DNA of 64,000 nt from Pedobacter sp. MC2016-14 (lineage in GTDB: Bacteria; Bacteroidota; Bacteroidia; Sphingobacteriales; Sphingobacteriaceae), in NCBI RefSeq assembly GCF_020991475.1, contig NZ_JAJMPA010000001.1, positions 496,001 through 560,000 on the forward strand. Direction: 5' to 3'. Shown piece after piece: positions 1-64,000 of this stretch; the stretch's first letter is position 1; every line of letters starts with the position of its first letter. The position numbers and the translations under genes were made by a program. The notes under the pieces are model-generated. The model saw only the letters and a list, made by a program, of their open reading frames with translations, did not search any database and was not told where the DNA came from.

Positions 1-811
1 GCTGGCCCATTGAAGTACGGCTTGTAAGTTTAACACTACCTTCTAAGAGCGTGGTTTTTATGTCCGGCTCATCTTTATAGTGGTTAACATTAAAGTGAGT
101 ACCCAGCACTTCTATAGTCTGACCACCAGAAATTACCTTGAATGGTTTGGATTTATCTTTGGCAATTTCAAAGTACGCCTCACCGGACAACCTAACCGTC
201 CGGTCTTTACCTGTAAAACCAGTCGGGAAGATTAATCTTGAAGCCGCATTTAACCAAACTGATGAACCATCGGGCAATTTAATTTGGTAAGTACCAGACC
301 TGGGAGTCTCAATAGCATTTACCTGATTGCCTGGATCGTACCCGGCTCCTGCAGAGCTTAGATCGTAAACAACCTGTCCGTCTTTTGATTTTTTAATGAT
401 GACATTTCCTGATTTCGCCAGTTCTCCTGATTTTGCACTTTCCAGGTCAATTCGCTTTCCATTTGAAAGGATCAAGACTGCTTTATTGCCACCAGGGCGA
501 ATAATTGGGGCTACCTGCACGATTGAATCTTGCCTAAGTTCTGATCTCATATAATAAAAACTGATACTGAGAAAAACCAACACAACAGCTGCCGCAGCAA
601 CTTTAGTCCATAATTTGTATACTTTAGGACTACTTAGACCGAGGGCAAGCATCATTTCATTTTCTACTTCCCTTAACTCCCTCTCCGAGGGCTGAAGGCG
701 CTCATCTGTATTGAGCTTTAAATACCAACTCTCCAGCCAGGCCATTTCCTCCGGAGTACAATTCCCCGTCTTATATTTTAGTAATAATTCTTTAGCTTTA
801 TTTTTCTGCAT
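1..811 (-). CDS. FecR-family anti-sigma factor (3' end cut off by window)
   Basis: This is an inner-membrane anti-sigma factor that would hold or signal to the ECF sigma factor encoded just upstream. Translating the minus strand from the ATG at 811 gives about 270 residues open to the window edge. The N-terminus is cytoplasmic, with a short helical segment rich in Glu and Leu. A single membrane segment follows near residues 80-100 (AAAAVVLVFLSISFYY). The periplasmic part carries FecR-domain landmarks: RPGGNKAVLILSNGKRIDL, IETPRSGTYQIKLPDGSSV, WLNAASRLIFP, VRLSGEAYFEIAKD and VLGTHFNV. The C-terminal domain that normally touches a TonB receptor lies outside the window. The gene starts 82 bases after the sigma factor stop, consistent with one transcript. 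Confidence 0.9.
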   Translation of the reverse strand, partial: MQKNKAKELLLKYKTGNCTPEEMAWLESWYLKLNTDERLQPSERELREVENEMMLALGLSSPKVYKLWTKVAAAAVVLVFLSISFYYMRSELRQDSIVQVAPIIRPGGNKAVLILSNGKRIDLESAKSGELAKSGNVIIKKSKDGQVVYDLSSAGAGYDPGNQVNAIETPRSGTYQIKLPDGSSVWLNAASRLIFPTGFTGKDRTVRLSGEAYFEIAKDKSKPFKVISGGQTIEVLGTHFNVNHYKDEPDIKTTLLEGSVKLTSRTSMGQ

Positions 812-892
812 ACTTACAAGGGACAATTTCTACCCTTAACACTATACATGACGGGAAAGAATAAGCCAGGGGGGATATAATTTTAAATTATT

Positions 893-1471
893 TTAATAAT
901 TTGTCAGAAAAACAAAAAAGACAACCAATCCCATTCGTTTTCTAAGAATTTTAAGCGCCTTTTTGATTTGATCAGTTACAGTTTGCTCGGATATGCCCAG
1001 ATTTTCTGCAATTTCTTTATGACTCATGTAATTCTTGCGACTCAACTCAAAAACCACCCGCATTTTGGGAGGAAGTAATGAGATTTCTTTTTCTATGATC
1101 TCCCTAATTTGTTTTTCCCTGATCAGGTGATCTGTAATGGCTTCTCCATGATTGAGGAAATCCTGCAATGAATCGATGTATCGCGTAGCCACATCCTGAT
1201 GAGCGATAAAATCAAATATTCGATTCCTTACTGCGGTAAAGAGGTAACCAGATAAGCTTGTGGTAACGTTAAGTTCAAGTCGTTTGGACCAAAGAACGGC
1301 AAAAATTTCCTGTACAATATCCTTTGCCTCCTCTCTGCTGCCCAATTTTTTGTAGGCATGGGCATAAAGAAGAGAATTGTAACGTTTAAAGACTTGAGTA
1401 AAGGCTTTTTCATCATCTTTTACCAAAAGATGAGTTAGCTGATGATCGGTATACTCATGATACAATGCCAT
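893..1471 (-). CDS. ECF RNA polymerase sigma-70 factor
   Basis: This is an extracytoplasmic-function sigma factor, probably released by the FecR protein downstream to transcribe polysaccharide or iron uptake genes elsewhere. Region 2 is visible in [31 protein letters not shown] and [14 protein letters not shown]. Region 4 is visible in [20 protein letters not shown] and the helix-turn-helix [22 protein letters not shown] chose the ATG at 1471 (MALYHEY), giving 192 residues; the frame also has an ATG at 1501, but family members begin close to the first helix. The last residues are hydrophobic ([10 protein letters not shown]), which is common in Bacteroidota members. It is divergent from pgi, with 86 bases between the two start codons. 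Confidence 0.9.
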
Positions 1472-1557
1472 TCTCCCAAATAAGGTTAAAGTCAAAACCA
1501 ACCAAACTTACTAATAAAGTTATAAAAACCCTTACATTTACCAAAAACAACAATGTT

Positions 1558-3207
1558 ATGTTCCCATCTGTAAATTTTACTGAAACTGAAGCCTACAAAT
1601 ACCTGGCAGACCATTTTATTGACATCAATGAAAAAAGCTTAAAGGACCTTTTTGCTGAGGATCCGGCTAGATTTGAAAAATTCTCATTGGTATTTGAAGA
1701 CATTTTACTGGATTTTTCTAAAAACAGAATTGACGATACTACTTTTGCTTTGCTATTGCAACTGGCTAAAGAATGTAAACTTGATGAAGCCATTAAGGCC
1801 ATGTTTGGCGCTGAAATCATTAACCAGACGGAGGGCCGTGCAGTGCTCCATACCGCTTTGCGCAACCAAAGTAATACACCCATATTGGTTGAGGGCAAAA
1901 ATGTGATGGATGATGTGAATGAGGTACTTGCTAAGATGGAGAAATTTAGTGGGCAAATCATTTCAGGTGAATGGAAAGGATATACAGGGAAAGCCATTAC
2001 AGCTGTGGTAAATATTGGTATTGGTGGTTCTGACCTGGGGCCAGTAATGGTTACTGAAGCTTTAAAGGCTTATAAAAATCACCTGACCATGCATTTTGTA
2101 TCTAATATAGATGGTACACACATGGCAGAAACGTTGAAAGAAGTAGATCCTGAAACAACTTTATTTCTGGTAGCCTCTAAAACTTTTACCACTCAGGAAA
2201 CCATGACCAATGCCAATACAGCAAAAGAATGGTTTTTGAGCAAAGGTGCTAAACAAGGAGATGTAGCCAAACATTTTGCTGCGCTTTCTACCAATGCCAA
2301 AGATGTGGCCGCTTTTGGTATTGATACTGAAAACATGTTCGGATTTTGGGATTGGGTTGGCGGTAGATACTCTTTATGGAGTGCTATTGGTTTACCGATT
2401 GCTTTGAGCATTGGTTTTGATAATTTTAAACAACTACTTGCCGGTGCACATGCGTCGGATAAACATTTTGAAAAAACACCTTTTGAGGCCAACATACCGG
2501 TAATTTTAGGCTTATTAGGAATCTGGTACATTAACTTTTATGGTGCAGAAACGCAGGCTATTTTACCATATGACCAATACATGCACCGTTTTGCTGCTTA
2601 TTTTCAGCAAGGGGATATGGAAAGTAATGGTAAGCACGTAGACCGCAATGGCAATGAGGTTACTTATGAAACCGGACCTGTGATTTGGGGCGAGCCAGGA
2701 ACAAATGGTCAGCATGCCTTTTACCAGTTGATACACCAGGGAACGCGCTTAATTCCTTGTGATTTCATTGCACCTGCCCAAAGCTTAAATCCTATTGGAG
2801 AACACCATGCTATTTTACTGTCTAATTTTTTTGCGCAAACAGAAGCGCTGATGAATGGCAAAACCGAAGAAACGGTGGTAGCAGAATTGCAGAAAGATGG
2901 TAAAACTGCTGAAGAAATTGAAAAACTTGCGCCCTTTAAAGTTTTTGAAGGCAACAGGCCTACCAATTCAATTTTATTAAAAAAAGTTACACCTTTTACA
3001 TTAGGTAGTCTGATTGCGCTTTATGAGCATAAGATTTTTGTTCAGGGGATTATCTGGAACATCTTCAGTTTTGACCAATGGGGTGTTGAGTTGGGTAAGC
3101 AGTTAGCGAAAAGCATTTTACCAGAATTGAAAGGTGACGAGGAAGTTTCTTCTCACGATGCGTCTACGAATGGGCTGATTAATGCGTATAAAGCCTGGAG
3201 GAAATAA
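1558..3207 (+). CDS. pgi: Glucose-6-phosphate isomerase
   Basis: This cytoplasmic enzyme interconverts glucose 6-phosphate and fructose 6-phosphate in glycolysis and gluconeogenesis. Signature stretches are [64 protein letters not shown] and [20 protein letters not shown]. The late segment ending [12 protein letters not shown] contains the catalytic lysine region. Starting at the ATG at 1558 gives 549 residues, the same length as the E. coli enzyme. The frame is open further upstream to an ATG at 1465, but those 31 residues lie antisense to the start of the sigma factor gene and do not resemble the family. It is followed 84 bases later by a small exported protein gene. Confidence 0.97.
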
Positions 3208-3291
3208 TTTTTTATGGAATCGTAGGCAATTGTGCATCTGGTTAAACTAAAGACGCTAAATTTTGTCTTAACTATACATAAACAGATGGAT

Positions 3292-3819
3292 ATGAAAACG
3301 ATAACCCAAATTCTATTAGCAGCACTGGTGCTTACGGGCACCAGTAGCTTTGCACAAACCGATAAAGCAACTACTGCCAAAATTGTTCCTGAAAAGAACT
3401 TTACTTTCGTAGCAACTACTGCTATGCCGATGGCGAATAACGACATCAACAACATTTTGATGAAGATGAACAACCAGGGCGGTGCGGGAACCATTAACCT
3501 TACAGGCTCTAATTACGACCTGCGCATTACACCTGACAGCGTAGTGGCGTGGCTGCCTTTTTATGGTCGTGCCTTTACTGCCACTATGGACCCCAACGAA
3601 TCAGGCACAAAATTTACGTCGAAAAAGTTTACCTACACTTCCGTAAAAGGTAAAAAAGGAGGATGGGTGGTGACCATCAATCCAAAGGATGTTAAAGACG
3701 GACAACGTTTGACCCTGAATGTTACAGAGAGTGGTTATGCCTCTTTATTTGTGATCAATAACAACAGACAGCCGATTTCTTTTAATGGTTACATTGAAGA
3801 GCCGAAGGCTAAGAAATAA
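3292..3819 (+). CDS. DUF4251-type exported protein
   Basis: A small secreted or periplasmic protein of 175 residues with no assigned reaction. The chosen start at 3292 gives MKTITQILLAALVLTGTSSFAQ, a clear signal peptide with cleavage likely after SFA; an ATG two codons earlier (3286) is equally possible, and a longer frame from 3232 would bury the signal. The mature part is beta-rich, with NFTFVATTAMPM near the front, INLTGSNYDLRITPDSVVAWLPFYGRAF in the middle and repeated short strands after it, which is the pattern I associate with the Bacteroidota DUF4251 family. It sits between pgi and a convergent lipoprotein gene, and the context gives no functional hint. Confidence 0.75.
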   Translation: MKTITQILLAALVLTGTSSFAQTDKATTAKIVPEKNFTFVATTAMPMANNDINNILMKMNNQGGAGTINLTGSNYDLRITPDSVVAWLPFYGRAFTATMDPNESGTKFTSKKFTYTSVKGKKGGWVVTINPKDVKDGQRLTLNVTESGYASLFVINNNRQPISFNGYIEEPKAKK

Positions 3820-3850
3820 ATCTCTCCCTGCGGTTCGAGATGACGAGATG
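3820..3850. repeat. Possible REP-like intergenic palindrome
   Basis: Between two convergent stop codons lies a short imperfect palindrome. Arms ATCTC (3820-3824) and GAGAT (3845-3849) flank a GC-rich core containing CCCTGCGGTTCG. Its GC content is well above that of its surroundings. The form resembles small dispersed palindromes found between convergent genes in related genomes. Only one copy is visible here, so repeat status is inference; it could equally be a weak shared terminator. Confidence 0.35.
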
Positions 3851-3852
3851 TA

Positions 3853-4932
3853 TTATGGGACAAGCTTGATTTCAAACAGCTTGTTCCATTTTTTGCCGGT
3901 TACAAAGAGGCGTTTCCCAGCTTCATCCCATGCAATCCCGTTTAACACATCCGTATTGGCGAATTTATCTTTGGCTGGAAGTAATCCTTTCAAATCAATA
4001 TAAGACTCAACAGTACCTGTTTTAGGATCAATTACAGCAATAGAATCTGTAAGGTAAATATTTGCATAGATCTTGCCGTTAATGTACTCCAATTCGTTGA
4101 GCTGGTTTACCGGTCCGTTATGGTCATACACATCTAAAGAACCTTCATCCCGGAAAGAATCTTTATTTAAAAACCAGATCCTGTTGGTGCCGTCGGTATT
4201 TAAAATGTGTTCCCCGTTAAATGTTAGTCCCCATCCTTCTCTATATTCAGACGTTGGAAAAGATGACAACAGTTTTAAGGTTTTGGCATCATAAACCAGT
4301 CCCATGTGCTCTTTATAGGTTAACATTAAAATCTTGTCACCTATTAAAACCGAACCCTCTCCAAAATATTTATTGTCGATATTTACACTTTGTAACACCT
4401 TTCCAGTTTTTAAATCTGTCCATTTTAACCTGGAATTTCCTGTTTCACCAGTACTTTCCAACAAACGACCATCATGGTAGGCCAATCCTTCCGTATAGGC
4501 ACTGGTATCATGCGGAAAGGTATGGATTACTTTATATTTGAGAATGGAGGGCTTCAATCCAGAAGTAAGTTCGATGTTTACAGATACAGAATCTTTAGTG
4601 GTACCATGATCTATCAGGGCGGTAATCATCCGGTAGCCTAACTGCAAACCTGCGGTTTTTAGGGCAACATCCTGAGCATCCTTTACGGTAGCAAACACCT
4701 TTCCGTCAATTTTATAGCTGATAGAGGCCAGCGCTGCATCTTTAGGAAGATCAAGTGCGATCTTGACATCCTCTCCGGCTTTAACCTTTTTTCCCGCTTC
4801 CGGATATTTAAATTCCAGGCTGGAAAGCTCGTTTTTATCGTTACAGGAAGATACCCCTGTAATACAAATCAGCGAAAATGCTGCAACTGAAATTTTTAAA
4901 AAATTAAGGATATTAGTCTGGCCAAAATGCAT
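3853..4932 (-). CDS. Glutaminyl-peptide cyclotransferase-like lipoprotein
   Basis: Predicted glutamine cyclotransferase of the plant/bacterial beta-propeller type, which converts N-terminal glutamine to pyroglutamate on exported proteins. Starting at the ATG at 4932 gives 359 residues with a lipoprotein signal (hydrophobic ISVAAFSLICITGVSSC, lipid-bearing cysteine in VSSC). A short Ig-like domain follows, and then the propeller with family landmarks FPHDTSAYTEGLAYHDGRLLES, YFGEGSVLIGDKILMLTYKE, EGWGLTFNGEHILNTDGT, ELEYINGKIYANIYLTDSIAVIDP and the C-terminal DVLNGIAWDEAGKRLFVTGKKW. Pyroglutamate N-termini are common on T9SS and SusD-type exported proteins in this phylum. The start overlaps the end of yraN by 20 bases, suggesting translational coupling. 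Confidence 0.88.
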   Translation of the reverse strand: MHFGQTNILNFLKISVAAFSLICITGVSSCNDKNELSSLEFKYPEAGKKVKAGEDVKIALDLPKDAALASISYKIDGKVFATVKDAQDVALKTAGLQLGYRMITALIDHGTTKDSVSVNIELTSGLKPSILKYKVIHTFPHDTSAYTEGLAYHDGRLLESTGETGNSRLKWTDLKTGKVLQSVNIDNKYFGEGSVLIGDKILMLTYKEHMGLVYDAKTLKLLSSFPTSEYREGWGLTFNGEHILNTDGTNRIWFLNKDSFRDEGSLDVYDHNGPVNQLNELEYINGKIYANIYLTDSIAVIDPKTGTVESYIDLKGLLPAKDKFANTDVLNGIAWDEAGKRLFVTGKKWNKLFEIKLVP

Positions 4933-5275
4933 CTTCAATGTGGTTAATTTTATAAAGGTCTTTATTTTCATATACAATTGCAATAATATCAAACCGAATT
5001 TCTCCCTGGTGCTTTCTTCGTTCTATGTAAACGGAAGAAGCCAGCGCCAATTGCTTTTCCTTTTTCCAGTCTACAAAATCTTCCGGTTCACCATGGTCAG
5101 TTTTTCGGCGTGTTTTAACTTCTACAAAGATGATCTTTTCCTCATAGAAAGCAATAAGGTCTATTTCTGCCCTTCCATAAACCCAATTTTGCTGCATAAT
5201 TTTATACCCTTTCTGCTCCAGATATTGCTTTGCGATATCCTCTCCATTTCTGCCAAGCTCCAGGTGAATTGCCAT
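4913..5275 (-). CDS. YraN family (UPF0102) endonuclease-like protein
   Basis: A 120-residue protein of the YraN/UPF0102 family, which has the restriction-endonuclease-like fold of Holliday junction resolvases. Its cellular role is not settled. Visible motifs are LGRNGEDIAKQYLEQKGY and the nuclease core RAEIDLIAFYEEKIIFVEVKTRR, where E-x-D and E-V-K are the expected metal-binding positions and are intact. The start codon shares one base with the dnaG stop (TAATG, minus strand), and its 3' end overlaps the next lipoprotein gene. The three genes therefore look like one operon read dnaG, yraN, cyclotransferase. DnaG next door fits a DNA-processing role but does not prove it. Confidence 0.93.
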   Translation of the reverse strand: MAIHLELGRNGEDIAKQYLEQKGYKIMQQNWVYGRAEIDLIAFYEEKIIFVEVKTRRKTDHGEPEDFVDWKKEKQLALASSVYIERRKHQGEIRFDIIAIVYENKDLYKINHIEDAFWPD

Positions 5276-7257
5276 TATTTTAAGATTACTGAGCCCAGGT
5301 ATTTGGAGATTTCCCTTTCTACATTTTTAATGAAGGCATACCGTTGCATCAGGATTTCCTGGTTTACAGGATCATTTTCTACTTTAATTTCCTGGAGCAG
5401 GTTGAGCAGGATCCGGTCTACCTTTCGCTTCTTCAGGTGGAAGAGTCCGCCAAGGATGGTGGCCTTTAAATTTACCGTTTCATCCCGCACATAAATCTGG
5501 TGTTTATTGTACCAGTTTTCGCTGAGCGAATATGGAGAGGTAGAAAGCGTGATGGCCAGATCAGCTATTTTACGGTCTTCACTTTTGATGAACTGATTAG
5601 CTACAGGTAGATGCCCATTTTCAATTTCCTCTTTATACTGGGCGATGATGCTTTTGCAAATCTCATCTTCAAAAGTAACATCAGACAGGTTCTGCATGAT
5701 AAAAGAACCGATGTACATATTGTCTATTTTATCCCAGCTCACCAGCTCATGACCAAAGGCCAGCAATAAGCGCACAATTTCCTGTTCCTGAAGCAAGTCA
5801 TTTTCCTGCGTACTTTCAGGTTCCAGCATCACCGCAGCCGGTGTATCATCAAACAGGTTATCTGGCGGGCCATCCATTCCCGGAGGATACGACGAGGGTT
5901 GTTGCCTTTGTGCCGGATGCTGATTTTGAGCGTTTGTACTTGCCTTTTTAAACTTGGCAACCCGCATTTTATTAAGCTCGGAAAGCAGCACACGCTCCTC
6001 AACCTGAAGCAGGTGACTACACTCCCTGATAAATACCGAAGCTTTAATATCATCAGGTATTTTAGCAATACTTTCTACAATATCACGAATGATACCAGCC
6101 CTTTTTATAGGGTCGGTACCCGCCTCTTTGAGCAGAATATTGGCTTTATATAAAATGAAGTCTTTACGGTTATTTTCGATGTATAACTTGAAGGCCCCGG
6201 CACCAACTTTGTGCATGTAGGAGTCAGGATCATCGCCGTCAGGAAAGTTAACGACCTTTACATTCAGGTCTTCTTCCAGAATCATATCCAGTCCCCGCAA
6301 TGAGGCCTTTATTCCAGCGGCATCACCATCATAAAGTATCGTTACATTTTGCGTAAAACGTCCAATCAGGCGAATCTGCTCTACAGTTAAAGAGGTACCC
6401 GATGAGGCGACCACATTTTCTACACCTGCCTGATGTACAGAAAGCACATCTGCATAGCCTTCTACAAGATAGCAGTTATCAGCTTCCCGAATGGCCTTTT
6501 TTGCGTGAAATAGGCCGTAAAGCACATTAGATTTGTGGTAGATGTCACTTTCGGGAGAGTTGACATATTTAGGAACGTTTTTATCCGTTTTGAGTGTTCT
6601 GCCACCAAAACCAATAATCCGTCCGGTAAAGTTGTGGATGGGAAACATTACACGCCCACGGAACCGGTCGTACAGTTTTCCTTTATCATTTCTGATAGAC
6701 AGACCGGCTTTTTCCAGGTACTCTTCTCTGTGTCCGCTGTTTACCGCTTTAACAGTCATCGCATCCCATACATCCGGAGAATATCCCAGTTCAAATTTTT
6801 TGATGATGTCTTCCCGGAAACCGCGTTCTTTAAAATAGCTGAGCCCTATAGCCCGGCCATCAGCACCTGTCCACAATTCATTTGCAAAAAAACCAGCGGC
6901 AAACTGCGAAACAACATATAAGGTTTCGCGCGCATTCTGCGCTTCTATGTTTTGAGGCGACTGCACCGTCTCCTCTACCTCAATATTGTACTTTTGGGCA
7001 AGAAATTTTAAAGCTTCAGGATAGGAATACTTTTCATGATCCATGATAAAATGGACCGAATCTCCACCTTTACCACAACCAAAACACTTGTAAATGCCCT
7101 TTGCTACAGATACGTGAAAAGAAGGTGTTTTTTCATTGTGAAAAGGGCAGTTTCCGATTAAACTGGTACCACGTTTTTTCAAATGCACAAAATCACCTAC
7201 AACCTCCTCTATGCGGACGGTTTCCATAATTTTGTTTATTGTTTCGTGGTTGATCAT
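5275..7257 (-). CDS. dnaG: DNA primase
   Basis: DnaG lays RNA primers for chromosomal replication. The 660-residue protein starts with the CHC2 zinc ribbon: Cys37, His40, Cys58 and Cys61, in NCPFHNEKTPSF and YKCFGCGKGGDSVHF. The catalytic core follows, with FRGRVMFPIHNFTGRIIGFGGR, then the Toprim domain YLVEGYADVLSVHQAGVENV and LYDGDAAG. The middle is linked by a low-complexity Gln/Pro-rich stretch (NQHPAQRQQPSSYPPG) to a helicase-binding C-terminal domain. A perfect TAnnTTTG element on the minus strand (7275-7282) lies 17 bases ahead of the ATG. The next gene, yraN, overlaps its stop. Confidence 0.97.
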   Translation of the reverse strand: MINHETINKIMETVRIEEVVGDFVHLKKRGTSLIGNCPFHNEKTPSFHVSVAKGIYKCFGCGKGGDSVHFIMDHEKYSYPEALKFLAQKYNIEVEETVQSPQNIEAQNARETLYVVSQFAAGFFANELWTGADGRAIGLSYFKERGFREDIIKKFELGYSPDVWDAMTVKAVNSGHREEYLEKAGLSIRNDKGKLYDRFRGRVMFPIHNFTGRIIGFGGRTLKTDKNVPKYVNSPESDIYHKSNVLYGLFHAKKAIREADNCYLVEGYADVLSVHQAGVENVVASSGTSLTVEQIRLIGRFTQNVTILYDGDAAGIKASLRGLDMILEEDLNVKVVNFPDGDDPDSYMHKVGAGAFKLYIENNRKDFILYKANILLKEAGTDPIKRAGIIRDIVESIAKIPDDIKASVFIRECSHLLQVEERVLLSELNKMRVAKFKKASTNAQNQHPAQRQQPSSYPPGMDGPPDNLFDDTPAAVMLEPESTQENDLLQEQEIVRLLLAFGHELVSWDKIDNMYIGSFIMQNLSDVTFEDEICKSIIAQYKEEIENGHLPVANQFIKSEDRKIADLAITLSTSPYSLSENWYNKHQIYVRDETVNLKATILGGLFHLKKRKVDRILLNLLQEIKVENDPVNQEILMQRYAFIKNVEREISKYLGSVILK

Positions 7258-7274
7258 GAACAGTTTTTTTGAAT

Positions 7275-7282
7275 CAAAGATA
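7275..7282 (-). promoter_or_regulatory. Putative -7 element ahead of dnaG
   Basis: Minus-strand TATCTTTG matches the Bacteroidota -7 consensus TAnnTTTG exactly and ends 17 bases before the dnaG ATG. I see no clear TTTG -33 partner. Confidence 0.45.
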
Positions 7283-7369
7283 CTAATTAATTACAGGGAG
7301 GAATTTAGCACTACTGTAATATTTTAAAATTAAATCCGTTAAAGTAGTAGAAAATTCATTACTTTAGCA

Positions 7370-7500
7370 TCCAGCTTAGGGGCCTGGATTAAGATCTACA
7401 TATTTATAAAATACATAGCCTTTTGGCCTTAATATAGAAATTGCCGGATGGCAGCAAGGTACGGCAAATCGCCGCTTCTTTCCTAAAATTCCCTGCAACT
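7370..7500 (+). ncRNA. ffs: Candidate small signal recognition particle RNA
   Basis: The plus strand between dnaG and purD has no credible reading frame but has the apical core of a bacterial 4.5S/SRP RNA. A GCC stem (7443-7445), GGAT tetraloop (7446-7449) and GGC stem (7450-7452) are followed by AGCAAGGTA (7453-7461). This closely follows the GCC-GGAA-GGC-AGCAAGGGTAA pattern of small SRP RNAs in other phyla. TTAGG (7376-7380) can pair with CCTAA (7482-7486) to close the molecule, and a -7-like TACTTTAG lies at 7360-7367. Against it, the 5' strand of the internal loop does not show the usual GUCAG, and the tetraloop is GGAT rather than GGAA. The ends are approximate. Confidence 0.5.
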
Positions 7501-7550
7501 TGTTTTATATAGCTAAGTTGAACTGAACGGCGAAGCCTACTTTGTTTTTT

Positions 7551-8822
7551 TTATGCCAGATCGAAACCGATATCTTCCCTAAAATACTTACCGTCAAAAT
7601 AAATTCTTGCCGCATCTGCCGTGGCCGATTGGAGTGCTTCAAAAAAAGTATCCTGTAAGCTGGTAACAGCCAGTACACGCCCGCCATTGCTTTTGATGAC
7701 ACCACCCTCAGCAAGTGTACCTGCATGGAAAGCCAGGGATTTACGGATATTGTCTATTCCGGTGATGGTTTTCCCTTTTTGATATTCGCCAGGATAACCC
7801 CCTGCCACAATCATTACTGTAGCCGCGCTTTTTGAGCTGATGTTTAATTTAACCTCATTTAATCTTTTTGAGGCCGTGGCCATAAACAATTCTACCAGGT
7901 CATTTTCAATTCTTGGAATTACACTTTCCGTTTCCGGATCGCCCATACGGCAATTGTATTCAATAATCATCGGCTTATCGCCCACTTTAAAAAGGCCAAA
8001 GAAAATAAAACCAGTATAATCTATATTGTCCTTTTTTAATCCATTGATGGTAGGAATGATGATGCTTTGTTCTACTTCATCCAAAAACTTTTGATCAGCG
8101 AAAGGCACTGGGGAAACAGAGCCCATACCACCCGTGTTTAAGCCACTATCGCCAACACCAATTTTTTTATAATCTTTTGCCTCCGGTAAAATTACGTAGT
8201 TGTCGCCGTCTGTAAGCACAAATACAGAGAGTTCAATACCTGTTAAATATTCTTCAATAACCACTAATGAACCGGCTGTTCCAAATTTGCCACCCAGCAT
8301 CAGCTGTAATTCTGCTTTAGCCTCTTCGGTAGTCTGACAAATCAAAACCCCTTTACCCGCGGCAAGTCCGTCGGCTTTCAATACAACCGGCAAACTGTGG
8401 TTTTCCAGATAAGCCAGCCCTTCCTGCAAATTTTCGCCATTGAAAGACCTTGAACCCGGCGTTGGAATACCGTGACGGGCCATAAATTCTTTAGAGAAAT
8501 CTTTACTGCCTTCTAATATAGCGCCTTCCTTTTTGGGACCAATAACCGGAATCCCTGCAAGTGCCGCATCAGACAGAAAAAAATCATGAATACCATTTAC
8601 CAAAGGTTCTTCCGGACCTACTACCACTAAAGTAATTTCTTCTTTAATGACCAGTGCTTTTACCGCCTCGAAATCATTTGGGTTAAGGTTTATGTTTTTA
8701 CCATAAGCAGCAGTACCACCATTTCCAGGGGCAATAAATAAATTGGTGCATTGCTCAGACTGACTCATCTTCCAGGCAAAAGCACTTTCTCTTCCACCAG
8801 AACCTAATAATAAGATATTCAT
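7551..8822 (-). CDS. purD: Phosphoribosylamine--glycine ligase
   Basis: PurD makes glycinamide ribonucleotide from phosphoribosylamine, glycine and ATP, the second step of purine synthesis. The start at 8822 (MNILLLGSGGRESAFAWK) gives 423 residues, close to the usual ~425. Landmarks are the N-domain LLLGSGGRE, VVGPEEPLVNGI, the ATP-grasp regions FSKEFMARHGIPTPGS and VLKADGLAAGKGVLIC, and the family signature YNCRMGDPETE. The frame is open three codons upstream to another ATG (8831), but this would overlap the predicted -7 element. It appears monocistronic: no other pur gene is nearby. Confidence 0.96.
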   Translation of the reverse strand: MNILLLGSGGRESAFAWKMSQSEQCTNLFIAPGNGGTAAYGKNINLNPNDFEAVKALVIKEEITLVVVGPEEPLVNGIHDFFLSDAALAGIPVIGPKKEGAILEGSKDFSKEFMARHGIPTPGSRSFNGENLQEGLAYLENHSLPVVLKADGLAAGKGVLICQTTEEAKAELQLMLGGKFGTAGSLVVIEEYLTGIELSVFVLTDGDNYVILPEAKDYKKIGVGDSGLNTGGMGSVSPVPFADQKFLDEVEQSIIIPTINGLKKDNIDYTGFIFFGLFKVGDKPMIIEYNCRMGDPETESVIPRIENDLVELFMATASKRLNEVKLNISSKSAATVMIVAGGYPGEYQKGKTITGIDNIRKSLAFHAGTLAEGGVIKSNGGRVLAVTSLQDTFFEALQSATADAARIYFDGKYFREDIGFDLA

Positions 8823-8828
8823 ATGCCG

Positions 8829-8836
8829 CAAATATA
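8829..8836 (-). promoter_or_regulatory. Putative -7 element ahead of purD
   Basis: Minus-strand TATATTTG is a perfect TAnnTTTG element. Its final G lies 7 bases before the A of the purD ATG at 8822, so transcription would begin almost at the start codon. Confidence 0.5.
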
Positions 8837-9020
8837 GGACTTTGCCCTAATTCTATATCATATGCCATTAAAGATATAAAAAGAACCTACGCCCGCTGAA
8901 CTAATTAAAGGATATTTTGTACTTTTAGCGCCCAACGGCTGACAATATGACTTACAGGTTAATATGGCTTGGTTGTTGTAAAATAATGATTTTTAATTAA
9001 ACAAACTACAGGAATAAGAG

Positions 9021-12000
9021 ATGTTAGGATTTTTAACCAAGATATTTGGAAGCAAATCAGAAAGAGATATTAAGGCCATTCAACCTTTGGTCATCAAAAT
9101 AAATGAGGAATATGCGAAGCTTCAATCGCTCTCTAACGATGAGCTACGCAACAAGACCGTTTACTTTAAAGATGTTATAGCTAAAGCTTTAACAGATATT
9201 GATGCTAAAATTAGCGGATTAAAAGCCGAAGCCGAAAGTGCTGAACTTTCACTTGCAGAAAAAACAGCCATTTATGATCAGGTAGATGCTTTAATCAGCG
9301 ACCGCGACAAAGAACTTGAAGTGGTATTGCTGGAAATTCTACCAGAAGCTTTTGCTGTGGTAAAAGAAACATCCAGGCGTTTTTCAGAAAATCCAGAGCT
9401 GGAAGTTACTGCACAGCAATTTGACAAAGATTATGCAGCACGCCGTAAAAATGTTGTAATTAGAGGTGATAAAGCATTTTGGGCCAACAGCTGGGATGCT
9501 GCGGGTACTTTAGTACAATGGAACATGGTACATTACGATGTACAGTTAATTGGTGGTATTGTATTGCACAGTGGAAAAATTGCCGAGATGGCAACTGGTG
9601 AAGGTAAAACACTGGTAAGTACTTTACCAGCTTACCTGAATGCACTTGCCGGTCAGGGTGTACACATTGTAACCGTGAATGATTACCTGGCCCGACGTGA
9701 CTCGGAGTGGAACGGTCCATTGTTTGAATTCCACGGAATTAAGGTGGATTGCATTGACAAACATGAGCCAAACTCTGAAGAGCGCAGACAGGCTTATCTT
9801 GCAGACATTACTTATGGCACCAACAATGAGTTTGGTTTCGACTACCTGCGTGACAATATGTCGCAAACTCCGGATCAGCTGGTACAGCGCAAGCTGCACT
9901 TTGCCATGGTAGATGAGGTGGATTCAGTTTTGATTGACGATGCCCGTACGCCGTTGATCATTTCTGGTCCTGTACCTTTTGGAGATCAGCATGAATTTCA
10001 TGAGTTGAAACCACGTATAGAGCGATTGGTAAATGCACAGAAAGATTTTGTTTCACGTGCCTTGAATGAAGCCAAAAAAGCATTTGCTGATGGTAAAACA
10101 GGAACGGAAGAAGGTGAAGGTGGTTTAGCCTTATTGAGGGCACACCGTGGTTTACCTAAAAGCAAGGCGCTGATTAAGTTTTTAAGCGAAGGTGGAAACA
10201 AACAGATTTTGTTGAAAACTGAAAACCACTACATGGCTGATCAGTCTAAAAACATGCCTAAAGTAGATGCTGAATTGTTTTTCCATATAGATGAAAAAAA
10301 CAACCAGGTAGAACTTACAGAGAAAGGTATTGAACTGATTACCAAATCTGGTGAGGACGAACATTTCTTTGTCTTGCCTGATGTAGGTACTGAAATTGCA
10401 GAAATTGAAAAATCTGACTTGAGCAGTGAAGATAAGATTGCACGTAAAGATGCATTGATGCGCGATTACTCCATCAAAGCAGAACGTGTTCACTCTGTAA
10501 ACCAGTTGTTGAAAGCCTATACCTTATTTGAAATTGATGTAGAATACATCATTGATGAAGGTAAAATTAAAATTGTAGACGAGCAAACAGGCCGTATTAT
10601 GGACGGTCGCCGTTATTCTGACGGTTTACACCAGGCCATAGAAGCAAAAGAAAATGTAAAAGTAGAAGATGCTTCTCAAACCTATGCTACTGTTACTTTA
10701 CAGAACTTTTTCAGAATGTACCATAAATTGTGTGGTATGACCGGTACTGCAACAACTGAATCGGGCGAGTTTTGGTCAATTTACAAACTGGACGTTGTGG
10801 AAATCCCTACCAACAGGGCCATTTCAAGAACGGACCACCAGGATTATGTATACCGTACGGTACGTGAAAAATACAATGCTGTAGCTGAAGAAATTGTAGC
10901 TTTAACCCAGGCAGGGCGACCAGTTTTAGTGGGTACTACTTCGGTGGAGATCTCAGAATTACTGAGTAGAATGCTGAAACTGAGAGGCATTAAACACAAT
11001 GTACTGAATGCTAAAATGCACCAGAAAGAGGCTGACATTGTTGCTGAAGCCGGACAACCGGGACAAGTAACCATTGCCACCAACATGGCTGGTCGTGGTA
11101 CCGATATTAAACTTGGCGCTGGCGTTAAAGAAGCGGGTGGTTTAGCGATTGTGGGTACAGAGCGCCATGAGTCTCGTCGTGTAGACAGACAATTACGTGG
11201 TCGTGCTGGTCGCCAGGGCGATCCAGGATCTTCTCAGTTCTTTGTATCGCTGGAAGATAACCTGATGCGTTTGTTTGGTTCAGAAAGGATTTCAAACATC
11301 ATGGTGAAGATTGGTATTGAAGAAGGCGAGGTGATTCAGCATTCTATGATTACCAAATCCATTGAGCGTGCACAGAAGAAAGTAGAAGAGAACAACTTTG
11401 GTATCCGTAAACGGTTATTGGAGTATGACGACGTAATGAATTCACAACGTTCTGTGATTTATGCCAAACGTAGAAATGCCCTTTTTGGAGAGCGTTTAGA
11501 CGTAGACATGAACAATATGGTATTTGATGTTGCTGAAGACGTAGTTACAGAATATAAAGAAGAAGGCAATTTTGAGGGCTTTAAGCTGGAAGTGATCAAG
11601 AACTTCTCTCTGGATACAGAAATTACAGAAGCAGAATTTACTGCTAAAAACATTGCTGCGCTTACAGACAAGTTGTTTGAGGAGGCATCTGTATTTTACG
11701 CCCGTAAATCAGAAAACATCATCAACCAGGCCATGCCGGTATTACATCAGGTTTATGAAGAACGTGGTGAGCAGGTAGAACAAATTGTTGTTCCATTTAC
11801 AGACGGCATCCGCAGTATCCAGGTTCCTGTTGGGTTAAAAACCGCTATAGACAACAATGGCCGTGAGGTTACCAAAGCATTTGAAAAAACTATTGTACTC
11901 GGTTTGATCGATGAATCCTGGAAAGAGCATTTGCGTGAAATGGACGAGTTGAAACAATCTGTACAAAACGCAGTTTATGAGCAGAAAGATCCATTGATCA

Positions 12001-12326
12001 TTTATAAAATGGAAGCATTTAACCTGTTCAAAAACATGTTGAATGCCGTAAATAAAGAAGTGGTGAGTTTCTTATATAAAGGTGGTATTCCGGTACATCA
12101 GGATGCGGGACAGGTAAGAGAGGCACAGGCGCCGCAGGCACCAAGCCGTCTTCAGATGTCTAAACCAGAATTTTCACAGGCAGGTGCCGGCGAAATGCAA
12201 ATGGAAGACACCCGCGAAGCCGTACCACAGCAACCGATCCGCAAGGAGGTTACTGTAGGCAGAAATGAGCCTTGTCCTTGTGGAAGTGGGAAGAAATATA
12301 AAAACTGCCACGGCGCAGGATTGTAA
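9021..12326 (+). CDS. secA: Preprotein translocase ATPase SecA
   Basis: SecA is the motor that pushes unfolded preproteins through SecYEG. The 1,101-residue protein is about 200 longer than E. coli SecA, as is usual in Bacteroidota, the extra length being insertions in the N-terminal half. Visible motifs are Walker A in [33 protein letters not shown], the DEVD box in [39 protein letters not shown] and [20 protein letters not shown]. It ends in the zinc-binding tail [13 protein letters not shown], which binds SecB and lipids in other species. The stop overlaps the next start by one base (TAATG), coupling it to a SPOR-domain gene. Confidence 0.98.
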
Positions 12327-12748
12327 TGAAACTATGGCTTAGTACTTTTTTATGCTGTTTTACAGCGGTACTCAGCGCCCAAACAAAGGGTATAGTAACC
12401 GAAGTAAAAGATCCTTCAATTGATAGTTTGATTGCAAGGAGGCTTGAACTGAGTAAAAAAGCTGATAACCGGGTAAAAAAAAATGGACCTGTAGTCTCTC
12501 AAATGGGCTACAGAGTTCAAATTTTTTATGGTTCAGACCGGCGGGAAATGTATAGGCAACAGTCTAATTTTAAGACAGATTATCCAAAGTTAAACACCTA
12601 CATTACCTATAAGGAGCCTAATTATTACCTACGGGCGGGAGATTTCCGCACACGCTTGGAAGCCCAGGCTTTAATGAATGAACTCAAAGGAGCCTACCCA
12701 ACCTTGTTTATTTTTAAGGAAAAAATTAACGCACCAGATTTAGATTAG
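12326..12748 (+). CDS. Exported SPOR-domain protein
   Basis: A 140-residue exported protein with a signal peptide ([18 protein letters not shown]) and a C-terminal SPOR-like domain from about residue 60: GYRVQIFYGSDRREMYRQQ, then YPKLNTYITYKEPNYYLRAGDF and RTRLEAQALMNELKGAYP. SPOR domains bind glycan strands stripped of their peptides and often mark division or remodelling sites. There is no other domain, so it may act as a small peptidoglycan-bound adaptor. Its ATG shares a base with the secA stop, which should tie its translation to SecA. The assignment to the SPOR fold is by pattern only. Confidence 0.8.
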   Translation: MKLWLSTFLCCFTAVLSAQTKGIVTEVKDPSIDSLIARRLELSKKADNRVKKNGPVVSQMGYRVQIFYGSDRREMYRQQSNFKTDYPKLNTYITYKEPNYYLRAGDFRTRLEAQALMNELKGAYPTLFIFKEKINAPDLD

Positions 12749-12753
12749 AAGTG

Positions 12754-13941
12754 ATGGCAATAAAAGATCAAATACAGCAGTTAGCAGCAGAAATATTCTA
12801 TGATGTAGTGGCCTATCGCAGACACATCCATGCCAATCCTGAATTGTCTTTTAATGAATTTGAAACTTCACTTTTTATACAGGAGAAACTTCAGGGATGG
12901 GGAATCCCCTTTACTGTTTTAGCAAATACGGGCGTTGTAGGCTTGATAAAAGGTGATTTACCCTCAGATAAAGTAATTGCCCTCCGTGCTGATATGGATG
13001 CGCTACCCATTCTGGAAGCCAATGACAAACCGTACATTTCAAAAAACAAAGGCGTTATGCACGCCTGCGGACATGATGTACACAGCTCTTCCTTACTAGG
13101 AGCAGCCCATATCTTAAATCAGCTAAAAGCAGAATTTGGCGGAACCATTAAGCTGATTTTTCAGCCCGGTGAAGAACTGTTGCCTGGTGGTGCCAGCATC
13201 ATGATTAAAGAGGGCGTACTTGAAAATCCTAAACCACAGCATATTGTTGGACAGCATGTAATGCCGTTCATCGAAACGGGAAAAGTAGGTTTCCGATCTG
13301 GCATTTATATGGCCAGTACGGATGAACTTTATGTAACAGTTAAAGGCAAAGGTGGCCATGGTGCCCAACCACAACAAAATATAGATCCGGTGCTCATTTC
13401 TGCGCATATAATTGTGGCTTTACAGCAAATTGTGAGTCGCAATGCAGATCCACGTTTGCCATCAGTACTTTCATTTGGAAAAGTACAGGCCATGGGCGCC
13501 ACGAACATCATTCCTAATGAGGTAAAAATGGAAGGGACTTTCAGGACTTTAAACGAGGAATGGCGTAAGGAAGCTAAAAGGTTAATGAAAAAAATGGCTG
13601 AAGGCATTGCAGAAAGCATGGGTGGAAGCTGTGAGTTTGACATTCATGACGGTTATCCATTTTTAATCAATGAGCCGGTGCTAACTGGCAATGCACGTAG
13701 TTTTGCCGAAGATTATTTAGGCAAAGAGAATGTAATTGACCTTGACATCTGGATGGCAGCAGAAGATTTTGCCTATTATTCTCAAGTTACTGATGCTTGC
13801 TTTTACAGGCTTGGAACAGGAAATGCCGAAAAGGGCAGCACCTATTCTGTACATACACCCAACTTTGATGTAGATGAAGATGCCCTGAAAATATCTACAG
13901 GATTAATGGCCTATATTGCATTGAAGCAACTGGGAAATTAA
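12754..13941 (+). CDS. M20-family amidohydrolase/peptidase
   Basis: A zinc amidohydrolase of the M20D type, related to N-acyl-amino-acid hydrolases such as N-acetyl-diaminopimelate deacetylase and hippurate hydrolase. Metal and catalytic motifs are intact: RRHIHANPELSFNEFET, ALRADMDALPI, HACGHDVHSSSLLGAA and FQPGEELLPGGASIMIKEG, plus the dimerisation domain beginning VTVKGKGGHGAQPQQNIDP. The ATG at 12754 is preferred over the GTG one codon before it; the protein is 395 residues, normal for the family. There is no signal peptide, so it should be cytoplasmic. The substrate cannot be told from sequence. Confidence 0.9.
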   Translation: MAIKDQIQQLAAEIFYDVVAYRRHIHANPELSFNEFETSLFIQEKLQGWGIPFTVLANTGVVGLIKGDLPSDKVIALRADMDALPILEANDKPYISKNKGVMHACGHDVHSSSLLGAAHILNQLKAEFGGTIKLIFQPGEELLPGGASIMIKEGVLENPKPQHIVGQHVMPFIETGKVGFRSGIYMASTDELYVTVKGKGGHGAQPQQNIDPVLISAHIIVALQQIVSRNADPRLPSVLSFGKVQAMGATNIIPNEVKMEGTFRTLNEEWRKEAKRLMKKMAEGIAESMGGSCEFDIHDGYPFLINEPVLTGNARSFAEDYLGKENVIDLDIWMAAEDFAYYSQVTDACFYRLGTGNAEKGSTYSVHTPNFDVDEDALKISTGLMAYIALKQLGN

Positions 13942-13956
13942 CAGGATCAGGCGCAG

Positions 13957-14907
13957 ATGAAAAGTATTTACAGGCTTTTAGTACTCTGCCTCCTGCCTTT
14001 TCCGGAAACTGCTTTTACACAGGAAATTAGTCGCTTTAATCCTGACACGCTGCAAACTATTCAATTAGATGATGCCGTAAACATTCAGGCACAGAAATTA
14101 AGTGTGGAAACGTTTATCAACGCAATAATGGCTGATACCAGTTTTTACAGTGCTTTCCGCAGCATGAAAAAGTACGACTTTATTGCCGAGCACCGCATTT
14201 ACACTTTTGACAAAAAAGACAAGTTAGCCGCACGTTTATATCGCAAGATTGCACACATGGCACTTGCTCCGCAGAAGATCAGCTACCTGGTTAAGCAGGA
14301 TAGCGGAAAAGTGTATAAGAAAGATGGCAAATACCAGTCATATACTGTAGAGCTGTTTAACCATATTTTTATGAATGCTTACCAGTCAGATTTTGGCAAG
14401 TCGAGCCCTTATCCTACTGAAGACTCAAAATCCAAAACACAAGATAAAAACTCCGGATATAAGGACAAGCTGAAAACATTGATTTTTGCACCCGGCAGAC
14501 CTGTGAAGGGTATCCCCTTTATCGGCAGTAAAACTGAGATATTTACAGCCAATATGCGGCAGTATTATAACTATACCTTTAGCAATGCGACATACCTGGA
14601 CAGCATCCCTGTATATCACTTTAAAGTAGCGCTGAAACCAGACCTGAGCAGCTGGACAAAAGATGGATTGATGATCAAAGAACTCGTCACGATTTTTGAC
14701 AAACGTAACTTTGAAATCCTGGGTCGTTATGTAGACATGAAATACGGCAACATGCTGTTTAACTTTGATGTGCAGATGAACATTGAAATGAGTTATCTAA
14801 ATGAAGTGAAGCTGCCAGCCAAGATTACCTATCAGGGAAATTGGAACGTACCATTGAAGAAGAAAGAAAAGACCAGCTTTTTAATTCTGCACAAAAATTA
14901 TCGGTAG
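13957..14907 (+). CDS. Exported protein of unknown function
   Basis: A 316-residue protein with an N-terminal signal peptide (IYRLLVLCLLPFPETAF). I do not recognise its family with confidence. After the signal come an Asp/Ser-poor helical region (LSVETFINAIMADTSFYSAF), a Lys/Ser-rich linker near residues 150-170 (SKSKTQDKNSGYKDK) and a beta-rich C-terminal half with PVYHFKVALKP, LVTIFDKRNFEILGRYVDMKY and FNFDVQMNIEMSYLNEVKLP. That alternation of long amphipathic strands suggests a LolA/lipoprotein-carrier-like half-barrel, which is only an impression. It follows the M20 gene by 15 bases and is convergent with the arginase-fold gene, two bases apart. Confidence 0.7.
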   Translation: MKSIYRLLVLCLLPFPETAFTQEISRFNPDTLQTIQLDDAVNIQAQKLSVETFINAIMADTSFYSAFRSMKKYDFIAEHRIYTFDKKDKLAARLYRKIAHMALAPQKISYLVKQDSGKVYKKDGKYQSYTVELFNHIFMNAYQSDFGKSSPYPTEDSKSKTQDKNSGYKDKLKTLIFAPGRPVKGIPFIGSKTEIFTANMRQYYNYTFSNATYLDSIPVYHFKVALKPDLSSWTKDGLMIKELVTIFDKRNFEILGRYVDMKYGNMLFNFDVQMNIEMSYLNEVKLPAKITYQGNWNVPLKKKEKTSFLILHKNYR

Positions 14908-14909
14908 CA

Positions 14910-16091
14910 CTAGAGCAGCTTTTGGAAAGTACGCCACCAAAGGTCAGGCATCTCGCCATTAACTGCGGTCTGGTAATCGCTATATAAACACGGCACCAAA
15001 TGATAGCGTTCGTTTTTTGACAGCCCTGTAGGATAAGGGATTTGCATCCACCAGCGATCAGATTTTTTGCTTTTTACAAATAACATCTCACCTGTACCAT
15101 CACTGAGCGTAGTGCGGTATATGAGGTATTGTGATTTGGGACTTAGTGGAAAATCCTTTTTACGGTTGTAAAAGCCATCTATAAAATACCAAACAATTTG
15201 GGCCAGTAACATGGCGGTCTGACTACTTTTATCGTAAGCAGGATTAAATTCATAAAAGCCAATGGAGCTTAACTTGTCGTTCATTCCGGCATAGCGGGCT
15301 ATGCGACAGGCTTGCTCGCCATAAAAACCATTTGGACTGGCATTGGCATTACCGATAGCATCAGAAGACCTTATAGCAGAAATGTCGAAACTAATCATGT
15401 TGGCATTGCGCAGTACGGGCTCTGCTGCAGAAATATCTGCAGAAAACTCGCCTAAACGATGGACATCAAAGTACAGTTTGCTCATCACTTTTAAACTTTC
15501 CTGGTTCACAAAATAAGTTTGATAGCCAAGGTTACTAAAGTTAAAGAGGTAGTTGGGCTGGTGCAGAAAAATTTTATTTAAGTAAGTATCAGAACGTGCG
15601 GCGATACCCTCTTCATCATCCTCATCCAAATCAAATTTATTGTCTATGACAACCAGGTCTACCTTTTGTTCCAGATCTTCGTAAGCAAGGTATTGTGCAT
15701 AGGTCAAATCTTGTCCACCGCCAATAATTACAGGTACAATATTTAGCTTAATGAGCTCGGTTACTACCATTTTTAAGGCGATATAGGTATCAGATATTGC
15801 TGCCCCCGCCTTAATATTTCCGAGGTCAATGATTTTGCTATTGAATGCACCCTCATTTAACTGATAAAATTGCGACCTGAAATAGTCAGGCCCCAGTGCA
15901 CAGCCACTATTGTTTACTGAAGCGCGGTCATCCTGTACTCCAACTATGGCAATATCCCAGGTATTTTCTTCCAGTTCCGGAAATTCATCTGTGTAAAAAC
16001 TGGCCTTTAATCCTAACTGACTGGTCAAGAATCCCTGTTTTGGGGTGATTTCGTCAAGGCTTAAGGGAGAAAAAAAATCTGATAAGGACAT
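14910..16091 (-). CDS. Arginase/formimidoylglutamase-fold protein with degraded metal site
   Basis: A 393-residue protein of the arginase/agmatinase/formimidoylglutamase superfamily, recognisable from WDIAIVGVQDD, VPVIIGGGQDLTYAQY, LVVIDNKFDL and NMISFDISAIRSSDA. The binuclear manganese site is broken. The GGDHS motif reads GGGQD (His replaced at Gln127), DAHxD reads DNKFD (Lys152 in place of His), and SxDxDxxDP reads SFDISAIRSSD (second Asp replaced by Ser238). A true formimidoylglutamase or arginase reaction is therefore doubtful. Homologues commonly sit near gliding/T9SS loci in this phylum, as far as I recall. It is divergent from an epimerase gene across a 12-base inverted repeat. Confidence 0.8.
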   Translation of the reverse strand: MSLSDFFSPLSLDEITPKQGFLTSQLGLKASFYTDEFPELEENTWDIAIVGVQDDRASVNNSGCALGPDYFRSQFYQLNEGAFNSKIIDLGNIKAGAAISDTYIALKMVVTELIKLNIVPVIIGGGQDLTYAQYLAYEDLEQKVDLVVIDNKFDLDEDDEEGIAARSDTYLNKIFLHQPNYLFNFSNLGYQTYFVNQESLKVMSKLYFDVHRLGEFSADISAAEPVLRNANMISFDISAIRSSDAIGNANASPNGFYGEQACRIARYAGMNDKLSSIGFYEFNPAYDKSSQTAMLLAQIVWYFIDGFYNRKKDFPLSPKSQYLIYRTTLSDGTGEMLFVKSKKSDRWWMQIPYPTGLSKNERYHLVPCLYSDYQTAVNGEMPDLWWRTFQKLL

Positions 16092-16105
16092 AAAGTAATA
16101 TAATC

Positions 16106-16137
16106 TATGGGCTCAAATATCTATTTTTGAGCCCATA
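16106..16137. promoter_or_regulatory. 12-bp inverted repeat overlapping a promoter element
   Basis: Perfect arms TATGGGCTCAAA (16106-16117) and TTTGAGCCCATA (16126-16137) are separated by 8 bases, in the gap between two divergent genes. The plus-strand element TATTTTTG (16122-16129), a perfect TAnnTTTG, lies inside the loop and right arm. This places the repeat where an operator would block transcription toward 16213. With no U-tract it is a poor terminator. Confidence 0.6.
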
Positions 16138-16212
16138 TATTAATGAACATCCTAAAAAAAATGAACCGCCCGTGTTTAAATATTTTTTAAGCATGGTAAC
16201 TCCATCTGACAA

Positions 16213-17208
16213 ATGACTACAAAAAAACAAACAGATGAAATGATACTGGTTACCGGGGCTACTGGATTTTTAGGTGCGGAGCTTATCCATCAATTGACCG
16301 GGCAGGGGATCCGGGTTCGTGCAATCAAACGCAGTAATGCTGCTGTACCTGTTTTACTTGTGGATAACACCATGATTGAATGGGCGACATCAGACATCAA
16401 TGACCTTTCTGCCCTTGAAGATGCTATGGAGGGAATTTCGCAAGTTTACCATTGTGCAGCAATAATTTCATTTAACCCGGCCGACAAGATGAAGTTGCTG
16501 AGGGTAAACATAGAGGGTACCAGTAATGTGGTGAACTTATGTGCTGAATTGGGTATAAGGCTACTACATGTAAGTTCTGTAGCGGCACTGGGTCTGGCAA
16601 AAAAAGGCAGGCCAATTACCGAAAATGACTATTGGGACTACGATTCGGAGGCGCATACTTATGCCATTTCTAAATATGAAGGCGAGATGGAGGTTTGGAG
16701 AGGCATTGCCGAAGGCTTAGATGCCCTGATTGTGAACCCTTCTGTAATTATTGGTGCAGCTGCCGGATATAAGGGAAGTGGCACTTTGTTTAAAATGGTT
16801 AAAAACGGCCTCTCTTACTATACCAGTGGCAGTACCGGCTTTGTTGACGTAAGCGATGTTGCCAAATGTATGATCTTTTTGATGAACAGCGAAAATTCAG
16901 GTGAGCGCTATACGGTTTCGGCAGAAAACATCAGCTATAAAGATTTATTTAGCGCAATTGCCCAGGGATTTGGCTTAAAAGGACCGACAAGAGAAGCTCA
17001 ACCCTGGAAGCTGGCTTTAGCCTGGCGGTTAGTGAAGATAGCGTCATTAGTCACAGGCAGACCATCTCCTTTGACTAAAGCGACTGTAAAAAGCAGTCTT
17101 ACTACAAGCATTTACAGTAACGAAAAAATTAAACAAACAACAGGAATAGAATTTAAACCGCTACAGCAAACCATTAAAGAAGTTTGCACGGCGCTGAGGA
17201 ACACATAA
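16213..17208 (+). CDS. NAD-dependent epimerase/dehydratase (extended SDR)
   Basis: An extended short-chain dehydrogenase/reductase of 331 residues. The Rossmann motif TGATGFLG appears at about residues 14-21, followed by VYHCAAIISFNP, a serine in LHVSSVAALG and the catalytic pair in YAISKYEGE. The substrate domain contains NPSVIIGAA and a FVDVSDVAKCM segment typical of dihydroflavonol-reductase-like and 3-beta-hydroxysteroid-like members. The substrate is unknown. The start at 16213 has a short polar leader; an ATG at 16240 directly before ILVTGATG is possible. The gene is followed two bases later by the phosphatase fusion, so the two are co-transcribed. Confidence 0.88.
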   Translation: MTTKKQTDEMILVTGATGFLGAELIHQLTGQGIRVRAIKRSNAAVPVLLVDNTMIEWATSDINDLSALEDAMEGISQVYHCAAIISFNPADKMKLLRVNIEGTSNVVNLCAELGIRLLHVSSVAALGLAKKGRPITENDYWDYDSEAHTYAISKYEGEMEVWRGIAEGLDALIVNPSVIIGAAAGYKGSGTLFKMVKNGLSYYTSGSTGFVDVSDVAKCMIFLMNSENSGERYTVSAENISYKDLFSAIAQGFGLKGPTREAQPWKLALAWRLVKIASLVTGRPSPLTKATVKSSLTTSIYSNEKIKQTTGIEFKPLQQTIKEVCTALRNT

Positions 17209-17210
17209 AC

Positions 17211-18509
17211 ATGAAGCAAAAGAATACTTACATCATTGACTTTGATAGTACATTTACACAGGTTGAGGCTTTAGACGAACTGGCTAGAATTTCACTGCAA
17301 AAACACCCTGACAGAGAAGCTATTTATAAGAAAATTGAAGATTACACCAATCTTTCTATGGAAGGTAAGTTGTCTTTTAGTGAAAGTTTGGCCCAGCGGG
17401 TAAAATTACTGGAAGCTACAGAAGATCATTTGAAGCAGTTGATTAAACATTTAAAGAAAAAAGTATCTCTCTCTTTTTCGAGAAATGCCGAATTCTTTAA
17501 AAAACATGCTGATGAAGTACTGATTGTATCTGGTGGATTTAAGGAGTTTATCATCCCTGTGGTAAGTCAATACCACATTAAAAAAGAAAACATCTATGCC
17601 AATACCTTTGTGACTACTGGTGATGGGAAGATTATTGATTATGACCATGCAAATCCGCTAAGTGAAGAGGGAGGAAAAGTTAAATTGATTAGCCAGATGA
17701 ACCTGGAAGGAAATTTATATGGAATTGGTGATGGTTATTCTGACTTTCAGCTTCGGGAAAGTGGGTTGATTAAGAAGTTTTACGCCTTTACAGAAAATAT
17801 TGCCAGGGAAAGTATTGTAAAACGTGCTGATCATGTTACGCCAAGTTTTGACGAGTTTTTATATGTAAACAACTTACCAAGGGCCATTTCATACCCAAAA
17901 AACAGGATTCTGTGCCTCATTGTTGGCGAAGGTGTAGCAGAGGAAAGCATTAGTTTACTTAGAAAAGATGGCTTTTCTGTTCGCCATAAAACCACATTTG
18001 AAGAAAAGTATGTGGCAGATGTGCACATGTTGCTACTGGAGGATGGTGTAAAAATTGAACCTGAACAATTAAAAGCAGCGGTTAAACTTAAAACCATCGG
18101 TTACCTGGGCAATGCGAAAAAACTGGATACCCAAGCCTGTACGGCAATGGGAATTGTGGTATTTGACGATGCTAAAAACAACCCGAGAAATTCGAACTTC
18201 ATCCCTAAAAGAATGATTGATTTTATGAATACGGGCACTACCTACATGAGTGTTAACTTCCCTAACCTGCAATTGCCCCGAATTGATAAATCGCACCGTT
18301 TAATTCACATCCACCATAACGTGCCGGGTATTATGGCGCAGATGAATACAACCTTTGCAGAACATAACATCAATATTGTAGGTCAGTTCTTAATGACCAA
18401 TGCCAGCATAGGTTATGTAATTACCGATGTAAATGCCGAATACGATCAGCAGGTATTTAAATCACTTAAGAAAATAGAGCAGACGATAAAATTCAGGGTG
18501 CTATATTAA
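17211..18509 (+). CDS. Fusion: phosphoserine phosphatase-like HAD domain + SerA remnant with ACT domain
   Basis: A 432-residue protein read in a single frame. Residues 1-220 are a SerB-type HAD phosphatase: nucleophile motif DFDST (Asp10, Asp12), SGG at 107-109, Lys156 and GIGDGYSD (Asp174, Asp178), all intact. Residues ~232-325 resemble the first substrate-binding half of D-3-phosphoglycerate dehydrogenase (LLRKDGFSVRHKTTFEEKY, AAVKLKTIGYLGNAKKLD, ACTAMGIVVFDDAKNNPRN). The NAD-binding Rossmann domain is absent: the sequence passes directly to the SerA tail (FMNTGTTYMSVNFPNLQLP) and an ACT domain (HIHHNVPGIMAQMN, INIVGQFLMTNASIGYVI). It cannot be a dehydrogenase. I infer a serine phosphatase with a serine-sensing tail. 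The start at 17211 follows the upstream stop by two bases. Confidence 0.85.
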   Translation: MKQKNTYIIDFDSTFTQVEALDELARISLQKHPDREAIYKKIEDYTNLSMEGKLSFSESLAQRVKLLEATEDHLKQLIKHLKKKVSLSFSRNAEFFKKHADEVLIVSGGFKEFIIPVVSQYHIKKENIYANTFVTTGDGKIIDYDHANPLSEEGGKVKLISQMNLEGNLYGIGDGYSDFQLRESGLIKKFYAFTENIARESIVKRADHVTPSFDEFLYVNNLPRAISYPKNRILCLIVGEGVAEESISLLRKDGFSVRHKTTFEEKYVADVHMLLLEDGVKIEPEQLKAAVKLKTIGYLGNAKKLDTQACTAMGIVVFDDAKNNPRNSNFIPKRMIDFMNTGTTYMSVNFPNLQLPRIDKSHRLIHIHHNVPGIMAQMNTTFAEHNINIVGQFLMTNASIGYVITDVNAEYDQQVFKSLKKIEQTIKFRVLY

Positions 18510-18528
18510 TATTTCAAAACGTTTAGTA

Positions 18529-18536
18529 TAACTTTG
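18529..18536 (+). promoter_or_regulatory. Putative -7 element ahead of tryptophan dioxygenase
   Basis: TAACTTTG is a perfect TAnnTTTG element, with its final G 6 bases before the ATG at 18542. The expected start of transcription falls at or next to the start codon. Confidence 0.5.
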
Positions 18537-18541
18537 CCGGC

Positions 18542-19501
18542 ATGGAACTAACTCCTCAAATTAAAGAAAAACTAGATAAGTTACAGGAAAAATACGAGGC
18601 GATGGGCCAGGATATGTCGGCATATCTGGACGGACTATTGTACGCCGACTTTTTAACGTACTGGGATTACATCCATCTGGATACGTTATTGAGTTTACAA
18701 AACCCTAAAACACCTTTCCCTGATGAAGAAATCTTCATCATGTACCATCAGATTACGGAGCTTTACTTTAAGCTTTCCTTACATGAATGCAGGCAAATTG
18801 CAGAGCACGAAGAACTGACGCTTTCATTTTTTATAGCCCGGATAAAAAGGATCAACTCTTATTTTAACGCCCTGACCACCTCTTTTGAAGTCATGGTAAA
18901 TGGTATGGAAAAAGAGCAGTTCCTTAAGTTCAGGATGTCTTTATTACCAGCTTCTGGTTTTCAGTCGGGCCAGTACCGCATGATTGAGATCAGTGCCACT
19001 AATTTTAACCGATTAGTAGATAAAAGCAAGCGGGAAGAACTGGCTAATGCCACTATTGAAGAGCAATTTGAATATATATATTGGAAATTTGGCGCTACAG
19101 AACTGGCAAGTGGCAAACAAACGCTGACGCTGAAACAGTTTGTTAAGAAGTATGCAGCCACATTTTTGCAGCTGGCAAAAGACCGCGAGTACAGCAATTT
19201 TACAGCTTTGTACCATAAATTTGCCGCTGAAGGCCAGGACGTAACTGAGCTTGCGGAAGAGCTTAGGCACCTTGACTTCTATGTGAATGTTGAATGGCCG
19301 CTGTCTCATTACAAATCTGCCGTAAGATACCTGGAACGTGATCCTGTAGACATTGCAGCAACGGGAGGCACCAACTGGCAGAAATACCTGCCTCCACGTT
19401 TTCAGAAGCGAATCTTTTACCCATTTCTATGGACTGAAACCCAAATGGAAGAATGGGGGAAAAGCTGGGTACTTAGCGTACTCAAAGATTTAGCGAAGTA
19501 A
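18542..19501 (+). CDS. kynA: Tryptophan 2,3-dioxygenase
   Basis: A heme dioxygenase that opens the indole ring of L-tryptophan to N-formylkynurenine. Family landmarks are YADFLTYWDYIHLDTLLSLQ, FIMYHQITELYFKLSLHE (His69 is the expected active-site base), ASGFQSGQYRMIEI, the heme-side SHYKSAVRYL and the terminal TGGTNWQKYLPPRFQKR. The length of 319 residues suits the bacterial branch. No kynureninase, formamidase or kynurenine monooxygenase gene is adjacent, so any NAD-synthesis or catabolic partners are elsewhere. A TAnnTTTG element 6 bases upstream suggests its own, almost leaderless transcript. Confidence 0.93.
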   Translation: MELTPQIKEKLDKLQEKYEAMGQDMSAYLDGLLYADFLTYWDYIHLDTLLSLQNPKTPFPDEEIFIMYHQITELYFKLSLHECRQIAEHEELTLSFFIARIKRINSYFNALTTSFEVMVNGMEKEQFLKFRMSLLPASGFQSGQYRMIEISATNFNRLVDKSKREELANATIEEQFEYIYWKFGATELASGKQTLTLKQFVKKYAATFLQLAKDREYSNFTALYHKFAAEGQDVTELAEELRHLDFYVNVEWPLSHYKSAVRYLERDPVDIAATGGTNWQKYLPPRFQKRIFYPFLWTETQMEEWGKSWVLSVLKDLAK

Positions 19502-19515
19502 AACATGATTTTTCT

Positions 19516-19523
19516 TAAATTTG
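19516..19523 (+). promoter_or_regulatory. Putative -7 element ahead of ilvE
   Basis: TAAATTTG is a perfect TAnnTTTG element 19 bases before the ilvE ATG at 19542, leaving a leader of roughly a dozen bases. There is no evident -33 TTTG. Confidence 0.45.
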
Positions 19524-19541
19524 CAAATCAATACCAGTCAT

Positions 19542-20606
19542 ATGAACGAAATATTAGACATCAGCATAACTAAAATAACAGAAACCAGATTAACCGAAAC
19601 TGATTTTGCTCAACTGCCTTTCGGAAAGGTCTTTTCTGACCACATGTTTATTGCGGAATATAACGATGGCGCCTGGGGCAACCTGCAGGTTTTACCATAC
19701 GGACCTATCCCTATGAGCCCGGCAATTTCTGCCTTACACTACGGACAAGCTATTTTTGAAGGAATGAAGGCGTACCGCCAGCCTGATGGAAAAATTAGCG
19801 TATTCCGTGCGAATAAAAATCTTGAACGCTTTAACAAATCTGCGGCAAGAATGTCTATGCCAGCTATTCCTGAAGACATTTTTATGCAAGGCATTGCTGC
19901 ATTGATTGAAATTGATGAGAAATGGGTGCCGGCACAAGATGGCTATTCTTTATATATCCGTCCGGTGATGTTTGCTACAGACCCATATCTGGGCGTAAGA
20001 CCATCAGATCAGTATACTTTCGCATTATTGACTACACCAACCGGTCCGTATTATACTAAAGCTTTAAAAGTTAAAATAGAAACTGAATTTACACGTGCCG
20101 ATGAGGGTGGTGTAGGATATGCAAAAACAGCTGGTAATTATGGCCGTTCTTTACATCCTTTTGCCGAAGCGCAAAAAGAAGGTTTTGACCAGCTAATTTG
20201 GACAGATGCTGTAACCCACGAGTTTATTGAAGAGGCTGGCACTGCAAATTTATTATTTGTAATGGATGGCAAACTAATTACACCTTCGGTAAGAAGCACT
20301 GTGCTGGATGGCGTAACGCGCGATACCATTCTGCAACTGGCAAAAAAAGCAGGGATTGCGGTAGAAGAAAGAAGGGTAAGTGTAAAAGAAGTAATTGAAG
20401 GAATTGAAAACGGAAGTTTAACAGAAGCTTTTGCAGCAGGAACTGCAGCAACTGTAACACCAATTGGCGAAATCGGATACAATGGAAAATCTTATGTCCT
20501 TCCGGTATCTACGCCAGACAATATCTCTAATAGTATTGCTAAAACGCTAAATGACATCCGTTACGGACTTGCGCCGGATGAATTTGGATGGAATACCATA
20601 CTTTAA
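19542..20606 (+). CDS. ilvE: Branched-chain amino acid aminotransferase
   Basis: A PLP-dependent class IV aminotransferase that makes or degrades leucine, isoleucine and valine. The ATG at 19542 (MNEILDISITK) gives 354 residues; the frame runs upstream only through a TTG. Landmarks are LHYGQAIFEGMKAYR, YSLYIRPVMFATDP, GVGYAKTAGNYGRSL with the PLP lysine, WTDAVTHEFIEEAGTANLLFV and AAGTAATVTPIGEI. It is the BCAT type shared by Bacteroidota and eukaryotes. The TAA stop overlaps the stop of the convergent AsmA-like gene in the tetranucleotide TTAA at 20603-20606. Confidence 0.95.
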   Translation: MNEILDISITKITETRLTETDFAQLPFGKVFSDHMFIAEYNDGAWGNLQVLPYGPIPMSPAISALHYGQAIFEGMKAYRQPDGKISVFRANKNLERFNKSAARMSMPAIPEDIFMQGIAALIEIDEKWVPAQDGYSLYIRPVMFATDPYLGVRPSDQYTFALLTTPTGPYYTKALKVKIETEFTRADEGGVGYAKTAGNYGRSLHPFAEAQKEGFDQLIWTDAVTHEFIEEAGTANLLFVMDGKLITPSVRSTVLDGVTRDTILQLAKKAGIAVEERRVSVKEVIEGIENGSLTEAFAAGTAATVTPIGEIGYNGKSYVLPVSTPDNISNSIAKTLNDIRYGLAPDEFGWNTIL

Positions 20607-22408
20607 TACCCTGTTGTAGCATCCTTTAGCTTACGGCGCTGCCTAAGCTTACGGCGGAGATCACGATCAGCCTTAATTTTTTTAAATTGAGCAATCTGAC
20701 CGGAGATCTTCGCCTTTTTTTCTGCCGTAAGACCAACACTATACTTAATACCTTCAAAAAGTGTATGCCATACAAAACTAAAGAAACTGGCAGTAGGCAC
20801 CCGCTGATAATGAATTGAGGCTGCAGAAAAACGACCAGTATGGCGATCTGGATTATCGCTGTTGATGACCATCTGGTTGGCAAGAAAAGAGATCCAGCCC
20901 AATTTGACCAGGTTGTCTTTTCCCTCCACTTTTTTTAACAAGCCCACATTTAAATCCTGATAGGCAAAATTTACTTTGCCAGTGGCCAGCTGGTCATTGG
21001 CCTGAATATCGAAATCAAGTTTATTTACATATCCACTGCGAATTTGCAGCATCCCAAGGGGCTTGGTAATTTTATTTAAAGACCTGCCATTCATATCGGT
21101 TAAAATCCCATTATAACTAAATGCAGCATCTTTTGCATTCAGGTTAAACTTAAAATTTACAGCTAGCTTACCCCTACCCATCAGGTAACTATTTAAGCTG
21201 GCATCCATAATGGGATTAGCACTTTTATATTTTGCAGAATTGGTAACATTGCTAAAGGTGCCCGAAGTATTGTCAAAAGTAATGATTCCCCGCTGCTGAC
21301 TCCTCTTGTCAAACTCAGCATAACTGAGGTTAATATTTTCTACCTTAAGCTGCTGTATAGTAATGAGTCCTTTTACAGCCTGAAAAAGTTGGTGAGGATA
21401 TTTGCCGCTTTTAGAAGTTTTATTCTTTGGAAGTTCATTGTTATTGAACACCGCTACAAAACCATTACTGATCCTCATTTCTTTAGAAAACAATTCCTGT
21501 TTAGATACATATAAAGGAAAATCAACACCTTCAAGACTAATGTTACTCATTTGAATGTTGTAACGTTCCTTTATGTAACCTACTTTTTTCCCAAATTCCA
21601 TTTCACCGTAACGGGGAACAAGACCAAACTGCCGGATGCTGATTTTACCTGAAGATGCCCGAAAGTTTAACTCATTCATATTTACATGGTACAGGCTATC
21701 TGGTGTGGCGTATTGGTAATCATTTAAATTGAGACTGATATCCTTAAGCAGGTAAAAACGCGTTTCATCCTCAGCAGAACCCGGATCAATTAACCAATCG
21801 GACAGGGTAATGTTGAGCTTATCAACTTCATCCGCTACAGGCATTGGGAGGTTGTTATTAACATACGTAAACTTAATGTCCCTAAAGGCAACGGTGGCTA
21901 CCCTTAGCTCCTTTAAATGAGCTTTAATATATTGATATGGCGATTTGGATGGCCTTGGTGGCTTATTATCATTAAAATCAAGCTGTTTATTACTCATAAC
22001 AATAGTGGGCCTGTCAAACAGCATAAGATCTATATTTAACCTTCTTGCCCCCCAGAGTTTAAAAGGATGGAAGCCCTGAATGACAACTCGTTTAAGCTGG
22101 ATGCTATAACTATTATTAGGTGCTTTTTTAAGCAAAATCAGTTTTTGAAGTATCCTGGTATCCGGAATGATTTTTACATTGGTAAATACAGCATTACCAG
22201 TAAGAATATTGGTCCTTACATCTGAAAATTCTACATGATAAAGACTATCTGTAGATTTGAGGATCAAGCTCTTGAGCTCCGAAGTGATAAGGGGCTTCAG
22301 CCTAATGGAAATGAGCCAGCTGCCACCAAGCACCGATATCACCGTAAAAACAATTAGGCCTGCTGCCCATTTTATGCCTTTATACGTTTTTCGGGAGCTT
22401 TTAACCAT
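20603..22408 (-). CDS. AsmA-like envelope protein, copy B
   Basis: A ~601-residue protein anchored by one N-terminal membrane helix (IKWAAGLIVFTVISVLGGSWL), with a long periplasmic beta-rich part and a basic C-terminal tail (KKIKADRDLRRKLRQRRK). The repeating short amphipathic strands and phrases such as GNAVFTNVKIIPDT and KLDFDIQANDQLATGKVNF are like AsmA/TamB-type proteins, which in other bacteria handle phospholipid transport or outer-membrane assembly. This similarity is by pattern only. It is clearly a paralogue of the gene upstream: both have SLYHVEFSDV/LYRIDFKDI, ITFDNTSGTFSNVTN/IEFDQLSGNILNVTN and ASFFSFVW/ASFFNLMW. An ATG at 22417 is an alternative start. Confidence 0.75.
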   Translation of the reverse strand: MVKSSRKTYKGIKWAAGLIVFTVISVLGGSWLISIRLKPLITSELKSLILKSTDSLYHVEFSDVRTNILTGNAVFTNVKIIPDTRILQKLILLKKAPNNSYSIQLKRVVIQGFHPFKLWGARRLNIDLMLFDRPTIVMSNKQLDFNDNKPPRPSKSPYQYIKAHLKELRVATVAFRDIKFTYVNNNLPMPVADEVDKLNITLSDWLIDPGSAEDETRFYLLKDISLNLNDYQYATPDSLYHVNMNELNFRASSGKISIRQFGLVPRYGEMEFGKKVGYIKERYNIQMSNISLEGVDFPLYVSKQELFSKEMRISNGFVAVFNNNELPKNKTSKSGKYPHQLFQAVKGLITIQQLKVENINLSYAEFDKRSQQRGIITFDNTSGTFSNVTNSAKYKSANPIMDASLNSYLMGRGKLAVNFKFNLNAKDAAFSYNGILTDMNGRSLNKITKPLGMLQIRSGYVNKLDFDIQANDQLATGKVNFAYQDLNVGLLKKVEGKDNLVKLGWISFLANQMVINSDNPDRHTGRFSAASIHYQRVPTASFFSFVWHTLFEGIKYSVGLTAEKKAKISGQIAQFKKIKADRDLRRKLRQRRKLKDATTGY

Positions 22409-22442
22409 ACGGAGCATTCATTTTATTTCCCAATATACGAAT

Positions 22443-24260
22443 TTACTCTTTCTTTTCTTTTGCTTCCCTGCGTTTTTTCTCCTTTTCCTCCCTTTTCTCC
22501 GCCCGTTTTTGTTTCCTTTCTTCCAGTTTATCTTCTACTTGCTCTTGTTTTTGCTGAGGTGTTTTAACAGGAACGATGCCAATGCCTACAATTTCACGTA
22601 TGCCCAGGTATACGCTTTTCCACATGAGGTTGAAAAAAGAAGCAGAAGGAGGCCTTACAAAAGTGATGTTGGCTGTGCGCGCAGGCTTATTTTTATCGGG
22701 ATTGTCATTTTTTACCACAAGTGCATTGGCTAAAAACGACAAAAGGCCTTTCTTTTTAACGGGCTCGCCCTCCTCACCTGCTTTTAGCAATTTGATATTC
22801 AAGTCGGTGTAATTAAATTGAACCAGACCTTTGGAGCCAGAAGTATTACCCTGAATATCAAAAGCAACCTTATTAACCTTTCCACTATTGATTTCAATAA
22901 GTCCAAGTGCCTTTGCTATAGGATTTAATGTCTTCATATCAAAAGCGCCCATCGTTCCACTGTAGCTAAATGCGCCATTTGGGGCAGTAAGGTTAAAATT
23001 GATGGCCACATTTACGTTGATTTTTTTCTGTAATAGCGTATGCAGGTTAGCAACCGCATGATTGTTTACGCTTAGCTTCAAAGAATCATTGGTTACATTC
23101 AGGATATTACCGGAAAGTTGATCAAATTCAATAGTACCTCTCTTTTGAGCAATAGGGTCATACTCTGTATAAGCCACGTCTACATTTTGTAGTTTTAAGG
23201 TATCAATGATGGCCGGTAAAGGCAATTTTCTTAAAGCCATATGCGGAAAGTTACTTCCCTTATTTTGTGTGGTTGGCGGCAATTCCCTGTTCATAAAAAT
23301 CTTTACCGTTGCCGGGCCTATTTTAAGCGAAGAAGCATGCAGGTTACCTTCGGTATTTAGCAGGATAAAGTCTACTCCGCTCAGTTCTATTTTCCGAAAC
23401 AGCAAATCGTACCTGTCCTTTTGCACCTTCTGCATCCTGCTAAATTTCAAATCAGGATACATGGGGATCATTTGAAGTCCGGTAATTTCCAGATTTTTAG
23501 CTGCAGCAGAGCCTTTAATCGTATCCACCTTTGTGGTATACATTTTATTTTTACTTAAAGAGCGGTAGCCGGCAAGTTCAAACGTAATGTCTTTAGTAAG
23601 GTAAAAGCGGCTGGTATCATATTGAGAGAGCGAATCTATCAGCAGGTCTTTTACATTCACATTTAAGTGTTTCACCGAATTGAGTGTTTTGGAAGTCGCC
23701 CCGTTAATGTAGTCAAAATCTGCATCCAGGATCTGTATAGATTTTATATGTACAGATTTCAATGATTTGGAAATTTGCTCGTACAGTGTTTTCTTATCCT
23801 TAACCGTATCTGGCTTTTTGGAAACCTTGTTGTAAATCACATTGATAGAAGGCTGGTCCAATACTATCGCATTCATTTCTACCCTCTTTTTGAAATAGGC
23901 CTTTAAAATCCCAATTCTGCTGAACTGTAAATGGGCAAGCTTTATCTGGAACAAATGGGTAGGCGCCTGTTTAATTTGCTTTAAGCGGTTGAATACTGCA
24001 GTATCTGGCATAAACCTTACACTATCTATTCTGGCACTTCCGGTGAGCAGGTTAAGGTGTATGTCTTTAAAATCAATCCGGTATAGATGCTTAGAGCCCT
24101 CATATACGGCAGTCTGTATTTTTTCTGTAAGCAAGGGTTTCCATTTGGCGCTCAAATAAAGTGCAGCAGCACCAACTAATACCAGCAATACGGCTACAAT
24201 AGATCCAACCCATATCCAAATCTTTCTTTTACTTCCTTTAACAGATTTTTCCAAGCTCAT
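22443..24260 (-). CDS. AsmA-like envelope protein, copy A
   Basis: A 605-residue paralogue of the following gene with the same layout: a basic N-terminus, one membrane helix (IWIWVGSIVAVLLVLVGAAAL), a ~500-residue periplasmic beta-rich domain and a highly charged tail made almost entirely of Lys, Glu and Arg (RKQKRAEKREEKEKKRREAK). Distinctive segments are LNLLTGSARIDSVRFMPDT, VEMNAIVLDQPSINVIYNK and YTEYDPIAQKRGTIEFDQLSG. It is the first gene of a two-gene operon: the next starts 26-35 bases after its stop. It is divergent from miaB. An AsmA/TamB-like envelope role is inferred, and I know of no experimental name for this pair. Confidence 0.75.
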   Translation of the reverse strand: MSLEKSVKGSKRKIWIWVGSIVAVLLVLVGAAALYLSAKWKPLLTEKIQTAVYEGSKHLYRIDFKDIHLNLLTGSARIDSVRFMPDTAVFNRLKQIKQAPTHLFQIKLAHLQFSRIGILKAYFKKRVEMNAIVLDQPSINVIYNKVSKKPDTVKDKKTLYEQISKSLKSVHIKSIQILDADFDYINGATSKTLNSVKHLNVNVKDLLIDSLSQYDTSRFYLTKDITFELAGYRSLSKNKMYTTKVDTIKGSAAAKNLEITGLQMIPMYPDLKFSRMQKVQKDRYDLLFRKIELSGVDFILLNTEGNLHASSLKIGPATVKIFMNRELPPTTQNKGSNFPHMALRKLPLPAIIDTLKLQNVDVAYTEYDPIAQKRGTIEFDQLSGNILNVTNDSLKLSVNNHAVANLHTLLQKKINVNVAINFNLTAPNGAFSYSGTMGAFDMKTLNPIAKALGLIEINSGKVNKVAFDIQGNTSGSKGLVQFNYTDLNIKLLKAGEEGEPVKKKGLLSFLANALVVKNDNPDKNKPARTANITFVRPPSASFFNLMWKSVYLGIREIVGIGIVPVKTPQQKQEQVEDKLEERKQKRAEKREEKEKKRREAKEKKE

Positions 24261-24301
24261 AAGTTTTGATTTATATGGATCAATTGCAATAATTCTGCCA
24301 C

Positions 24302-24334
24302 TTTGTCATTTATAAATTTATTTCCGTATTTTTG
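24302..24334 (+). promoter_or_regulatory. Putative miaB promoter (TTTG-N21-TAnnTTTG)
   Basis: TTTG at 24302-24305 and TATTTTTG at 24327-24334 are 21 bases apart, close to the Bacteroidota sigma-A arrangement. The ATG of miaB is 24 bases downstream. This is the only promoter in the window for which I can see both elements. Confidence 0.6.
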
Positions 24335-24357
24335 AAATTCGTAACAACGGTATAAAT

Positions 24358-25839
24358 ATGATTGACCTACAGCTAGCAGATAAGACACACGATGAAGGAC
24401 GCCAGGGGGAGGCTTTAGTGACTGATGCACCTCTAAAACGCAATGGAAGAAAGCTTTACATTGAAAGTTATGGCTGCCAGATGAATTTTGCAGACAGCGA
24501 AATTGTAGCCTCTATCCTGTTTGACCAGGGTTTTGAAACTACTGGTGATTATAAAGAAGCAGATGTTGTTTTTATAAATACCTGCTCTATCCGGGAAAAT
24601 GCAGAGCAGCGCGTGCGAAACCGATTGTCGCAATTTGGTGCTGAGAAACGAAGAAATCCGAAATTGATTGTAGGCGTATTAGGGTGTATGGCCGAGCGTT
24701 TAAAATCTAAATTCCTGGATGAAGAGAAATTGGTAGATGTAGTAGTTGGACCAGATGCTTACCGTGAATTGCCACAATTATTAGCTGAGGTTGAGAGCGG
24801 GCATAAGGCCATTAATGTATTACTTTCACGTGAAGAAACCTATGCAGACATTAGCCCTGTTCGTTTAAACGGTAATGGAATTACGGCTTTTATTTCCATT
24901 ATGCGGGGTTGTGATAACATGTGTTCTTTTTGTGTGGTTCCTTTTACAAGAGGCCGCGAAAGGAGTCGTGATCCACATTCTATTTTAGCAGAGGCACAGG
25001 GCTTATTTGATATGGGATATAAAGAAGTGACCCTGCTTGGTCAAAATGTAGACTCTTACAAGTGGAAAGGTGCTGATTTGGTTACAGAGCAGACAGCTGC
25101 TGTTGCCTTAACTGAAGACAAACGCGAAATAGAAGTAAACTTTGCCCAATTGCTGGAAAAAGTAGCTTTAATTAGTCCCGACCTGAGGATCAGGTTTTCT
25201 ACATCACACCCTAAAGACATTACTGACGAGGTATTGTATACCATCGCCAAATACGATAACATTTGCAACTACATACATCTGCCTGTACAGTCTGGCAGCA
25301 GCAGGATCCTGGATTTGATGAACCGCACTTATACCCGTGAATGGTATATGAACAGAATTGATGCCATTAGAAGGATTATTCCGGGTTGCGCAATTTCATC
25401 AGATATTATTGCCGGTTTTTGCTCGGAGACAGAAGAAGAGCATCAGGAAACATTGAGCATGATGGATTACGTAGGTTATGATTTTGCTTTTACCTTTAGC
25501 TATTCTGAAAGACCGGGAACTTTAGCCGCAAGAAAACTTCCAGACGACATTCCTGAGGAGGTGAAAAAACGCAGACTTGCAGAGATTTTGGTAAAACAGC
25601 AGAACTCCTCTTTATACAGGCTGCAACAGTTTGTTGGAAAAACTATGCGCATCCTGGTGGAGGGAACCTCAAAAAAATCAGACCTGGATTATTGCGGAAG
25701 GAACGATCAGAATGCGATGGTTGTATTTCCTGCAACTGCAGGCATAGCGCCGGGTCAATACGTAAACGTTTATATTGACCGCTGTACTTCTGCTACGCTA
25801 CTGGGTGTTGTAGCAGTTGAAGAACCAGCTAATGTTTAA
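24358..25839 (+). CDS. miaB: tRNA-2-methylthio-N6-dimethylallyladenosine synthase
   Basis: A radical-SAM methylthiotransferase that adds a methylthio group to i6A37 of tRNAs reading UNN codons. All six cluster cysteines are present: Cys40, Cys76 and Cys110 of the N-terminal domain ([21 protein letters not shown]), and the radical-SAM triad Cys185, Cys189 and Cys192 (GCDNMCSFC). Other MiaB landmarks are [39 protein letters not shown] and a C-terminal TRAM domain ([19 protein letters not shown]). The length of 493 residues includes an N-terminal extension of ~30 residues. The sigma-54 activator gene starts 16 bases after its stop. Confidence 0.97.
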
Positions 25840-25855
25840 TTCAATTTAACTTATT

Positions 25856-27085
25856 TTGGACGTACAAGACATAAAAAACAGGTTCGGTATTATTGGCGGC
25901 TCTCCGCTGCTGAACCGGGCGATAGATACTGCAAGACAGGTTGCACCGACGGATATGTCGGTACTGATTACTGGCGAAAGCGGAAGTGGTAAAGAGGTGT
26001 TCTCCCACATCATTCATCAGATGAGCACGCGTAAGCATGGCGCTTTTATTGCCGTGAACTGTGGCGCCATTCCTGAAGGAACCATAGACTCTGAATTATT
26101 TGGCCATGAAAAGGGCTCTTTTACCGGTGCACATGAAGCACGTAAAGGTTATTTTGAGGTGGCTAATGGAGGCACTATCTTTTTAGATGAAGTGGCAGAA
26201 TTACCATTGGGTACACAAGCACGTTTATTGCGTATCCTGGAAAGCGGCGAATACCTTCGCGTTGGTTCATCTAAAGTTCAAAAAACCGATGTGAGGATTG
26301 TAGCTGCAACCAACGTTGATGTATACAACAGGGTAAAATCTGGTAAATTTCGTGAAGACTTATATTACCGTTTAAATACAGTTCCCTTGCGCATCCCTGC
26401 CCTGCATGAGCGCAAAGAAGATATTTATCTGTTATTTAGAAAATTCTCTGCTGATTTTAGTGACAAGTACAGGAGCCCCGGAATACAATTGGAGCCCGAT
26501 GCAATCCAAATGCTGAGTAACTACAGCTGGCCGGGAAATGTAAGGCAGCTAAAAAACATAGCAGAGCAGGTTTGTGTACTGGAAAAAGACCGGAATGTTA
26601 CTGCTGCAGCTTTACTGAATTACATTCCCAATGAAAGCGCTACGAATTTACCGATGGCCATCAACGGGACAAATAAAGAAGATTTTACAGAGCGTGATAT
26701 CCTTTATAAAGTGTTGTTTGACATGAAAAAGGATATGATGGAACTGAAAAAACTGGTGGCTGAAATTATTCAAAACGGTGGCAATACCGCACACATTATG
26801 GAAGATAACCCGCATTACATCAACCAGCTTTATCAGGAGGTAGACCAGAATTTTGGTGATGGTCCGCTGACGATTAAAAAGCCTGCCCCGGGTGGCCCTG
26901 TAGATTATAATTATGCCCATGATGCGGAAGAGGTAGAAGAATCCTTATCTTTAATTGACAAGGAATCTGACCTGATTAAAAAAGCCTTGAAAAAACATAA
27001 GGGTAAACGTAAATTTGCAGCACAAGAGCTCGGAATTTCAGAACGCACGCTATATAGAAAAATTAAAGAACTGAACCTCAATTGA
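25856..27085 (+). CDS. Sigma-54 dependent transcriptional activator (TTG start)
   Basis: An AAA+ activator of sigma-54 RNA polymerase, 409 residues. Walker A is GESGSGKE at 40-47. The sigma-54 contact loop reads GSFTGA at 87-92, a known variant of GAFTGA. Walker B is in GGTIFLDEVAEL, and a Fis-type helix-turn-helix closes the protein (KRKFAAQELGISERTLYRKIKEL). There is no receiver, GAF or PAS domain ahead of the AAA+ core, so control must come from level, binding partners or the unusual ~100-residue linker containing KKLVAEIIQNGG. The frame has a stop three codons upstream (25847) and no ATG before the AAA+ domain, so the start is TTG at 25856. It overlaps lptE by one base (TGATG). Confidence 0.92.
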   Translation: MDVQDIKNRFGIIGGSPLLNRAIDTARQVAPTDMSVLITGESGSGKEVFSHIIHQMSTRKHGAFIAVNCGAIPEGTIDSELFGHEKGSFTGAHEARKGYFEVANGGTIFLDEVAELPLGTQARLLRILESGEYLRVGSSKVQKTDVRIVAATNVDVYNRVKSGKFREDLYYRLNTVPLRIPALHERKEDIYLLFRKFSADFSDKYRSPGIQLEPDAIQMLSNYSWPGNVRQLKNIAEQVCVLEKDRNVTAAALLNYIPNESATNLPMAINGTNKEDFTERDILYKVLFDMKKDMMELKKLVAEIIQNGGNTAHIMEDNPHYINQLYQEVDQNFGDGPLTIKKPAPGGPVDYNYAHDAEEVEESLSLIDKESDLIKKALKKHKGKRKFAAQELGISERTLYRKIKELNLN

Positions 27086-27597
27086 TGATGAAGAAAATAG
27101 TTGTATTGTTGGCAGTGATAGCAGGGCTTTTTAACTCCTGTACGGTAAAACTTAATGGCGCGTCTATCCCTGCGGAAATGAAGACCATTAACATTCTGTT
27201 TTTTGAAAACAATGCACCCCTGGTTATCCCTTATTTAAGTCAGCAGTTTACAGAAGACCTTAAAACAAGGATCCGGAATCAAAGCAGGTTGAGCTTAAGC
27301 CAGACTGATGCCGACGCAACAATGGAGGGCCGGATTACCGGATATGACATTAAACCTGTTTCCCTGGCAGACAACAGGCAACAGCTGAATACTGGTGCAA
27401 GTAGGTTAACCATTACCATTAGCGTAAAATACACCAATAACCTCAATGAAAAACAAAGTTTTGAGGAATCATTTTCACGTTATAAAGACTTTACCCTTAC
27501 GGGAAGTAACCTGGAGGCACAACAGCCCCAACTCATCAAAGATATCAATGCACAGCTAACAGAGGATGTTTTTAACCGCGCTTTTGCACAATGGTAA
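27085..27597 (+). CDS. LptE-like outer-membrane lipoprotein
   Basis: A 170-residue lipoprotein with a signal ending in GLFNSC, resembling the Bacteroidota LptE family, the partner of LptD in placing lipopolysaccharide in the outer membrane. Features are ASIPAEMKTINILFFENNAPL, FTEDLKTRIRNQSRLSLSQT, a central DADATMEGRITGYDIKPVSL and a C-terminal LIKDINAQLTEDVFNRAFAQW. The ATG overlaps the stop of the sigma-54 activator by one base, and its own stop overlaps the next start (ATGGTAA), so three genes are translationally coupled. The name rests on motif layout and conserved gene order. Confidence 0.85.
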   Translation: MMKKIVVLLAVIAGLFNSCTVKLNGASIPAEMKTINILFFENNAPLVIPYLSQQFTEDLKTRIRNQSRLSLSQTDADATMEGRITGYDIKPVSLADNRQQLNTGASRLTITISVKYTNNLNEKQSFEESFSRYKDFTLTGSNLEAQQPQLIKDINAQLTEDVFNRAFAQW

Positions 27598-28715
27598 ATC
27601 AAGTTACAAACATCAGCACGGAAGATCCGGTTCTTTTAAAATCATTAATTGAGCGCTATCCCTATCACCAGCCTTTGCATTTAATGCTGGCAAAAGCCAC
27701 GATGGGAATGGAGGAAGCGCAAACAGCATTGGCTACCGCAGCTTTATATACCAACGGACAGTTGCTGCACAACATTGTTTTTGACAAGACTAAACACAGC
27801 GACAAAGAATTTAACATCATAGCCTATCCTGAAGCGGCTCCTGCAGAGAAAAAACCTGCTGAGGATATTTTTGAAGTTGAAGATGAAATAAAAGATACCA
27901 TACCAGAACAGGCACTTTTGAGTCCCGAAACTGATGAGCAGGAAGTTTTTGATGAAATTGGGGAGCTGTATTTATATCATACAGAAGAAAGCCTTACCAG
28001 TGTTGAAACTGAAAACACCGTTGAAGAAGTAGCTCAGGAAATGCCTGTGCCAACTGAAGCTGAAGATTTACGAATTGCCGCAGAAGAAGAGGAACTTGTA
28101 CTGGAGAACATTGTATCCAGCGACTTCTTTGCTTTTGAGCAAAAGCTGGACACAGAAATTAGCGAGCCCATTATCGAAGACAAAGAAGATGTTGTGGACG
28201 ATGCGCCTGTACAAGCGGCAGAAGAAAACAGGGTAAGTAATTATCATGACGATAAATTGCCTTACACCTTCTTATGGTGGCTTGCCAAAACAAGGAAAGA
28301 ATATCAAAGTTTTCAGCCTTATGTGACGGTGAAGAAGCAACCTTCTCATGACCTGCAGCAGCAATATGTAGAACACATCTTCCATATTCAAAGTCCATTC
28401 AATCCAGAGGAGATCTTAAATAATTCAGCACAGCTACCACATGCAGATCCGAAAGAAGTTGAGCTTATTGATACCTTTATCAAAAATGCACCTCAAATTG
28501 GTACGCTAAAGACAGAACAAATAGACAATGAGAACAAGGCGCGTAAGAGTGCTGAGGACCATAATGACGTAGTTTCTGAAACGCTGGCTAAAATCTATAT
28601 TGAACAAATGCTTTATCACAAGGCATTAGAGACTTATGAAAAATTAAGTTTGAAGTTTCCAGAAAAAAGCCGTTACTTTGCCGACCTTATCCAATCTATA
28701 AAAAAGAAGATTTAA
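27591..28715 (+). CDS. Acidic protein of unknown function between lptE and secG
   Basis: A 374-residue protein with no signal peptide or membrane segment. The N-terminal ~80 residues are helical and TPR-like (LLKSLIERYPYHQPLHLMLAK, AQTALATAALYTNG). A long, very acidic and probably disordered centre follows (residues ~85-215, rich in Glu, Asp and Pro). The C-terminus holds LPYTFLWWLAKTRKEYQSFQ and a final TPR-like hairpin, LAKIYIEQMLYHKALETYEKLSLKFP. I do not recognise a named family. It is wedged between lptE, whose stop it overlaps by seven bases, and secG, 14 bases downstream, suggesting a scaffold in envelope or export work; this is inference from context. Confidence 0.75.
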   Translation: MVNQVTNISTEDPVLLKSLIERYPYHQPLHLMLAKATMGMEEAQTALATAALYTNGQLLHNIVFDKTKHSDKEFNIIAYPEAAPAEKKPAEDIFEVEDEIKDTIPEQALLSPETDEQEVFDEIGELYLYHTEESLTSVETENTVEEVAQEMPVPTEAEDLRIAAEEEELVLENIVSSDFFAFEQKLDTEISEPIIEDKEDVVDDAPVQAAEENRVSNYHDDKLPYTFLWWLAKTRKEYQSFQPYVTVKKQPSHDLQQQYVEHIFHIQSPFNPEEILNNSAQLPHADPKEVELIDTFIKNAPQIGTLKTEQIDNENKARKSAEDHNDVVSETLAKIYIEQMLYHKALETYEKLSLKFPEKSRYFADLIQSIKKKI

Positions 28716-28729
28716 CACGATAACCCGAT

Positions 28730-29062
28730 ATGATATTTTTAACCATTTTACTCATCATTATTTGTGCCGCTTTAGGCCTGTTTGTTTTGATTCAAAATCC
28801 TAAAGGTGGCGGTCTTGCTACTGGTGGTGCAGGCAGTAATATGTTTGGCGTACAGCGTACAGGAGATGTATTAGAAAAAGGCACCTGGATTTTACTGGCC
28901 CTTGTTGTTGTGGTTACTTTATCCATCACTACCATGGCTAAAACAGGCGGAAGTAGCCAGGTTGACTCTAAAATTCAGGAGCAACTGGATAAAACACCTA
29001 CTCCATCACCTATAGGCGGTTTGCCAGCTCCATCCGCTCCGGCAACTACACCTGTAAAATAA
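28730..29062 (+). CDS. secG: Preprotein translocase subunit SecG
   Basis: SecG is the small accessory subunit of the SecYEG channel. The 110-residue protein has two membrane helices (MIFLTILLIIICAALGLFVLIQ and GTWILLALVVVVTLSITTMA) around the family loop NPKGGGLATGGAGSNMFGVQRTGDVLEK. A Pro/Thr/Ser-rich tail (TPTPSPIGGLPAPSAPATTP) follows, as is common in this phylum. It closes the miaB-activator-lptE-unknown-secG run and is followed by a strong terminator. Confidence 0.95.
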   Translation: MIFLTILLIIICAALGLFVLIQNPKGGGLATGGAGSNMFGVQRTGDVLEKGTWILLALVVVVTLSITTMAKTGGSSQVDSKIQEQLDKTPTPSPIGGLPAPSAPATTPVK

Positions 29063-29082
29063 GCGTAGCGATTAAAAAATTG

Positions 29083-29115
29083 AAAAGCCCGTTAGGAGAT
29101 CCTGACGGGCTTTTT
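29083..29115 (+). terminator. Rho-independent terminator after secG
   Basis: AAAAGCCCGT and ACGGGCTTTTT form a long GC-rich stem extended inward by AGGA/TCCT, followed by a T-run. It separates the secG operon from groES. Confidence 0.85.
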
Positions 29116-29164
29116 CTGTATCTGACACTCTGACACCTTAAACTCTTGCATAAAAAGCGATTGC

Positions 29165-29205
29165 TGACAGGCTGTGTAAATTTGTCAAGCCAAAATCTTC
29201 TTGGC
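29165..29205. promoter_or_regulatory. Nested inverted repeats upstream of groES
   Basis: TGACA (29165-29169) pairs with TGTCA (29183-29187), directly followed by GCCAA (29189-29193) with TTGGC (29201-29205). They lie 80-120 bases ahead of groES. A CIRCE element is not present. A role in heat-shock control is possible but not shown. Confidence 0.3.
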
Positions 29206-29227
29206 ATAGAAACTGATGTGCCAGATG

Positions 29228-29248
29228 TGTTATAAGATGCTTATAACA
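29228..29248. promoter_or_regulatory. 9-bp palindrome upstream of groES
   Basis: TGTTATAAG (29228-29236) and CTTATAACA (29240-29248) are perfect arms around ATG, ending 35 bases before the groES start. The AT-rich 21-base palindrome is operator-like rather than terminator-like. It could also be part of the promoter, because TATAA is embedded in both arms. Confidence 0.5.
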
Positions 29249-29283
29249 GAAACCTTAAAAAAAAATATAATTAAAAATAAGTT

Positions 29284-29577
29284 ATGTCTTTAAACATTAA
29301 ACCCATTGCAGACAGAGTAGTTGTTGAAGCTGCTCCTGCCGAAGAAAAAACAGCTTCGGGTATCTATATCCCTGACACAGCAAAAGAAAAACCTCAGCAA
29401 GGAACAATCGTTGCCGTTGGTCCTGGAAAATATGCTGAATTAACAGGTAACCTGGTTCCATTGAACGTAAAAGTTGGCGATGTTGTTTTATACGGCAAAT
29501 ACGGTGGTACTGAGATTACTTACGAAGGCAAAGAATATTTGATCATGCGCGAGTCTGACTTGTACGCAGTATTGTAA
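29284..29577 (+). CDS. groS: Co-chaperonin GroES
   Basis: GroES caps the GroEL folding chamber. The 97-residue protein shows [20 protein letters not shown], the mobile loop [20 protein letters not shown] and the closing [14 protein letters not shown]. It precedes groEL by 51 bases, the standard arrangement. The upstream region holds a 9-bp palindrome and other inverted repeats but no CIRCE box. Confidence 0.98.
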
Positions 29578-29628
29578 TTGGTTGTTTAACCAGCTTTAAA
29601 AACTCAATAATATTAAATCACACTAGAA

Positions 29629-31263
29629 ATGTCAAAACAAGTAAAATATAATGTAGAAGCCCGCGATGCCCTGAAAAAAGGTGTTGATATTTTGGCTAAT
29701 GCTGTAAAAGTAACTTTAGGTCCTAAAGGACGTAATGTAATTATCGATAAAAAATTCGGTTCACCTTCTATCACTAAAGATGGTGTTTCTGTTGCCAAAG
29801 AAATTGACCTGAAAGATCCTATCGAAAACATGGGTGCACAGATGGTAAAAGAAGTGGCTTCTAAAACTGCGGATATTGCTGGTGACGGAACAACTACGGC
29901 TACAGTATTGGCTCAGGCTATTGTAACTGCAGGTATTAAAAACGTAGCTGCTGGTGCAAACCCAATGGATTTGAAACGTGGTATTGACAAAGCGGTTACT
30001 GCAGTTGTTGAAAACCTGAAAAAACAGTCTCAAACTGTTGGCGAAGACAACAACAAAATCAAACAAGTTGCCTCTATCTCTGCAAACAATGATGAGGTAA
30101 TTGGTTCACTGATTGCTGAAGCAATGGCTAAAGTAGGTAAAGATGGCGTGATCACTGTTGAAGAAGCAAAAGGAACTGAAACTGAAGTAAAAACAGTTGA
30201 AGGTATGCAATTTGACCGTGGTTATTTGTCTCCATACTTTGTAACCAATGCGGATAAAATGGAAGCGGAATTAGAAAATCCTTACATTTTAATTTACGAT
30301 AAAAAAATCAGCAACATGAAAGAATTGTTGCCGATTTTAGAGAAACAGGTTCAAACAGGCAAACCATTATTGATCATTGCTGAAGATTTAGATGGTGAAG
30401 CATTAGCTACTTTAGTAGTTAATAAAATCCGTGGCTCACTGAAAGTGGTAGCTGTTAAAGCGCCTGGATTTGGTGACCGCAGAAAAGCGATGCTGGAAGA
30501 TTTAGCAATTTTAACTGGTGGTACTGTAATCTCTGAAGAAAGAGGTTATAAACTTGAAAATGCTGACCTTACTTACCTTGGTACTGCTGAGAAAGTTGTT
30601 GTTGATAAAGATAACACTACCGTAATCAATGGTGCTGGTCAGTCTGAAGACATCAAAAACCGTGTTAACCAGATCAAATCTCAAATAGAAACCACCACAT
30701 CTGATTACGATAAAGAAAAATTACAAGAGCGTTTAGCTAAATTAGCTGGCGGTGTTGCTGTTCTTTACGTAGGTGCTGCTTCTGAAGTAGAAATGAAAGA
30801 GAAAAAAGACCGTGTTGATGATGCATTACATGCAACACGCGCTGCGGTTGAAGAAGGTATTGTTGCTGGTGGTGGTGTAGCTTTTATCCGTGCTATTGAA
30901 GCATTAGACGGAATGAAAGGCATCAATGACGATGAAACTACTGGTATCCAGATTATCCGTCGTGCTATTGAGGAGCCGCTTCGCCAGATTTGTGAAAACG
31001 CTGGAATTGAAGGTTCTATTGTAGTACAGAAGGTTAAAGAAGGAACAGCAGATTTCGGTTACAATGCCCGTACTGATGTTTATGAAAACCTAATTTCTGC
31101 AGGTGTTATTGATCCAACCAAAGTTGGACGTGTAGCTTTAGAAAATGCGGCTTCAATTGCGGCTATGTTGTTGACAACAGAAGTTGTATTGGCCGATGAT
31201 CCTGAAGAAAATGCGCCTGCTATGCCACCAATGGGTGGTGGTGGTATGGGTGGAATGATGTAA
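29629..31263 (+). CDS. groL: Chaperonin GroEL
   Basis: The 60-kDa chaperonin that folds proteins inside a double ring using ATP. The 544-residue sequence has the ATP-binding motifs [13 protein letters not shown] and [13 protein letters not shown], with intact catalytic DGTT. Other landmarks are [56 protein letters not shown] and the Gly/Met tail ending GGMGGMM. It is the only groEL in the window. A strong terminator starts 20 bases after the stop. Confidence 0.99.
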
Positions 31264-31283
31264 ATCAACCCGTATAAAGCACT

Positions 31284-31316
31284 AAAAACCTGCCCGTTGC
31301 GGCAGGTTTTTTTTTT
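31284..31316 (+). terminator. Rho-independent terminator after groEL
   Basis: AAAACCTGCC and GGCAGGTTTT form a stem around a 6-base loop, followed by a run of ten T. It ends the groES-groEL operon. Confidence 0.9.
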
Positions 31317-31385
31317 GCCAAAACAAAACAGTTTCACATTTACAGTGTTCCGCTAGTAACCGATATATTCCCGGTATTCTGCCAA

Positions 31386-34300
31386 ATGAAGAAATTATTT
31401 GTCCTGGCTATACTATTAAGTATGCTGCTTACCTTTCAGGTAAGAGGACAGGTAACCTTTGGCACCGTGGATCCCGGTCCTTATGCAAATTCAAGCACCA
31501 TCTCTGTACCTATCACTGTAAGTAACACGACCTGTCTTGCCGCAAACAACACCTTTGAACTATGGCTATCTGCGCCTAATGGTAGCTTTACCACCGGCCA
31601 GCGCAGAATTGGAACGTTAAGCGGCTTTTTTTCTACCCATATTAATGGAAGCTTTGAGCTTGTAACAGCAGTGAGCAGTAATTATAAACTGCAGGTTAGA
31701 ACCACCAATCCTGCAAATGTTTACGAATACCCAGGCACCATCAATTTTGTAAGTGGAACTGGTCCTTTTGTGGGCGTAAATCCTTCTGCTCCAAGTCAGG
31801 TGTTATCCGCTGGTGCCGTTTTTGGCTGGTGCGGAAGTGCGGTAAGTGATAACAAATCCATGGATTTAGTCAACAACAGTTCTTCGCCTACTGTTCAAAA
31901 ACTGTTCTTAAAAAATGAAAAAACAGGTACAACACAAGAATATCCCCTTCTGGGCGATGGCACTTACGCCTTAACAGGCATAGACCAGACCTATTATACC
32001 GTTACCGTTACTGGAGAGCGACTGGTTAATGGAACAACTATCAAATCCAGCAAATCTTATTTGTTGTTAAATATCCAGTCCAAAATTAACATTCAATCCT
32101 TTGGTTCACCTTTTGGCTGTATAGATCCCAGGAGTACGCTTGGGGCAGATATCGCCTATAAAATTAATACAACAGGTGAAAGCGGGATTCAGGAAAACTA
32201 TCCAGGGACAACCTACAGAATAACCTGGGGGGATAACAAAACGGATATCATTACCCATTGTGCCCTTTTAAATAACGATGGCATCTTAAATCATACATAT
32301 CAGCAAACTTCTTGTGGCAGGCCCCCCATAAATCTTGGCAATGGCAATACCATTACCAACTCTTACAATGTGTCTGCAACATCCATCAATCCATTTTGCC
32401 AGAGTGCACCAGCTGCTGTAAGTATTTATCCCAAGATTTATACCATGCCGGTAGCCTTGATAGATCCTGTAACCATTAGGCCAGCATGTCTCAACACGCC
32501 AATTAATTTCACCAACAAATCTACCTCCGGAACAAATGCCGATTGTTCCCTATCAATGATTTATGAATGGTACATAGATGGTGTAAGAGTAAGTACAGCA
32601 CAATCTTACACCCATCCTGGATTTTCTACTCCCGGCATCCACACCATTAGGCTGGTCTCAAAAAACGACATCGACAACATTTGCCAGCCAAGTGAAGACT
32701 TTAGAGAGATTTGTATCCAGGCAGCACCGCAGCCCTCCTTTAATTTTATTGGTAATCCGGATATTACCGCCTGCGCCCCGGGAATGATTAAACCAACCAA
32801 CACCTCTATTATAGATGCCAATTGCAATCCAAATAATACATACCTGTGGACAGTTACAGGCGGCACGGTAACCTATACAGGAGGAACAAGTGCCAGCAGT
32901 GCTGAACCAGAATTCAACTTTAATAGCCCTGGAATTTATAAGGTAAAATTATCCGTGACTACTGCCTCTTGCGGAATGCGGAGTACCGAAGAGCAAACGA
33001 TAGTCATTAATGGCCCACCGGTAGCTACTTTAGCTCCAGATATTGAATTGTGTAACAAAGGAGTTTACAGTTTTAACCCGACGGCTACCTCTACAAAAAC
33101 CATATTGACCGGCACGCAACAGGATTTAGCAGACAGCTATACCTGGACAGTTACAGGAGGTAATTATGCTTTTACAGGTGGCACCAATGCAAATTCAAAA
33201 TATCCTGAGATAGAGTTTACGGAATATAACAGCTATACCGTAACCGTATTCCATAAAAACAATTGCGGTACCTCAACCGATAGTCAGGAATTAAAGTTTA
33301 CCGTAGCACCTGAGGTAACCGTTTCATCAAATCAGCCCATTTGTTTTACTGATCAGGTACAATTGAACGGCAGCGTTACCGGTACGGTAACAAGCACCGC
33401 CTGGATTGGCGGGAACGGCACATTTAATCCCAATAGAAATGTGCTGAACCCTATATATACCCCTACCCTTGCAGAACGTGAAGCCGGAATGCTTACCTTA
33501 ACCCTCAGGGTTACGACCTCTTTAGCAGAACCTTGTAATGTGATCAATAAAGACGTTAGCATCAACATTAAACCCAAAATTGCCATTACCAGTCCCAACA
33601 TGGTCAGTATTTGTACCGGAACGGCATTAAACTATTCCATAACATCCAGCGTAGTTGGAACTACCTACAGCTGGACCGCTACTGGCACTGCGAATGCCAG
33701 TGGCTATGCCAGCTCTGGTAGCGGCGACATGATTACTGAGATGCTAACCAATACAAATGCACTGAACAATGCTACCGTAACTTATGTAATTACCCCGGCC
33801 AATGATGGTTGTACTGGCGCTCCATTTACGCTTGTAGTTACCGTTACACCAAATCCGGTAGTAACCGTAACACCAGCAAACAGTACAATTTGTAACAATC
33901 AATCTACAGCCATTGCCTTAAGTGCTAACCTGAGCAATATCAGGTACACCTGGACAAGTACCATAACTGGCAGCATCACCGGGAACAGTACTGGAACACT
34001 ACCCACGGTGACCAGCGCAATTAATGACGTGCTTTTTAACAGTGGGACAACGGCAGGTACAGTAACCTATACCATCACCCCGATATCTGCAAATAATTGT
34101 ACTGGCACAGCAGTTAGTACTACCATTACCATAGTGCCCTCTGTAACGGTAGCGAATGCCGGGCTTGATGAAAGTATTTGTATTTCTTCTACCTACATCT
34201 TGAATGGAAACAACCCAACAGTAGGCACAGGAAAATGGACACTGATCTCCGGACAAAGTGGTATTACTTTTGGGGATGATATACAGTATAATACACAGGT

Positions 34301-36851
34301 AAGCGGATTGCAAGCCGGACAGTCTTATACCTTTAGGTGGACGATTAGCAGTGCTTTTGGCTGTACCGCTTCAGTTGATGATGTAACCATTACAGTAAGT
34401 CAGGCCAGTATAGGAGGCACTACCACAGGGGCCACTACCCTATGCGCCGGAAGTAATGCGGGCGTGATTGACCTGAGCGGACAAACCGGTGCTGTGATCA
34501 GCTGGGAAAGCTCTGTAGACAATGGTCTTACCTGGCAAAGTATTGCGGCAATGACCAGTAGTTATGCTTATAGCAACTTGACTGTGAGTACCCAATTTCG
34601 CGCGATTGTAAAAAGTGGAAACTGTGCGGCTGTACCTTCAACACCAACAACCATAACCATATTACCTGCTATTAGTAACAACAGCATTAACGATGCACAA
34701 ACAATTTGTACAGGTAACACACCTGTGGCTTTTACCGGAAGTGTACCTGCGGGAGCTGATGGCAATTTCATTTATCAATGGCAACGGAGTATGGATAATG
34801 GAATTACCTGGGTAAATATTGACGGGGCTACCGCCATTAACTTTGCCCCGCCTGCATTAAGCACTACTACGACCTACCGAAGATTGGTAAGCAGTGCACA
34901 ATGCGCCGGAGGGCTGCAAAGCATCAGTAACAATATTGTCATCACGGTGAACCCAGATGCGCGTGCTGAGTTTACTGCTTCAACTTACATCAGCTGCGCA
35001 CCTTTTACACTAGACGCCCAAAATATTACGGCAACTGCTTATCCAGACCGCAATGACACCTACACCTGGTACGCAAATGGGGTATCAATTGGCACAGGAG
35101 TAGCCTTCCCAGGATATACAATTACCGACAACAATAGAACCGTAAGTATTAAATTACAGGTAACCAGCAGTCTGGGTTGTGCTATTGCCGAACTCAGCCG
35201 TGATTTTACAACCCGCCAAAATATTGTAGCTTCCTTTACACCCAGTACAACTTCGGGCTGTGGCGCAACAACGGTAACTTTTACAAATACCACACCTGAT
35301 ATAGCAGGCGCAACCTATTCCTGGGATTTTGGTGACGGAAGTCCAGCGTCAACGCAAAGGAACCCAGCTCCTCATCCCTATCCTGCAGATCCTGCCGGAA
35401 ATGACCTTATTTACAAAGTTAAACTTACCGTAACTACCATTTGTGGAACCAGTACAACTCCAGAACAGAACATCAGCATTAAGGTAAAACCTGTGCCGCG
35501 TTTAACACCGGACAGAACCACTGGCTGCGCACCAATGCTGGTTACTTTTACCAACACTACGGCAGGAGAAACAAATACCTATGTGATTAACTTTGGGGAT
35601 GGCTCAGCTTTAAGAACTGTAACTACAAAAGATACCGTGCAACACACTTATTTTAACAATGGCACTACCAACCGCTCATTTATAGTGTCGATGTCGGCCA
35701 GCAATTCCTGCGGCGGCAATCCGGCGTCTAACCAGGCTACCATTTTAGTTTCCCCACAAACCATTAATGTGCAAATGGCTGTAGATGGCCCGGAACTGCA
35801 GGGCTGCGCACCGCACGTGGTAAATCTGCGCAACAACTCTTTTGGCGCTACCCAATATACTTATGATTTTGGGGATGGCAGCGAGGTCATTGGACCCACA
35901 TCACTTCCTCCACCACCACATACTTACACCAGCGGGGGTAATTATACCATTACAGTTACAGCCTTTAATTCCTGTACACCTACCGGTATTTCCAAAACGC
36001 TGGGCGTTACCGTATATGCGCAGCCAAATGTTGCTTTTGAACCGGATTTGACCAGTGGCTGCCCTGGTTTAACCGTTCGTTTTACCAACAACACTACAGG
36101 AGCGGCAGCTTACACCTGGGATTTTGGAGATGGTACACAATCTACACTGAGAAACCCACCTCCGCATGTGTATAGCGGTACACAAGAATTTTATACGGTA
36201 ACACTTACTGCGGTAAATAATCAAAATTGTCCTGCTGTACTTCAGCGTTCTCAGCTCATCCGCATACAGCCGGCCCCATTGGCACAGTTTAATGTGCTTC
36301 CTGGCACGGTCATCAACATCCCAAATTATACTTTCAATTTCCAGGATGAGAGTACCAATACCCCTACAAAATGGGAATGGGATTTTGGAGATGGCAGTGT
36401 AACCTCAGTCTTAAAAAACCCGGCGCATACGTATGCAGATACGGGAAGTTATCAGGTAAAATTAAAAGTGGAGAATGCTACAGGCTGCACAGCTACCGTT
36501 ACTAAAACTGTACGTATTACAGGTATACCCGGTTATGTTTTTGTGCCAAATTCCTTTATTCCTGCCAGTTCTACACCAGCTTTGAGGGAATTTAAAGCAA
36601 AAGGTTCTGGTATTTCATCCTGGAGAATGACTATATTTAACAAATGGGGCGAGGTACTTTGGGAGACCACCAAACTGGAAAATGGCCGCCCTGCCGAAGG
36701 CTGGGACGGAACCTTTAGGGGTACGCCAGTACAACAAGGCGTTTATTATTGGAAAATAGACGTACAAATGGAAAATGGCATTCCCTGGACAGGAATGAGT
36801 TTTAATGGTTCGGCACCCAAACGTACGGGCATAATTAATTTAATACGGTAA
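31386..36851 (+). CDS. Giant PKD-repeat surface protein with type IX secretion type-B C-terminal domain
   Basis: A 1,821-residue exported protein. A signal peptide (LFVLAILLSMLLTFQVRGQ) is followed by Thr/Asn/Ser-rich Ig-like and PKD domains. At least five carry the WDFGDGS-type PKD signature in the last third (YSWDFGDGSPAS, YVINFGDGSALR, YTYDFGDGSEVI, YTWDFGDGTQST, WEWDFGDGSVTS), and more divergent copies lie earlier. The last ~95 residues match the gliding-motility-associated, type-B sorting domain: PNSFIPASSTPALREFKAKG, WRMTIFNKWGEVLWETT, GWDGTFRGTPVQQGVYYWKI. Such proteins cross the outer membrane through the type IX system and stay at the surface. No catalytic domain is evident, so an adhesin role is inferred. 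Its stop overlaps the porP/sprF start. Confidence 0.9.
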   Translation: MKKLFVLAILLSMLLTFQVRGQVTFGTVDPGPYANSSTISVPITVSNTTCLAANNTFELWLSAPNGSFTTGQRRIGTLSGFFSTHINGSFELVTAVSSNYKLQVRTTNPANVYEYPGTINFVSGTGPFVGVNPSAPSQVLSAGAVFGWCGSAVSDNKSMDLVNNSSSPTVQKLFLKNEKTGTTQEYPLLGDGTYALTGIDQTYYTVTVTGERLVNGTTIKSSKSYLLLNIQSKINIQSFGSPFGCIDPRSTLGADIAYKINTTGESGIQENYPGTTYRITWGDNKTDIITHCALLNNDGILNHTYQQTSCGRPPINLGNGNTITNSYNVSATSINPFCQSAPAAVSIYPKIYTMPVALIDPVTIRPACLNTPINFTNKSTSGTNADCSLSMIYEWYIDGVRVSTAQSYTHPGFSTPGIHTIRLVSKNDIDNICQPSEDFREICIQAAPQPSFNFIGNPDITACAPGMIKPTNTSIIDANCNPNNTYLWTVTGGTVTYTGGTSASSAEPEFNFNSPGIYKVKLSVTTASCGMRSTEEQTIVINGPPVATLAPDIELCNKGVYSFNPTATSTKTILTGTQQDLADSYTWTVTGGNYAFTGGTNANSKYPEIEFTEYNSYTVTVFHKNNCGTSTDSQELKFTVAPEVTVSSNQPICFTDQVQLNGSVTGTVTSTAWIGGNGTFNPNRNVLNPIYTPTLAEREAGMLTLTLRVTTSLAEPCNVINKDVSINIKPKIAITSPNMVSICTGTALNYSITSSVVGTTYSWTATGTANASGYASSGSGDMITEMLTNTNALNNATVTYVITPANDGCTGAPFTLVVTVTPNPVVTVTPANSTICNNQSTAIALSANLSNIRYTWTSTITGSITGNSTGTLPTVTSAINDVLFNSGTTAGTVTYTITPISANNCTGTAVSTTITIVPSVTVANAGLDESICISSTYILNGNNPTVGTGKWTLISGQSGITFGDDIQYNTQVSGLQAGQSYTFRWTISSAFGCTASVDDVTITVSQASIGGTTTGATTLCAGSNAGVIDLSGQTGAVISWESSVDNGLTWQSIAAMTSSYAYSNLTVSTQFRAIVKSGNCAAVPSTPTTITILPAISNNSINDAQTICTGNTPVAFTGSVPAGADGNFIYQWQRSMDNGITWVNIDGATAINFAPPALSTTTTYRRLVSSAQCAGGLQSISNNIVITVNPDARAEFTASTYISCAPFTLDAQNITATAYPDRNDTYTWYANGVSIGTGVAFPGYTITDNNRTVSIKLQVTSSLGCAIAELSRDFTTRQNIVASFTPSTTSGCGATTVTFTNTTPDIAGATYSWDFGDGSPASTQRNPAPHPYPADPAGNDLIYKVKLTVTTICGTSTTPEQNISIKVKPVPRLTPDRTTGCAPMLVTFTNTTAGETNTYVINFGDGSALRTVTTKDTVQHTYFNNGTTNRSFIVSMSASNSCGGNPASNQATILVSPQTINVQMAVDGPELQGCAPHVVNLRNNSFGATQYTYDFGDGSEVIGPTSLPPPPHTYTSGGNYTITVTAFNSCTPTGISKTLGVTVYAQPNVAFEPDLTSGCPGLTVRFTNNTTGAAAYTWDFGDGTQSTLRNPPPHVYSGTQEFYTVTLTAVNNQNCPAVLQRSQLIRIQPAPLAQFNVLPGTVINIPNYTFNFQDESTNTPTKWEWDFGDGSVTSVLKNPAHTYADTGSYQVKLKVENATGCTATVTKTVRITGIPGYVFVPNSFIPASSTPALREFKAKGSGISSWRMTIFNKWGEVLWETTKLENGRPAEGWDGTFRGTPVQQGVYYWKIDVQMENGIPWTGMSFNGSAPKRTGIINLIR

Positions 36852-37903
36852 TGATGGGCGCCTTAAAAAGAGTTAAAAGATGGAGCTTCCCATCGATGAT
36901 GATAACCTGCCTGTTCCTGTTACAGGCCAGGGCGCAGGATCATATCTATTCACAATTTTTTAATGAGCCACTTTACCTTAACCCTTCGCTCACCGGCCAG
37001 TTTGAAGGCGACATCAGAATGAACCTCATTTACCGAAACCAATGGTCGGGCCTTGGAGAAAACCTCAACTATATGAGTGCCTCTGCCGACATCAACATCC
37101 CGAGTTTTGGCGGTGGGGTTGGACTTATTTTTAACCGCAGCAGTGAAGGTACAGCATACCTTGTAAAAAATAACATTGCAGCAACCTATTCATATAGTGT
37201 GGGGAATGATGATTTTGTAACATCATTCGGGGTTCAGGCAGGTATGACCAACCGCAATATAGACTGGAATAAACTTATTTTTGCTGATCAGATAGACCCA
37301 CGATTAGGCTACATTCCGGGAAGCATTTCTGTAGCGGAAAATCCAAATTTAAGCAGCAAATATTTCTTCGATGCCGCAGCTGGCATCAATATGGTATACA
37401 GATCATTTATGATTGGTGCTTCGGTATACCATATCAATAAACCAAACGAATCATTTAGTGGTGCAGAAGCCAAACTACCCATGCGCATTACCACCAATGC
37501 CAGTTATCGCATCCCTTTAAGCTACAACAGTTATGGCTACGGTAATGATGATGACGGTCCCTACCTAATACCTTCCGTAGTTTATTACCGCCAGGACCAA
37601 TATCACTCTGTGAGTGCCGGACTGCAATTTAAATACCGTGGGGTTAACACCGGGTTATGGTATCGGACTGCGGGACAAAATACTCCTGATGCCATTGTCC
37701 TTTCTGTAATCTTTGACCTTTTTGGCGGCAGCAGGAGCGGAGAAAAACTACGCTTAGGCTTAAGTCACGATGCCACTACCTCTAAATTAAACTATACCAA
37801 TACAAGCGGCACAACAGAAGCGAGCATAGGCTACCAAAAGTTCTTTAGAAATAGTGATAACTATGAAAAATTTAATGGGCTGCGGTGTTATCATTTCTAT
37901 TAA
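36851..37903 (+). CDS. PorP/SprF-family type IX secretion outer-membrane protein
   Basis: A 350-residue outer-membrane beta-barrel of the PorP/SprF family. Such proteins tether or help export a specific type-B CTD substrate encoded next door, as SprF does for SprB. A signal segment (MMITCLFLLQARAQ) precedes the family opening DHIYSQFFNEPLYLNPSLTG, then RMNLIYRNQWSGLGENLNYMS, repeated aromatic-terminated strands and the closing EASIGYQKFF. The ATG (36851) overlaps the stop of the giant PKD gene, and a second ATG follows immediately. This tight coupling supports a dedicated partner for that protein. Confidence 0.92.
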   Translation: MMGALKRVKRWSFPSMMITCLFLLQARAQDHIYSQFFNEPLYLNPSLTGQFEGDIRMNLIYRNQWSGLGENLNYMSASADINIPSFGGGVGLIFNRSSEGTAYLVKNNIAATYSYSVGNDDFVTSFGVQAGMTNRNIDWNKLIFADQIDPRLGYIPGSISVAENPNLSSKYFFDAAAGINMVYRSFMIGASVYHINKPNESFSGAEAKLPMRITTNASYRIPLSYNSYGYGNDDDGPYLIPSVVYYRQDQYHSVSAGLQFKYRGVNTGLWYRTAGQNTPDAIVLSVIFDLFGGSRSGEKLRLGLSHDATTSKLNYTNTSGTTEASIGYQKFFRNSDNYEKFNGLRCYHFY

Positions 37904-37906
37904 TTG

Positions 37907-37914
37907 TAGCTTTG
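37907..37914 (+). promoter_or_regulatory. Putative -7 element ahead of L-serine dehydratase
   Basis: TAGCTTTG is a perfect TAnnTTTG element with its last base 5 positions before the ATG at 37919. It points to a leaderless transcript separate from the porP/sprF gene just upstream. Confidence 0.5.
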
Positions 37915-37918
37915 TGCA

Positions 37919-39346
37919 ATGCATAGGGAACAAATCTCCGTATTTGATATATTTAAGATCGGCATTGGCCCTTCAAGCTCACATACTTTAGGTCCGTGGA
38001 GGGCTGCACAGCAATTTACTGCATCGCTTCAAAAAAACGGGCTAATAAATGATGTGCGGCAAGTGAAGATCCTTTTGTATGGCTCATTGGCAAAAACAGG
38101 CGTTGGACATGGTACAGACATTGCCATTTTACTTGGAATGACAGGTGCTGACCCCGTAACATTTGACGTGAACAGCATAGACAGCACCATTGCCAATATC
38201 AAAACTGAGCAGCAACTCGTGTTGGCTGGTACAAATAACATCAGCTTTAATTTTTCTGAAGACCTGATCTTCTTATACAATGAAAGTCTCCCCTTTCACC
38301 CAAATGCAGTTACCTTTCAGGCCTTTTTAAGTACTGGCCATGCTTTTTCTGAAACTTATTATTCTATTGGAGGTGGTTTTGTGGTAAAAGAGGGAGATAC
38401 GGATAATGACAAAGTACAGGTTGAACTACCCTTCCCAGTAGAAGTTGCCGGTGATTTACTACATTGGTGCCTTACTACTGGTCTTAAGGTATCTGAAGTA
38501 GTGATGGAGAATGAACTGGCATGGCGACCTGAAGCTTTAACAAGAAGTGGGATTATGCAGCACTTTAAAGTGATGCAGGACTGCACTTTTAGAGGTTGTC
38601 ATGAAGGTGGGTTTTTGCCGGGAGGTTTAAATGTTGCCCGAAGGGCAGCAGCATTAAATAAAAGGCTAATAGGTTCAAGGACCTATAGCGATTATAAAAG
38701 CTGGATCGAAGCCATCAGAGAAGGCGGCAATAGCTTTAATTACACACTAGACTGGGTAAGTTGCTTTGCGCTAGCCGTAAATGAGGAAAATGCTTCTTTT
38801 GGAAGGGTAGTAACGGCGCCAACAAATGGCGCAGCGGGGGTAATTCCTGCGGTATTGCAATATTACATTGCCTTTTGTGATGGATTTACAGAGGATAAGA
38901 TCATTCAATTTGTAGCATGCGCATCTGAAATTGGCAGCATTTTTAAAAAGGGCGCAACCATCTCTGCGGCCATGGGGGGCTGTCAGGCAGAAATAGGTGT
39001 ATCATCTGCAATGGCTGCGGCGGCGCTTACCGAATGCCTAGGCGGCTCTCAAAGACAGGTAATGATGGCGGCTGAGATTGCTATGGAACATCACCTTGGT
39101 TTAACCTGCGACCCTATTGGTGGCCTTGTGCAAATCCCATGTATCGAAAGAAATACGATGGGCGCCATTAAAGCCATTACGGCCTCCCAACTTGCCCTGC
39201 AGAGCAATCCCGATAAGGCAAAAGTAAGTTTGGGTGCGGTGGTAAATACCATGTGGGAAACAGCGCTGGACATGAACTCTAAATATAAAGAAACTTCTGA
39301 CGGTGGTCTGGCAACCAATATCCCAATCAGTTTACCAGAGTGCTAG
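37919..39346 (+). CDS. sdaA: L-serine ammonia-lyase (iron-sulfur type, single chain)
   Basis: This enzyme converts L-serine to pyruvate and ammonia using a [4Fe-4S] cluster. The 475-residue single chain joins the beta domain ([20 protein letters not shown] at the front, EYTYYS-like [12 protein letters not shown] in the middle) to the alpha domain. The alpha domain contains [47 protein letters not shown] and [17 protein letters not shown], which hold the cluster cysteines. The TAG stop shares CTAG with the stop of the convergent DUF58 gene. It would draw on the serine pool made by the SerB-like pathway elsewhere; the two are not linked genetically here. Confidence 0.95.
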
Positions 39347-40689
39347 ATTTTTTGCTGGGCTTTAATGGCAAGGTAACGGTTAATGACGTTTACATTTAAC
39401 TGATCCGGTGGACTTAATACACTCATTATTCCATGTTTAGCCAGTTCCTTTACCATTAATTTCTTTTCGTAGGCAAATTTCTCTGCTATAGTTTTAACGT
39501 AAATGCCTTCAACATCAGCGGCAGGGGTTTCTGTTAATGTTTTGAGTTCAGTATTTTCAAAGAATACCAGCAGTAGCAAGTGGAATTTAGCAATGCGCTT
39601 TAAAAATGGAAGTTGACGGTTTAAGGCAGACATACTTTCAAAATTAGTGAAGAACACCACAAGGCTTCTCTGCTTTAAAGTGCTTCTGATGCTGAGGTAT
39701 AAGGCTTCCATATTTGTTTCCAGATACCTCGTCTTTTCTTTGTACAGCAGCTCTGCCATTTTTCCCAGCTGAGCGGGCTTTCTATCTGAAGGCAGGATAC
39801 TTCCAATCGTTTCTGCAACTGTAATTAGTCCTGCTTTATCATCTTTAACCAATGCAATATTGCTGAGCACCAAACTTGCATTAATTGCATAATCCAGCAA
39901 ACTCATTCCCTCAAAAGGCATTTTCATTACTCTTGATTTGTCTATTACACAATAAACATGTTGCGCCTTCTCATCCGTATAAGAATTGACCATCAGTTCG
40001 CCTCTCCTGGCAGTAGCTTTCCAGTTTAGCGTACGGTAATCATCGCCCGGAACATAATTCTTTACCTGATCAAATTCCATACTGTGACCTATACGTCTGA
40101 TTTTTTTTATGCCAATTTCATTAATCCGGTTTGAAATGGCCATTAGCTCATACTTACGCAAATGCAAAAATGAGGGATAGACCTTCACCATTTTTTGGCC
40201 TTCAAAATTGAAACGTCTGGCAACTAAACCCAGAGGAGAATTGATGTAAACACGTACTTGCCCAAAATTATACTCGCCTCTTTTAACTGGCCGCAAGGTA
40301 TAGCTGATCGTTTTATTTCTTCTGGAAGGCAGGGCTGTTTTAAACCAAATGTCACGCCGTTGAAACTGAAAAGGAATTTCATCGATAATCCCTACAGAAA
40401 CCGGAAAATTATAGAAATTTTCAATATAAATACTTAGCTCATTATCATCTCCATTACTTAAGCGCTCAGGGAGATGACGCCTAAGGAAAATACCGGTTTT
40501 AGTTCCATATAACAACACAAGATCTAGCATAACCAACAAAATCAATGCACCCAGAGCGAGGTAAGGAAGATCGCCAAGCCAGGTAAAAAAGAAGGACAGC
40601 AGGAACAGCACTGCACAAAATGCAATGGCAATGAACAGCCACTTACCCGGAAAAACATCTATATAGATTTTGTCTATTAATTTTGCCAT
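39343..40689 (-). CDS. DUF58 domain protein (MoxR partner)
   Basis: A 448-residue membrane-anchored protein with two N-terminal helices ([22 protein letters not shown] and [18 protein letters not shown]). A beta-rich region follows ([37 protein letters not shown]), and then the DUF58 signature [35 protein letters not shown] with a vWA-like fold ([28 protein letters not shown]). In this fold the DxSxS metal site appears as DKSRV. DUF58 proteins almost always accompany MoxR ATPases and are thought to act as substrates or adaptors in metal insertion or complex assembly. It is the last gene of the block beginning with SpoIIM. Confidence 0.9.
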
Positions 40690-40698
40690 TGATATAAA

Positions 40699-41676
40699 CT
40701 ATCTTGGTATTTCGATTTTTTGTAAAATCTGGGCCACCACATCACTTGCTGTGGCTCCTTCCATTTCTTTATCCGGTGTAAGCATAATACGGTGGGCCAG
40801 TACCGGAACCGCAACTTTAATTACATCTTCGGGCGTAACAAAATCACGTCCCTGCATTGCGGCAAAAGCTTTTGAAGCATTCAAAATTGCCAATGATGCC
40901 CTCGGAGAAGCACCCAAATACAAAGATTTATTATTTCTGGTCTCATGAACAATCTGCGCCACATAAGCAACCAGTTTAGGCTCTACATATAGTGCCTTAA
41001 TCAGTTTACGACAAGTCTTAATTTGATCTACACTGAGCACAGGTTTAACCTCCTGCAAAGACACATCCAAACGCTGCTGGTGCTGGTTCAGCAATATTGT
41101 GGTTTCTTCTTCTAACGTAGGATATTTTACCTCAATTTTAAAAAGAAAACGGTCAAGTTGTGCTTCAGGCAGTCGGTATGTACCTTCCTGCTCTATCGGA
41201 TTTTGAGTAGCCAATACCATAAAGGGCTCATCCATCGTGTAGGTATGGCCATCCACTGTAATTTGCCTTTCTTCCATTACCTCAAATAAAGCACTTTGTG
41301 TTTTTGCCGGTGCCCGGTTAATCTCATCAATTAAAACAATGTTTCCAAAAATAGGGCCCTTCCTATAATCAAAGCTGGAAGTTCTTGGGTCAAAAACAGA
41401 AGTACCTAAAACATCCGAAGGCATTAAATCCGGGGTAAACTGGATCCTGGAAAAAGAAGCATCTATACTTTTTGCAACGAGTTTCGCACTTAAGGTTTTG
41501 GCTACGCCAGGCAGTCCTTCAATCAAAATATGTCCATCTGCCAGCAAGCCCGCAATCAGGAAATCAATCAGGTCTTTCTGACCAATTATGATGCTACCCA
41601 AACTTTCCCTGATCTGCTCAACAGCAGTATTAAGTGTGCTTAAGTCTGTTCTTTCGTTAAATATTTCCTCGTCCAT
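40699..41676 (-). CDS. MoxR-family AAA+ ATPase
   Basis: A chaperone-like ATPase. From the ATG at 41676 (MDEEIFNERTD) it has 325 residues; the longer frame would overlap the upstream gene. Walker A is in IEGLPGVAKTLSAKLVA, Walker B in NIVLIDEINRAPAKTQSAL, sensor 1 in MVLATQNPIEQEGTYRLPEAQLDRF and the lid in GASPRASLAILNASKAFAAMQGRDFVTPEDV. This is the MoxR subfamily paired with DUF58, SpoIIM and RDD proteins. It lies one base after the DUF4350 stop and nine bases before the DUF58 start, so co-expression is expected. Confidence 0.95.
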   Translation of the reverse strand: MDEEIFNERTDLSTLNTAVEQIRESLGSIIIGQKDLIDFLIAGLLADGHILIEGLPGVAKTLSAKLVAKSIDASFSRIQFTPDLMPSDVLGTSVFDPRTSSFDYRKGPIFGNIVLIDEINRAPAKTQSALFEVMEERQITVDGHTYTMDEPFMVLATQNPIEQEGTYRLPEAQLDRFLFKIEVKYPTLEEETTILLNQHQQRLDVSLQEVKPVLSVDQIKTCRKLIKALYVEPKLVAYVAQIVHETRNNKSLYLGASPRASLAILNASKAFAAMQGRDFVTPEDVIKVAVPVLAHRIMLTPDKEMEGATASDVVAQILQKIEIPR

Positions 41677-41677
41677 A

Positions 41678-42859
41678 TTATTGGGCTTTTTGATAAAATT
41701 GTTCAATTAATTTATTCAGTTCAATGAGCTGGGCATCGGTTACCTGCCCTGTATTTTGTATGGTCTTAATGCTGTAAAAAACTGCGCTGATCTGGCTTGC
41801 CGGAATTCCAGAACGGGTAGCCAGTAATGCTTCCAGTTCTTTATCAACTACTGTTGTTTTTAGATGATACCGGGCCCTTATGAATTCCAGGAAGTAGTTA
41901 ATCTTCTTCAGGGAAATATCTGTATTGTTACGCTGTTGGTAATATACCCTACCCACAACGTTTACAAATTCTACAGACGAATTTTGTAAAGGTTCCAGAA
42001 CAGGAATAATGCGTTGCCTCCTTTTCATTTCAAATCCTACAAACAGCAAAATTCCTGCTAAGGCCAGGTAGTATGCCCATCGCAGGGCATCGTACTTAAA
42101 AATAACCGACAAGGGGCTTTTTGTATCCTGTTCATTTTTGAGATGGTGTTCATCCCAGATCAACTTTTGGCAAGGCAACACGTAAGAAAGTGCCTTAGCA
42201 GCATATTCTGCTCCATCTGGATTGAGCAGGCTGTAATTACATAACAGTTGAGGATTAGGCAGAACATACAGTGCACCTTTACCGAAAGGATATTTCACAA
42301 AATTAGTTTCGCCATTTTCATTTTTACCAAGCACAATGGCTTTGGCTGTATCAAGTTCTCCAAAAAACTGATCTCCCAATCCTTTACCAAAGGTATAAGG
42401 ATATTCTGTACGGGCTGAAGGGCTTACAAAATTTATTGGAACACTTTTTTTATCCCGGGAAGTGTAATACGCACCTGAACGCAATTTCAAACTACGTTTT
42501 AAAACCCCTTGAATGTCAAATGTGGCCATAAATACGCTATTACCAGCTTCCATAAAACGCTTTAATTCCACATAGTCGGCATTACTGAGCTCTACTGTGC
42601 CGCCTACTATTAAATAAGTGGCATTTGTAAATTTACGTCCGTTGAGGGTATGGGAAATATTCTCTTCCGCATATTCAATTTGCACACCTGGCAGCACGTC
42701 CTTTATTTGTTGCTGTAGTATATATAAACCAAAAGGAATTTTATCCTCTTTTAAATAACTTGGTTGCCAGTTGGTAGGCTTAGGCTTATAGTACTGTGCC
42801 AGCACATAAAGTAACAGCAAGAGCCCGCTTATCCAAAGATAAAGTTTAAATCCTTTCAT
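41678..42859 (-). CDS. DUF4350 domain membrane protein
   Basis: A 393-residue protein with an N-terminal membrane helix (LYLWISGLLLLLYVLAQYY), a periplasmic GATase-like domain (KPTNWQPSYLKEDKIPFGLYIL; FANATYLIVGGTVELSNADY-like segment; FGKGALYVLPNPQLLCNYS), a second helix (ALRWAYYLALAGILLFVGFEM) and a helical cytoplasmic tail. This is the DUF4350 layout, a standing companion of MoxR-DUF58 operons. Its reaction, if any, is unknown. It follows the DUF4129 gene with start and stop overlapping by one base at 42859. Confidence 0.85.
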   Translation of the reverse strand: MKGFKLYLWISGLLLLLYVLAQYYKPKPTNWQPSYLKEDKIPFGLYILQQQIKDVLPGVQIEYAEENISHTLNGRKFTNATYLIVGGTVELSNADYVELKRFMEAGNSVFMATFDIQGVLKRSLKLRSGAYYTSRDKKSVPINFVSPSARTEYPYTFGKGLGDQFFGELDTAKAIVLGKNENGETNFVKYPFGKGALYVLPNPQLLCNYSLLNPDGAEYAAKALSYVLPCQKLIWDEHHLKNEQDTKSPLSVIFKYDALRWAYYLALAGILLFVGFEMKRRQRIIPVLEPLQNSSVEFVNVVGRVYYQQRNNTDISLKKINYFLEFIRARYHLKTTVVDKELEALLATRSGIPASQISAVFYSIKTIQNTGQVTDAQLIELNKLIEQFYQKAQ

Positions 42860-43617
42860 CAGCTTCTGGCGTTGAACTGTTTAAAAGAACGGCTTAGCTT
42901 GTCATAGCGTTCTTCATCAATGGCAAAATCACCATACCAAATGTATTCAAATTGCCTGGTCAGCCTTTTAAACACAGTTTTCCGCTGCACATCCTGAACC
43001 TCGTTTACGTACATTTCATTCGTTTTTTCTGGCTGCCAGTGAATCATTCCCTGATCATTTAAATATTTTAAGGTTTGCAAATACAATAACCTTACCGCCA
43101 GCCTGTAATTCTTTTGCTCCAGGGCAAGCGCAATTTCATCATCAAAACTTAGTGCATGAATATCTTCTGCATTTTCATAGTAGGGAACGGCAACAGCTGC
43201 AGAGCGACCTGCAAAAAGTCTAAAATCTATCCCTTTAAACTTCATTACAATAAAAACAACAGCAACGATAAGAACACCCATTAAGATATACCTTAGTGGA
43301 CGGGTATCTTTATGAGGCATTTCTGTAGGGCCATCACCAAATATACTTCTGATGATCGCCCAAATGGTTGCCCAGAATTTATCCCACCAGCTAACCTGCG
43401 GAGCAACTACATCATCATAAATAAATGCTTTATCCTTGCTATACCTTTCTAACGCTGCTGCATTAAATTTAGCTGGTGCCAGCACAGTGCTGTCCAGCTT
43501 TAGCACTGCAGGTTTGGAATGCAATACGATACCAGCAGTATCCTTTTGGGCAGCGCTTATGGCACCCGGTAAAAAGACAAACAGCGTAAAAAATATGCGG
43601 AGCAAATACCTCATCAA
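42859..43617 (-). CDS. DUF4129 domain membrane protein
   Basis: A 252-residue protein with a signal peptide (LLRIFFTLFVFLPGAISA), a short periplasmic part, one membrane helix (LRYILMGVLIVAVVFIVMKF) and a C-terminal cytoplasmic DUF4129 region (LALEQKNYRLAVRLLYLQTLKYLND, then RQFEYIWYGDFAIDEERYDKL). DUF4129 domains are found near MoxR and transglutaminase-like proteins. It overlaps the preceding gene by four bases (ATGA type) and the following DUF4350 gene by one base. Confidence 0.85.
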   Translation of the reverse strand: MMRYLLRIFFTLFVFLPGAISAAQKDTAGIVLHSKPAVLKLDSTVLAPAKFNAAALERYSKDKAFIYDDVVAPQVSWWDKFWATIWAIIRSIFGDGPTEMPHKDTRPLRYILMGVLIVAVVFIVMKFKGIDFRLFAGRSAAVAVPYYENAEDIHALSFDDEIALALEQKNYRLAVRLLYLQTLKYLNDQGMIHWQPEKTNEMYVNEVQDVQRKTVFKRLTRQFEYIWYGDFAIDEERYDKLSRSFKQFNARS

Positions 43618-44489
43618 TACTCTTCCTGAATTGAATTAGATCGTACTGCCCCAGTATGCTTACCCATATCAGCTATTCGTTGTAATAACCCTGTACTTTC
43701 CAGACGCTCCTGCAGGTTAAAATAACAAAAGGAAGCGCCTATTAAAGGCAAGACGTACATTAAGAAACATAAGTACTGCGCAATGGCAGTAACCACAACC
43801 ACTATGGTTTTTGCGCTCTCGGCCTGCATAAACCCGCTCATAAAACCAACCAATATGGCAGGCAGCACAGCAAGTAAAGTAAACAGATAGGTAATCACAT
43901 ACATGACAAGAATAGTACCTGCGGTAATCCACCATTGATCCTTTATTAACTTGAAAGCCCTGCTAAAACTATATCCGGCACTTGCATTTTCAAAAATCAT
44001 AACAGGAAAAAACAGGGACATTACAGGAAAAACATAGATTCCCGGGAGGAGCAGAAATACAAAACAAACCACCATAAAGAATCCAACCAGCAAAGCGGCT
44101 ACAAGTACTCTCAAATAATAATATTTAAAATAAGCCCAAACCTCGTCAATAGCCGGGGGCACATTACCTTTTTCTACATATAAGGCAATATAACTCATTA
44201 CGCATGCGGTAACTGCGGTGTAAGTTAGAAGCGTAAGCACGCAGGTCAGTACCTTATTGATGGTTGTAAGCGCCACAGAACGTTCACTGTACTCGGTATT
44301 TTTAGCAATTTCATTTACCACTGCCAGCTCGCTCATTACACTGATCACTATTCCTGCCAGAATAAAAAATCCACATAGATAGACCAAAGCTTTCATCAGC
44401 GGTTTAAAGTTTTGTTTAAGGAAAGCGAAAGAATCATCAATGATCTCTCCAAACTCTCTGATTTTTCTAAATTCAAGCAGCACAGCCAT
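43614..44489 (-). CDS. Multi-pass membrane protein of the MoxR block
   Basis: A 291-residue integral membrane protein with about six helices, including LMKALVYLCGFFILAGIVIS, VLTCVLTLLTYTAVTACVMSYIAL, VLVAALLVGFFMVVCFVFLLLP and ITAGTILVMYVITYLFTLLAV. Conserved-looking positions are the opening FRKIREFGEIIDDSFAFLKQNF and FSRAFKLIKDQWW, a pattern I associate with the DUF975/DUF4013/glycerophosphodiesterase-membrane-domain type. No catalytic motif is visible. It is sandwiched between SpoIIM and DUF4129 with a 4-base spacing and a 4-base overlap, so it belongs to the same operon. Confidence 0.75.
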   Translation of the reverse strand: MAVLLEFRKIREFGEIIDDSFAFLKQNFKPLMKALVYLCGFFILAGIVISVMSELAVVNEIAKNTEYSERSVALTTINKVLTCVLTLLTYTAVTACVMSYIALYVEKGNVPPAIDEVWAYFKYYYLRVLVAALLVGFFMVVCFVFLLLPGIYVFPVMSLFFPVMIFENASAGYSFSRAFKLIKDQWWITAGTILVMYVITYLFTLLAVLPAILVGFMSGFMQAESAKTIVVVVTAIAQYLCFLMYVLPLIGASFCYFNLQERLESTGLLQRIADMGKHTGAVRSNSIQEEY

Positions 44490-44493
44490 AAGG

Positions 44494-45432
44494 TTATCGT
44501 GTTTTAAATTTTTGCGGATAAAGAATTACATACCAAATTACAAACGCAAGGGAGGAGGCCAGGATAGTTACACTTAGCCAAACCGGCATTTCTGTATGAC
44601 GGGTTACAAAGCCCTCAAAAAAGGCGGCGACAATAAGAAAAGGCACTACTCCAAATGCGATTTTTGTTCCGTCCTTTGCACTGTTTCTAAAAGCTTGCAT
44701 TCGCGTATACGTACGGGGGAAAAGCATGCCATGACCCAATACTAATCCTGCAGCCCCGGCAATAATAATGGCAGAAATTTCTAATGTACCATGGATCCAG
44801 ATGACCAGGACAGACTGCATCCCCAATCCTTTACTAAAAAAATAATATTGAAATGAGCCCAACATAATGGCATTCTTCATGAGGTAAAAAACTGGCCCCA
44901 CAGCAAAGAAAACGCCACTCATAAACAAAATGAAAGTAACCATGATGTTATTAAAAGCAATCCTCAGAAACATCTGCAATTCATTTTGCCTTTTGTAAAC
45001 GCCAAAAGGATCTCCTTTTGCAATGTTTTGATTGGTCATGTTCACGTATTCATTCCCCATAATCAGGCGCACAAAAGCATCGTTATATTTTGCTGAAATA
45101 ACGCCTATAGCCGCAAATATGCTGAAGAACAAAAAAGAATATAAAAGTTGTTTTCGATATCGGCAAAAGAGCAAAGGCAATTCCGCTGCCCAGAAATCTA
45201 CAAAACGGCCACTGCTTTCTTTTTTATTCTTATAAATGCTTTGATGCAAAAGAGAAGCGATACCATTAAGGTATGAGGTGGTTTTAGAATCGGGATAGAA
45301 TGTTTTGGCATAGGCCAAATCATTTGTAATATCGATGAAACGATCAGCCAGTTCATCAGGATTGCTGGTCTGCAATTGCTCAAACTCCTTCCATTTTGCA
45401 GAATTTTGTTTCACAAACAATGATTCTCTCAT
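44494..45432 (-). CDS. Stage II sporulation protein M (SpoIIM) family membrane protein
   Basis: A 312-residue membrane protein when begun at the ATG at 45432 (MRESLFVKQNSAKWKEFEQ), the usual SpoIIM opening in non-sporulating bacteria. The longer frame to 45504 adds an unlikely leader. Features are WKEFEQLQTSNPDELADRFI, a TY-type helical region, then five or six helices including LYSFLFFSIFAAIGVIS, NNIMVTFILFMSGVFFAVGP and the family signature IHGTLEISAIIIAGAAGLVLG. The family is widespread outside spore-formers, where it accompanies MoxR and RDD genes. It heads the minus-strand block and is divergent from the RDD gene. Confidence 0.92.
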   Translation of the reverse strand: MRESLFVKQNSAKWKEFEQLQTSNPDELADRFIDITNDLAYAKTFYPDSKTTSYLNGIASLLHQSIYKNKKESSGRFVDFWAAELPLLFCRYRKQLLYSFLFFSIFAAIGVISAKYNDAFVRLIMGNEYVNMTNQNIAKGDPFGVYKRQNELQMFLRIAFNNIMVTFILFMSGVFFAVGPVFYLMKNAIMLGSFQYYFFSKGLGMQSVLVIWIHGTLEISAIIIAGAAGLVLGHGMLFPRTYTRMQAFRNSAKDGTKIAFGVVPFLIVAAFFEGFVTRHTEMPVWLSVTILASSLAFVIWYVILYPQKFKTR

Positions 45433-45547
45433 AAAAGGATAGCCGTTAAACTTAATTTCATAGGGCGTTAACAAAATTTCCGTTAAAATAGGAACAAAAA
45501 ACAATTTTACAATAAAAAACTAATCATCTGTGCTATATTTACCAACA

Positions 45548-46267
45548 ATGGAAACCGTAACCGTAAATACTAGTCAGCATGTGGCAATAAATTATCCTGT
45601 TGCCGGAATTGGAGAACGCCTGGCCGCAAGCTCTATTGACCTTGGCATATTCTGGATTTTATACTTCCTGGGCGTATTAATCGCGCTAAGCATAGGGCAA
45701 AAAGACGAAACGGTAATCATAGTATTGGTAGTTATCTATGCCTCCTGTTTTATTTTTTACAGTTTGCTTTGCGAAATCTTTATGAATGGGCAGAGTGTTG
45801 GAAAAAAGATCCTTAAAATTAAAGTAATTAGTCTTGACGGCGGGCAACCGGGCCTGGGTCAATTTGCAATACGCTGGTTGTTCAGAATATTAGATGTATA
45901 TACTACCGGGGTTATTGGCATAACAACTATAGTAATGACGGATAAAAAGCAACGTGTAGGAGACATTGTAGCCGGCACAACACTCATTAAAACTGTGCCT
46001 CAAACTAAAATAGAACACATTGCTTTCCATACCGACGAAAACTATATTCCTGTATTTAGCAACCCGGATGTCTTGAACGATCAGGATATTTCGCTGGTAC
46101 ATGAAGTTCTGTTTACCTATTATAAAACGCGAAACCCAGATTTGATTTACGTTACTGCGGCCAGAGTTGCTGAGCTACTAAGTACCGAATTGCCCGAAGG
46201 AATGAATGAACTTGCTTTTTTACAAACGGTTATTAAAGACTATAATTACATTACTTCAAGAGCTTAG
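45548..46267 (+). CDS. RDD-family membrane protein
   Basis: A 239-residue protein starting at 45548 (METVTVNTSQHVAINYPVAG). The RDD domain is seen in GIGERLAASSIDLGIFWILYFLGVLIAL, MNGQSVGKKILKIKVISLDGG and the terminal RVGDIVAGTTLIKT. Three membrane helices are likely. The cytoplasmic C-terminus (~85 residues) is helical. RDD proteins have been linked to ion exchange, but their job beside MoxR blocks is unknown. It is divergent from the SpoIIM gene, with 115 bases between starts, and its last 17 bases run antisense to the end of the lipB fusion. Confidence 0.9.
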   Translation: METVTVNTSQHVAINYPVAGIGERLAASSIDLGIFWILYFLGVLIALSIGQKDETVIIVLVVIYASCFIFYSLLCEIFMNGQSVGKKILKIKVISLDGGQPGLGQFAIRWLFRILDVYTTGVIGITTIVMTDKKQRVGDIVAGTTLIKTVPQTKIEHIAFHTDENYIPVFSNPDVLNDQDISLVHEVLFTYYKTRNPDLIYVTAARVAELLSTELPEGMNELAFLQTVIKDYNYITSRA

Positions 46268-47573
46268 CCACAGGACCAACCAGCGCATCAACCCAATTGC
46301 TATACATTTTTCCAGAAGGATGTAAACCATCAATAGCAGTTAATGCAGCATCTGTGGCCGCCAGTCTTGATGCCGGTGTAATGTCTGTATAATGTACACC
46401 CGCAGAAAGCGTTTCTTCTTTATTTATCGCATTAAACTGATCTATTTCTTCTGCGATCAAATGAACATCCTTACCACTTTCCTTTCCAAAAGAAGTAGCA
46501 CCCCAGTCGGGTATAGACACTACAAACACCCTGTTTGTATGCCCCCCGGCGAAACCAATGGCAGCCGACAACAACTCCTTAAATTCTTTACGGTATACAT
46601 CCGGAGAGTAACCGCGGTATTGGTTATTTACACCAATAAGCAAGGTCACAAAACTATAATTTCCAGAAATTTGAGCCTCAGAAACAGCAACCTTTAACTC
46701 ATCTGTGGTCCAGCCTGTTTTTGCAATAACCCTGGGTTCAGCAACACGAATACCATTGGTTTTTAGTACTGTGGCCAGTTGATAAGGAAAACTAAGTTCC
46801 TGGTCCACCGCCTCTCCAATAGTATAAGAATCTCCCAATGCAAGATAGCTGTGCACTGGCTCCGAAAGCGGCTCAGGTAGTTCCAGTTCCATATTAAACA
46901 GCACGGCAATATGGTTCTTTAACTTCTCTTTAACCTGGTCCATATCCACAGCATACCCAAGCTCGCGCTCCATGGTAGTCACGTCTTTATCGTCGATGCC
47001 GCAAGGCACTATATTTTTAAAATACTCCAGATTGGCATTTACATTAAGTGCAAAACCATGCATGGTAACCCATCTGCTGCAACGCACACCCAAAGCACAG
47101 ATTTTACGTGCATTCACGTTATCAGCATCAAGCCAAACACCAGTAAATCCCGGATAACGACCAGCCTGGATACCGAAATCTTTAAGTGTTAAGATTACTG
47201 CTTCTTCCAGTGTACGCAGGTATAAATGAATATCTGTAAAAAAGTTATCGAGATCCAATATAGGATAGCCAACCAATTGCCCAGGCCCATGATAGGTAAT
47301 ATCGCCCCCACGGTTTATTTTGTGGTAAGTTGCTCCCTTTTCTCTAAGCCCTTCCTCATTTAGCAGGAGATTATCCTGGTGACCACTCTTGCCAAGTGTA
47401 TAAACATGGGGGTGCTCACAAAAAATAAGATAGTTGGGCGTAGCAAGGTTGCTTCCATCGGTGCGATTTTGGATTTTTAAAGCCACAGTACTGTTAAATA
47501 CAGTATCCTGCTGATCCCATGCCTGCTGGTAATCTATCAACCCCCAATCTATAAATTCAACGCGTTTGTTCAT
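46251..47573 (-). CDS. lipB: Fusion: octanoyltransferase LipB + SGNH/GDSL hydrolase
   Basis: A 440-residue single-frame fusion. Residues ~1-232 are LipB, which moves octanoyl groups from acyl-carrier protein to lipoyl domains: EHPHVYTLGKSG, RGGDITYHGPGQ (88-99), Lys157 in ARKICALGVR, His172 and catalytic Cys191 in PCGI. Residues ~242-440 form an SGNH esterase: block I LALGDSYTIGEA with Ser249, block II KTGWTT with Gly287, block III GVNNQYRG with Asn316, and block V DGLHPSGKMY with Asp415 and His418. Both halves look catalytically complete. Free-standing relatives of the esterase normally carry a signal peptide; here there is none, so it should be cytosolic. The start at 47573 is preferred; an ATG at 47582 abuts the upstream stop. 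Confidence 0.92.
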   Translation of the reverse strand: MNKRVEFIDWGLIDYQQAWDQQDTVFNSTVALKIQNRTDGSNLATPNYLIFCEHPHVYTLGKSGHQDNLLLNEEGLREKGATYHKINRGGDITYHGPGQLVGYPILDLDNFFTDIHLYLRTLEEAVILTLKDFGIQAGRYPGFTGVWLDADNVNARKICALGVRCSRWVTMHGFALNVNANLEYFKNIVPCGIDDKDVTTMERELGYAVDMDQVKEKLKNHIAVLFNMELELPEPLSEPVHSYLALGDSYTIGEAVDQELSFPYQLATVLKTNGIRVAEPRVIAKTGWTTDELKVAVSEAQISGNYSFVTLLIGVNNQYRGYSPDVYRKEFKELLSAAIGFAGGHTNRVFVVSIPDWGATSFGKESGKDVHLIAEEIDQFNAINKEETLSAGVHYTDITPASRLAATDAALTAIDGLHPSGKMYSNWVDALVGPVAKLLK

Positions 47574-47582
47574 GATTACCAT

Positions 47583-48221
47583 TTAACCGGCTACATAGCC
47601 AAGCATGTACCCTTCTATTGTATTAAAATAATTTACATTCAGACTTTTTGTACCCTCCGGCAAATCAACCAACACCTGCATATAACCTTCATTGCTCAAT
47701 TCAAACTCCTGGATATGGATATCCCTTTTAAATTCCAACCCTTTTTTTCCATACCATTTATATACCGCCTCTTTGGCACACCAGCAGGCATACAATCCTT
47801 GTGTATTGTCTTTTACATTTGGCAAAGCGAGTTCGGGAGGCGAAAGGAACTTTTGTTGTATCCGGTGAATTTTAGTTTTAACCTGTTCTATATCTACCCC
47901 AACATCTTCTTGTCCAATCATCACCGCGGCATAATCATAAGAATGACTTAAAGAAATTTTTAAAGGACTATTTACCAGGTACGGCTTGCCATGTTCGTCC
48001 ATCCTGCAGTCTATATAATCTGCTGTATTGAGCATGGTTCTTAGCAGTAAACGGGTACTTAGCCAGTGCAGCATGCGCTTCCCGTTATTTAAAGAAGCCA
48101 GGTAATCAAGCTCGTGCTGTTTTAGTTGTAATCCTGCCAGTAAAAGTTCTTCACTTTCTTCGATTTTCCATACAGAGAGTATGGTGTGGTTATCAATATT
48201 TTTATTAAAAACTACAGGCAT
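47583..48221 (-). CDS. 4'-phosphopantetheinyl transferase (Sfp type)
   Basis: This enzyme moves the phosphopantetheine arm of coenzyme A onto carrier proteins. Beginning at the ATG at 48221 (MPVVFNKNID) it has 212 residues, the size of Sfp-type enzymes. Landmarks are GKPYLVNSPLKISLSHSYDY, the metal-binding DVGVDIEQVKTKI (Asp and Glu of GVDIE) and CWCAKEAVYKWYGKKGLEF, with WCAKEA-x-K intact. It is co-directional with the lipB fusion, whose first ATG follows its stop without a gap. Both enzymes deal with carrier-protein acylation, so the pairing makes sense. No polyketide or peptide synthase is present nearby. Confidence 0.92.
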   Translation of the reverse strand: MPVVFNKNIDNHTILSVWKIEESEELLLAGLQLKQHELDYLASLNNGKRMLHWLSTRLLLRTMLNTADYIDCRMDEHGKPYLVNSPLKISLSHSYDYAAVMIGQEDVGVDIEQVKTKIHRIQQKFLSPPELALPNVKDNTQGLYACWCAKEAVYKWYGKKGLEFKRDIHIQEFELSNEGYMQVLVDLPEGTKSLNVNYFNTIEGYMLGYVAG

Positions 48222-48286
48222 GCCTATTTTAAAAATCAATGCAAAAGTATCTTAAATTAATCATAATTTAGCCCAAATACTTAAAA

Positions 48287-48823
48287 ATGATACTTTCTGA
48301 CAAGCGAATACTGGCCGAGATTGAAAAAGGCACCATCATTATAGAACCATTTAATGCTGATTGTTTAGGCACAAACTCTTATGATGTTCATTTGGGCAAG
48401 TATTTGGCTACCTATAAAGACAGGGTGCTTGATGCAAAAGCACACAATACCATTACACATTTTGAAATCCCGAAGGAAGGTTTTGTATTGCAGCCGGGTA
48501 CTTTATACCTGGGTGTTACACTGGAATATACCGAAACACATGCCCATATTCCTTTTTTGGAAGGAAAATCCAGTACCGGAAGATTGGGTATTGATATTCA
48601 TGCCACTGCCGGTAAAGGCGACGTAGGATTTTGTAATACCTGGACGCTTGAAATTTCCTGTGCACAACCAGTTCGGATTTATGCGGGCATGCCCATTGGT
48701 CAGCTGATTTACTTTATGGTAGAAGGTGACATCGCAAATTTATACAACACTAAAAAAGACGCTAAATACAGCAATAAAACCACTAAACCTGTAGAAAGCA
48801 TGATGTGGAAGAATAAATTCTAA
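48287..48823 (+). CDS. dcd: dCTP deaminase
   Basis: Dcd turns dCTP into dUTP, feeding dTTP synthesis. The 178-residue protein shows the trimeric dUTPase-like fold with NADCLGTNSYDVHLGKYLA, GFVLQPGTLYLGVTLEYTE, LEGKSSTGRLGIDIHATAGKGDVGF and NTWTLEISCAQPVRIYAGMPIGQLIYF; the arginine and glutamate of the active region are in place. A TAATTTAG element, one mismatch from TAnnTTTG, is 16 bases before the ATG. Divergent from the phosphopantetheinyl transferase gene. Confidence 0.95.
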   Translation: MILSDKRILAEIEKGTIIIEPFNADCLGTNSYDVHLGKYLATYKDRVLDAKAHNTITHFEIPKEGFVLQPGTLYLGVTLEYTETHAHIPFLEGKSSTGRLGIDIHATAGKGDVGFCNTWTLEISCAQPVRIYAGMPIGQLIYFMVEGDIANLYNTKKDAKYSNKTTKPVESMMWKNKF

Positions 48824-48842
48824 TCTTTTTAAGTTAGTAGTA

Positions 48843-48965
48843 TACATTTCAGTGCAGGTGGCAAGAAGGAGGAAGCATTTTAAATACTTACCTGCTGTAA
48901 AATTTATTTAAAGCTATGCCTTGTAATTTACTTACCACTACATAGTGTAAAAGTTACATTTCAGT
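48843..48965. promoter_or_regulatory. Direct repeat TACATTTCAGT flanking the spacer before 49032
   Basis: The 208-base spacer between dcd and the next gene holds two exact copies of TACATTTCAGT, at 48843-48853 and 48955-48965, 112 bases apart. A small CACTA/TAGTG palindrome lies just before the second copy. No reading frame or clear terminator is seen. A regulatory role is inferred only from the repetition. Confidence 0.3.
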
Positions 48966-49031
48966 TAATTCCATTATTGTTTTATAGCTTGATAATCTAT
49001 ACCTTAACCGCGCAATTTAAGCGCCAACCTA

Positions 49032-51737
49032 ATGAAACCAAAAATAACCCTCTACCTGTGTATATTGTTACTTACCACTGCATTTGCAGCGTTTAAAATA
49101 GATGATGACCCGCTTGCGGCCTTATTAAAAAAACTCGAGACGTATACCAATGCCAATTTGCAGGAGAAAGTTCACCTGCACCTCGATAAGCCTTATTACG
49201 CTGTAGGAGATGACATTTGGTTTAAAGCTTATGTGATAGACACAAGAGATTCCAAGCCTTCTTTACTGAGTGGAATTTTATACGTGGAGCTGATTAACGA
49301 AAGAGATTCTTTAAAAAAACAGCTTAAGCTGCCTTTAATGGGTGGGGTTACCTGGGGTGATTTCAAACTCACAGATTCCTTAAATGAGGGAAATTACCGC
49401 ATCAGGGCATATACCCAGCTGATGAGAAATGCAGGCCCGGAGTTCTTTTTTGACAAGACCATAAAGATTGGCAATTCCTGGGCGAATAAAGTATTCACCA
49501 ATACGACTTATCAGTTTAGCAAAGAAAACACAACAGATAAGGTAAATGCCACTATAAAATTTACAGATAAAAGAGGCCTTCCTTTTATTGGGAATGATGT
49601 TAGTTATGAAGTGCAGCTCAATTCAAAAACACCTGCAAAATCTACCTTCAAAGGCAAGGGAAAGACGGGTAATAATGGTGAAATTGCCTTTAACTTTACC
49701 AATGCCAGCCAGCCGGAACCCCTTTCTGGCAAAGTCCTGGCCGTTATTACATTGCCTGACAAGCAGAAGGTAACAAAAACAATCCCATTAAAATCTACTT
49801 CAGCAACATCCGACACACAATTTTTTCCTGAAGGGGGCAATCTGGTAGAAAACCTTCCTTCAAAAGTAGCTTTTAAAGCTGTTGGAGCAGATGGCCTTGG
49901 TGTAACCGTAAAGGGTACAGTGCTGGACAATGAAGGCACCGAAATTACCCGGTTCAATTCAACTTATCTTGGGATGGGCAATTTTATCCTGAACCCGCAG
50001 CCTGAAAAGACATATACTGCCGTAATTAGTTATCCTGACGGCTCTGAACAAAAAGTGGCCTTACCTAAAGCACAGCCCAATGGCTATGTAGTTTCCATTA
50101 ACAATAGAGACACCAGCAAGGTAAATGTAAAAATCTTAATTAGTCCGGGCTTGCTAAGTAAGGGAGAACTCAGACTGGTGGCCCAGAGTAACGGGAATAT
50201 TTACTTTGTTTCAAAAGCAAAAACTGAGAAACAAATTGTATCGGCCACAATCCCTAAAAAGGACTTGCCTGCCGGAATTGTACAATTTACGCTATTTGGC
50301 CCTGACAATTTACCTGCTGCCGAGCGCCTGGTATTCAACGATAACCCAGTGGTGATGATGAATACAACTGTAAGCAGTAACAAAAAGACCTATGCCAAAC
50401 GCGAAAGTGCAGATTTTACCATCACCTCACTGGCAAACGGCCTTCCAACGCAAGGTAGTTTTTCCGTTTCAGTAACCAATACCTCGACAGTAAGTCCAGA
50501 CCTGGATAATGAAAGTAATATTTACACCTCGCTTCTGCTTACATCCGATCTGGCTGGTTACGTGGAAAAACCCAACCACTACTTTTTAAATGAAAACCCT
50601 GAAGCGGATCAGGAATTGGACAACCTGATGCTTACACAAGGATGGCGTAGGTTTTTATGGAAAAACATCATTGGAAACGTGCCGCCGGTGAAGACTTTTG
50701 AACCAGAAAAGTATTTAAAAATTAGTGGTACAATAACTACAGAGGGAGGCAAACCTATTCCGCTGGGCAAGGTATCCTTATTCTCTTCTTCAGGTGGTTT
50801 TTTCGCAATTGATACCGTAACAGATGTTAACGGACGCTTTAGTTTTGATGACATGATTTTTAACGACAGCACCAAATTTGTAGTACAGGCAAGAACGGCA
50901 AAAAACAAGAAGTGGGTGGAAATTAAACTGGACAATACACCCGGACAGTTTGTAACTACAAACAAAAACACCGGTGATGTAGAAATCAATGTAAATGAAG
51001 CATTATCAGCTTATATTAAAAAAAGCGAGAGCTATTTTGACGAATTGACCCGCCGTGGTATGCTTGAACGTACCATACAATTAAAACAAGTTGATATTGT
51101 GCAAACCAAAAACCAGGCACCCAATTCTAACAACCTGAATGGTGCCGGTAATGCAGATGCAGTGATTAAAGCCGACCAATTGGGCACCTGTGTTACACTT
51201 TCACAATGCCTGCAGGGAAGGGTAGCTGGCCTAATTTTCCAAAATGGCGTTCCCTATTTAATGCGTAGTATGCAAACACCAATGCAGGTTGTAGTAGATG
51301 GCGTGAATGTGGAATCCGATTTTATTGACAATATTAACATACAAGACATCGAAACCATTGAAGTACTAAAAAGTATTGGTTATACGGCAATGTATGGGTC
51401 AAGAGGCGGAGGTGGTGTACTCATCATTACCACAAAAAGAGGTGGGGGCAACTACAGCTACAATACCTATGCTCCGGGAATTGTTACCTATGCACCGAAA
51501 GGCTATCATCAAATCAGGCAATTCTATTCCCCTAAACATACTCCTGGAGAAACAGACAACAGACCGGACTTGAGAACCACGGTATACTGGAATCCACATG
51601 TGGTAACAGACCCTACAGGAAAAGGTACTTTCACTTATTTCAATACCGATTTACCTGGTACATACAGGGTAGTAGTGGAGGGAATAAACTCAGATGGTAA
51701 GCTGGCAAGAAATGTGTATACTTACATTGTCAACTAA
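49032..51737 (+). CDS. MG2-type protein with a TonB-receptor plug domain but no barrel
   Basis: A 901-residue exported protein. A signal peptide (ITLYLCILLLTTAFAAF) is followed by an MG2-like macroglobulin region (EKVHLHLDKPYYAVGDDIWFKAYV), further Ig-like domains and a carboxypeptidase-regulatory-type repeat near residue 565 (LKISGTITTEGGKPIPLGKV). From ~690 to 790 it has a TonB-receptor plug (DAVIKADQLGTCVTLSQCLQ, VVVDGVNVESDFIDNINIQD, IETIEVLKSIGYTAMYGSRG). Only ~100 residues follow, ending TYRVVVEGINSDGKLARNVY, so the 22-strand barrel is missing. A plug without a barrel may act as a ligand- or TonB-interacting module. Homologues occur in Sphingobacteriaceae, as far as I recall; the function is unknown. 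Confidence 0.82.
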   Translation: MKPKITLYLCILLLTTAFAAFKIDDDPLAALLKKLETYTNANLQEKVHLHLDKPYYAVGDDIWFKAYVIDTRDSKPSLLSGILYVELINERDSLKKQLKLPLMGGVTWGDFKLTDSLNEGNYRIRAYTQLMRNAGPEFFFDKTIKIGNSWANKVFTNTTYQFSKENTTDKVNATIKFTDKRGLPFIGNDVSYEVQLNSKTPAKSTFKGKGKTGNNGEIAFNFTNASQPEPLSGKVLAVITLPDKQKVTKTIPLKSTSATSDTQFFPEGGNLVENLPSKVAFKAVGADGLGVTVKGTVLDNEGTEITRFNSTYLGMGNFILNPQPEKTYTAVISYPDGSEQKVALPKAQPNGYVVSINNRDTSKVNVKILISPGLLSKGELRLVAQSNGNIYFVSKAKTEKQIVSATIPKKDLPAGIVQFTLFGPDNLPAAERLVFNDNPVVMMNTTVSSNKKTYAKRESADFTITSLANGLPTQGSFSVSVTNTSTVSPDLDNESNIYTSLLLTSDLAGYVEKPNHYFLNENPEADQELDNLMLTQGWRRFLWKNIIGNVPPVKTFEPEKYLKISGTITTEGGKPIPLGKVSLFSSSGGFFAIDTVTDVNGRFSFDDMIFNDSTKFVVQARTAKNKKWVEIKLDNTPGQFVTTNKNTGDVEINVNEALSAYIKKSESYFDELTRRGMLERTIQLKQVDIVQTKNQAPNSNNLNGAGNADAVIKADQLGTCVTLSQCLQGRVAGLIFQNGVPYLMRSMQTPMQVVVDGVNVESDFIDNINIQDIETIEVLKSIGYTAMYGSRGGGGVLIITTKRGGGNYSYNTYAPGIVTYAPKGYHQIRQFYSPKHTPGETDNRPDLRTTVYWNPHVVTDPTGKGTFTYFNTDLPGTYRVVVEGINSDGKLARNVYTYIVN

Positions 51738-51748
51738 GCAGAAAGCCG

Positions 51749-52510
51749 ATGAACACCATTAATGTAACTGTAAAAGACCACCTGGCTATTGTCACACTAA
51801 ACCGTGGCAAATCTAACGCGCTGAACAGGGAAATGATTACTGAACTGGACGACATGCTGCGTAACATTGCGGCAGACCCGCTAATTGGCGGGGTTGTGAT
51901 TACAGGGAAGGAACACTTTTTTTCGGCCGGATTAGACCTGATTGAATTGTACAGCTACAATGAGCCAGAGGCCAAATCCTTTTGGGAATTGTTTTTAAAG
52001 TTTACCGCCAACCTCACTGCTTTTAGCAAGCCAATGGTGGCCGCTATCAACGGTCATGCCCCTGCTGGTGGATGCGTAATTGCTTTGGCTTGCGATGTAC
52101 GCATTATGGCCGAAGGACAATATATTATTGGACTCAACGAAGTGCCGGTAGGCATCATTGTTCCGCATGCCGTATTTGCATTGTATTCCTTCTGGATTGG
52201 CCAGGCCCAAGCGGCACGGAGCTTGCTGGAGGGAAAATTGTTTACACCTGAAGAAGCTTTAAAGGTTGGGTTGGTAGATGAGTTGGTGAAGCCAGAAAGT
52301 ATTATGACGGCTGCAGAGCGAAAAATTAGAAAGTATATGGCACTTTCTCCGGTAACCTGGCAGCAAAGCAAGCAAAATATTCGTCAGGATTTGATTAACA
52401 TTACCTCTGCCGACCAAAGTGAGGCGCTGGAACTGATGTTAAAACAATGGTGGTCTCCCGCTACTAGAAATATCCTTAAAACCATTATTGATAACCTGCA
52501 AAAAAAGTAA
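51749..52510 (+). CDS. Enoyl-CoA hydratase/isomerase family protein
   Basis: A 253-residue crotonase-fold enzyme acting on acyl-CoA thioesters. Motifs are VTLNRGKSNALNREMITEL, GGVVITGKEHFFSAGLDLIELY (the first oxyanion-hole loop), PMVAAINGHAPAGGCVIALACDVRIMAEG (the second) and GLNEVPVGIIVPH. The glutamate pair typical of hydratases is not clearly complete, so an isomerase or another crotonase reaction is possible. It is co-directional with the SDR gene, which starts five bases after its stop, suggesting a fatty-acid degradation pair. Confidence 0.9.
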   Translation: MNTINVTVKDHLAIVTLNRGKSNALNREMITELDDMLRNIAADPLIGGVVITGKEHFFSAGLDLIELYSYNEPEAKSFWELFLKFTANLTAFSKPMVAAINGHAPAGGCVIALACDVRIMAEGQYIIGLNEVPVGIIVPHAVFALYSFWIGQAQAARSLLEGKLFTPEEALKVGLVDELVKPESIMTAAERKIRKYMALSPVTWQQSKQNIRQDLINITSADQSEALELMLKQWWSPATRNILKTIIDNLQKK

Positions 52511-52514
52511 GTAT

Positions 52515-53390
52515 ATGTACAATCAGCCAATGTTAAGAGAGGATGCCCTAAAAGGGAAAACGATAGTTATAACTGGTGGCGGTACTGGTCTTGGCAAAGC
52601 GATGGGAACGTACTTTTTAAAGTTGGGAGCCAATCTGGTCATCACTAGCCGTAAGCTGGAAGTTATTCAAAAAACCGCTTTGGAGATGGAGGAATTAACA
52701 GGAGGTAAAGTCCTTGCCGTAGCATGTGACGTACGCGAATACGACCAGGTTGAGCATGTACTGGCAGAAAGTCTCCGTGTTTTTGGAAAGGTAGACAGCC
52801 TATTAAATAATGCAGCTGGGAATTTCATTTCGCCCACGGAGCGTTTGTCTGCAAATGCCTTTTCATCCATTATTGATATTGTACTCAAAGGTTCTGTAAA
52901 CTGTACGCTTGCATTTGGTAAGCATTGGATTAAGGAGCAACAAGCGGCAAGTGTATTAAATATTGTAACTACATATGCATTTACCGGCTCTGCCTATGTA
53001 GTACCCTCTGCCTGTGCGAAAGGCGGTGTATTGGCAATGACACGTTCTTTGGCGGTGGAGTGGGGAAAATACGGCATCCGTACCAATGCCATAGCTCCAG
53101 GTCCATTCCCTACAAAAGGTGCATGGGAACGTTTATTACCAGGAGAACTGGCAGAAAAATTCGACTTCAAAAACCGGGTACCTTTAAAAAGGGTTGGTGA
53201 CCACCAGGAACTCGCAAATTTAGCGGCCTTTTTGGTAAGCGATTTTTCAGGCTATATTAATGGCGAGGTCATTACCATTGATGGGGGCGAATGGCTCCAG
53301 GGTGCAGGGCAATTTAATGGACTAGAAGCCGTATCTGACGAGATGTGGGATGCCTTTGCCCAGATGACAAAGGCCGCAAAGGGCTCCTAA
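52515..53390 (+). CDS. SDR family oxidoreductase, dienoyl/enoyl-CoA reductase-like
   Basis: A classical short-chain dehydrogenase/reductase of 291 residues from the ATG at 52515 (MYNQPMLREDALKGK). It has the cofactor motif ITGGGTGLGKAMG, LVITSRKLEVIQKT, DSLLNNAAGNFISP, and an SAYVVPSACAKGGVLAMTRSLAVEW segment in which the usual YxxxK reads S-A-C-A-K. The missing tyrosine is typical of the 2,4-dienoyl-CoA reductase branch. The closing VPLKRVGDHQELANLAAFLVSD with INGEVITIDGGEWLQGAGQF also fits that branch. Paired with the upstream enoyl-CoA hydratase, it probably helps degrade unsaturated fatty acids. Convergent with fabH. Confidence 0.88.
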   Translation: MYNQPMLREDALKGKTIVITGGGTGLGKAMGTYFLKLGANLVITSRKLEVIQKTALEMEELTGGKVLAVACDVREYDQVEHVLAESLRVFGKVDSLLNNAAGNFISPTERLSANAFSSIIDIVLKGSVNCTLAFGKHWIKEQQAASVLNIVTTYAFTGSAYVVPSACAKGGVLAMTRSLAVEWGKYGIRTNAIAPGPFPTKGAWERLLPGELAEKFDFKNRVPLKRVGDHQELANLAAFLVSDFSGYINGEVITIDGGEWLQGAGQFNGLEAVSDEMWDAFAQMTKAAKGS

Positions 53391-53402
53391 AATCTTAGTT
53401 CC

Positions 53403-54455
53403 TTACCAGCGGATCAATGCGCTACCCCAGGTAAAGCCCGAACCAAAAGCAGCCAGACAAATTAAATCACCATCCTTAATTTTTCCCGCTTCCCAGGCCT
53501 CAGACAAAGCTATGGGTACCGAGGCAGCAGTAGTATTCCCATACTTTTGAATGTTATTGAATACCTTCTCATCTGGCAGCGACAGCAATTGTTGAACATA
53601 TTGACTAATGCGCAGGTTGGCCTGATGCGGCACCAGGAGATCGATATCCTGCGGCCCCAGATTGTTGGCCTGTAAAGCTTCCCTGATCACTTCTGGAAAT
53701 TTGACCACAGCTTTTTTAAATACTGCAGGTCCGTCCATGTAGGGCAGTGCAGCACCACCTTCCAGCTGTTCGCTAGTCATAAACAAACCGCCAAGCTCCT
53801 GATCCGGATAACCTGGCTTTTCGGGCATCCATTTATTGGCATGAGCTCCAGGATAAAACATCGCCAGCAGTTCTGCTTCGGCTCCGTCGCTATGTAAATG
53901 CGTACTCATGATTCCCTGCCCCTCCTTTTGCGCAGGTTGCAGAATTACAGCACCAGCACCATCTCCAAAAATTACCGATACATTACGGCTCCGGGTTTCA
54001 AAATCCATTGCGAAAGAATGTTTTTCACTACCCACCACCAGGATATTTTTGTACATACCCGTTTTAATGAACTGGTCTGCAACAGACAATGCGTAGATGA
54101 ATCCGGAGCATTGATTTCTAATATCTAGTGCCCCTACTTCTTTCATTTTCATCTCCCGTTGGAGCAAAACCCCACAACCAGGAAAGTAGTAATCAGGACT
54201 TAAGGTAGCGAAGATGATAAAGTCCACCTCCTGAGCCGTAATCCCTGCACGCTCAATCGCTATCTTAGCAGCTTCAACGCCCATTGTCGTCGTTGTTTCT
54301 CCAAGACGGTCGGCGAATCTCCGCTCTTTTATACCTGTACGCTCCTGGATCCAGCTATCACTGGTTTCCATAAACTGTGAAAGATCATCATTGGTATATA
54401 TATTTTTAGGAACATAATGTCCTACACCTGCTATTTTTGAACGCTGCATTTCCAT
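53403..54455 (-). CDS. fabH: 3-oxoacyl-ACP synthase III
   Basis: A ketosynthase III that condenses an acyl-CoA with malonyl-ACP. The 350-residue protein has ETSDSWIQERTGIKERRFAD, catalytic cysteine in DIRNQCSGFIYALSVAD, ATLSPDYYFPGCGVLL, VIFGDGAGAVILQP, histidine in LVPHQANLRISQYV and asparagine in YGNTTAASVPIALSEA, so Cys-His-Asn is complete. Some phylum members have several FabH copies, and this one carries a longer loop (LHSDGAEAELLAMFYPGAHANKW) found in the DarB/non-primary type, so it may serve a special acyl chain rather than bulk synthesis. Confidence 0.9.
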   Translation of the reverse strand: MEMQRSKIAGVGHYVPKNIYTNDDLSQFMETSDSWIQERTGIKERRFADRLGETTTTMGVEAAKIAIERAGITAQEVDFIIFATLSPDYYFPGCGVLLQREMKMKEVGALDIRNQCSGFIYALSVADQFIKTGMYKNILVVGSEKHSFAMDFETRSRNVSVIFGDGAGAVILQPAQKEGQGIMSTHLHSDGAEAELLAMFYPGAHANKWMPEKPGYPDQELGGLFMTSEQLEGGAALPYMDGPAVFKKAVVKFPEVIREALQANNLGPQDIDLLVPHQANLRISQYVQQLLSLPDEKVFNNIQKYGNTTAASVPIALSEAWEAGKIKDGDLICLAAFGSGFTWGSALIRW

Positions 54456-54601
54456 GTTTACAAATTGTTTTTAAAGGTGATGAAGCTATTTTGATTTTGT
54501 ATTCCCTGCACTACTGTAATTGAAAAATTATAATGGTTTAACTTGGTTGGTGAATTTTAAGCAAAAGTTGCCTTAACTACAAGATTATTTTAAAATTAGC
54601 T

Positions 54602-54609
54602 TATTTTTG
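54602..54609 (+). promoter_or_regulatory. Putative -7 element ahead of clpS
   Basis: TATTTTTG is a perfect TAnnTTTG element with its last G 5 bases before the clpS ATG at 54614. Transcription should begin at or beside the start codon. Confidence 0.5.
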
Positions 54610-54613
54610 TGGA

Positions 54614-54895
54614 ATGTCAACAGAAACAAAGGAAGAAACGTTCACTCTTGAGGAGATTTTAACTTCATTAAAGACTGTCCATCGTTTAATTTTATGGAAC
54701 GACGATGTGAATACTTTTGATCATGTGATATACTGTATGATGAAATATCTGGATTACAGTGAGCAACAAGCAGAGAAAATTGCCTGGGAAGTGCACAACA
54801 AAGGTAAATGCGCTATACTGGAAGGCTCTTACACTGAAATGGAAATTTATCGGAAGATCCTGCAACAGGAAGGACTCACCGTTTCTGTTGAGTAA
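54614..54895 (+). CDS. clpS: ATP-dependent Clp protease adaptor ClpS
   Basis: ClpS delivers proteins with destabilising N-terminal residues to ClpAP-type proteases. The 93-residue protein has the family core: LILWNDDVNTFDHVIYCMMKYL (the N-D-x-x-T/N-F motif that binds the N-degron), AEKIAWEVHNKGKCAILEGSY and a short C-terminal helix. There is no clp ATPase gene nearby. A promoter element directly before the ATG suggests a leaderless messenger. Confidence 0.95.
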   Translation: MSTETKEETFTLEEILTSLKTVHRLILWNDDVNTFDHVIYCMMKYLDYSEQQAEKIAWEVHNKGKCAILEGSYTEMEIYRKILQQEGLTVSVE

Positions 54896-54964
54896 TAATT
54901 ATTCTAAAAGGTAATAATGTAGTTACGCCTCAATAGTTTGGTTTTCTGGTTGTTTCTTTGCACT

Positions 54965-57499
54965 ATGAATATACTGTCTAGATTAATGAAGGAAAGGTTG
55001 TACAAAGCCTTGTTCTTCTTTTTTCCTATTTTACTTTTTGCCTTTACATTGACTGCACAAACAACATTACCTGCAGGAACTGGTAAAATTACCGCCGTCA
55101 TCAGCGATGCGCAAAATAACCAAACGATCCCTTTTGCTACAGCGCTCCTTCTGAACAGAAGAACAAAAGCGACTGTAAAGGTTGGGCAAACAGATGCAAA
55201 TGGGAACCTGGTGATGACAGGCCTGCCCAATGGTGTTTTTACGTTTAAAATTAGCTATGTGGGCTACCAAACTATGGTTAGAGATTCTGTCTCCATATCT
55301 GCTACTGTACAAAATGTAAATTTTGGGACTGTAAAGATGAAAGCCGCAAAGGGAACAGCCTTAAATGAGGTAACCATTACAGCGCCAAAAAGCACCATGC
55401 AACTGGGTATTGATAAAAAGATTTTCTCTGTAGACCAGAGTTTAGTAAGTGAAGGTGGATCTGCTTCTGATCTTTTACAAAATGTACCTTCTTTGCAAAT
55501 GGATATGGACGGAAACGTGAGCTTACGGGGATCCACCGGCGTAAAAGTGCTAATAGATGGCAAGGCCTCCTTAATTGCGGGGGGCGATGTGGCTCAAATT
55601 CTTCAGTCTATCCCTGCCAGTTCAATTGAATCTGTAGAAGTAATTACCAACCCCTCTTCCAAATATGATGCAGAAGGACAATCCGGAATCATCAATATCG
55701 TACTCAAAAGAAATAAAAAACTTGGGTTAAATGGTTCTGTAGCTTTAACCGCTGGAAACAGGGAGAACTATAATGGGAATACCAATTTGAGTTTTCAAAA
55801 TAGTAAGGTTAATATCTACGGAAATTATGGTTACAAATATGGCAACAGACCTGGTGGAGGTTTTAACAATATCACTTATAAGAACGTACCAACTGGTTCT
55901 TCGGCCTTTACCGAGCAGCTCACAACAGCTTCAAATTTGGACAAAAACCACAATGCAAAAGCAGGAATTGATTACTATGTAACCACGAAAGATATTGTAA
56001 GCCTTTCTGCGGGTTTTAACAGTAGAAACAGCAATGGCAGGGATTTATTAGAGATCAATAGGTATAATGCCCAAGGCGCTGCACTACAATTAAGTAACCG
56101 GATAAATAGCAATAACCGGAGCGGTAATAGTTACGACCTTAATTTAGACTATAGCCATAAGTTTAAACCTCAGCAGGAGCTTACCCTGAACTTCGGATAT
56201 TCTGATGGCATTAATGACAATTATCAGGAGTACAACACAAGCATTTACGTTGACAATGGAATAGCATCCAATTCTGTCCCTGAACTGCTAACCAATGCTA
56301 ACCAGAGCGATAACCATAACTATAACATTCAGGCAGATTATACCATGCCAATGGGCAAATTGGGCAAGCTGGAAAGCGGATATCGCAGTCAGATAAAGTA
56401 TTCCAACAGTTACGTTTTAGCACAAACGTTTAACACCACAACAAATGTACTTGATCAGGATTTTTTGCAGTCCAATACCTTCAGCAGTAAAGACCAGGTG
56501 CATGCCATTTATTTAAATTACCAAAATCAGATCAAGAATTTTGGTTACCAAATAGGTCTGCGTGGGGAATCGGCATCTTTAAATACAATTTCAGGCGCAT
56601 ATAACAGAGCAAACCAATTGGTTTATACACCGGGCAGAATTGCCTACGACCGCATTTACCCAAGCATTTTCCTGACACAGAAATTTGAAGCGGAGCAGCA
56701 GCTTCAACTGAGTTATACCCGCAGGGTGAACCGTCCACGTCCCTGGGATACCAACCCTTTCACAGATTATTCTGATCCTTACAGCTGGCGTCAGGGAAAT
56801 CCAAGTCTGTTACCTGAAGACACGCATTCACTGGAGTTGAGCTATAGCAAATTTTGGAAAAAAATCTCCTTTATTGGAAGTGCTTACAGACGGCAAACCA
56901 ATGATTTGGTGCAACGGATCCGCTCCCGTCCGGATGCAAATGGCGTAATTATCATGATGCCGTACAATTTAACAACAGGTATTAATAACGGATTGGAATT
57001 GATTAGTAAGGTAGAAGTAGTTAAAGCCTGGAATTTTACTGGTAACGTAAACCTGTACCAACGAAAAGTTGATGCCATACCAGCAAATGAACTCGTGCCC
57101 GAAGAAATTCCAGAAAATTCTGGCTTTAGCTATAATGCCAACCTGACCAATAATTTCGTACTGCCTTACGGCATTACGTTACAGATTAAAGGAGAGTATA
57201 CCTCTTCTGAAATCATGGCACAGGGCAAACGCAAAGCGATGTATGGTATTGATGCGGGTGCTAAATACGATTTCCCTAATAAAAAAGCATCATTAAGCTT
57301 AAACGTAAGGGATATTTTTAACACCAAAAAATTCGGTATGACGATTGACGACAACTTCTCCAGCACTGATTTTCAAAGATATATGCAGGGAACTTCTGGA
57401 AATTTAACCTTTTCATATCGCTTTGGAAAGACTACCTTTATGAAAAAACCTAAGAAGCAGGAGGCGCCGGAGATGAGGTCAGACGAGGGTGCTTTCTAA
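54965..57499 (+). CDS. Outer-membrane beta-barrel receptor, TonB-dependent type, copy 1
   Basis: An 844-residue outer-membrane receptor when begun at 54965 (MNILSRLMKERL); an ATG at 54986 is also possible. The signal peptide (LFFFFPILLFAFTLTAQ) is followed by a carboxypeptidase-regulatory-like domain (TAVISDAQNNQTIPFATALLL, KISYVGYQTMVRDSV) and a plug (KKIFSVDQSLVSEGGSASDL, DMDGNVSLRGSTGVKVLIDG, SIESVEVITNPSSKYDAEGQ). The barrel ends with SGNLTFSYRFGK. It is the PF14905-like type that lacks a SusD partner. A basic tail (MKKPKKQEAPEMR) follows the barrel. The next gene is a paralogue 22 bases downstream. Confidence 0.9.
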   Translation: MNILSRLMKERLYKALFFFFPILLFAFTLTAQTTLPAGTGKITAVISDAQNNQTIPFATALLLNRRTKATVKVGQTDANGNLVMTGLPNGVFTFKISYVGYQTMVRDSVSISATVQNVNFGTVKMKAAKGTALNEVTITAPKSTMQLGIDKKIFSVDQSLVSEGGSASDLLQNVPSLQMDMDGNVSLRGSTGVKVLIDGKASLIAGGDVAQILQSIPASSIESVEVITNPSSKYDAEGQSGIINIVLKRNKKLGLNGSVALTAGNRENYNGNTNLSFQNSKVNIYGNYGYKYGNRPGGGFNNITYKNVPTGSSAFTEQLTTASNLDKNHNAKAGIDYYVTTKDIVSLSAGFNSRNSNGRDLLEINRYNAQGAALQLSNRINSNNRSGNSYDLNLDYSHKFKPQQELTLNFGYSDGINDNYQEYNTSIYVDNGIASNSVPELLTNANQSDNHNYNIQADYTMPMGKLGKLESGYRSQIKYSNSYVLAQTFNTTTNVLDQDFLQSNTFSSKDQVHAIYLNYQNQIKNFGYQIGLRGESASLNTISGAYNRANQLVYTPGRIAYDRIYPSIFLTQKFEAEQQLQLSYTRRVNRPRPWDTNPFTDYSDPYSWRQGNPSLLPEDTHSLELSYSKFWKKISFIGSAYRRQTNDLVQRIRSRPDANGVIIMMPYNLTTGINNGLELISKVEVVKAWNFTGNVNLYQRKVDAIPANELVPEEIPENSGFSYNANLTNNFVLPYGITLQIKGEYTSSEIMAQGKRKAMYGIDAGAKYDFPNKKASLSLNVRDIFNTKKFGMTIDDNFSSTDFQRYMQGTSGNLTFSYRFGKTTFMKKPKKQEAPEMRSDEGAF

Positions 57500-57521
57500 G
57501 CGTTTATAAACTAAAACTAAA

Positions 57522-59939
57522 TTGAAGCCAAAACTCATCTTTTTTATCGTCCTCAACTTTCTTTTCTGCCTTAAAACCGCAGAGCGCAGTTTTGCCGCTT
57601 TAGCTGCCCCACTATTGGAAAAAGGAGTAATTTCTGGTAAAGTGGTAGAAGAAGTTGGCGCATTACCAGTGCCCTCTGCTGTAGTTGCATTGTATGTTCA
57701 AAATGCAGAGCAACCGCTTTTTACGACAGCAACGGACGAGAATGGCGATTTTAAATTTAATGCATTAAAACCAGGTCTGTATAGAATTAAGGTAAGCTAC
57801 GTTGGATTTGTTCCTCTGATTGTAAACGAGATTCTATTGAATGCCAAGACCATGGAAAGAGGGCTTGGCAGTTTAAAACTTAGTAGTGATCAAAACAATT
57901 TATCGGAAGTTACCATTACCGTGGCCAAACCGATCATAGAATTTGGTGCAGATATGATTACTTACAACGTTGGGCAGTCTATACTGGCAGAGGGCAGCAC
58001 AGCGGCAGACTTGCTTAAAGAGGTACCAATGGTGCAGGTGGATATTGAGGGAAATGCAACCATTGCCGGAAAAAGGAGTACGCGCATTTTTATTGATGGA
58101 AAACCATCTGATTACATGACTTCTAATATCTCAGATTTACTAAGCGTGCTCCCATCAGATGCTATTGAGAAAATTGAAGTCATGACCAACCCACCGAGCA
58201 AATACTCGGGTGATGGTGAGGGCATCATCAACATCGTTTTAAAAAAAGGTTTCAAGATCGGTTTTAACGGTAATGCAGGTATCACTTCGGGCATTCAGGG
58301 AAATGCCAATGCCAATACCAATATGTCTTATAAGGCCAGGACCTATTCTCTAAATGGAAGTGCCGCTTTCAAAAGAAACGTAAACCGGAGCACCAATTCT
58401 TCACTTAGGGAGAACTTTTCTGCAGATACCACTTCTTACAACGATCAGTATACCACAAGTAAAAATGAAAGTACCGGAGGTAATTATAGAGCGGCGCTGG
58501 ACTGGGATATCACACCAAAAAAGAATCTTCGGGTCTCTACCAACTTTAACAACAACAATAGTAACAATCATTCCGAAAATACCTTTAATTTTTTAAACGA
58601 AGCAAAAGAACTATCCAGAATTCGTGAACAGGTAAATACCGGAAATGGCAGCAGTAAAAGCTTTGTATTTAATGCCGATTATGAGGTGCAGCTAGATACC
58701 GGTGGCGCAAAACTAGCTATGGGTATTACTTTTAACACAGGAGGAAACCAAAGTTACCGCTTACTTGACCGTGCATATACCTATCCCACTGTATCAAGCC
58801 CTTTTTTACAAGAAAACAACAACGATGTAGGCAATACAGGTTTAACTTTTAACCTTGATTTTGATAAGCGTGTTTTTAAAAAGAGAGATTTAATAGAGCT
58901 GGGCCTACAGTATAATTTTAGAAGGAACGACAATGACATGCTGGTGCAGAAATATGACTTTTCAGAACAGGCCTACTTGATAGACCCTGGCCTAACTAAT
59001 CAATTTTTGTACAATGAGCATATCTTTTCGGGATACGGATCTTACAATTACAAGAAAGACGGCTGGGGTGTAAAAACAGGTATAAGGGCAGAATTGACAG
59101 ATGTAACGTTTGATCTTAGCACAGGTGACGCCTACAATGTAAAGCCCTACTTAAGTTTGTTTCCAAATATTTCTTTGAACAGGTTTTTCAGGAAACGATA
59201 TACTATTGGCGCTACTTACAGTATTCGCATTAACAGGCCAAGAGAAAACACTTTAAATCCGCAAATTAACAATACAGACTCCTTGAATATTTCCTTTGGA
59301 AACCCAAACCTTTCTCCGGCGTATACGCATCAGATGGACCTGAGTTTTGGAGTTTTTGGAGAGAAATGGTCTTTTACCCCGCGCCTTTCCTATTCCACCA
59401 GTCGTGGTGTGATAGAACGGTTCAGAACCGTAGTTGGCGAAATTTCAGAAACGACCTATGACAACGTAGGCACCAATAACTCTCTTTCTTTAATTTTAAT
59501 TGGTAATTACCGACCTACTAAAACCATTTCTGCGAATGGAAATTTCAGTGTAATCCAAACCGATTACACCTCTAAATTAAACGCCGCATTAAATAGGAAT
59601 GGCATAAGTTTACGTGGAAAAGCAGGTTTGTCCATGCAACTTCCCTTAAAGACAGCTTTTGAGGCTAACTTAAATTATGCCAACAACATCAATGCACAGG
59701 GACGCAGCAAGGGGAATATGACCACAGGCTTTGCTGCAAGAAAAATGTTCCTTAAAAACCGCCTTAATGCCCGGGTTAATATTAGTGACCCTTTTGGACG
59801 CAGAAACAACCGTATATTTAGTGAAGGTATTAACTTTAGACAGGACAACTATTCTACCAGCAATACCAGTAACGTTACCTTCAGCTTAAACTACAGGTTT
59901 ACAAAGATCAAGAAGCTCGTAGTTCCACCACCAAAGTAG
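57522..59939 (+). CDS. Outer-membrane beta-barrel receptor, TonB-dependent type, copy 2 (TTG start)
   Basis: An 805-residue paralogue of the gene upstream. The reading frame has a stop at 57507-57509 and no ATG before the signal peptide, so the start is TTG at 57522, giving a normal signal (LIFFIVLNFLFCLKTAERSF). It has the same domains: regulatory-like (VALYVQNAEQPLFTTATDENG, RIKVSYVGFVPLIVNEI), plug (DMITYNVGQSILAEGSTAAD, EGNATIAGKRSTRIFIDG, AIEKIEVMTNPPSKYSGDGE) and barrel, ending NVTFSLNYRFTKIKK. Substrate unknown; tandem copies suggest duplication with divergence. It should be translated from the same transcript as copy 1. Confidence 0.88.
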   Translation: MKPKLIFFIVLNFLFCLKTAERSFAALAAPLLEKGVISGKVVEEVGALPVPSAVVALYVQNAEQPLFTTATDENGDFKFNALKPGLYRIKVSYVGFVPLIVNEILLNAKTMERGLGSLKLSSDQNNLSEVTITVAKPIIEFGADMITYNVGQSILAEGSTAADLLKEVPMVQVDIEGNATIAGKRSTRIFIDGKPSDYMTSNISDLLSVLPSDAIEKIEVMTNPPSKYSGDGEGIINIVLKKGFKIGFNGNAGITSGIQGNANANTNMSYKARTYSLNGSAAFKRNVNRSTNSSLRENFSADTTSYNDQYTTSKNESTGGNYRAALDWDITPKKNLRVSTNFNNNNSNNHSENTFNFLNEAKELSRIREQVNTGNGSSKSFVFNADYEVQLDTGGAKLAMGITFNTGGNQSYRLLDRAYTYPTVSSPFLQENNNDVGNTGLTFNLDFDKRVFKKRDLIELGLQYNFRRNDNDMLVQKYDFSEQAYLIDPGLTNQFLYNEHIFSGYGSYNYKKDGWGVKTGIRAELTDVTFDLSTGDAYNVKPYLSLFPNISLNRFFRKRYTIGATYSIRINRPRENTLNPQINNTDSLNISFGNPNLSPAYTHQMDLSFGVFGEKWSFTPRLSYSTSRGVIERFRTVVGEISETTYDNVGTNNSLSLILIGNYRPTKTISANGNFSVIQTDYTSKLNAALNRNGISLRGKAGLSMQLPLKTAFEANLNYANNINAQGRSKGNMTTGFAARKMFLKNRLNARVNISDPFGRRNNRIFSEGINFRQDNYSTSNTSNVTFSLNYRFTKIKKLVVPPPK

Positions 59940-59951
59940 ACTAAGAATTTA

Positions 59952-59959
59952 TATCTTTG
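59952..59959 (+). promoter_or_regulatory. Putative -7 element ahead of plsC-like gene
   Basis: TATCTTTG is a perfect TAnnTTTG element with its last G 9 bases before the ATG at 59968. It allows independent transcription from the tandem receptor genes. Confidence 0.45.
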
Positions 59960-59967
59960 GATTAGCT

Positions 59968-60729
59968 ATGAAAAAGTTTTTCGGGTATTTTTTTACGCCT
60001 ATATTTTATTTCTTCTTTTTTTTGACACTGATCGTTTTCCAGCCTATACAATGGATTTGCTATCGGTTTTTGGGCTATAAAGCGCACAAGGTTTCTGTTG
60101 ATTTGCTGAATTTCTTTTTAACCTATTGCGACCTGTTTTTAGGCAGTTCTGTCACTTTTATTAACGAACATCATTTGCCGGCAGGTAAACCCATCATATT
60201 TGTCGCTAACCACCAAAGCATGTACGACATTCCGGGAATTATCTGGTTTTTAAGAAAACATCATGTAAAATTTATTTCAAAAATTGAATTGACAAAGGGA
60301 ATTCCTTCTATTTCTTTTAATTTAAAATATGGTGGTGGCGCTAACATAGACCGGAAGGACAGCAAACAGGCTGTGGTAGAGATCTTGAAATTAGGCAGAA
60401 GAATGAAGGAAAACAATTGGGGTGCTGCGATATTTCCCGAAGGTACACGTGCTAAAGATGGAAAGATAAAACCATTTCAGGTTGGCGGAATCGCTACGTT
60501 GTTGAAATCCGTCCCGGATGCCCTTATTGTACCTATTGCTATTGAAAATTCCTGGCAATTAGTCAGGCATGGAATGTTTCCATTAAGCTGTGGCGAGAAA
60601 CTGCGCTGGACGGTACTTCCCGCAATAGATAAAACCGGGAAAAACGCAGAAGAAATTACACTGGAAGCTGAGCATGCAATTTGCACAGTATTAAAACAAC
60701 CGCTACGGGTTCCAGAACCCAAGAACTAG
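59968..60729 (+). CDS. plsC: 1-acyl-sn-glycerol-3-phosphate acyltransferase
   Basis: This membrane-bound enzyme adds the second acyl chain to make phosphatidic acid. The 253-residue protein has a hydrophobic N-terminus (FFTPIFYFFFFLTLIVFQPIQ). The acyltransferase motif I is NHQSMYD (H-x4-D), motif II is around FISKIELTKGIPSISF, motif III is FPEGTRAKDGKIKPFQVGG, and motif IV is VPIAIENSW. All catalytic residues are present. It follows the two receptors and is convergent with the LytTR regulator gene, 15 bases away. Confidence 0.93.
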   Translation: MKKFFGYFFTPIFYFFFFLTLIVFQPIQWICYRFLGYKAHKVSVDLLNFFLTYCDLFLGSSVTFINEHHLPAGKPIIFVANHQSMYDIPGIIWFLRKHHVKFISKIELTKGIPSISFNLKYGGGANIDRKDSKQAVVEILKLGRRMKENNWGAAIFPEGTRAKDGKIKPFQVGGIATLLKSVPDALIVPIAIENSWQLVRHGMFPLSCGEKLRWTVLPAIDKTGKNAEEITLEAEHAICTVLKQPLRVPEPKN

Positions 60730-60744
60730 TTATCGATATAACAA

Positions 60745-61494
60745 TTAAATATTTTTCTGCTCAATACGCTTAAAAAACTCTTCTCTGTAGGTGTCACCTA
60801 CGGGAATAACCTTGCCGCAAATTGTAATTCTGCTGCGCTCTATGCTTTCTATTTTGTCAAAGGCAATAATATAAGATTTATGAACACGGATAAACTGCGC
60901 TGATGGCAGCGTTTCTTCCATCTTTTTCATGTTTTGCAGGGTAATGATCCGCTCCGTTTTGGTAAAAATTGAAATGTAATCTTTTAATCCTTCAATATAT
61001 AAAACGTCTTCAAGCTGTATCTTTTGAATCTTATGTTCAGTTTTTACAAAAATAAAATCCTGAATTGGTTGTGAAGTGGAAGAGAATGGAGCAGAGCTAA
61101 GGATTTGCTGAGGCGCTTCTGCTGGCTCTGCAACTTTTAACTTATTATTGACCTTCTCTGCTGCTTTATAAAAACGATCAAAAGCAATTGGTTTTAATAA
61201 ATAATCAGATACATTGAGGTCATAGCTTTCCAGTGCATATTCAGAATACGCAGTGGTTAATATGTAACACGCTTTGTCACCTGCTATTTTTAAAAATTGA
61301 ATACCGGTTAGCTCAGACATTTGCACATCCAGAAATACCAGGTCAATACCGCCGGCCTGAACCAATTGTAAGGCCTCAATTGGGTTTTCTGTACGTTTAA
61401 CCAATTCTAAAAAGGGCACTTTACTTATGTAATCTTCAATGATATCCAATGCCAAAGGTTCATCATCTACGGCTATGCATTTTAACTTTATCAT
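60745..61494 (-). CDS. LytTR-type response regulator
   Basis: A 249-residue response regulator with a receiver domain (KCIAVDDEPLALDIIEDYIS, phospho-acceptor aspartate in DLVFLDVQMSELTGIQFLKI, and KPIAFDRFYKA). A Ser/Pro-rich linker (EAPQQILSSAPFSSTSQP) leads to a LytTR DNA-binding domain (DFIFVKTEHKIQKIQLEDVLYIEGLKDY, MKKMEETLPSAQFIRVHKSYIIAF, IPVGDTYREEFFKRIE). It is encoded with the sensor kinase, the start overlapping the kinase stop by four bases. LytTR proteins bind direct repeats, and a GGCATTT repeat lies just upstream of the pair. Confidence 0.95.
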   Translation of the reverse strand: MIKLKCIAVDDEPLALDIIEDYISKVPFLELVKRTENPIEALQLVQAGGIDLVFLDVQMSELTGIQFLKIAGDKACYILTTAYSEYALESYDLNVSDYLLKPIAFDRFYKAAEKVNNKLKVAEPAEAPQQILSSAPFSSTSQPIQDFIFVKTEHKIQKIQLEDVLYIEGLKDYISIFTKTERIITLQNMKKMEETLPSAQFIRVHKSYIIAFDKIESIERSRITICGKVIPVGDTYREEFFKRIEQKNI

Positions 61495-62525
61495 ATGTCA
61501 ATCATCAGTTCGCTGGTGTAATGTGTTTGCGAATTTACAATATTTAATTTATACCTTTCAGGATAGAGCAGCTGTAACCTTCGTTCAACATTATTGAGGC
61601 CAACGCCCCCTACCATATCTTTATTACTTTCTTTCTTTTTATTGCGGATGCTGAAATGCAGTATTTTCTGATTGGCAATCAAGTTGATCTGAATAGGATC
61701 AGAAGGGTCGTTAGCCACACCATGTTTAAATGCATTCTCAACAAATGATATCAAAATCAATGGCACAATTTGCTGATTATCTATCTCTCCATTTAAGTTC
61801 ATAATGATTGCAGCACCATCTTTAAAACGCAGTTTTTGCAATTCTATATAACTCTGAACATATTCTATTTCTTTACTCAAAGACACCCACCTATCGTTAC
61901 TTTCATAGATCATATACCGCATAATTTCTGAAAGCTTAAGGATCGCATCAGCGGTTTTATCTGATTTTTGATAAGCCAGTGAATAGATGTTATTAAGCGA
62001 GTTGAAAAGAAAATGAGGATTAAGCTGAGATTTAAGGAACTGCAATTCCATGTCCTTTTTTTCACTCTCCAGATCCCGCTGTACACGATCATTACTAAAC
62101 CAATCTACGGCAAATCGGATAAGCGTACTTACAACCACAAAAAATCCGGACATAAATATAGCCCTCAATACATAAGAGACAATATTTACCGGCACAAGGC
62201 TTTTGCTGTCTGGCATATAATCCAGCAGCACCAATTCACTATTTAAACTTGCAAGTACGGTTTTAACTACTGTCATACTCACGATGAGCATGCTAATCGA
62301 AGCAACATATAGCCCGTACTTTTTTTGCTCTTTAATGAGCTGTGGTACTAAAAGCGTGTAATTGATGTAAAAGATGGAGATATTAATGAGACCATAATAC
62401 CCAAATAGCACGAAAAGATCGTATCCTGTCCAACTAAATTTAGAATTAAAGATGCTGATTGCGCAAATGATAAAGATGAACAACCAAAATATAAAGTGTA
62501 CGACAAAAGGGGCTTTACTCTTCAT
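61491..62525 (-). CDS. LytS/YehU-type sensor histidine kinase
   Basis: A 344-residue membrane histidine kinase. Four helices occupy the N-terminal half (FVVHFIFWLFIFIICAISIF, LFVLFGYYGLINISIFYINYTLL, LYVASISMLIVSMTVVKTVL, AIFMSGFFVVVSTLIRFAV). The His_kinase core contains MELQFLKSQLNPHFLFNSLNNIY with the phospho-histidine, ILKLSEIMRYMIYES and the ATP-binding part VPLILISFVENAFKHGV and GGVGLNNVERRLQLLYPE. There is no obvious periplasmic sensing domain, so the helices themselves may sense the signal. It is the first gene of the two-component pair and is divergent from a small peptide gene. Confidence 0.94.
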   Translation of the reverse strand: MKSKAPFVVHFIFWLFIFIICAISIFNSKFSWTGYDLFVLFGYYGLINISIFYINYTLLVPQLIKEQKKYGLYVASISMLIVSMTVVKTVLASLNSELVLLDYMPDSKSLVPVNIVSYVLRAIFMSGFFVVVSTLIRFAVDWFSNDRVQRDLESEKKDMELQFLKSQLNPHFLFNSLNNIYSLAYQKSDKTADAILKLSEIMRYMIYESNDRWVSLSKEIEYVQSYIELQKLRFKDGAAIIMNLNGEIDNQQIVPLILISFVENAFKHGVANDPSDPIQINLIANQKILHFSIRNKKKESNKDMVGGVGLNNVERRLQLLYPERYKLNIVNSQTHYTSELMIDI

Positions 62526-62560
62526 TATGAAAATTACGCAGATTCAATTTTAGCGGCAGC

Positions 62561-62583
62561 GGCATTTCGACGAACGGGCATTT
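62561..62583. promoter_or_regulatory. Candidate LytTR binding direct repeat
   Basis: GGCATTT occurs at 62561-62567 and again at 62577-62583, 16 bases apart, in the divergent region between the kinase and the small peptide gene. LytTR regulators bind direct repeats, and the E. coli LytTR regulator YpdB recognises a motif that begins GGCATTT, as I recall. This is a candidate operator. Confidence 0.45.
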
Positions 62584-62759
62584 TTCTTCTACCAACTGTT
62601 TCCACTACACAAAACTATAGATTTTGGGGCGTTTATCTACAATTATTTGTGCTTGGTCTAAAATAGTTTAGCATAATAATAGTATTCGTTCTATTTGTAT
62701 CATGAAGCAGCGCAGAGCGAGCTTTCTAGAAAAAAATATAGTAATTAAAAACAAAAAAT

Positions 62760-62936
62760 ATGAAAAGGTTATCCAACATTTCGCCATTTATACTTTTATT
62801 GATACCAGTATTTGTTATGATGATCTTTACATTTACAAGTAGCATTCAACAGCATAACAGCACAGAAGAGAACGCAATGAAGACCAGCTTTCAGGCGCCT
62901 TCCCTATCAAAAATAACCGCAGCTATCGTTAAATAG
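62760..62936 (+). CDS. Small 58-residue membrane or secreted peptide
   Basis: A short frame from ATG 62760 to TAG 62936. The N-terminus is basic with a hydrophobic helix (NISPFILLLIPVFVMMIFTF), followed by a polar tail (SSIQQHNSTEENAMKTSFQA and a C-terminal SKITAAIVK). This fits either a single-pass membrane peptide or a small precursor. It is divergent from the LytTR two-component genes, is preceded by an A-rich leader typical of Bacteroidota starts, and is closed 24 bases later by a strong terminator. No family is recognised. The bounded transcription unit supports a real gene; no comparison to other genomes was possible. Confidence 0.6.
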   Translation: MKRLSNISPFILLLIPVFVMMIFTFTSSIQQHNSTEENAMKTSFQAPSLSKITAAIVK

Positions 62937-62959
62937 CGATTACAAGCTGTACCGAACTG

Positions 62960-62982
62960 AAAGCCCGCCAAGGGCTTTTTTT
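62960..62982 (+). terminator. Rho-independent terminator after the small peptide gene
   Basis: AAAGCCC (62960-62966) and GGGCTTT form a stem around GCCAA, with a run of seven T. It closes the unit that includes the 58-residue peptide gene. Confidence 0.8.
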
Positions 62983-63383
62983 ATGCCCTTATGTAAGCAA
63001 AACTTTATCATACCTGCTGTACTAAAATTTGTGTCTTGTTGCAGCACTGACTACATTATGATTAGCCTATCACTAAGGTATCATAACGGGGGCTTGCCAG
63101 ACTATACCCAGAGATTCGTTCAGGAATCATAGTAGTATAAACCGGGGTTTAACCAGCCTTCTACCGGGGTTCAGCTAGGGTATGGCCAGCTAGCTAACTG
63201 GCTTAACAATGGTTTGACTTAGTCTTTACTAGTCCCCATAGTACTTGATTCCCTCGGCTGGACACCTTTTTTTATACTTTTATCGCATCTTAACTCCCCT
63301 TGACCTCCCCTAAAACACATTTCTATATTTATTGAATGTCTATTTTTTCTGTGTCAATTTATATTTATTCAGGTAATTTAAAC

Positions 63384-63421
63384 GCAAAAGCCCGGTTGAA
63401 AAAATCAACCGGGCTTTTTGC
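63384..63421 (-). terminator. Rho-independent terminator after sdhB (may work both ways)
   Basis: GCAAAAGCCCGGTTGA and TCAACCGGGCTTTTTGC form a 16-base perfect stem around AAAAA, flanked by A- and T-runs, 30 bases beyond the sdhB stop. Stem symmetry permits termination from either side. Confidence 0.9.
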
Positions 63422-63450
63422 TTATATCCTTGTCTCGAGCTATAAATTTA

Positions 63451-64000
63451 TTAAACTTCCTCCTCAGAAACAAATTTTGCGGAATAAAAATCCCTATTCA
63501 TTCTTGCAATATTCTCAAGAGAGATGCCTTTAGGACATTCTGCTTCGCAGGCACCAGTATTGGTACAGTTCCCAAAGCCCTCTGCATCCATTTGCGCAAC
63601 CATACTTTGTGCTCGGCGGTAACGTTCCGGCTGTCCCTGAGGCAATAATGCCAACTGAGAGATTTTAGCAGAAGTAAACAACATTGCAGAAGCATTTTTA
63701 CAAGTTGCCACACAAGCACCGCAGCCAATACAAGCTGCTGCTTCAAAAGCGGCATCTGCCTGGCTCTTTGGAATTGGAAGTGCATTAGCATCCTGAGCAT
63801 TACCTGTATTAACAGAAATAAAGCCTCCAGAAGCAATAATTCTATCGAATGCAGTACGATCTACCATTAAATCTTTAACTACCGGAAAAGCAGCCGCTCT
63901 CCATGGCTCTACTACAATAGTATCTCCATCTTTGAAAGAGCGCATGTGCAACTGGCAAGTTGTAACCAGGTCTTTTGGTCCATGCGGGCGTCCGTTGATG
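63451..64000 (-). CDS. sdhB: Succinate dehydrogenase/fumarate reductase iron-sulfur subunit (5' end cut off)
   Basis: The iron-sulfur subunit of complex II, passing electrons between the flavoprotein and quinone. The visible part is the C-terminal ~183 residues; the frame runs to the window edge ([20 protein letters not shown]), so the ATG at 63951 is internal. The C-terminal ferredoxin-like domain has [20 protein letters not shown] and the second cysteine group [26 protein letters not shown]. These hold the [4Fe-4S] and [3Fe-4S] clusters. Sequence and spacing match the type-B enzyme of Bacteroidota. A strong terminator follows, so sdhB is the last gene of its operon. Confidence 0.95.

Follow-up and report, generated by a model that had tools for sequence, protein, structure and literature searches.

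A single uninterrupted reading frame in Pedobacter sp. MC2016-14 encodes an octanoyltransferase (LipB) followed by an SGNH/GDSL hydrolase (Table 1). It lies within the stretch of 64,000 nucleotides that was analysed here as a whole, referred to as the window. An earlier note on this DNA had described the gene as an in-frame fusion with no stop between its parts, which the open frame bears out. The frame encodes 443 amino acids from its first ATG, or 440 amino acids from a second ATG at 47573. This second start (MNKRVEF) agrees with the starts of relatives (MKNKKV, MQNKEV) and is likely the actual one, as the note had also assumed. All eight catalytic residues that it named were found where it had put them in the 440-aa numbering; the codons of seven of these were also checked on the coordinates of the window.

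Immediately upstream lies a 4'-phosphopantetheinyl transferase gene, whose stop codon runs straight into the first ATG of the fused frame (TAAATG), leaving 9 bases between it and the likelier start. The 2 genes are therefore probably carried on one transcript.

Table 1. Positions of the fused gene, its parts, and its neighbours in the window.
Feature	Position	Strand	Basis
Fused ORF LipB-SGNH	46251..47582	-	Uninterrupted frame; starts compared with relatives
LipB (octanoyltransferase) half	46884..47582	-	PF21948, residues 18-225; NCBIfam models; alignment to 2qhs, 2qht, and 1w66
LipB catalytic Lys157 codon	47103-47105	-	Alignment
LipB catalytic Cys191 codon	47001-47003	-	Alignment
Linker ELPEPLSEPVHS, 12 residues	46848..46883	-	Comparison with near relative G040
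In-frame GTG in linker, preceded by GGAG at a distance of three bases; candidate internal start of SGNH half	46854..46856	-	Sequence only
SGNH/GDSL hydrolase half	46254..46847	-	Pfam, alignment, predicted fold
SGNH Ser249 codon	46827-46829	-	Alignment
SGNH Gly287 codon	46713-46715	-	Alignment
SGNH Asn316 codon	46626-46628	-	Alignment
SGNH Asp415 codon	46329-46331	-	Alignment
SGNH His418 codon	46320-46322	-	Alignment
4'-Phosphopantetheinyl transferase, directly upstream of fused ORF	47583..48239	-	Domain models; order kept in relatives
RDD-family membrane protein, convergent; 17-base overlap with end of fused ORF	45530..46267	+	Frequent flank in relatives
dCTP deaminase-like gene (dcd), divergent	48287..48823	+	Frequent flank in relatives

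The two halves of the fused protein

A Pfam scan of the whole fused protein up to an E-value of 0.1 returned only LplA-B_cat (residues 18-225, E 1.7e-48) and two GDSL models, among them Lipase_GDSL_2 (residues 248-427, E 7.7e-14). The protein also passed the cut-offs of two curated LipB models, PRK14345 from NCBIfam (205.4 bits, cut-off 155) and TIGR00214 (161.1 bits, cut-off 83.55); PRK14341, PRK14342, and PRK14343 matched as well, each below its own cut-off. As in the LipB enzymes of T. thermophilus (2qhs, 2qht) and M. tuberculosis (1w66), the full-length domain, the RGG loop, and the Lys/Cys pair are all present, but the window adds a C-terminal SGNH domain past the usual end of LipB. Lys157 and Cys191 align with the Lys and Cys of 1w66, which PMC9307952 describes as its catalytic dyad, and were also aligned with 2qhs. 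Judged by these models and alignments, LipB is complete in the N-terminal half, which would use a Cys/Lys mechanism to move octanoyl groups from acyl-ACP to lipoyl domains. The fused protein is the sole match to LplA-B_cat in the genome, which is 99.6% complete, and lipA is present, with a model match over its cut-off. On gene content, any lipoylation that starts from octanoyl-ACP should therefore run through the fused protein.

The second half scored above the cut-offs of PF13472 (55.6 bits against 32.9) and PF00657 (29.2 against 23.6), and all 43 aligned rows keep the same Ser, Gly, Asn, Asp, and His. Its predicted fold (pLDDT 94.6, pTM 0.91) is that of a standard SGNH hydrolase, with Z-scores of up to 22.7 in a comparison with solved structures. 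The best matches were diverse esterases with 12-20% identity, several of which score equal to or above P. aeruginosa TesA (4jgg; TMt 0.85, Z 20.0, 2.4 Å over 179 residues). The fold and the Ser, Gly, Asn, and Asp-His blocks are shared with TesA-like enzymes (4jgg; E. coli 1ivn/1u8u; CrmE10, 7c23), whereas the half in the window is approximately 14-20% identical to these, fused, and without a signal. It further carries GVNN in the third block, where SGNH and TesA-like hydrolases usually have GxND. TesA is normally an exported protein. The TesA equivalog model PRK10528 (cut-off 270) gave no match to the SGNH half of the window, and 18.6 bits for one relative (L131). A search of the window's genome with the fused protein at an E-value of 0.001 found no second match for this SGNH. 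From its models, fold, and relatives, we take the C-terminal half to be a complete SGNH hydrolase, belonging to a Bacteroidota family of mostly exported lipoproteins.

A model of the full-length fusion had a pTM of 0.53, which is too low to place the domains relative to each other. Linker residues 236-239 had a pLDDT below 50 in this model, and the linker is probably flexible.

Rarity of the fusion and gene order in relatives

The fusion was found stop-free over its full length in 3 of 145 Pedobacter genomes: that of the window, G057, and G299 (P. deserti SYSU D00382). A strong match to the fused protein was present in 141 of the 145, all but G014, G021, G028, and G324, and 138 of these 141 had no LipB-SGNH fusion. 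In a family set of 251 genomes, which did not include G057 and G299, the window alone was full-length and stop-free among the matches listed; G088 gave a full-length match as well, but with a stop in between. The window was also alone in showing a full-length match among those listed for a phylum set of 296 genomes, at least 225 of which had a match, although both the family and the phylum searches might have overlooked a distant fusion that had broken up into two weak matches. These counts (3 of 145 in the genus, and 1 of 296 in the phylum among the matches listed) show a rare architecture, one that the earlier note did not know from described LipB enzymes.

Open frames of approximately 460-700 amino acids had hinted at further fusions, which we rejected, as the search alignments ran through stops. 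Separate lipB and SGNH genes were seen in 20 of 20 regions inspected for suspected fusion, and direct inspection showed the same for the flagged loci L003, L008, L014, L020, L023, L027, and L039, and for the later flagged regions that held both genes. Two more genomes flagged as possible fusions (G003 and G071) had matches that contain stops, and L199-L201 and L203, loci of other families with long LipB frames, look like cases of GC-rich over-extension. Across 40 fetched regions, lipB had its own stop in 38 and was fused in 2 (G057 and G299).

An error of sequencing or assembly could have joined two genes, as relatives do carry two, and the earlier note had raised the case of close relatives with separate genes and this strain alone with a fusion. 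The first part of that picture was found, in that relatives have separate genes, but the strain is not alone: G057 and G299 are fused in frame as well, with a different linker. In addition, G040, a near relative of the window by LipB (84%) and rpoB (97%), has 56 codons between the end of LipB and the SGNH core, and these comprise the LipB stop, the SGNH start, and a lipoprotein signal. The 12 codons of the window thus do not differ from this by a single-base change. We therefore rejected an artefact, which is hardly conceivable given these data; the joint in Pedobacter sp. MC2016-14 is a real and rare fusion of neighbouring genes.

Among named relatives (the best 80 of 587, a sample that leans to near kin), a separate SGNH gene was found behind lipB in the same direction in 47 loci, no more than 250 bases past the lipB stop in 32 of these and farther away in 15. 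One locus was fused (P. deserti), and 32 had no SGNH in the stretch examined. Within the same 80, the gene was found behind lipB in Pedobacter, Mucilaginibacter, two Bacteroidetes records, one Daejeonella, and one Hufsiella, and was absent from all Sphingobacterium, several Pedobacter, and two Daejeonella loci. In total, 37 of 141 distinct lipB loci had no SGNH in the stretch examined, some of these stretches being short. Where the two genes are some 0.7-2 kb apart, the intervening genes vary. The flanks are better conserved: within stretches of limited length, the 85 loci with an SGNH match had a phosphopantetheinyl transferase gene before lipB in all 85 cases, dcd in 84, and RDD in 61. A phosphopantetheinyl transferase gene lay directly upstream of lipB in 99 of 120 loci, including those of Pedobacter, Mucilaginibacter, and Daejeonella, and not in those of Sphingobacterium.

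Outside the family, we compared positions by eye in 40 genomes that were chosen for having two matches among those listed in the phylum search. Three of these (G607, G568, G437) gave no place for lipB. In none of the 37 comparable genomes was SGNH near lipB: 12 had both genes on one contig, always at least 99 kb apart, and 25 had them on different contigs. As the linkage is common in relatives of the window and absent from these 37 genomes, it looks like a trait of the Sphingobacteriaceae.

The separate SGNH protein typically starts with a lipoprotein signal, e.g., MKILLSAILFSFLTSGCTK. Using simple hydropathy and Cys rules rather than a trained predictor, 137 distinct SGNH proteins were classified as exported (114), signal-less (20), or fused (3). 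The rules alone gave 108 + 5 exported, 21 signal-less, and 4 fused proteins out of 138; L067 was then moved to the exported class by eye, and L222, a long GC-rich frame, was left out. The earlier note had held that SGNH relatives are usually exported, as these numbers confirm, and that the fused protein has no signal peptide. The fused copies indeed have no lipoprotein signal, and their hydrolase must therefore be cytosolic. The window thus has the same two genes, order, and neighbours as the unfused pair of other Sphingobacteriaceae, but encodes one protein where these encode two, with SGNH mostly exported.

Origin of the joint and loss of the export signal

When compared with G040, the simplest route to the fusion would be an in-frame deletion spanning the stop and the signal. 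Such a deletion would remove everything from the stop of LipB to the signal peptide, including the spacer between the neighbouring genes, and would leave the hydrolase in the cytosol as a C-terminal domain, attached to LipB by a short linker that is probably flexible.

The linker of G057 and G299 is 15 residues long and differs from that of the window. A tree of rpoB and rpoC from 30 genomes, 29 of them with rpoC, hand-picked for their spread across the trees, grouped G057 and G299 with G271 (support 100/99) and left the window outside this group. A tree constrained to unite the three fused genomes was rejected (log-likelihood 66.5 lower, p-AU 0.0012), and a tree of dcd, the phosphopantetheinyl transferase, and LipB with 88 rows gave a p of 0.019 against a single clade. 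A single origin was not rejected by two SGNH trees (p-AU 0.71 and 0.82), by the LipB tree (0.77), or by a 7-gene tree (0.76; 45 rows, without the rows nearest to the window). In these four tests, the constrained tree scored above the free quick tree, and the free search was therefore incomplete. Since rpoB and rpoC separate the fused lineages and the linkers differ, two independent fusions are likelier than a single one followed by horizontal transfer of the fused gene.

In G271, the sister of G057 and G299 by rpoB and rpoC, lipB is present and no SGNH match was found at an E-value of 0.001 among the matches listed (locus L215), so that fusion and SGNH loss stand side by side in this group. 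In another genome (G261, locus L205), lipB is intact and the SGNH frame that follows it appears to be broken.

Loss of the signal is not confined to the fused copies. In several genomes, the gene of an unfused, signal-less SGNH protein is separated from lipB by 0.9-1.9 kb that hold other genes, and signal loss is therefore not tied to LipB. When mapped on the best SGNH tree, the exported or non-exported state changed at least 13 times, with 4 changes forced by starred branches. Relocation to the cytosol thus looks like something that SGNH does by itself, with fusion as one route, and its repeated loss of the signal without joining LipB argues that SGNH works on its own.

The charge of the SGNH core had a median of -1 in exported proteins (n = 114) and -7 in signal-less ones (n = 20), and was -6, -10, and -13 in the fused copies. 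An acidic core as an adaptation to the cytosol was set aside, as a phylogenetically independent comparison of 4 supported pairs showed no effect.

Possible roles of the hydrolase half

To assess whether the hydrolase half is maintained, we compared it with its unfused relatives. None of the 38 columns that are invariant in 40 unfused SGNH rows was changed in the three fused copies. Between G057 and G299, dN/dS by NG86 was 0.063 for LipB (11 nucleotide differences) and 0.23 for SGNH (16 differences); by YN00 it was 0.36 for SGNH, and 0.47 when the linker was included. The ratio of the SGNH rate to that of the flanks was 1.2 for the window and 2.1 for G057 and G299. The SGNH half thus appears to be under constraint, more weakly so in the lineage of G057 and G299; for the half in the window itself, this rests on one genome.

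These values also bear on the possibility that the hydrolase is a decaying passenger, which has no use once it is off export and is being lost. The faster SGNH of G057 and G299, with its long stem (0.93 in the SGNH tree) and its higher dN/dS than LipB, would fit such decay, as would the missing SGNH match in their sister G271 and the apparently broken frame of G261. The frame is fully open, however, no invariant column is broken in any fused copy, and both rate ratios lie within the range of 56 exported copies (0.79-2.4), which makes a decaying passenger unlikely.

We consider it fairly probable that the gene is a fusion of neighbours in which a working LipB is joined to a cytosolic acyl-esterase or thioesterase that acts as an independent module, the joint stemming from gene order. 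Family membership and the missing export signal suggest that the SGNH half hydrolyses acyl esters or thioesters in the cytosol. With its TesA-like fold, it would act as an acyl-esterase or thioesterase on substrates of its own, presumably like the signal-less members that are not fused, and it would be retained as a catalytic module in its own right. The joint would have arisen through gene order, probably twice, and hydrolysis would not be a step of lipoylation.

The earlier note had instead tied the hydrolase to octanoyl transfer. In such a scheme, SGNH would cleave thioesters of acyl-ACP or acyl-LipB, carrying wrong chain lengths or a stalled octanoyl group, and would thereby edit or tune LipB. 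The covalent joint to the only LipB of the genome, the adjoining phosphopantetheinyl transferase gene, and the probably two independent fusions are in line with this. So is the chemistry of related enzymes: E. coli TesA, itself an SGNH enzyme, has been crystallised with octanoic acid (PDB titles 1u8u and 5tie), and mycobacteria have an SGNH octanoyltransferase, OctT (PMC4555173). Against it stand the usual form of the protein, an exported lipoprotein behind lipB in Sphingobacteriaceae and hence away from ACP, the distance between the genes in all 37 genomes compared outside the family, the LipB unfused to SGNH in nearly all strongly matching Pedobacter genomes and, above all, the loss of the signal without fusion and with other genes intervening before lipB. 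The relatives thus speak against the note on this point, and we regard a hydrolase coupled to lipoylation as unlikely. Its strongest version seems slightly more doubtful still: that Pedobacter twice built a LipB with its own cytosolic acyl-thioesterase, which would edit or drain octanoyl-ACP or octanoyl-LipB, making one bifunctional enzyme for lipoylation and medium-chain acyl release. A role of the SGNH half in editing lipoylation is thus possible but unsupported.

Alternatively, the fusion may be of little consequence if both activities are also made separately, with SGNH freed by cleavage of the linker or by initiation within it. The linker of the window holds an in-frame GTG preceded by GGAG, and that of G057 and G299 a TTG; the corresponding position is where signal-less relatives begin (MNKELSYLA, MTALSYLA). 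However, the LipB stop is missing in all three fused genomes, and the sequence, which is all that was considered here, gives no sign that an internal start is used. Bacteria of the Bacteroidota, moreover, rely little on Shine-Dalgarno sites. Separate products therefore strike us as rather unlikely, and an independent hydrolytic module within one protein remains our preferred reading.

Fusion of a LipB-type catalytic domain to a second domain is known from the lipoate ligases Lpl(AB) and Lpl(BA) (PMC10332631). Their partner is LplB, resulting in an ATP-dependent ligase, whereas the partner in the window is a hydrolase; its C-terminal half is SGNH and not the LplB accessory domain, which sets the protein apart from Lpl(AB). 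Mycobacterial OctT shares a theme with the fused protein, namely the SGNH superfamily and octanoyl groups, a likeness drawn from its description as a sugar octanoyltransferase; that account reports no orthologues outside Actinobacteria (PMC4555173). No LipB-SGNH fusion was found in the open-licence literature that was searched. The pairing is a new domain pair made from ordinary parts, both real and uncommon.

As such, it offers a case of a hydrolase that left the envelope for the cytosol, repeatedly by losing its signal and, in what are probably two lineages, by becoming fused to a central metabolic enzyme. If acyl-ACP were a substrate of the SGNH half, LipB would carry a built-in hydrolase; that literature gave no other case of this kind. 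More generally, the fusion raises the question of what role this widespread SGNH lipoprotein of the Bacteroidota plays, and whether the side of the membrane matters to it. Two of the unfused proteins (L012 and L043, both from loci that are cut short) carry lipoprotein-type signals with Phe at the position of the lipobox cysteine, and may possibly represent intermediates in the loss of export.
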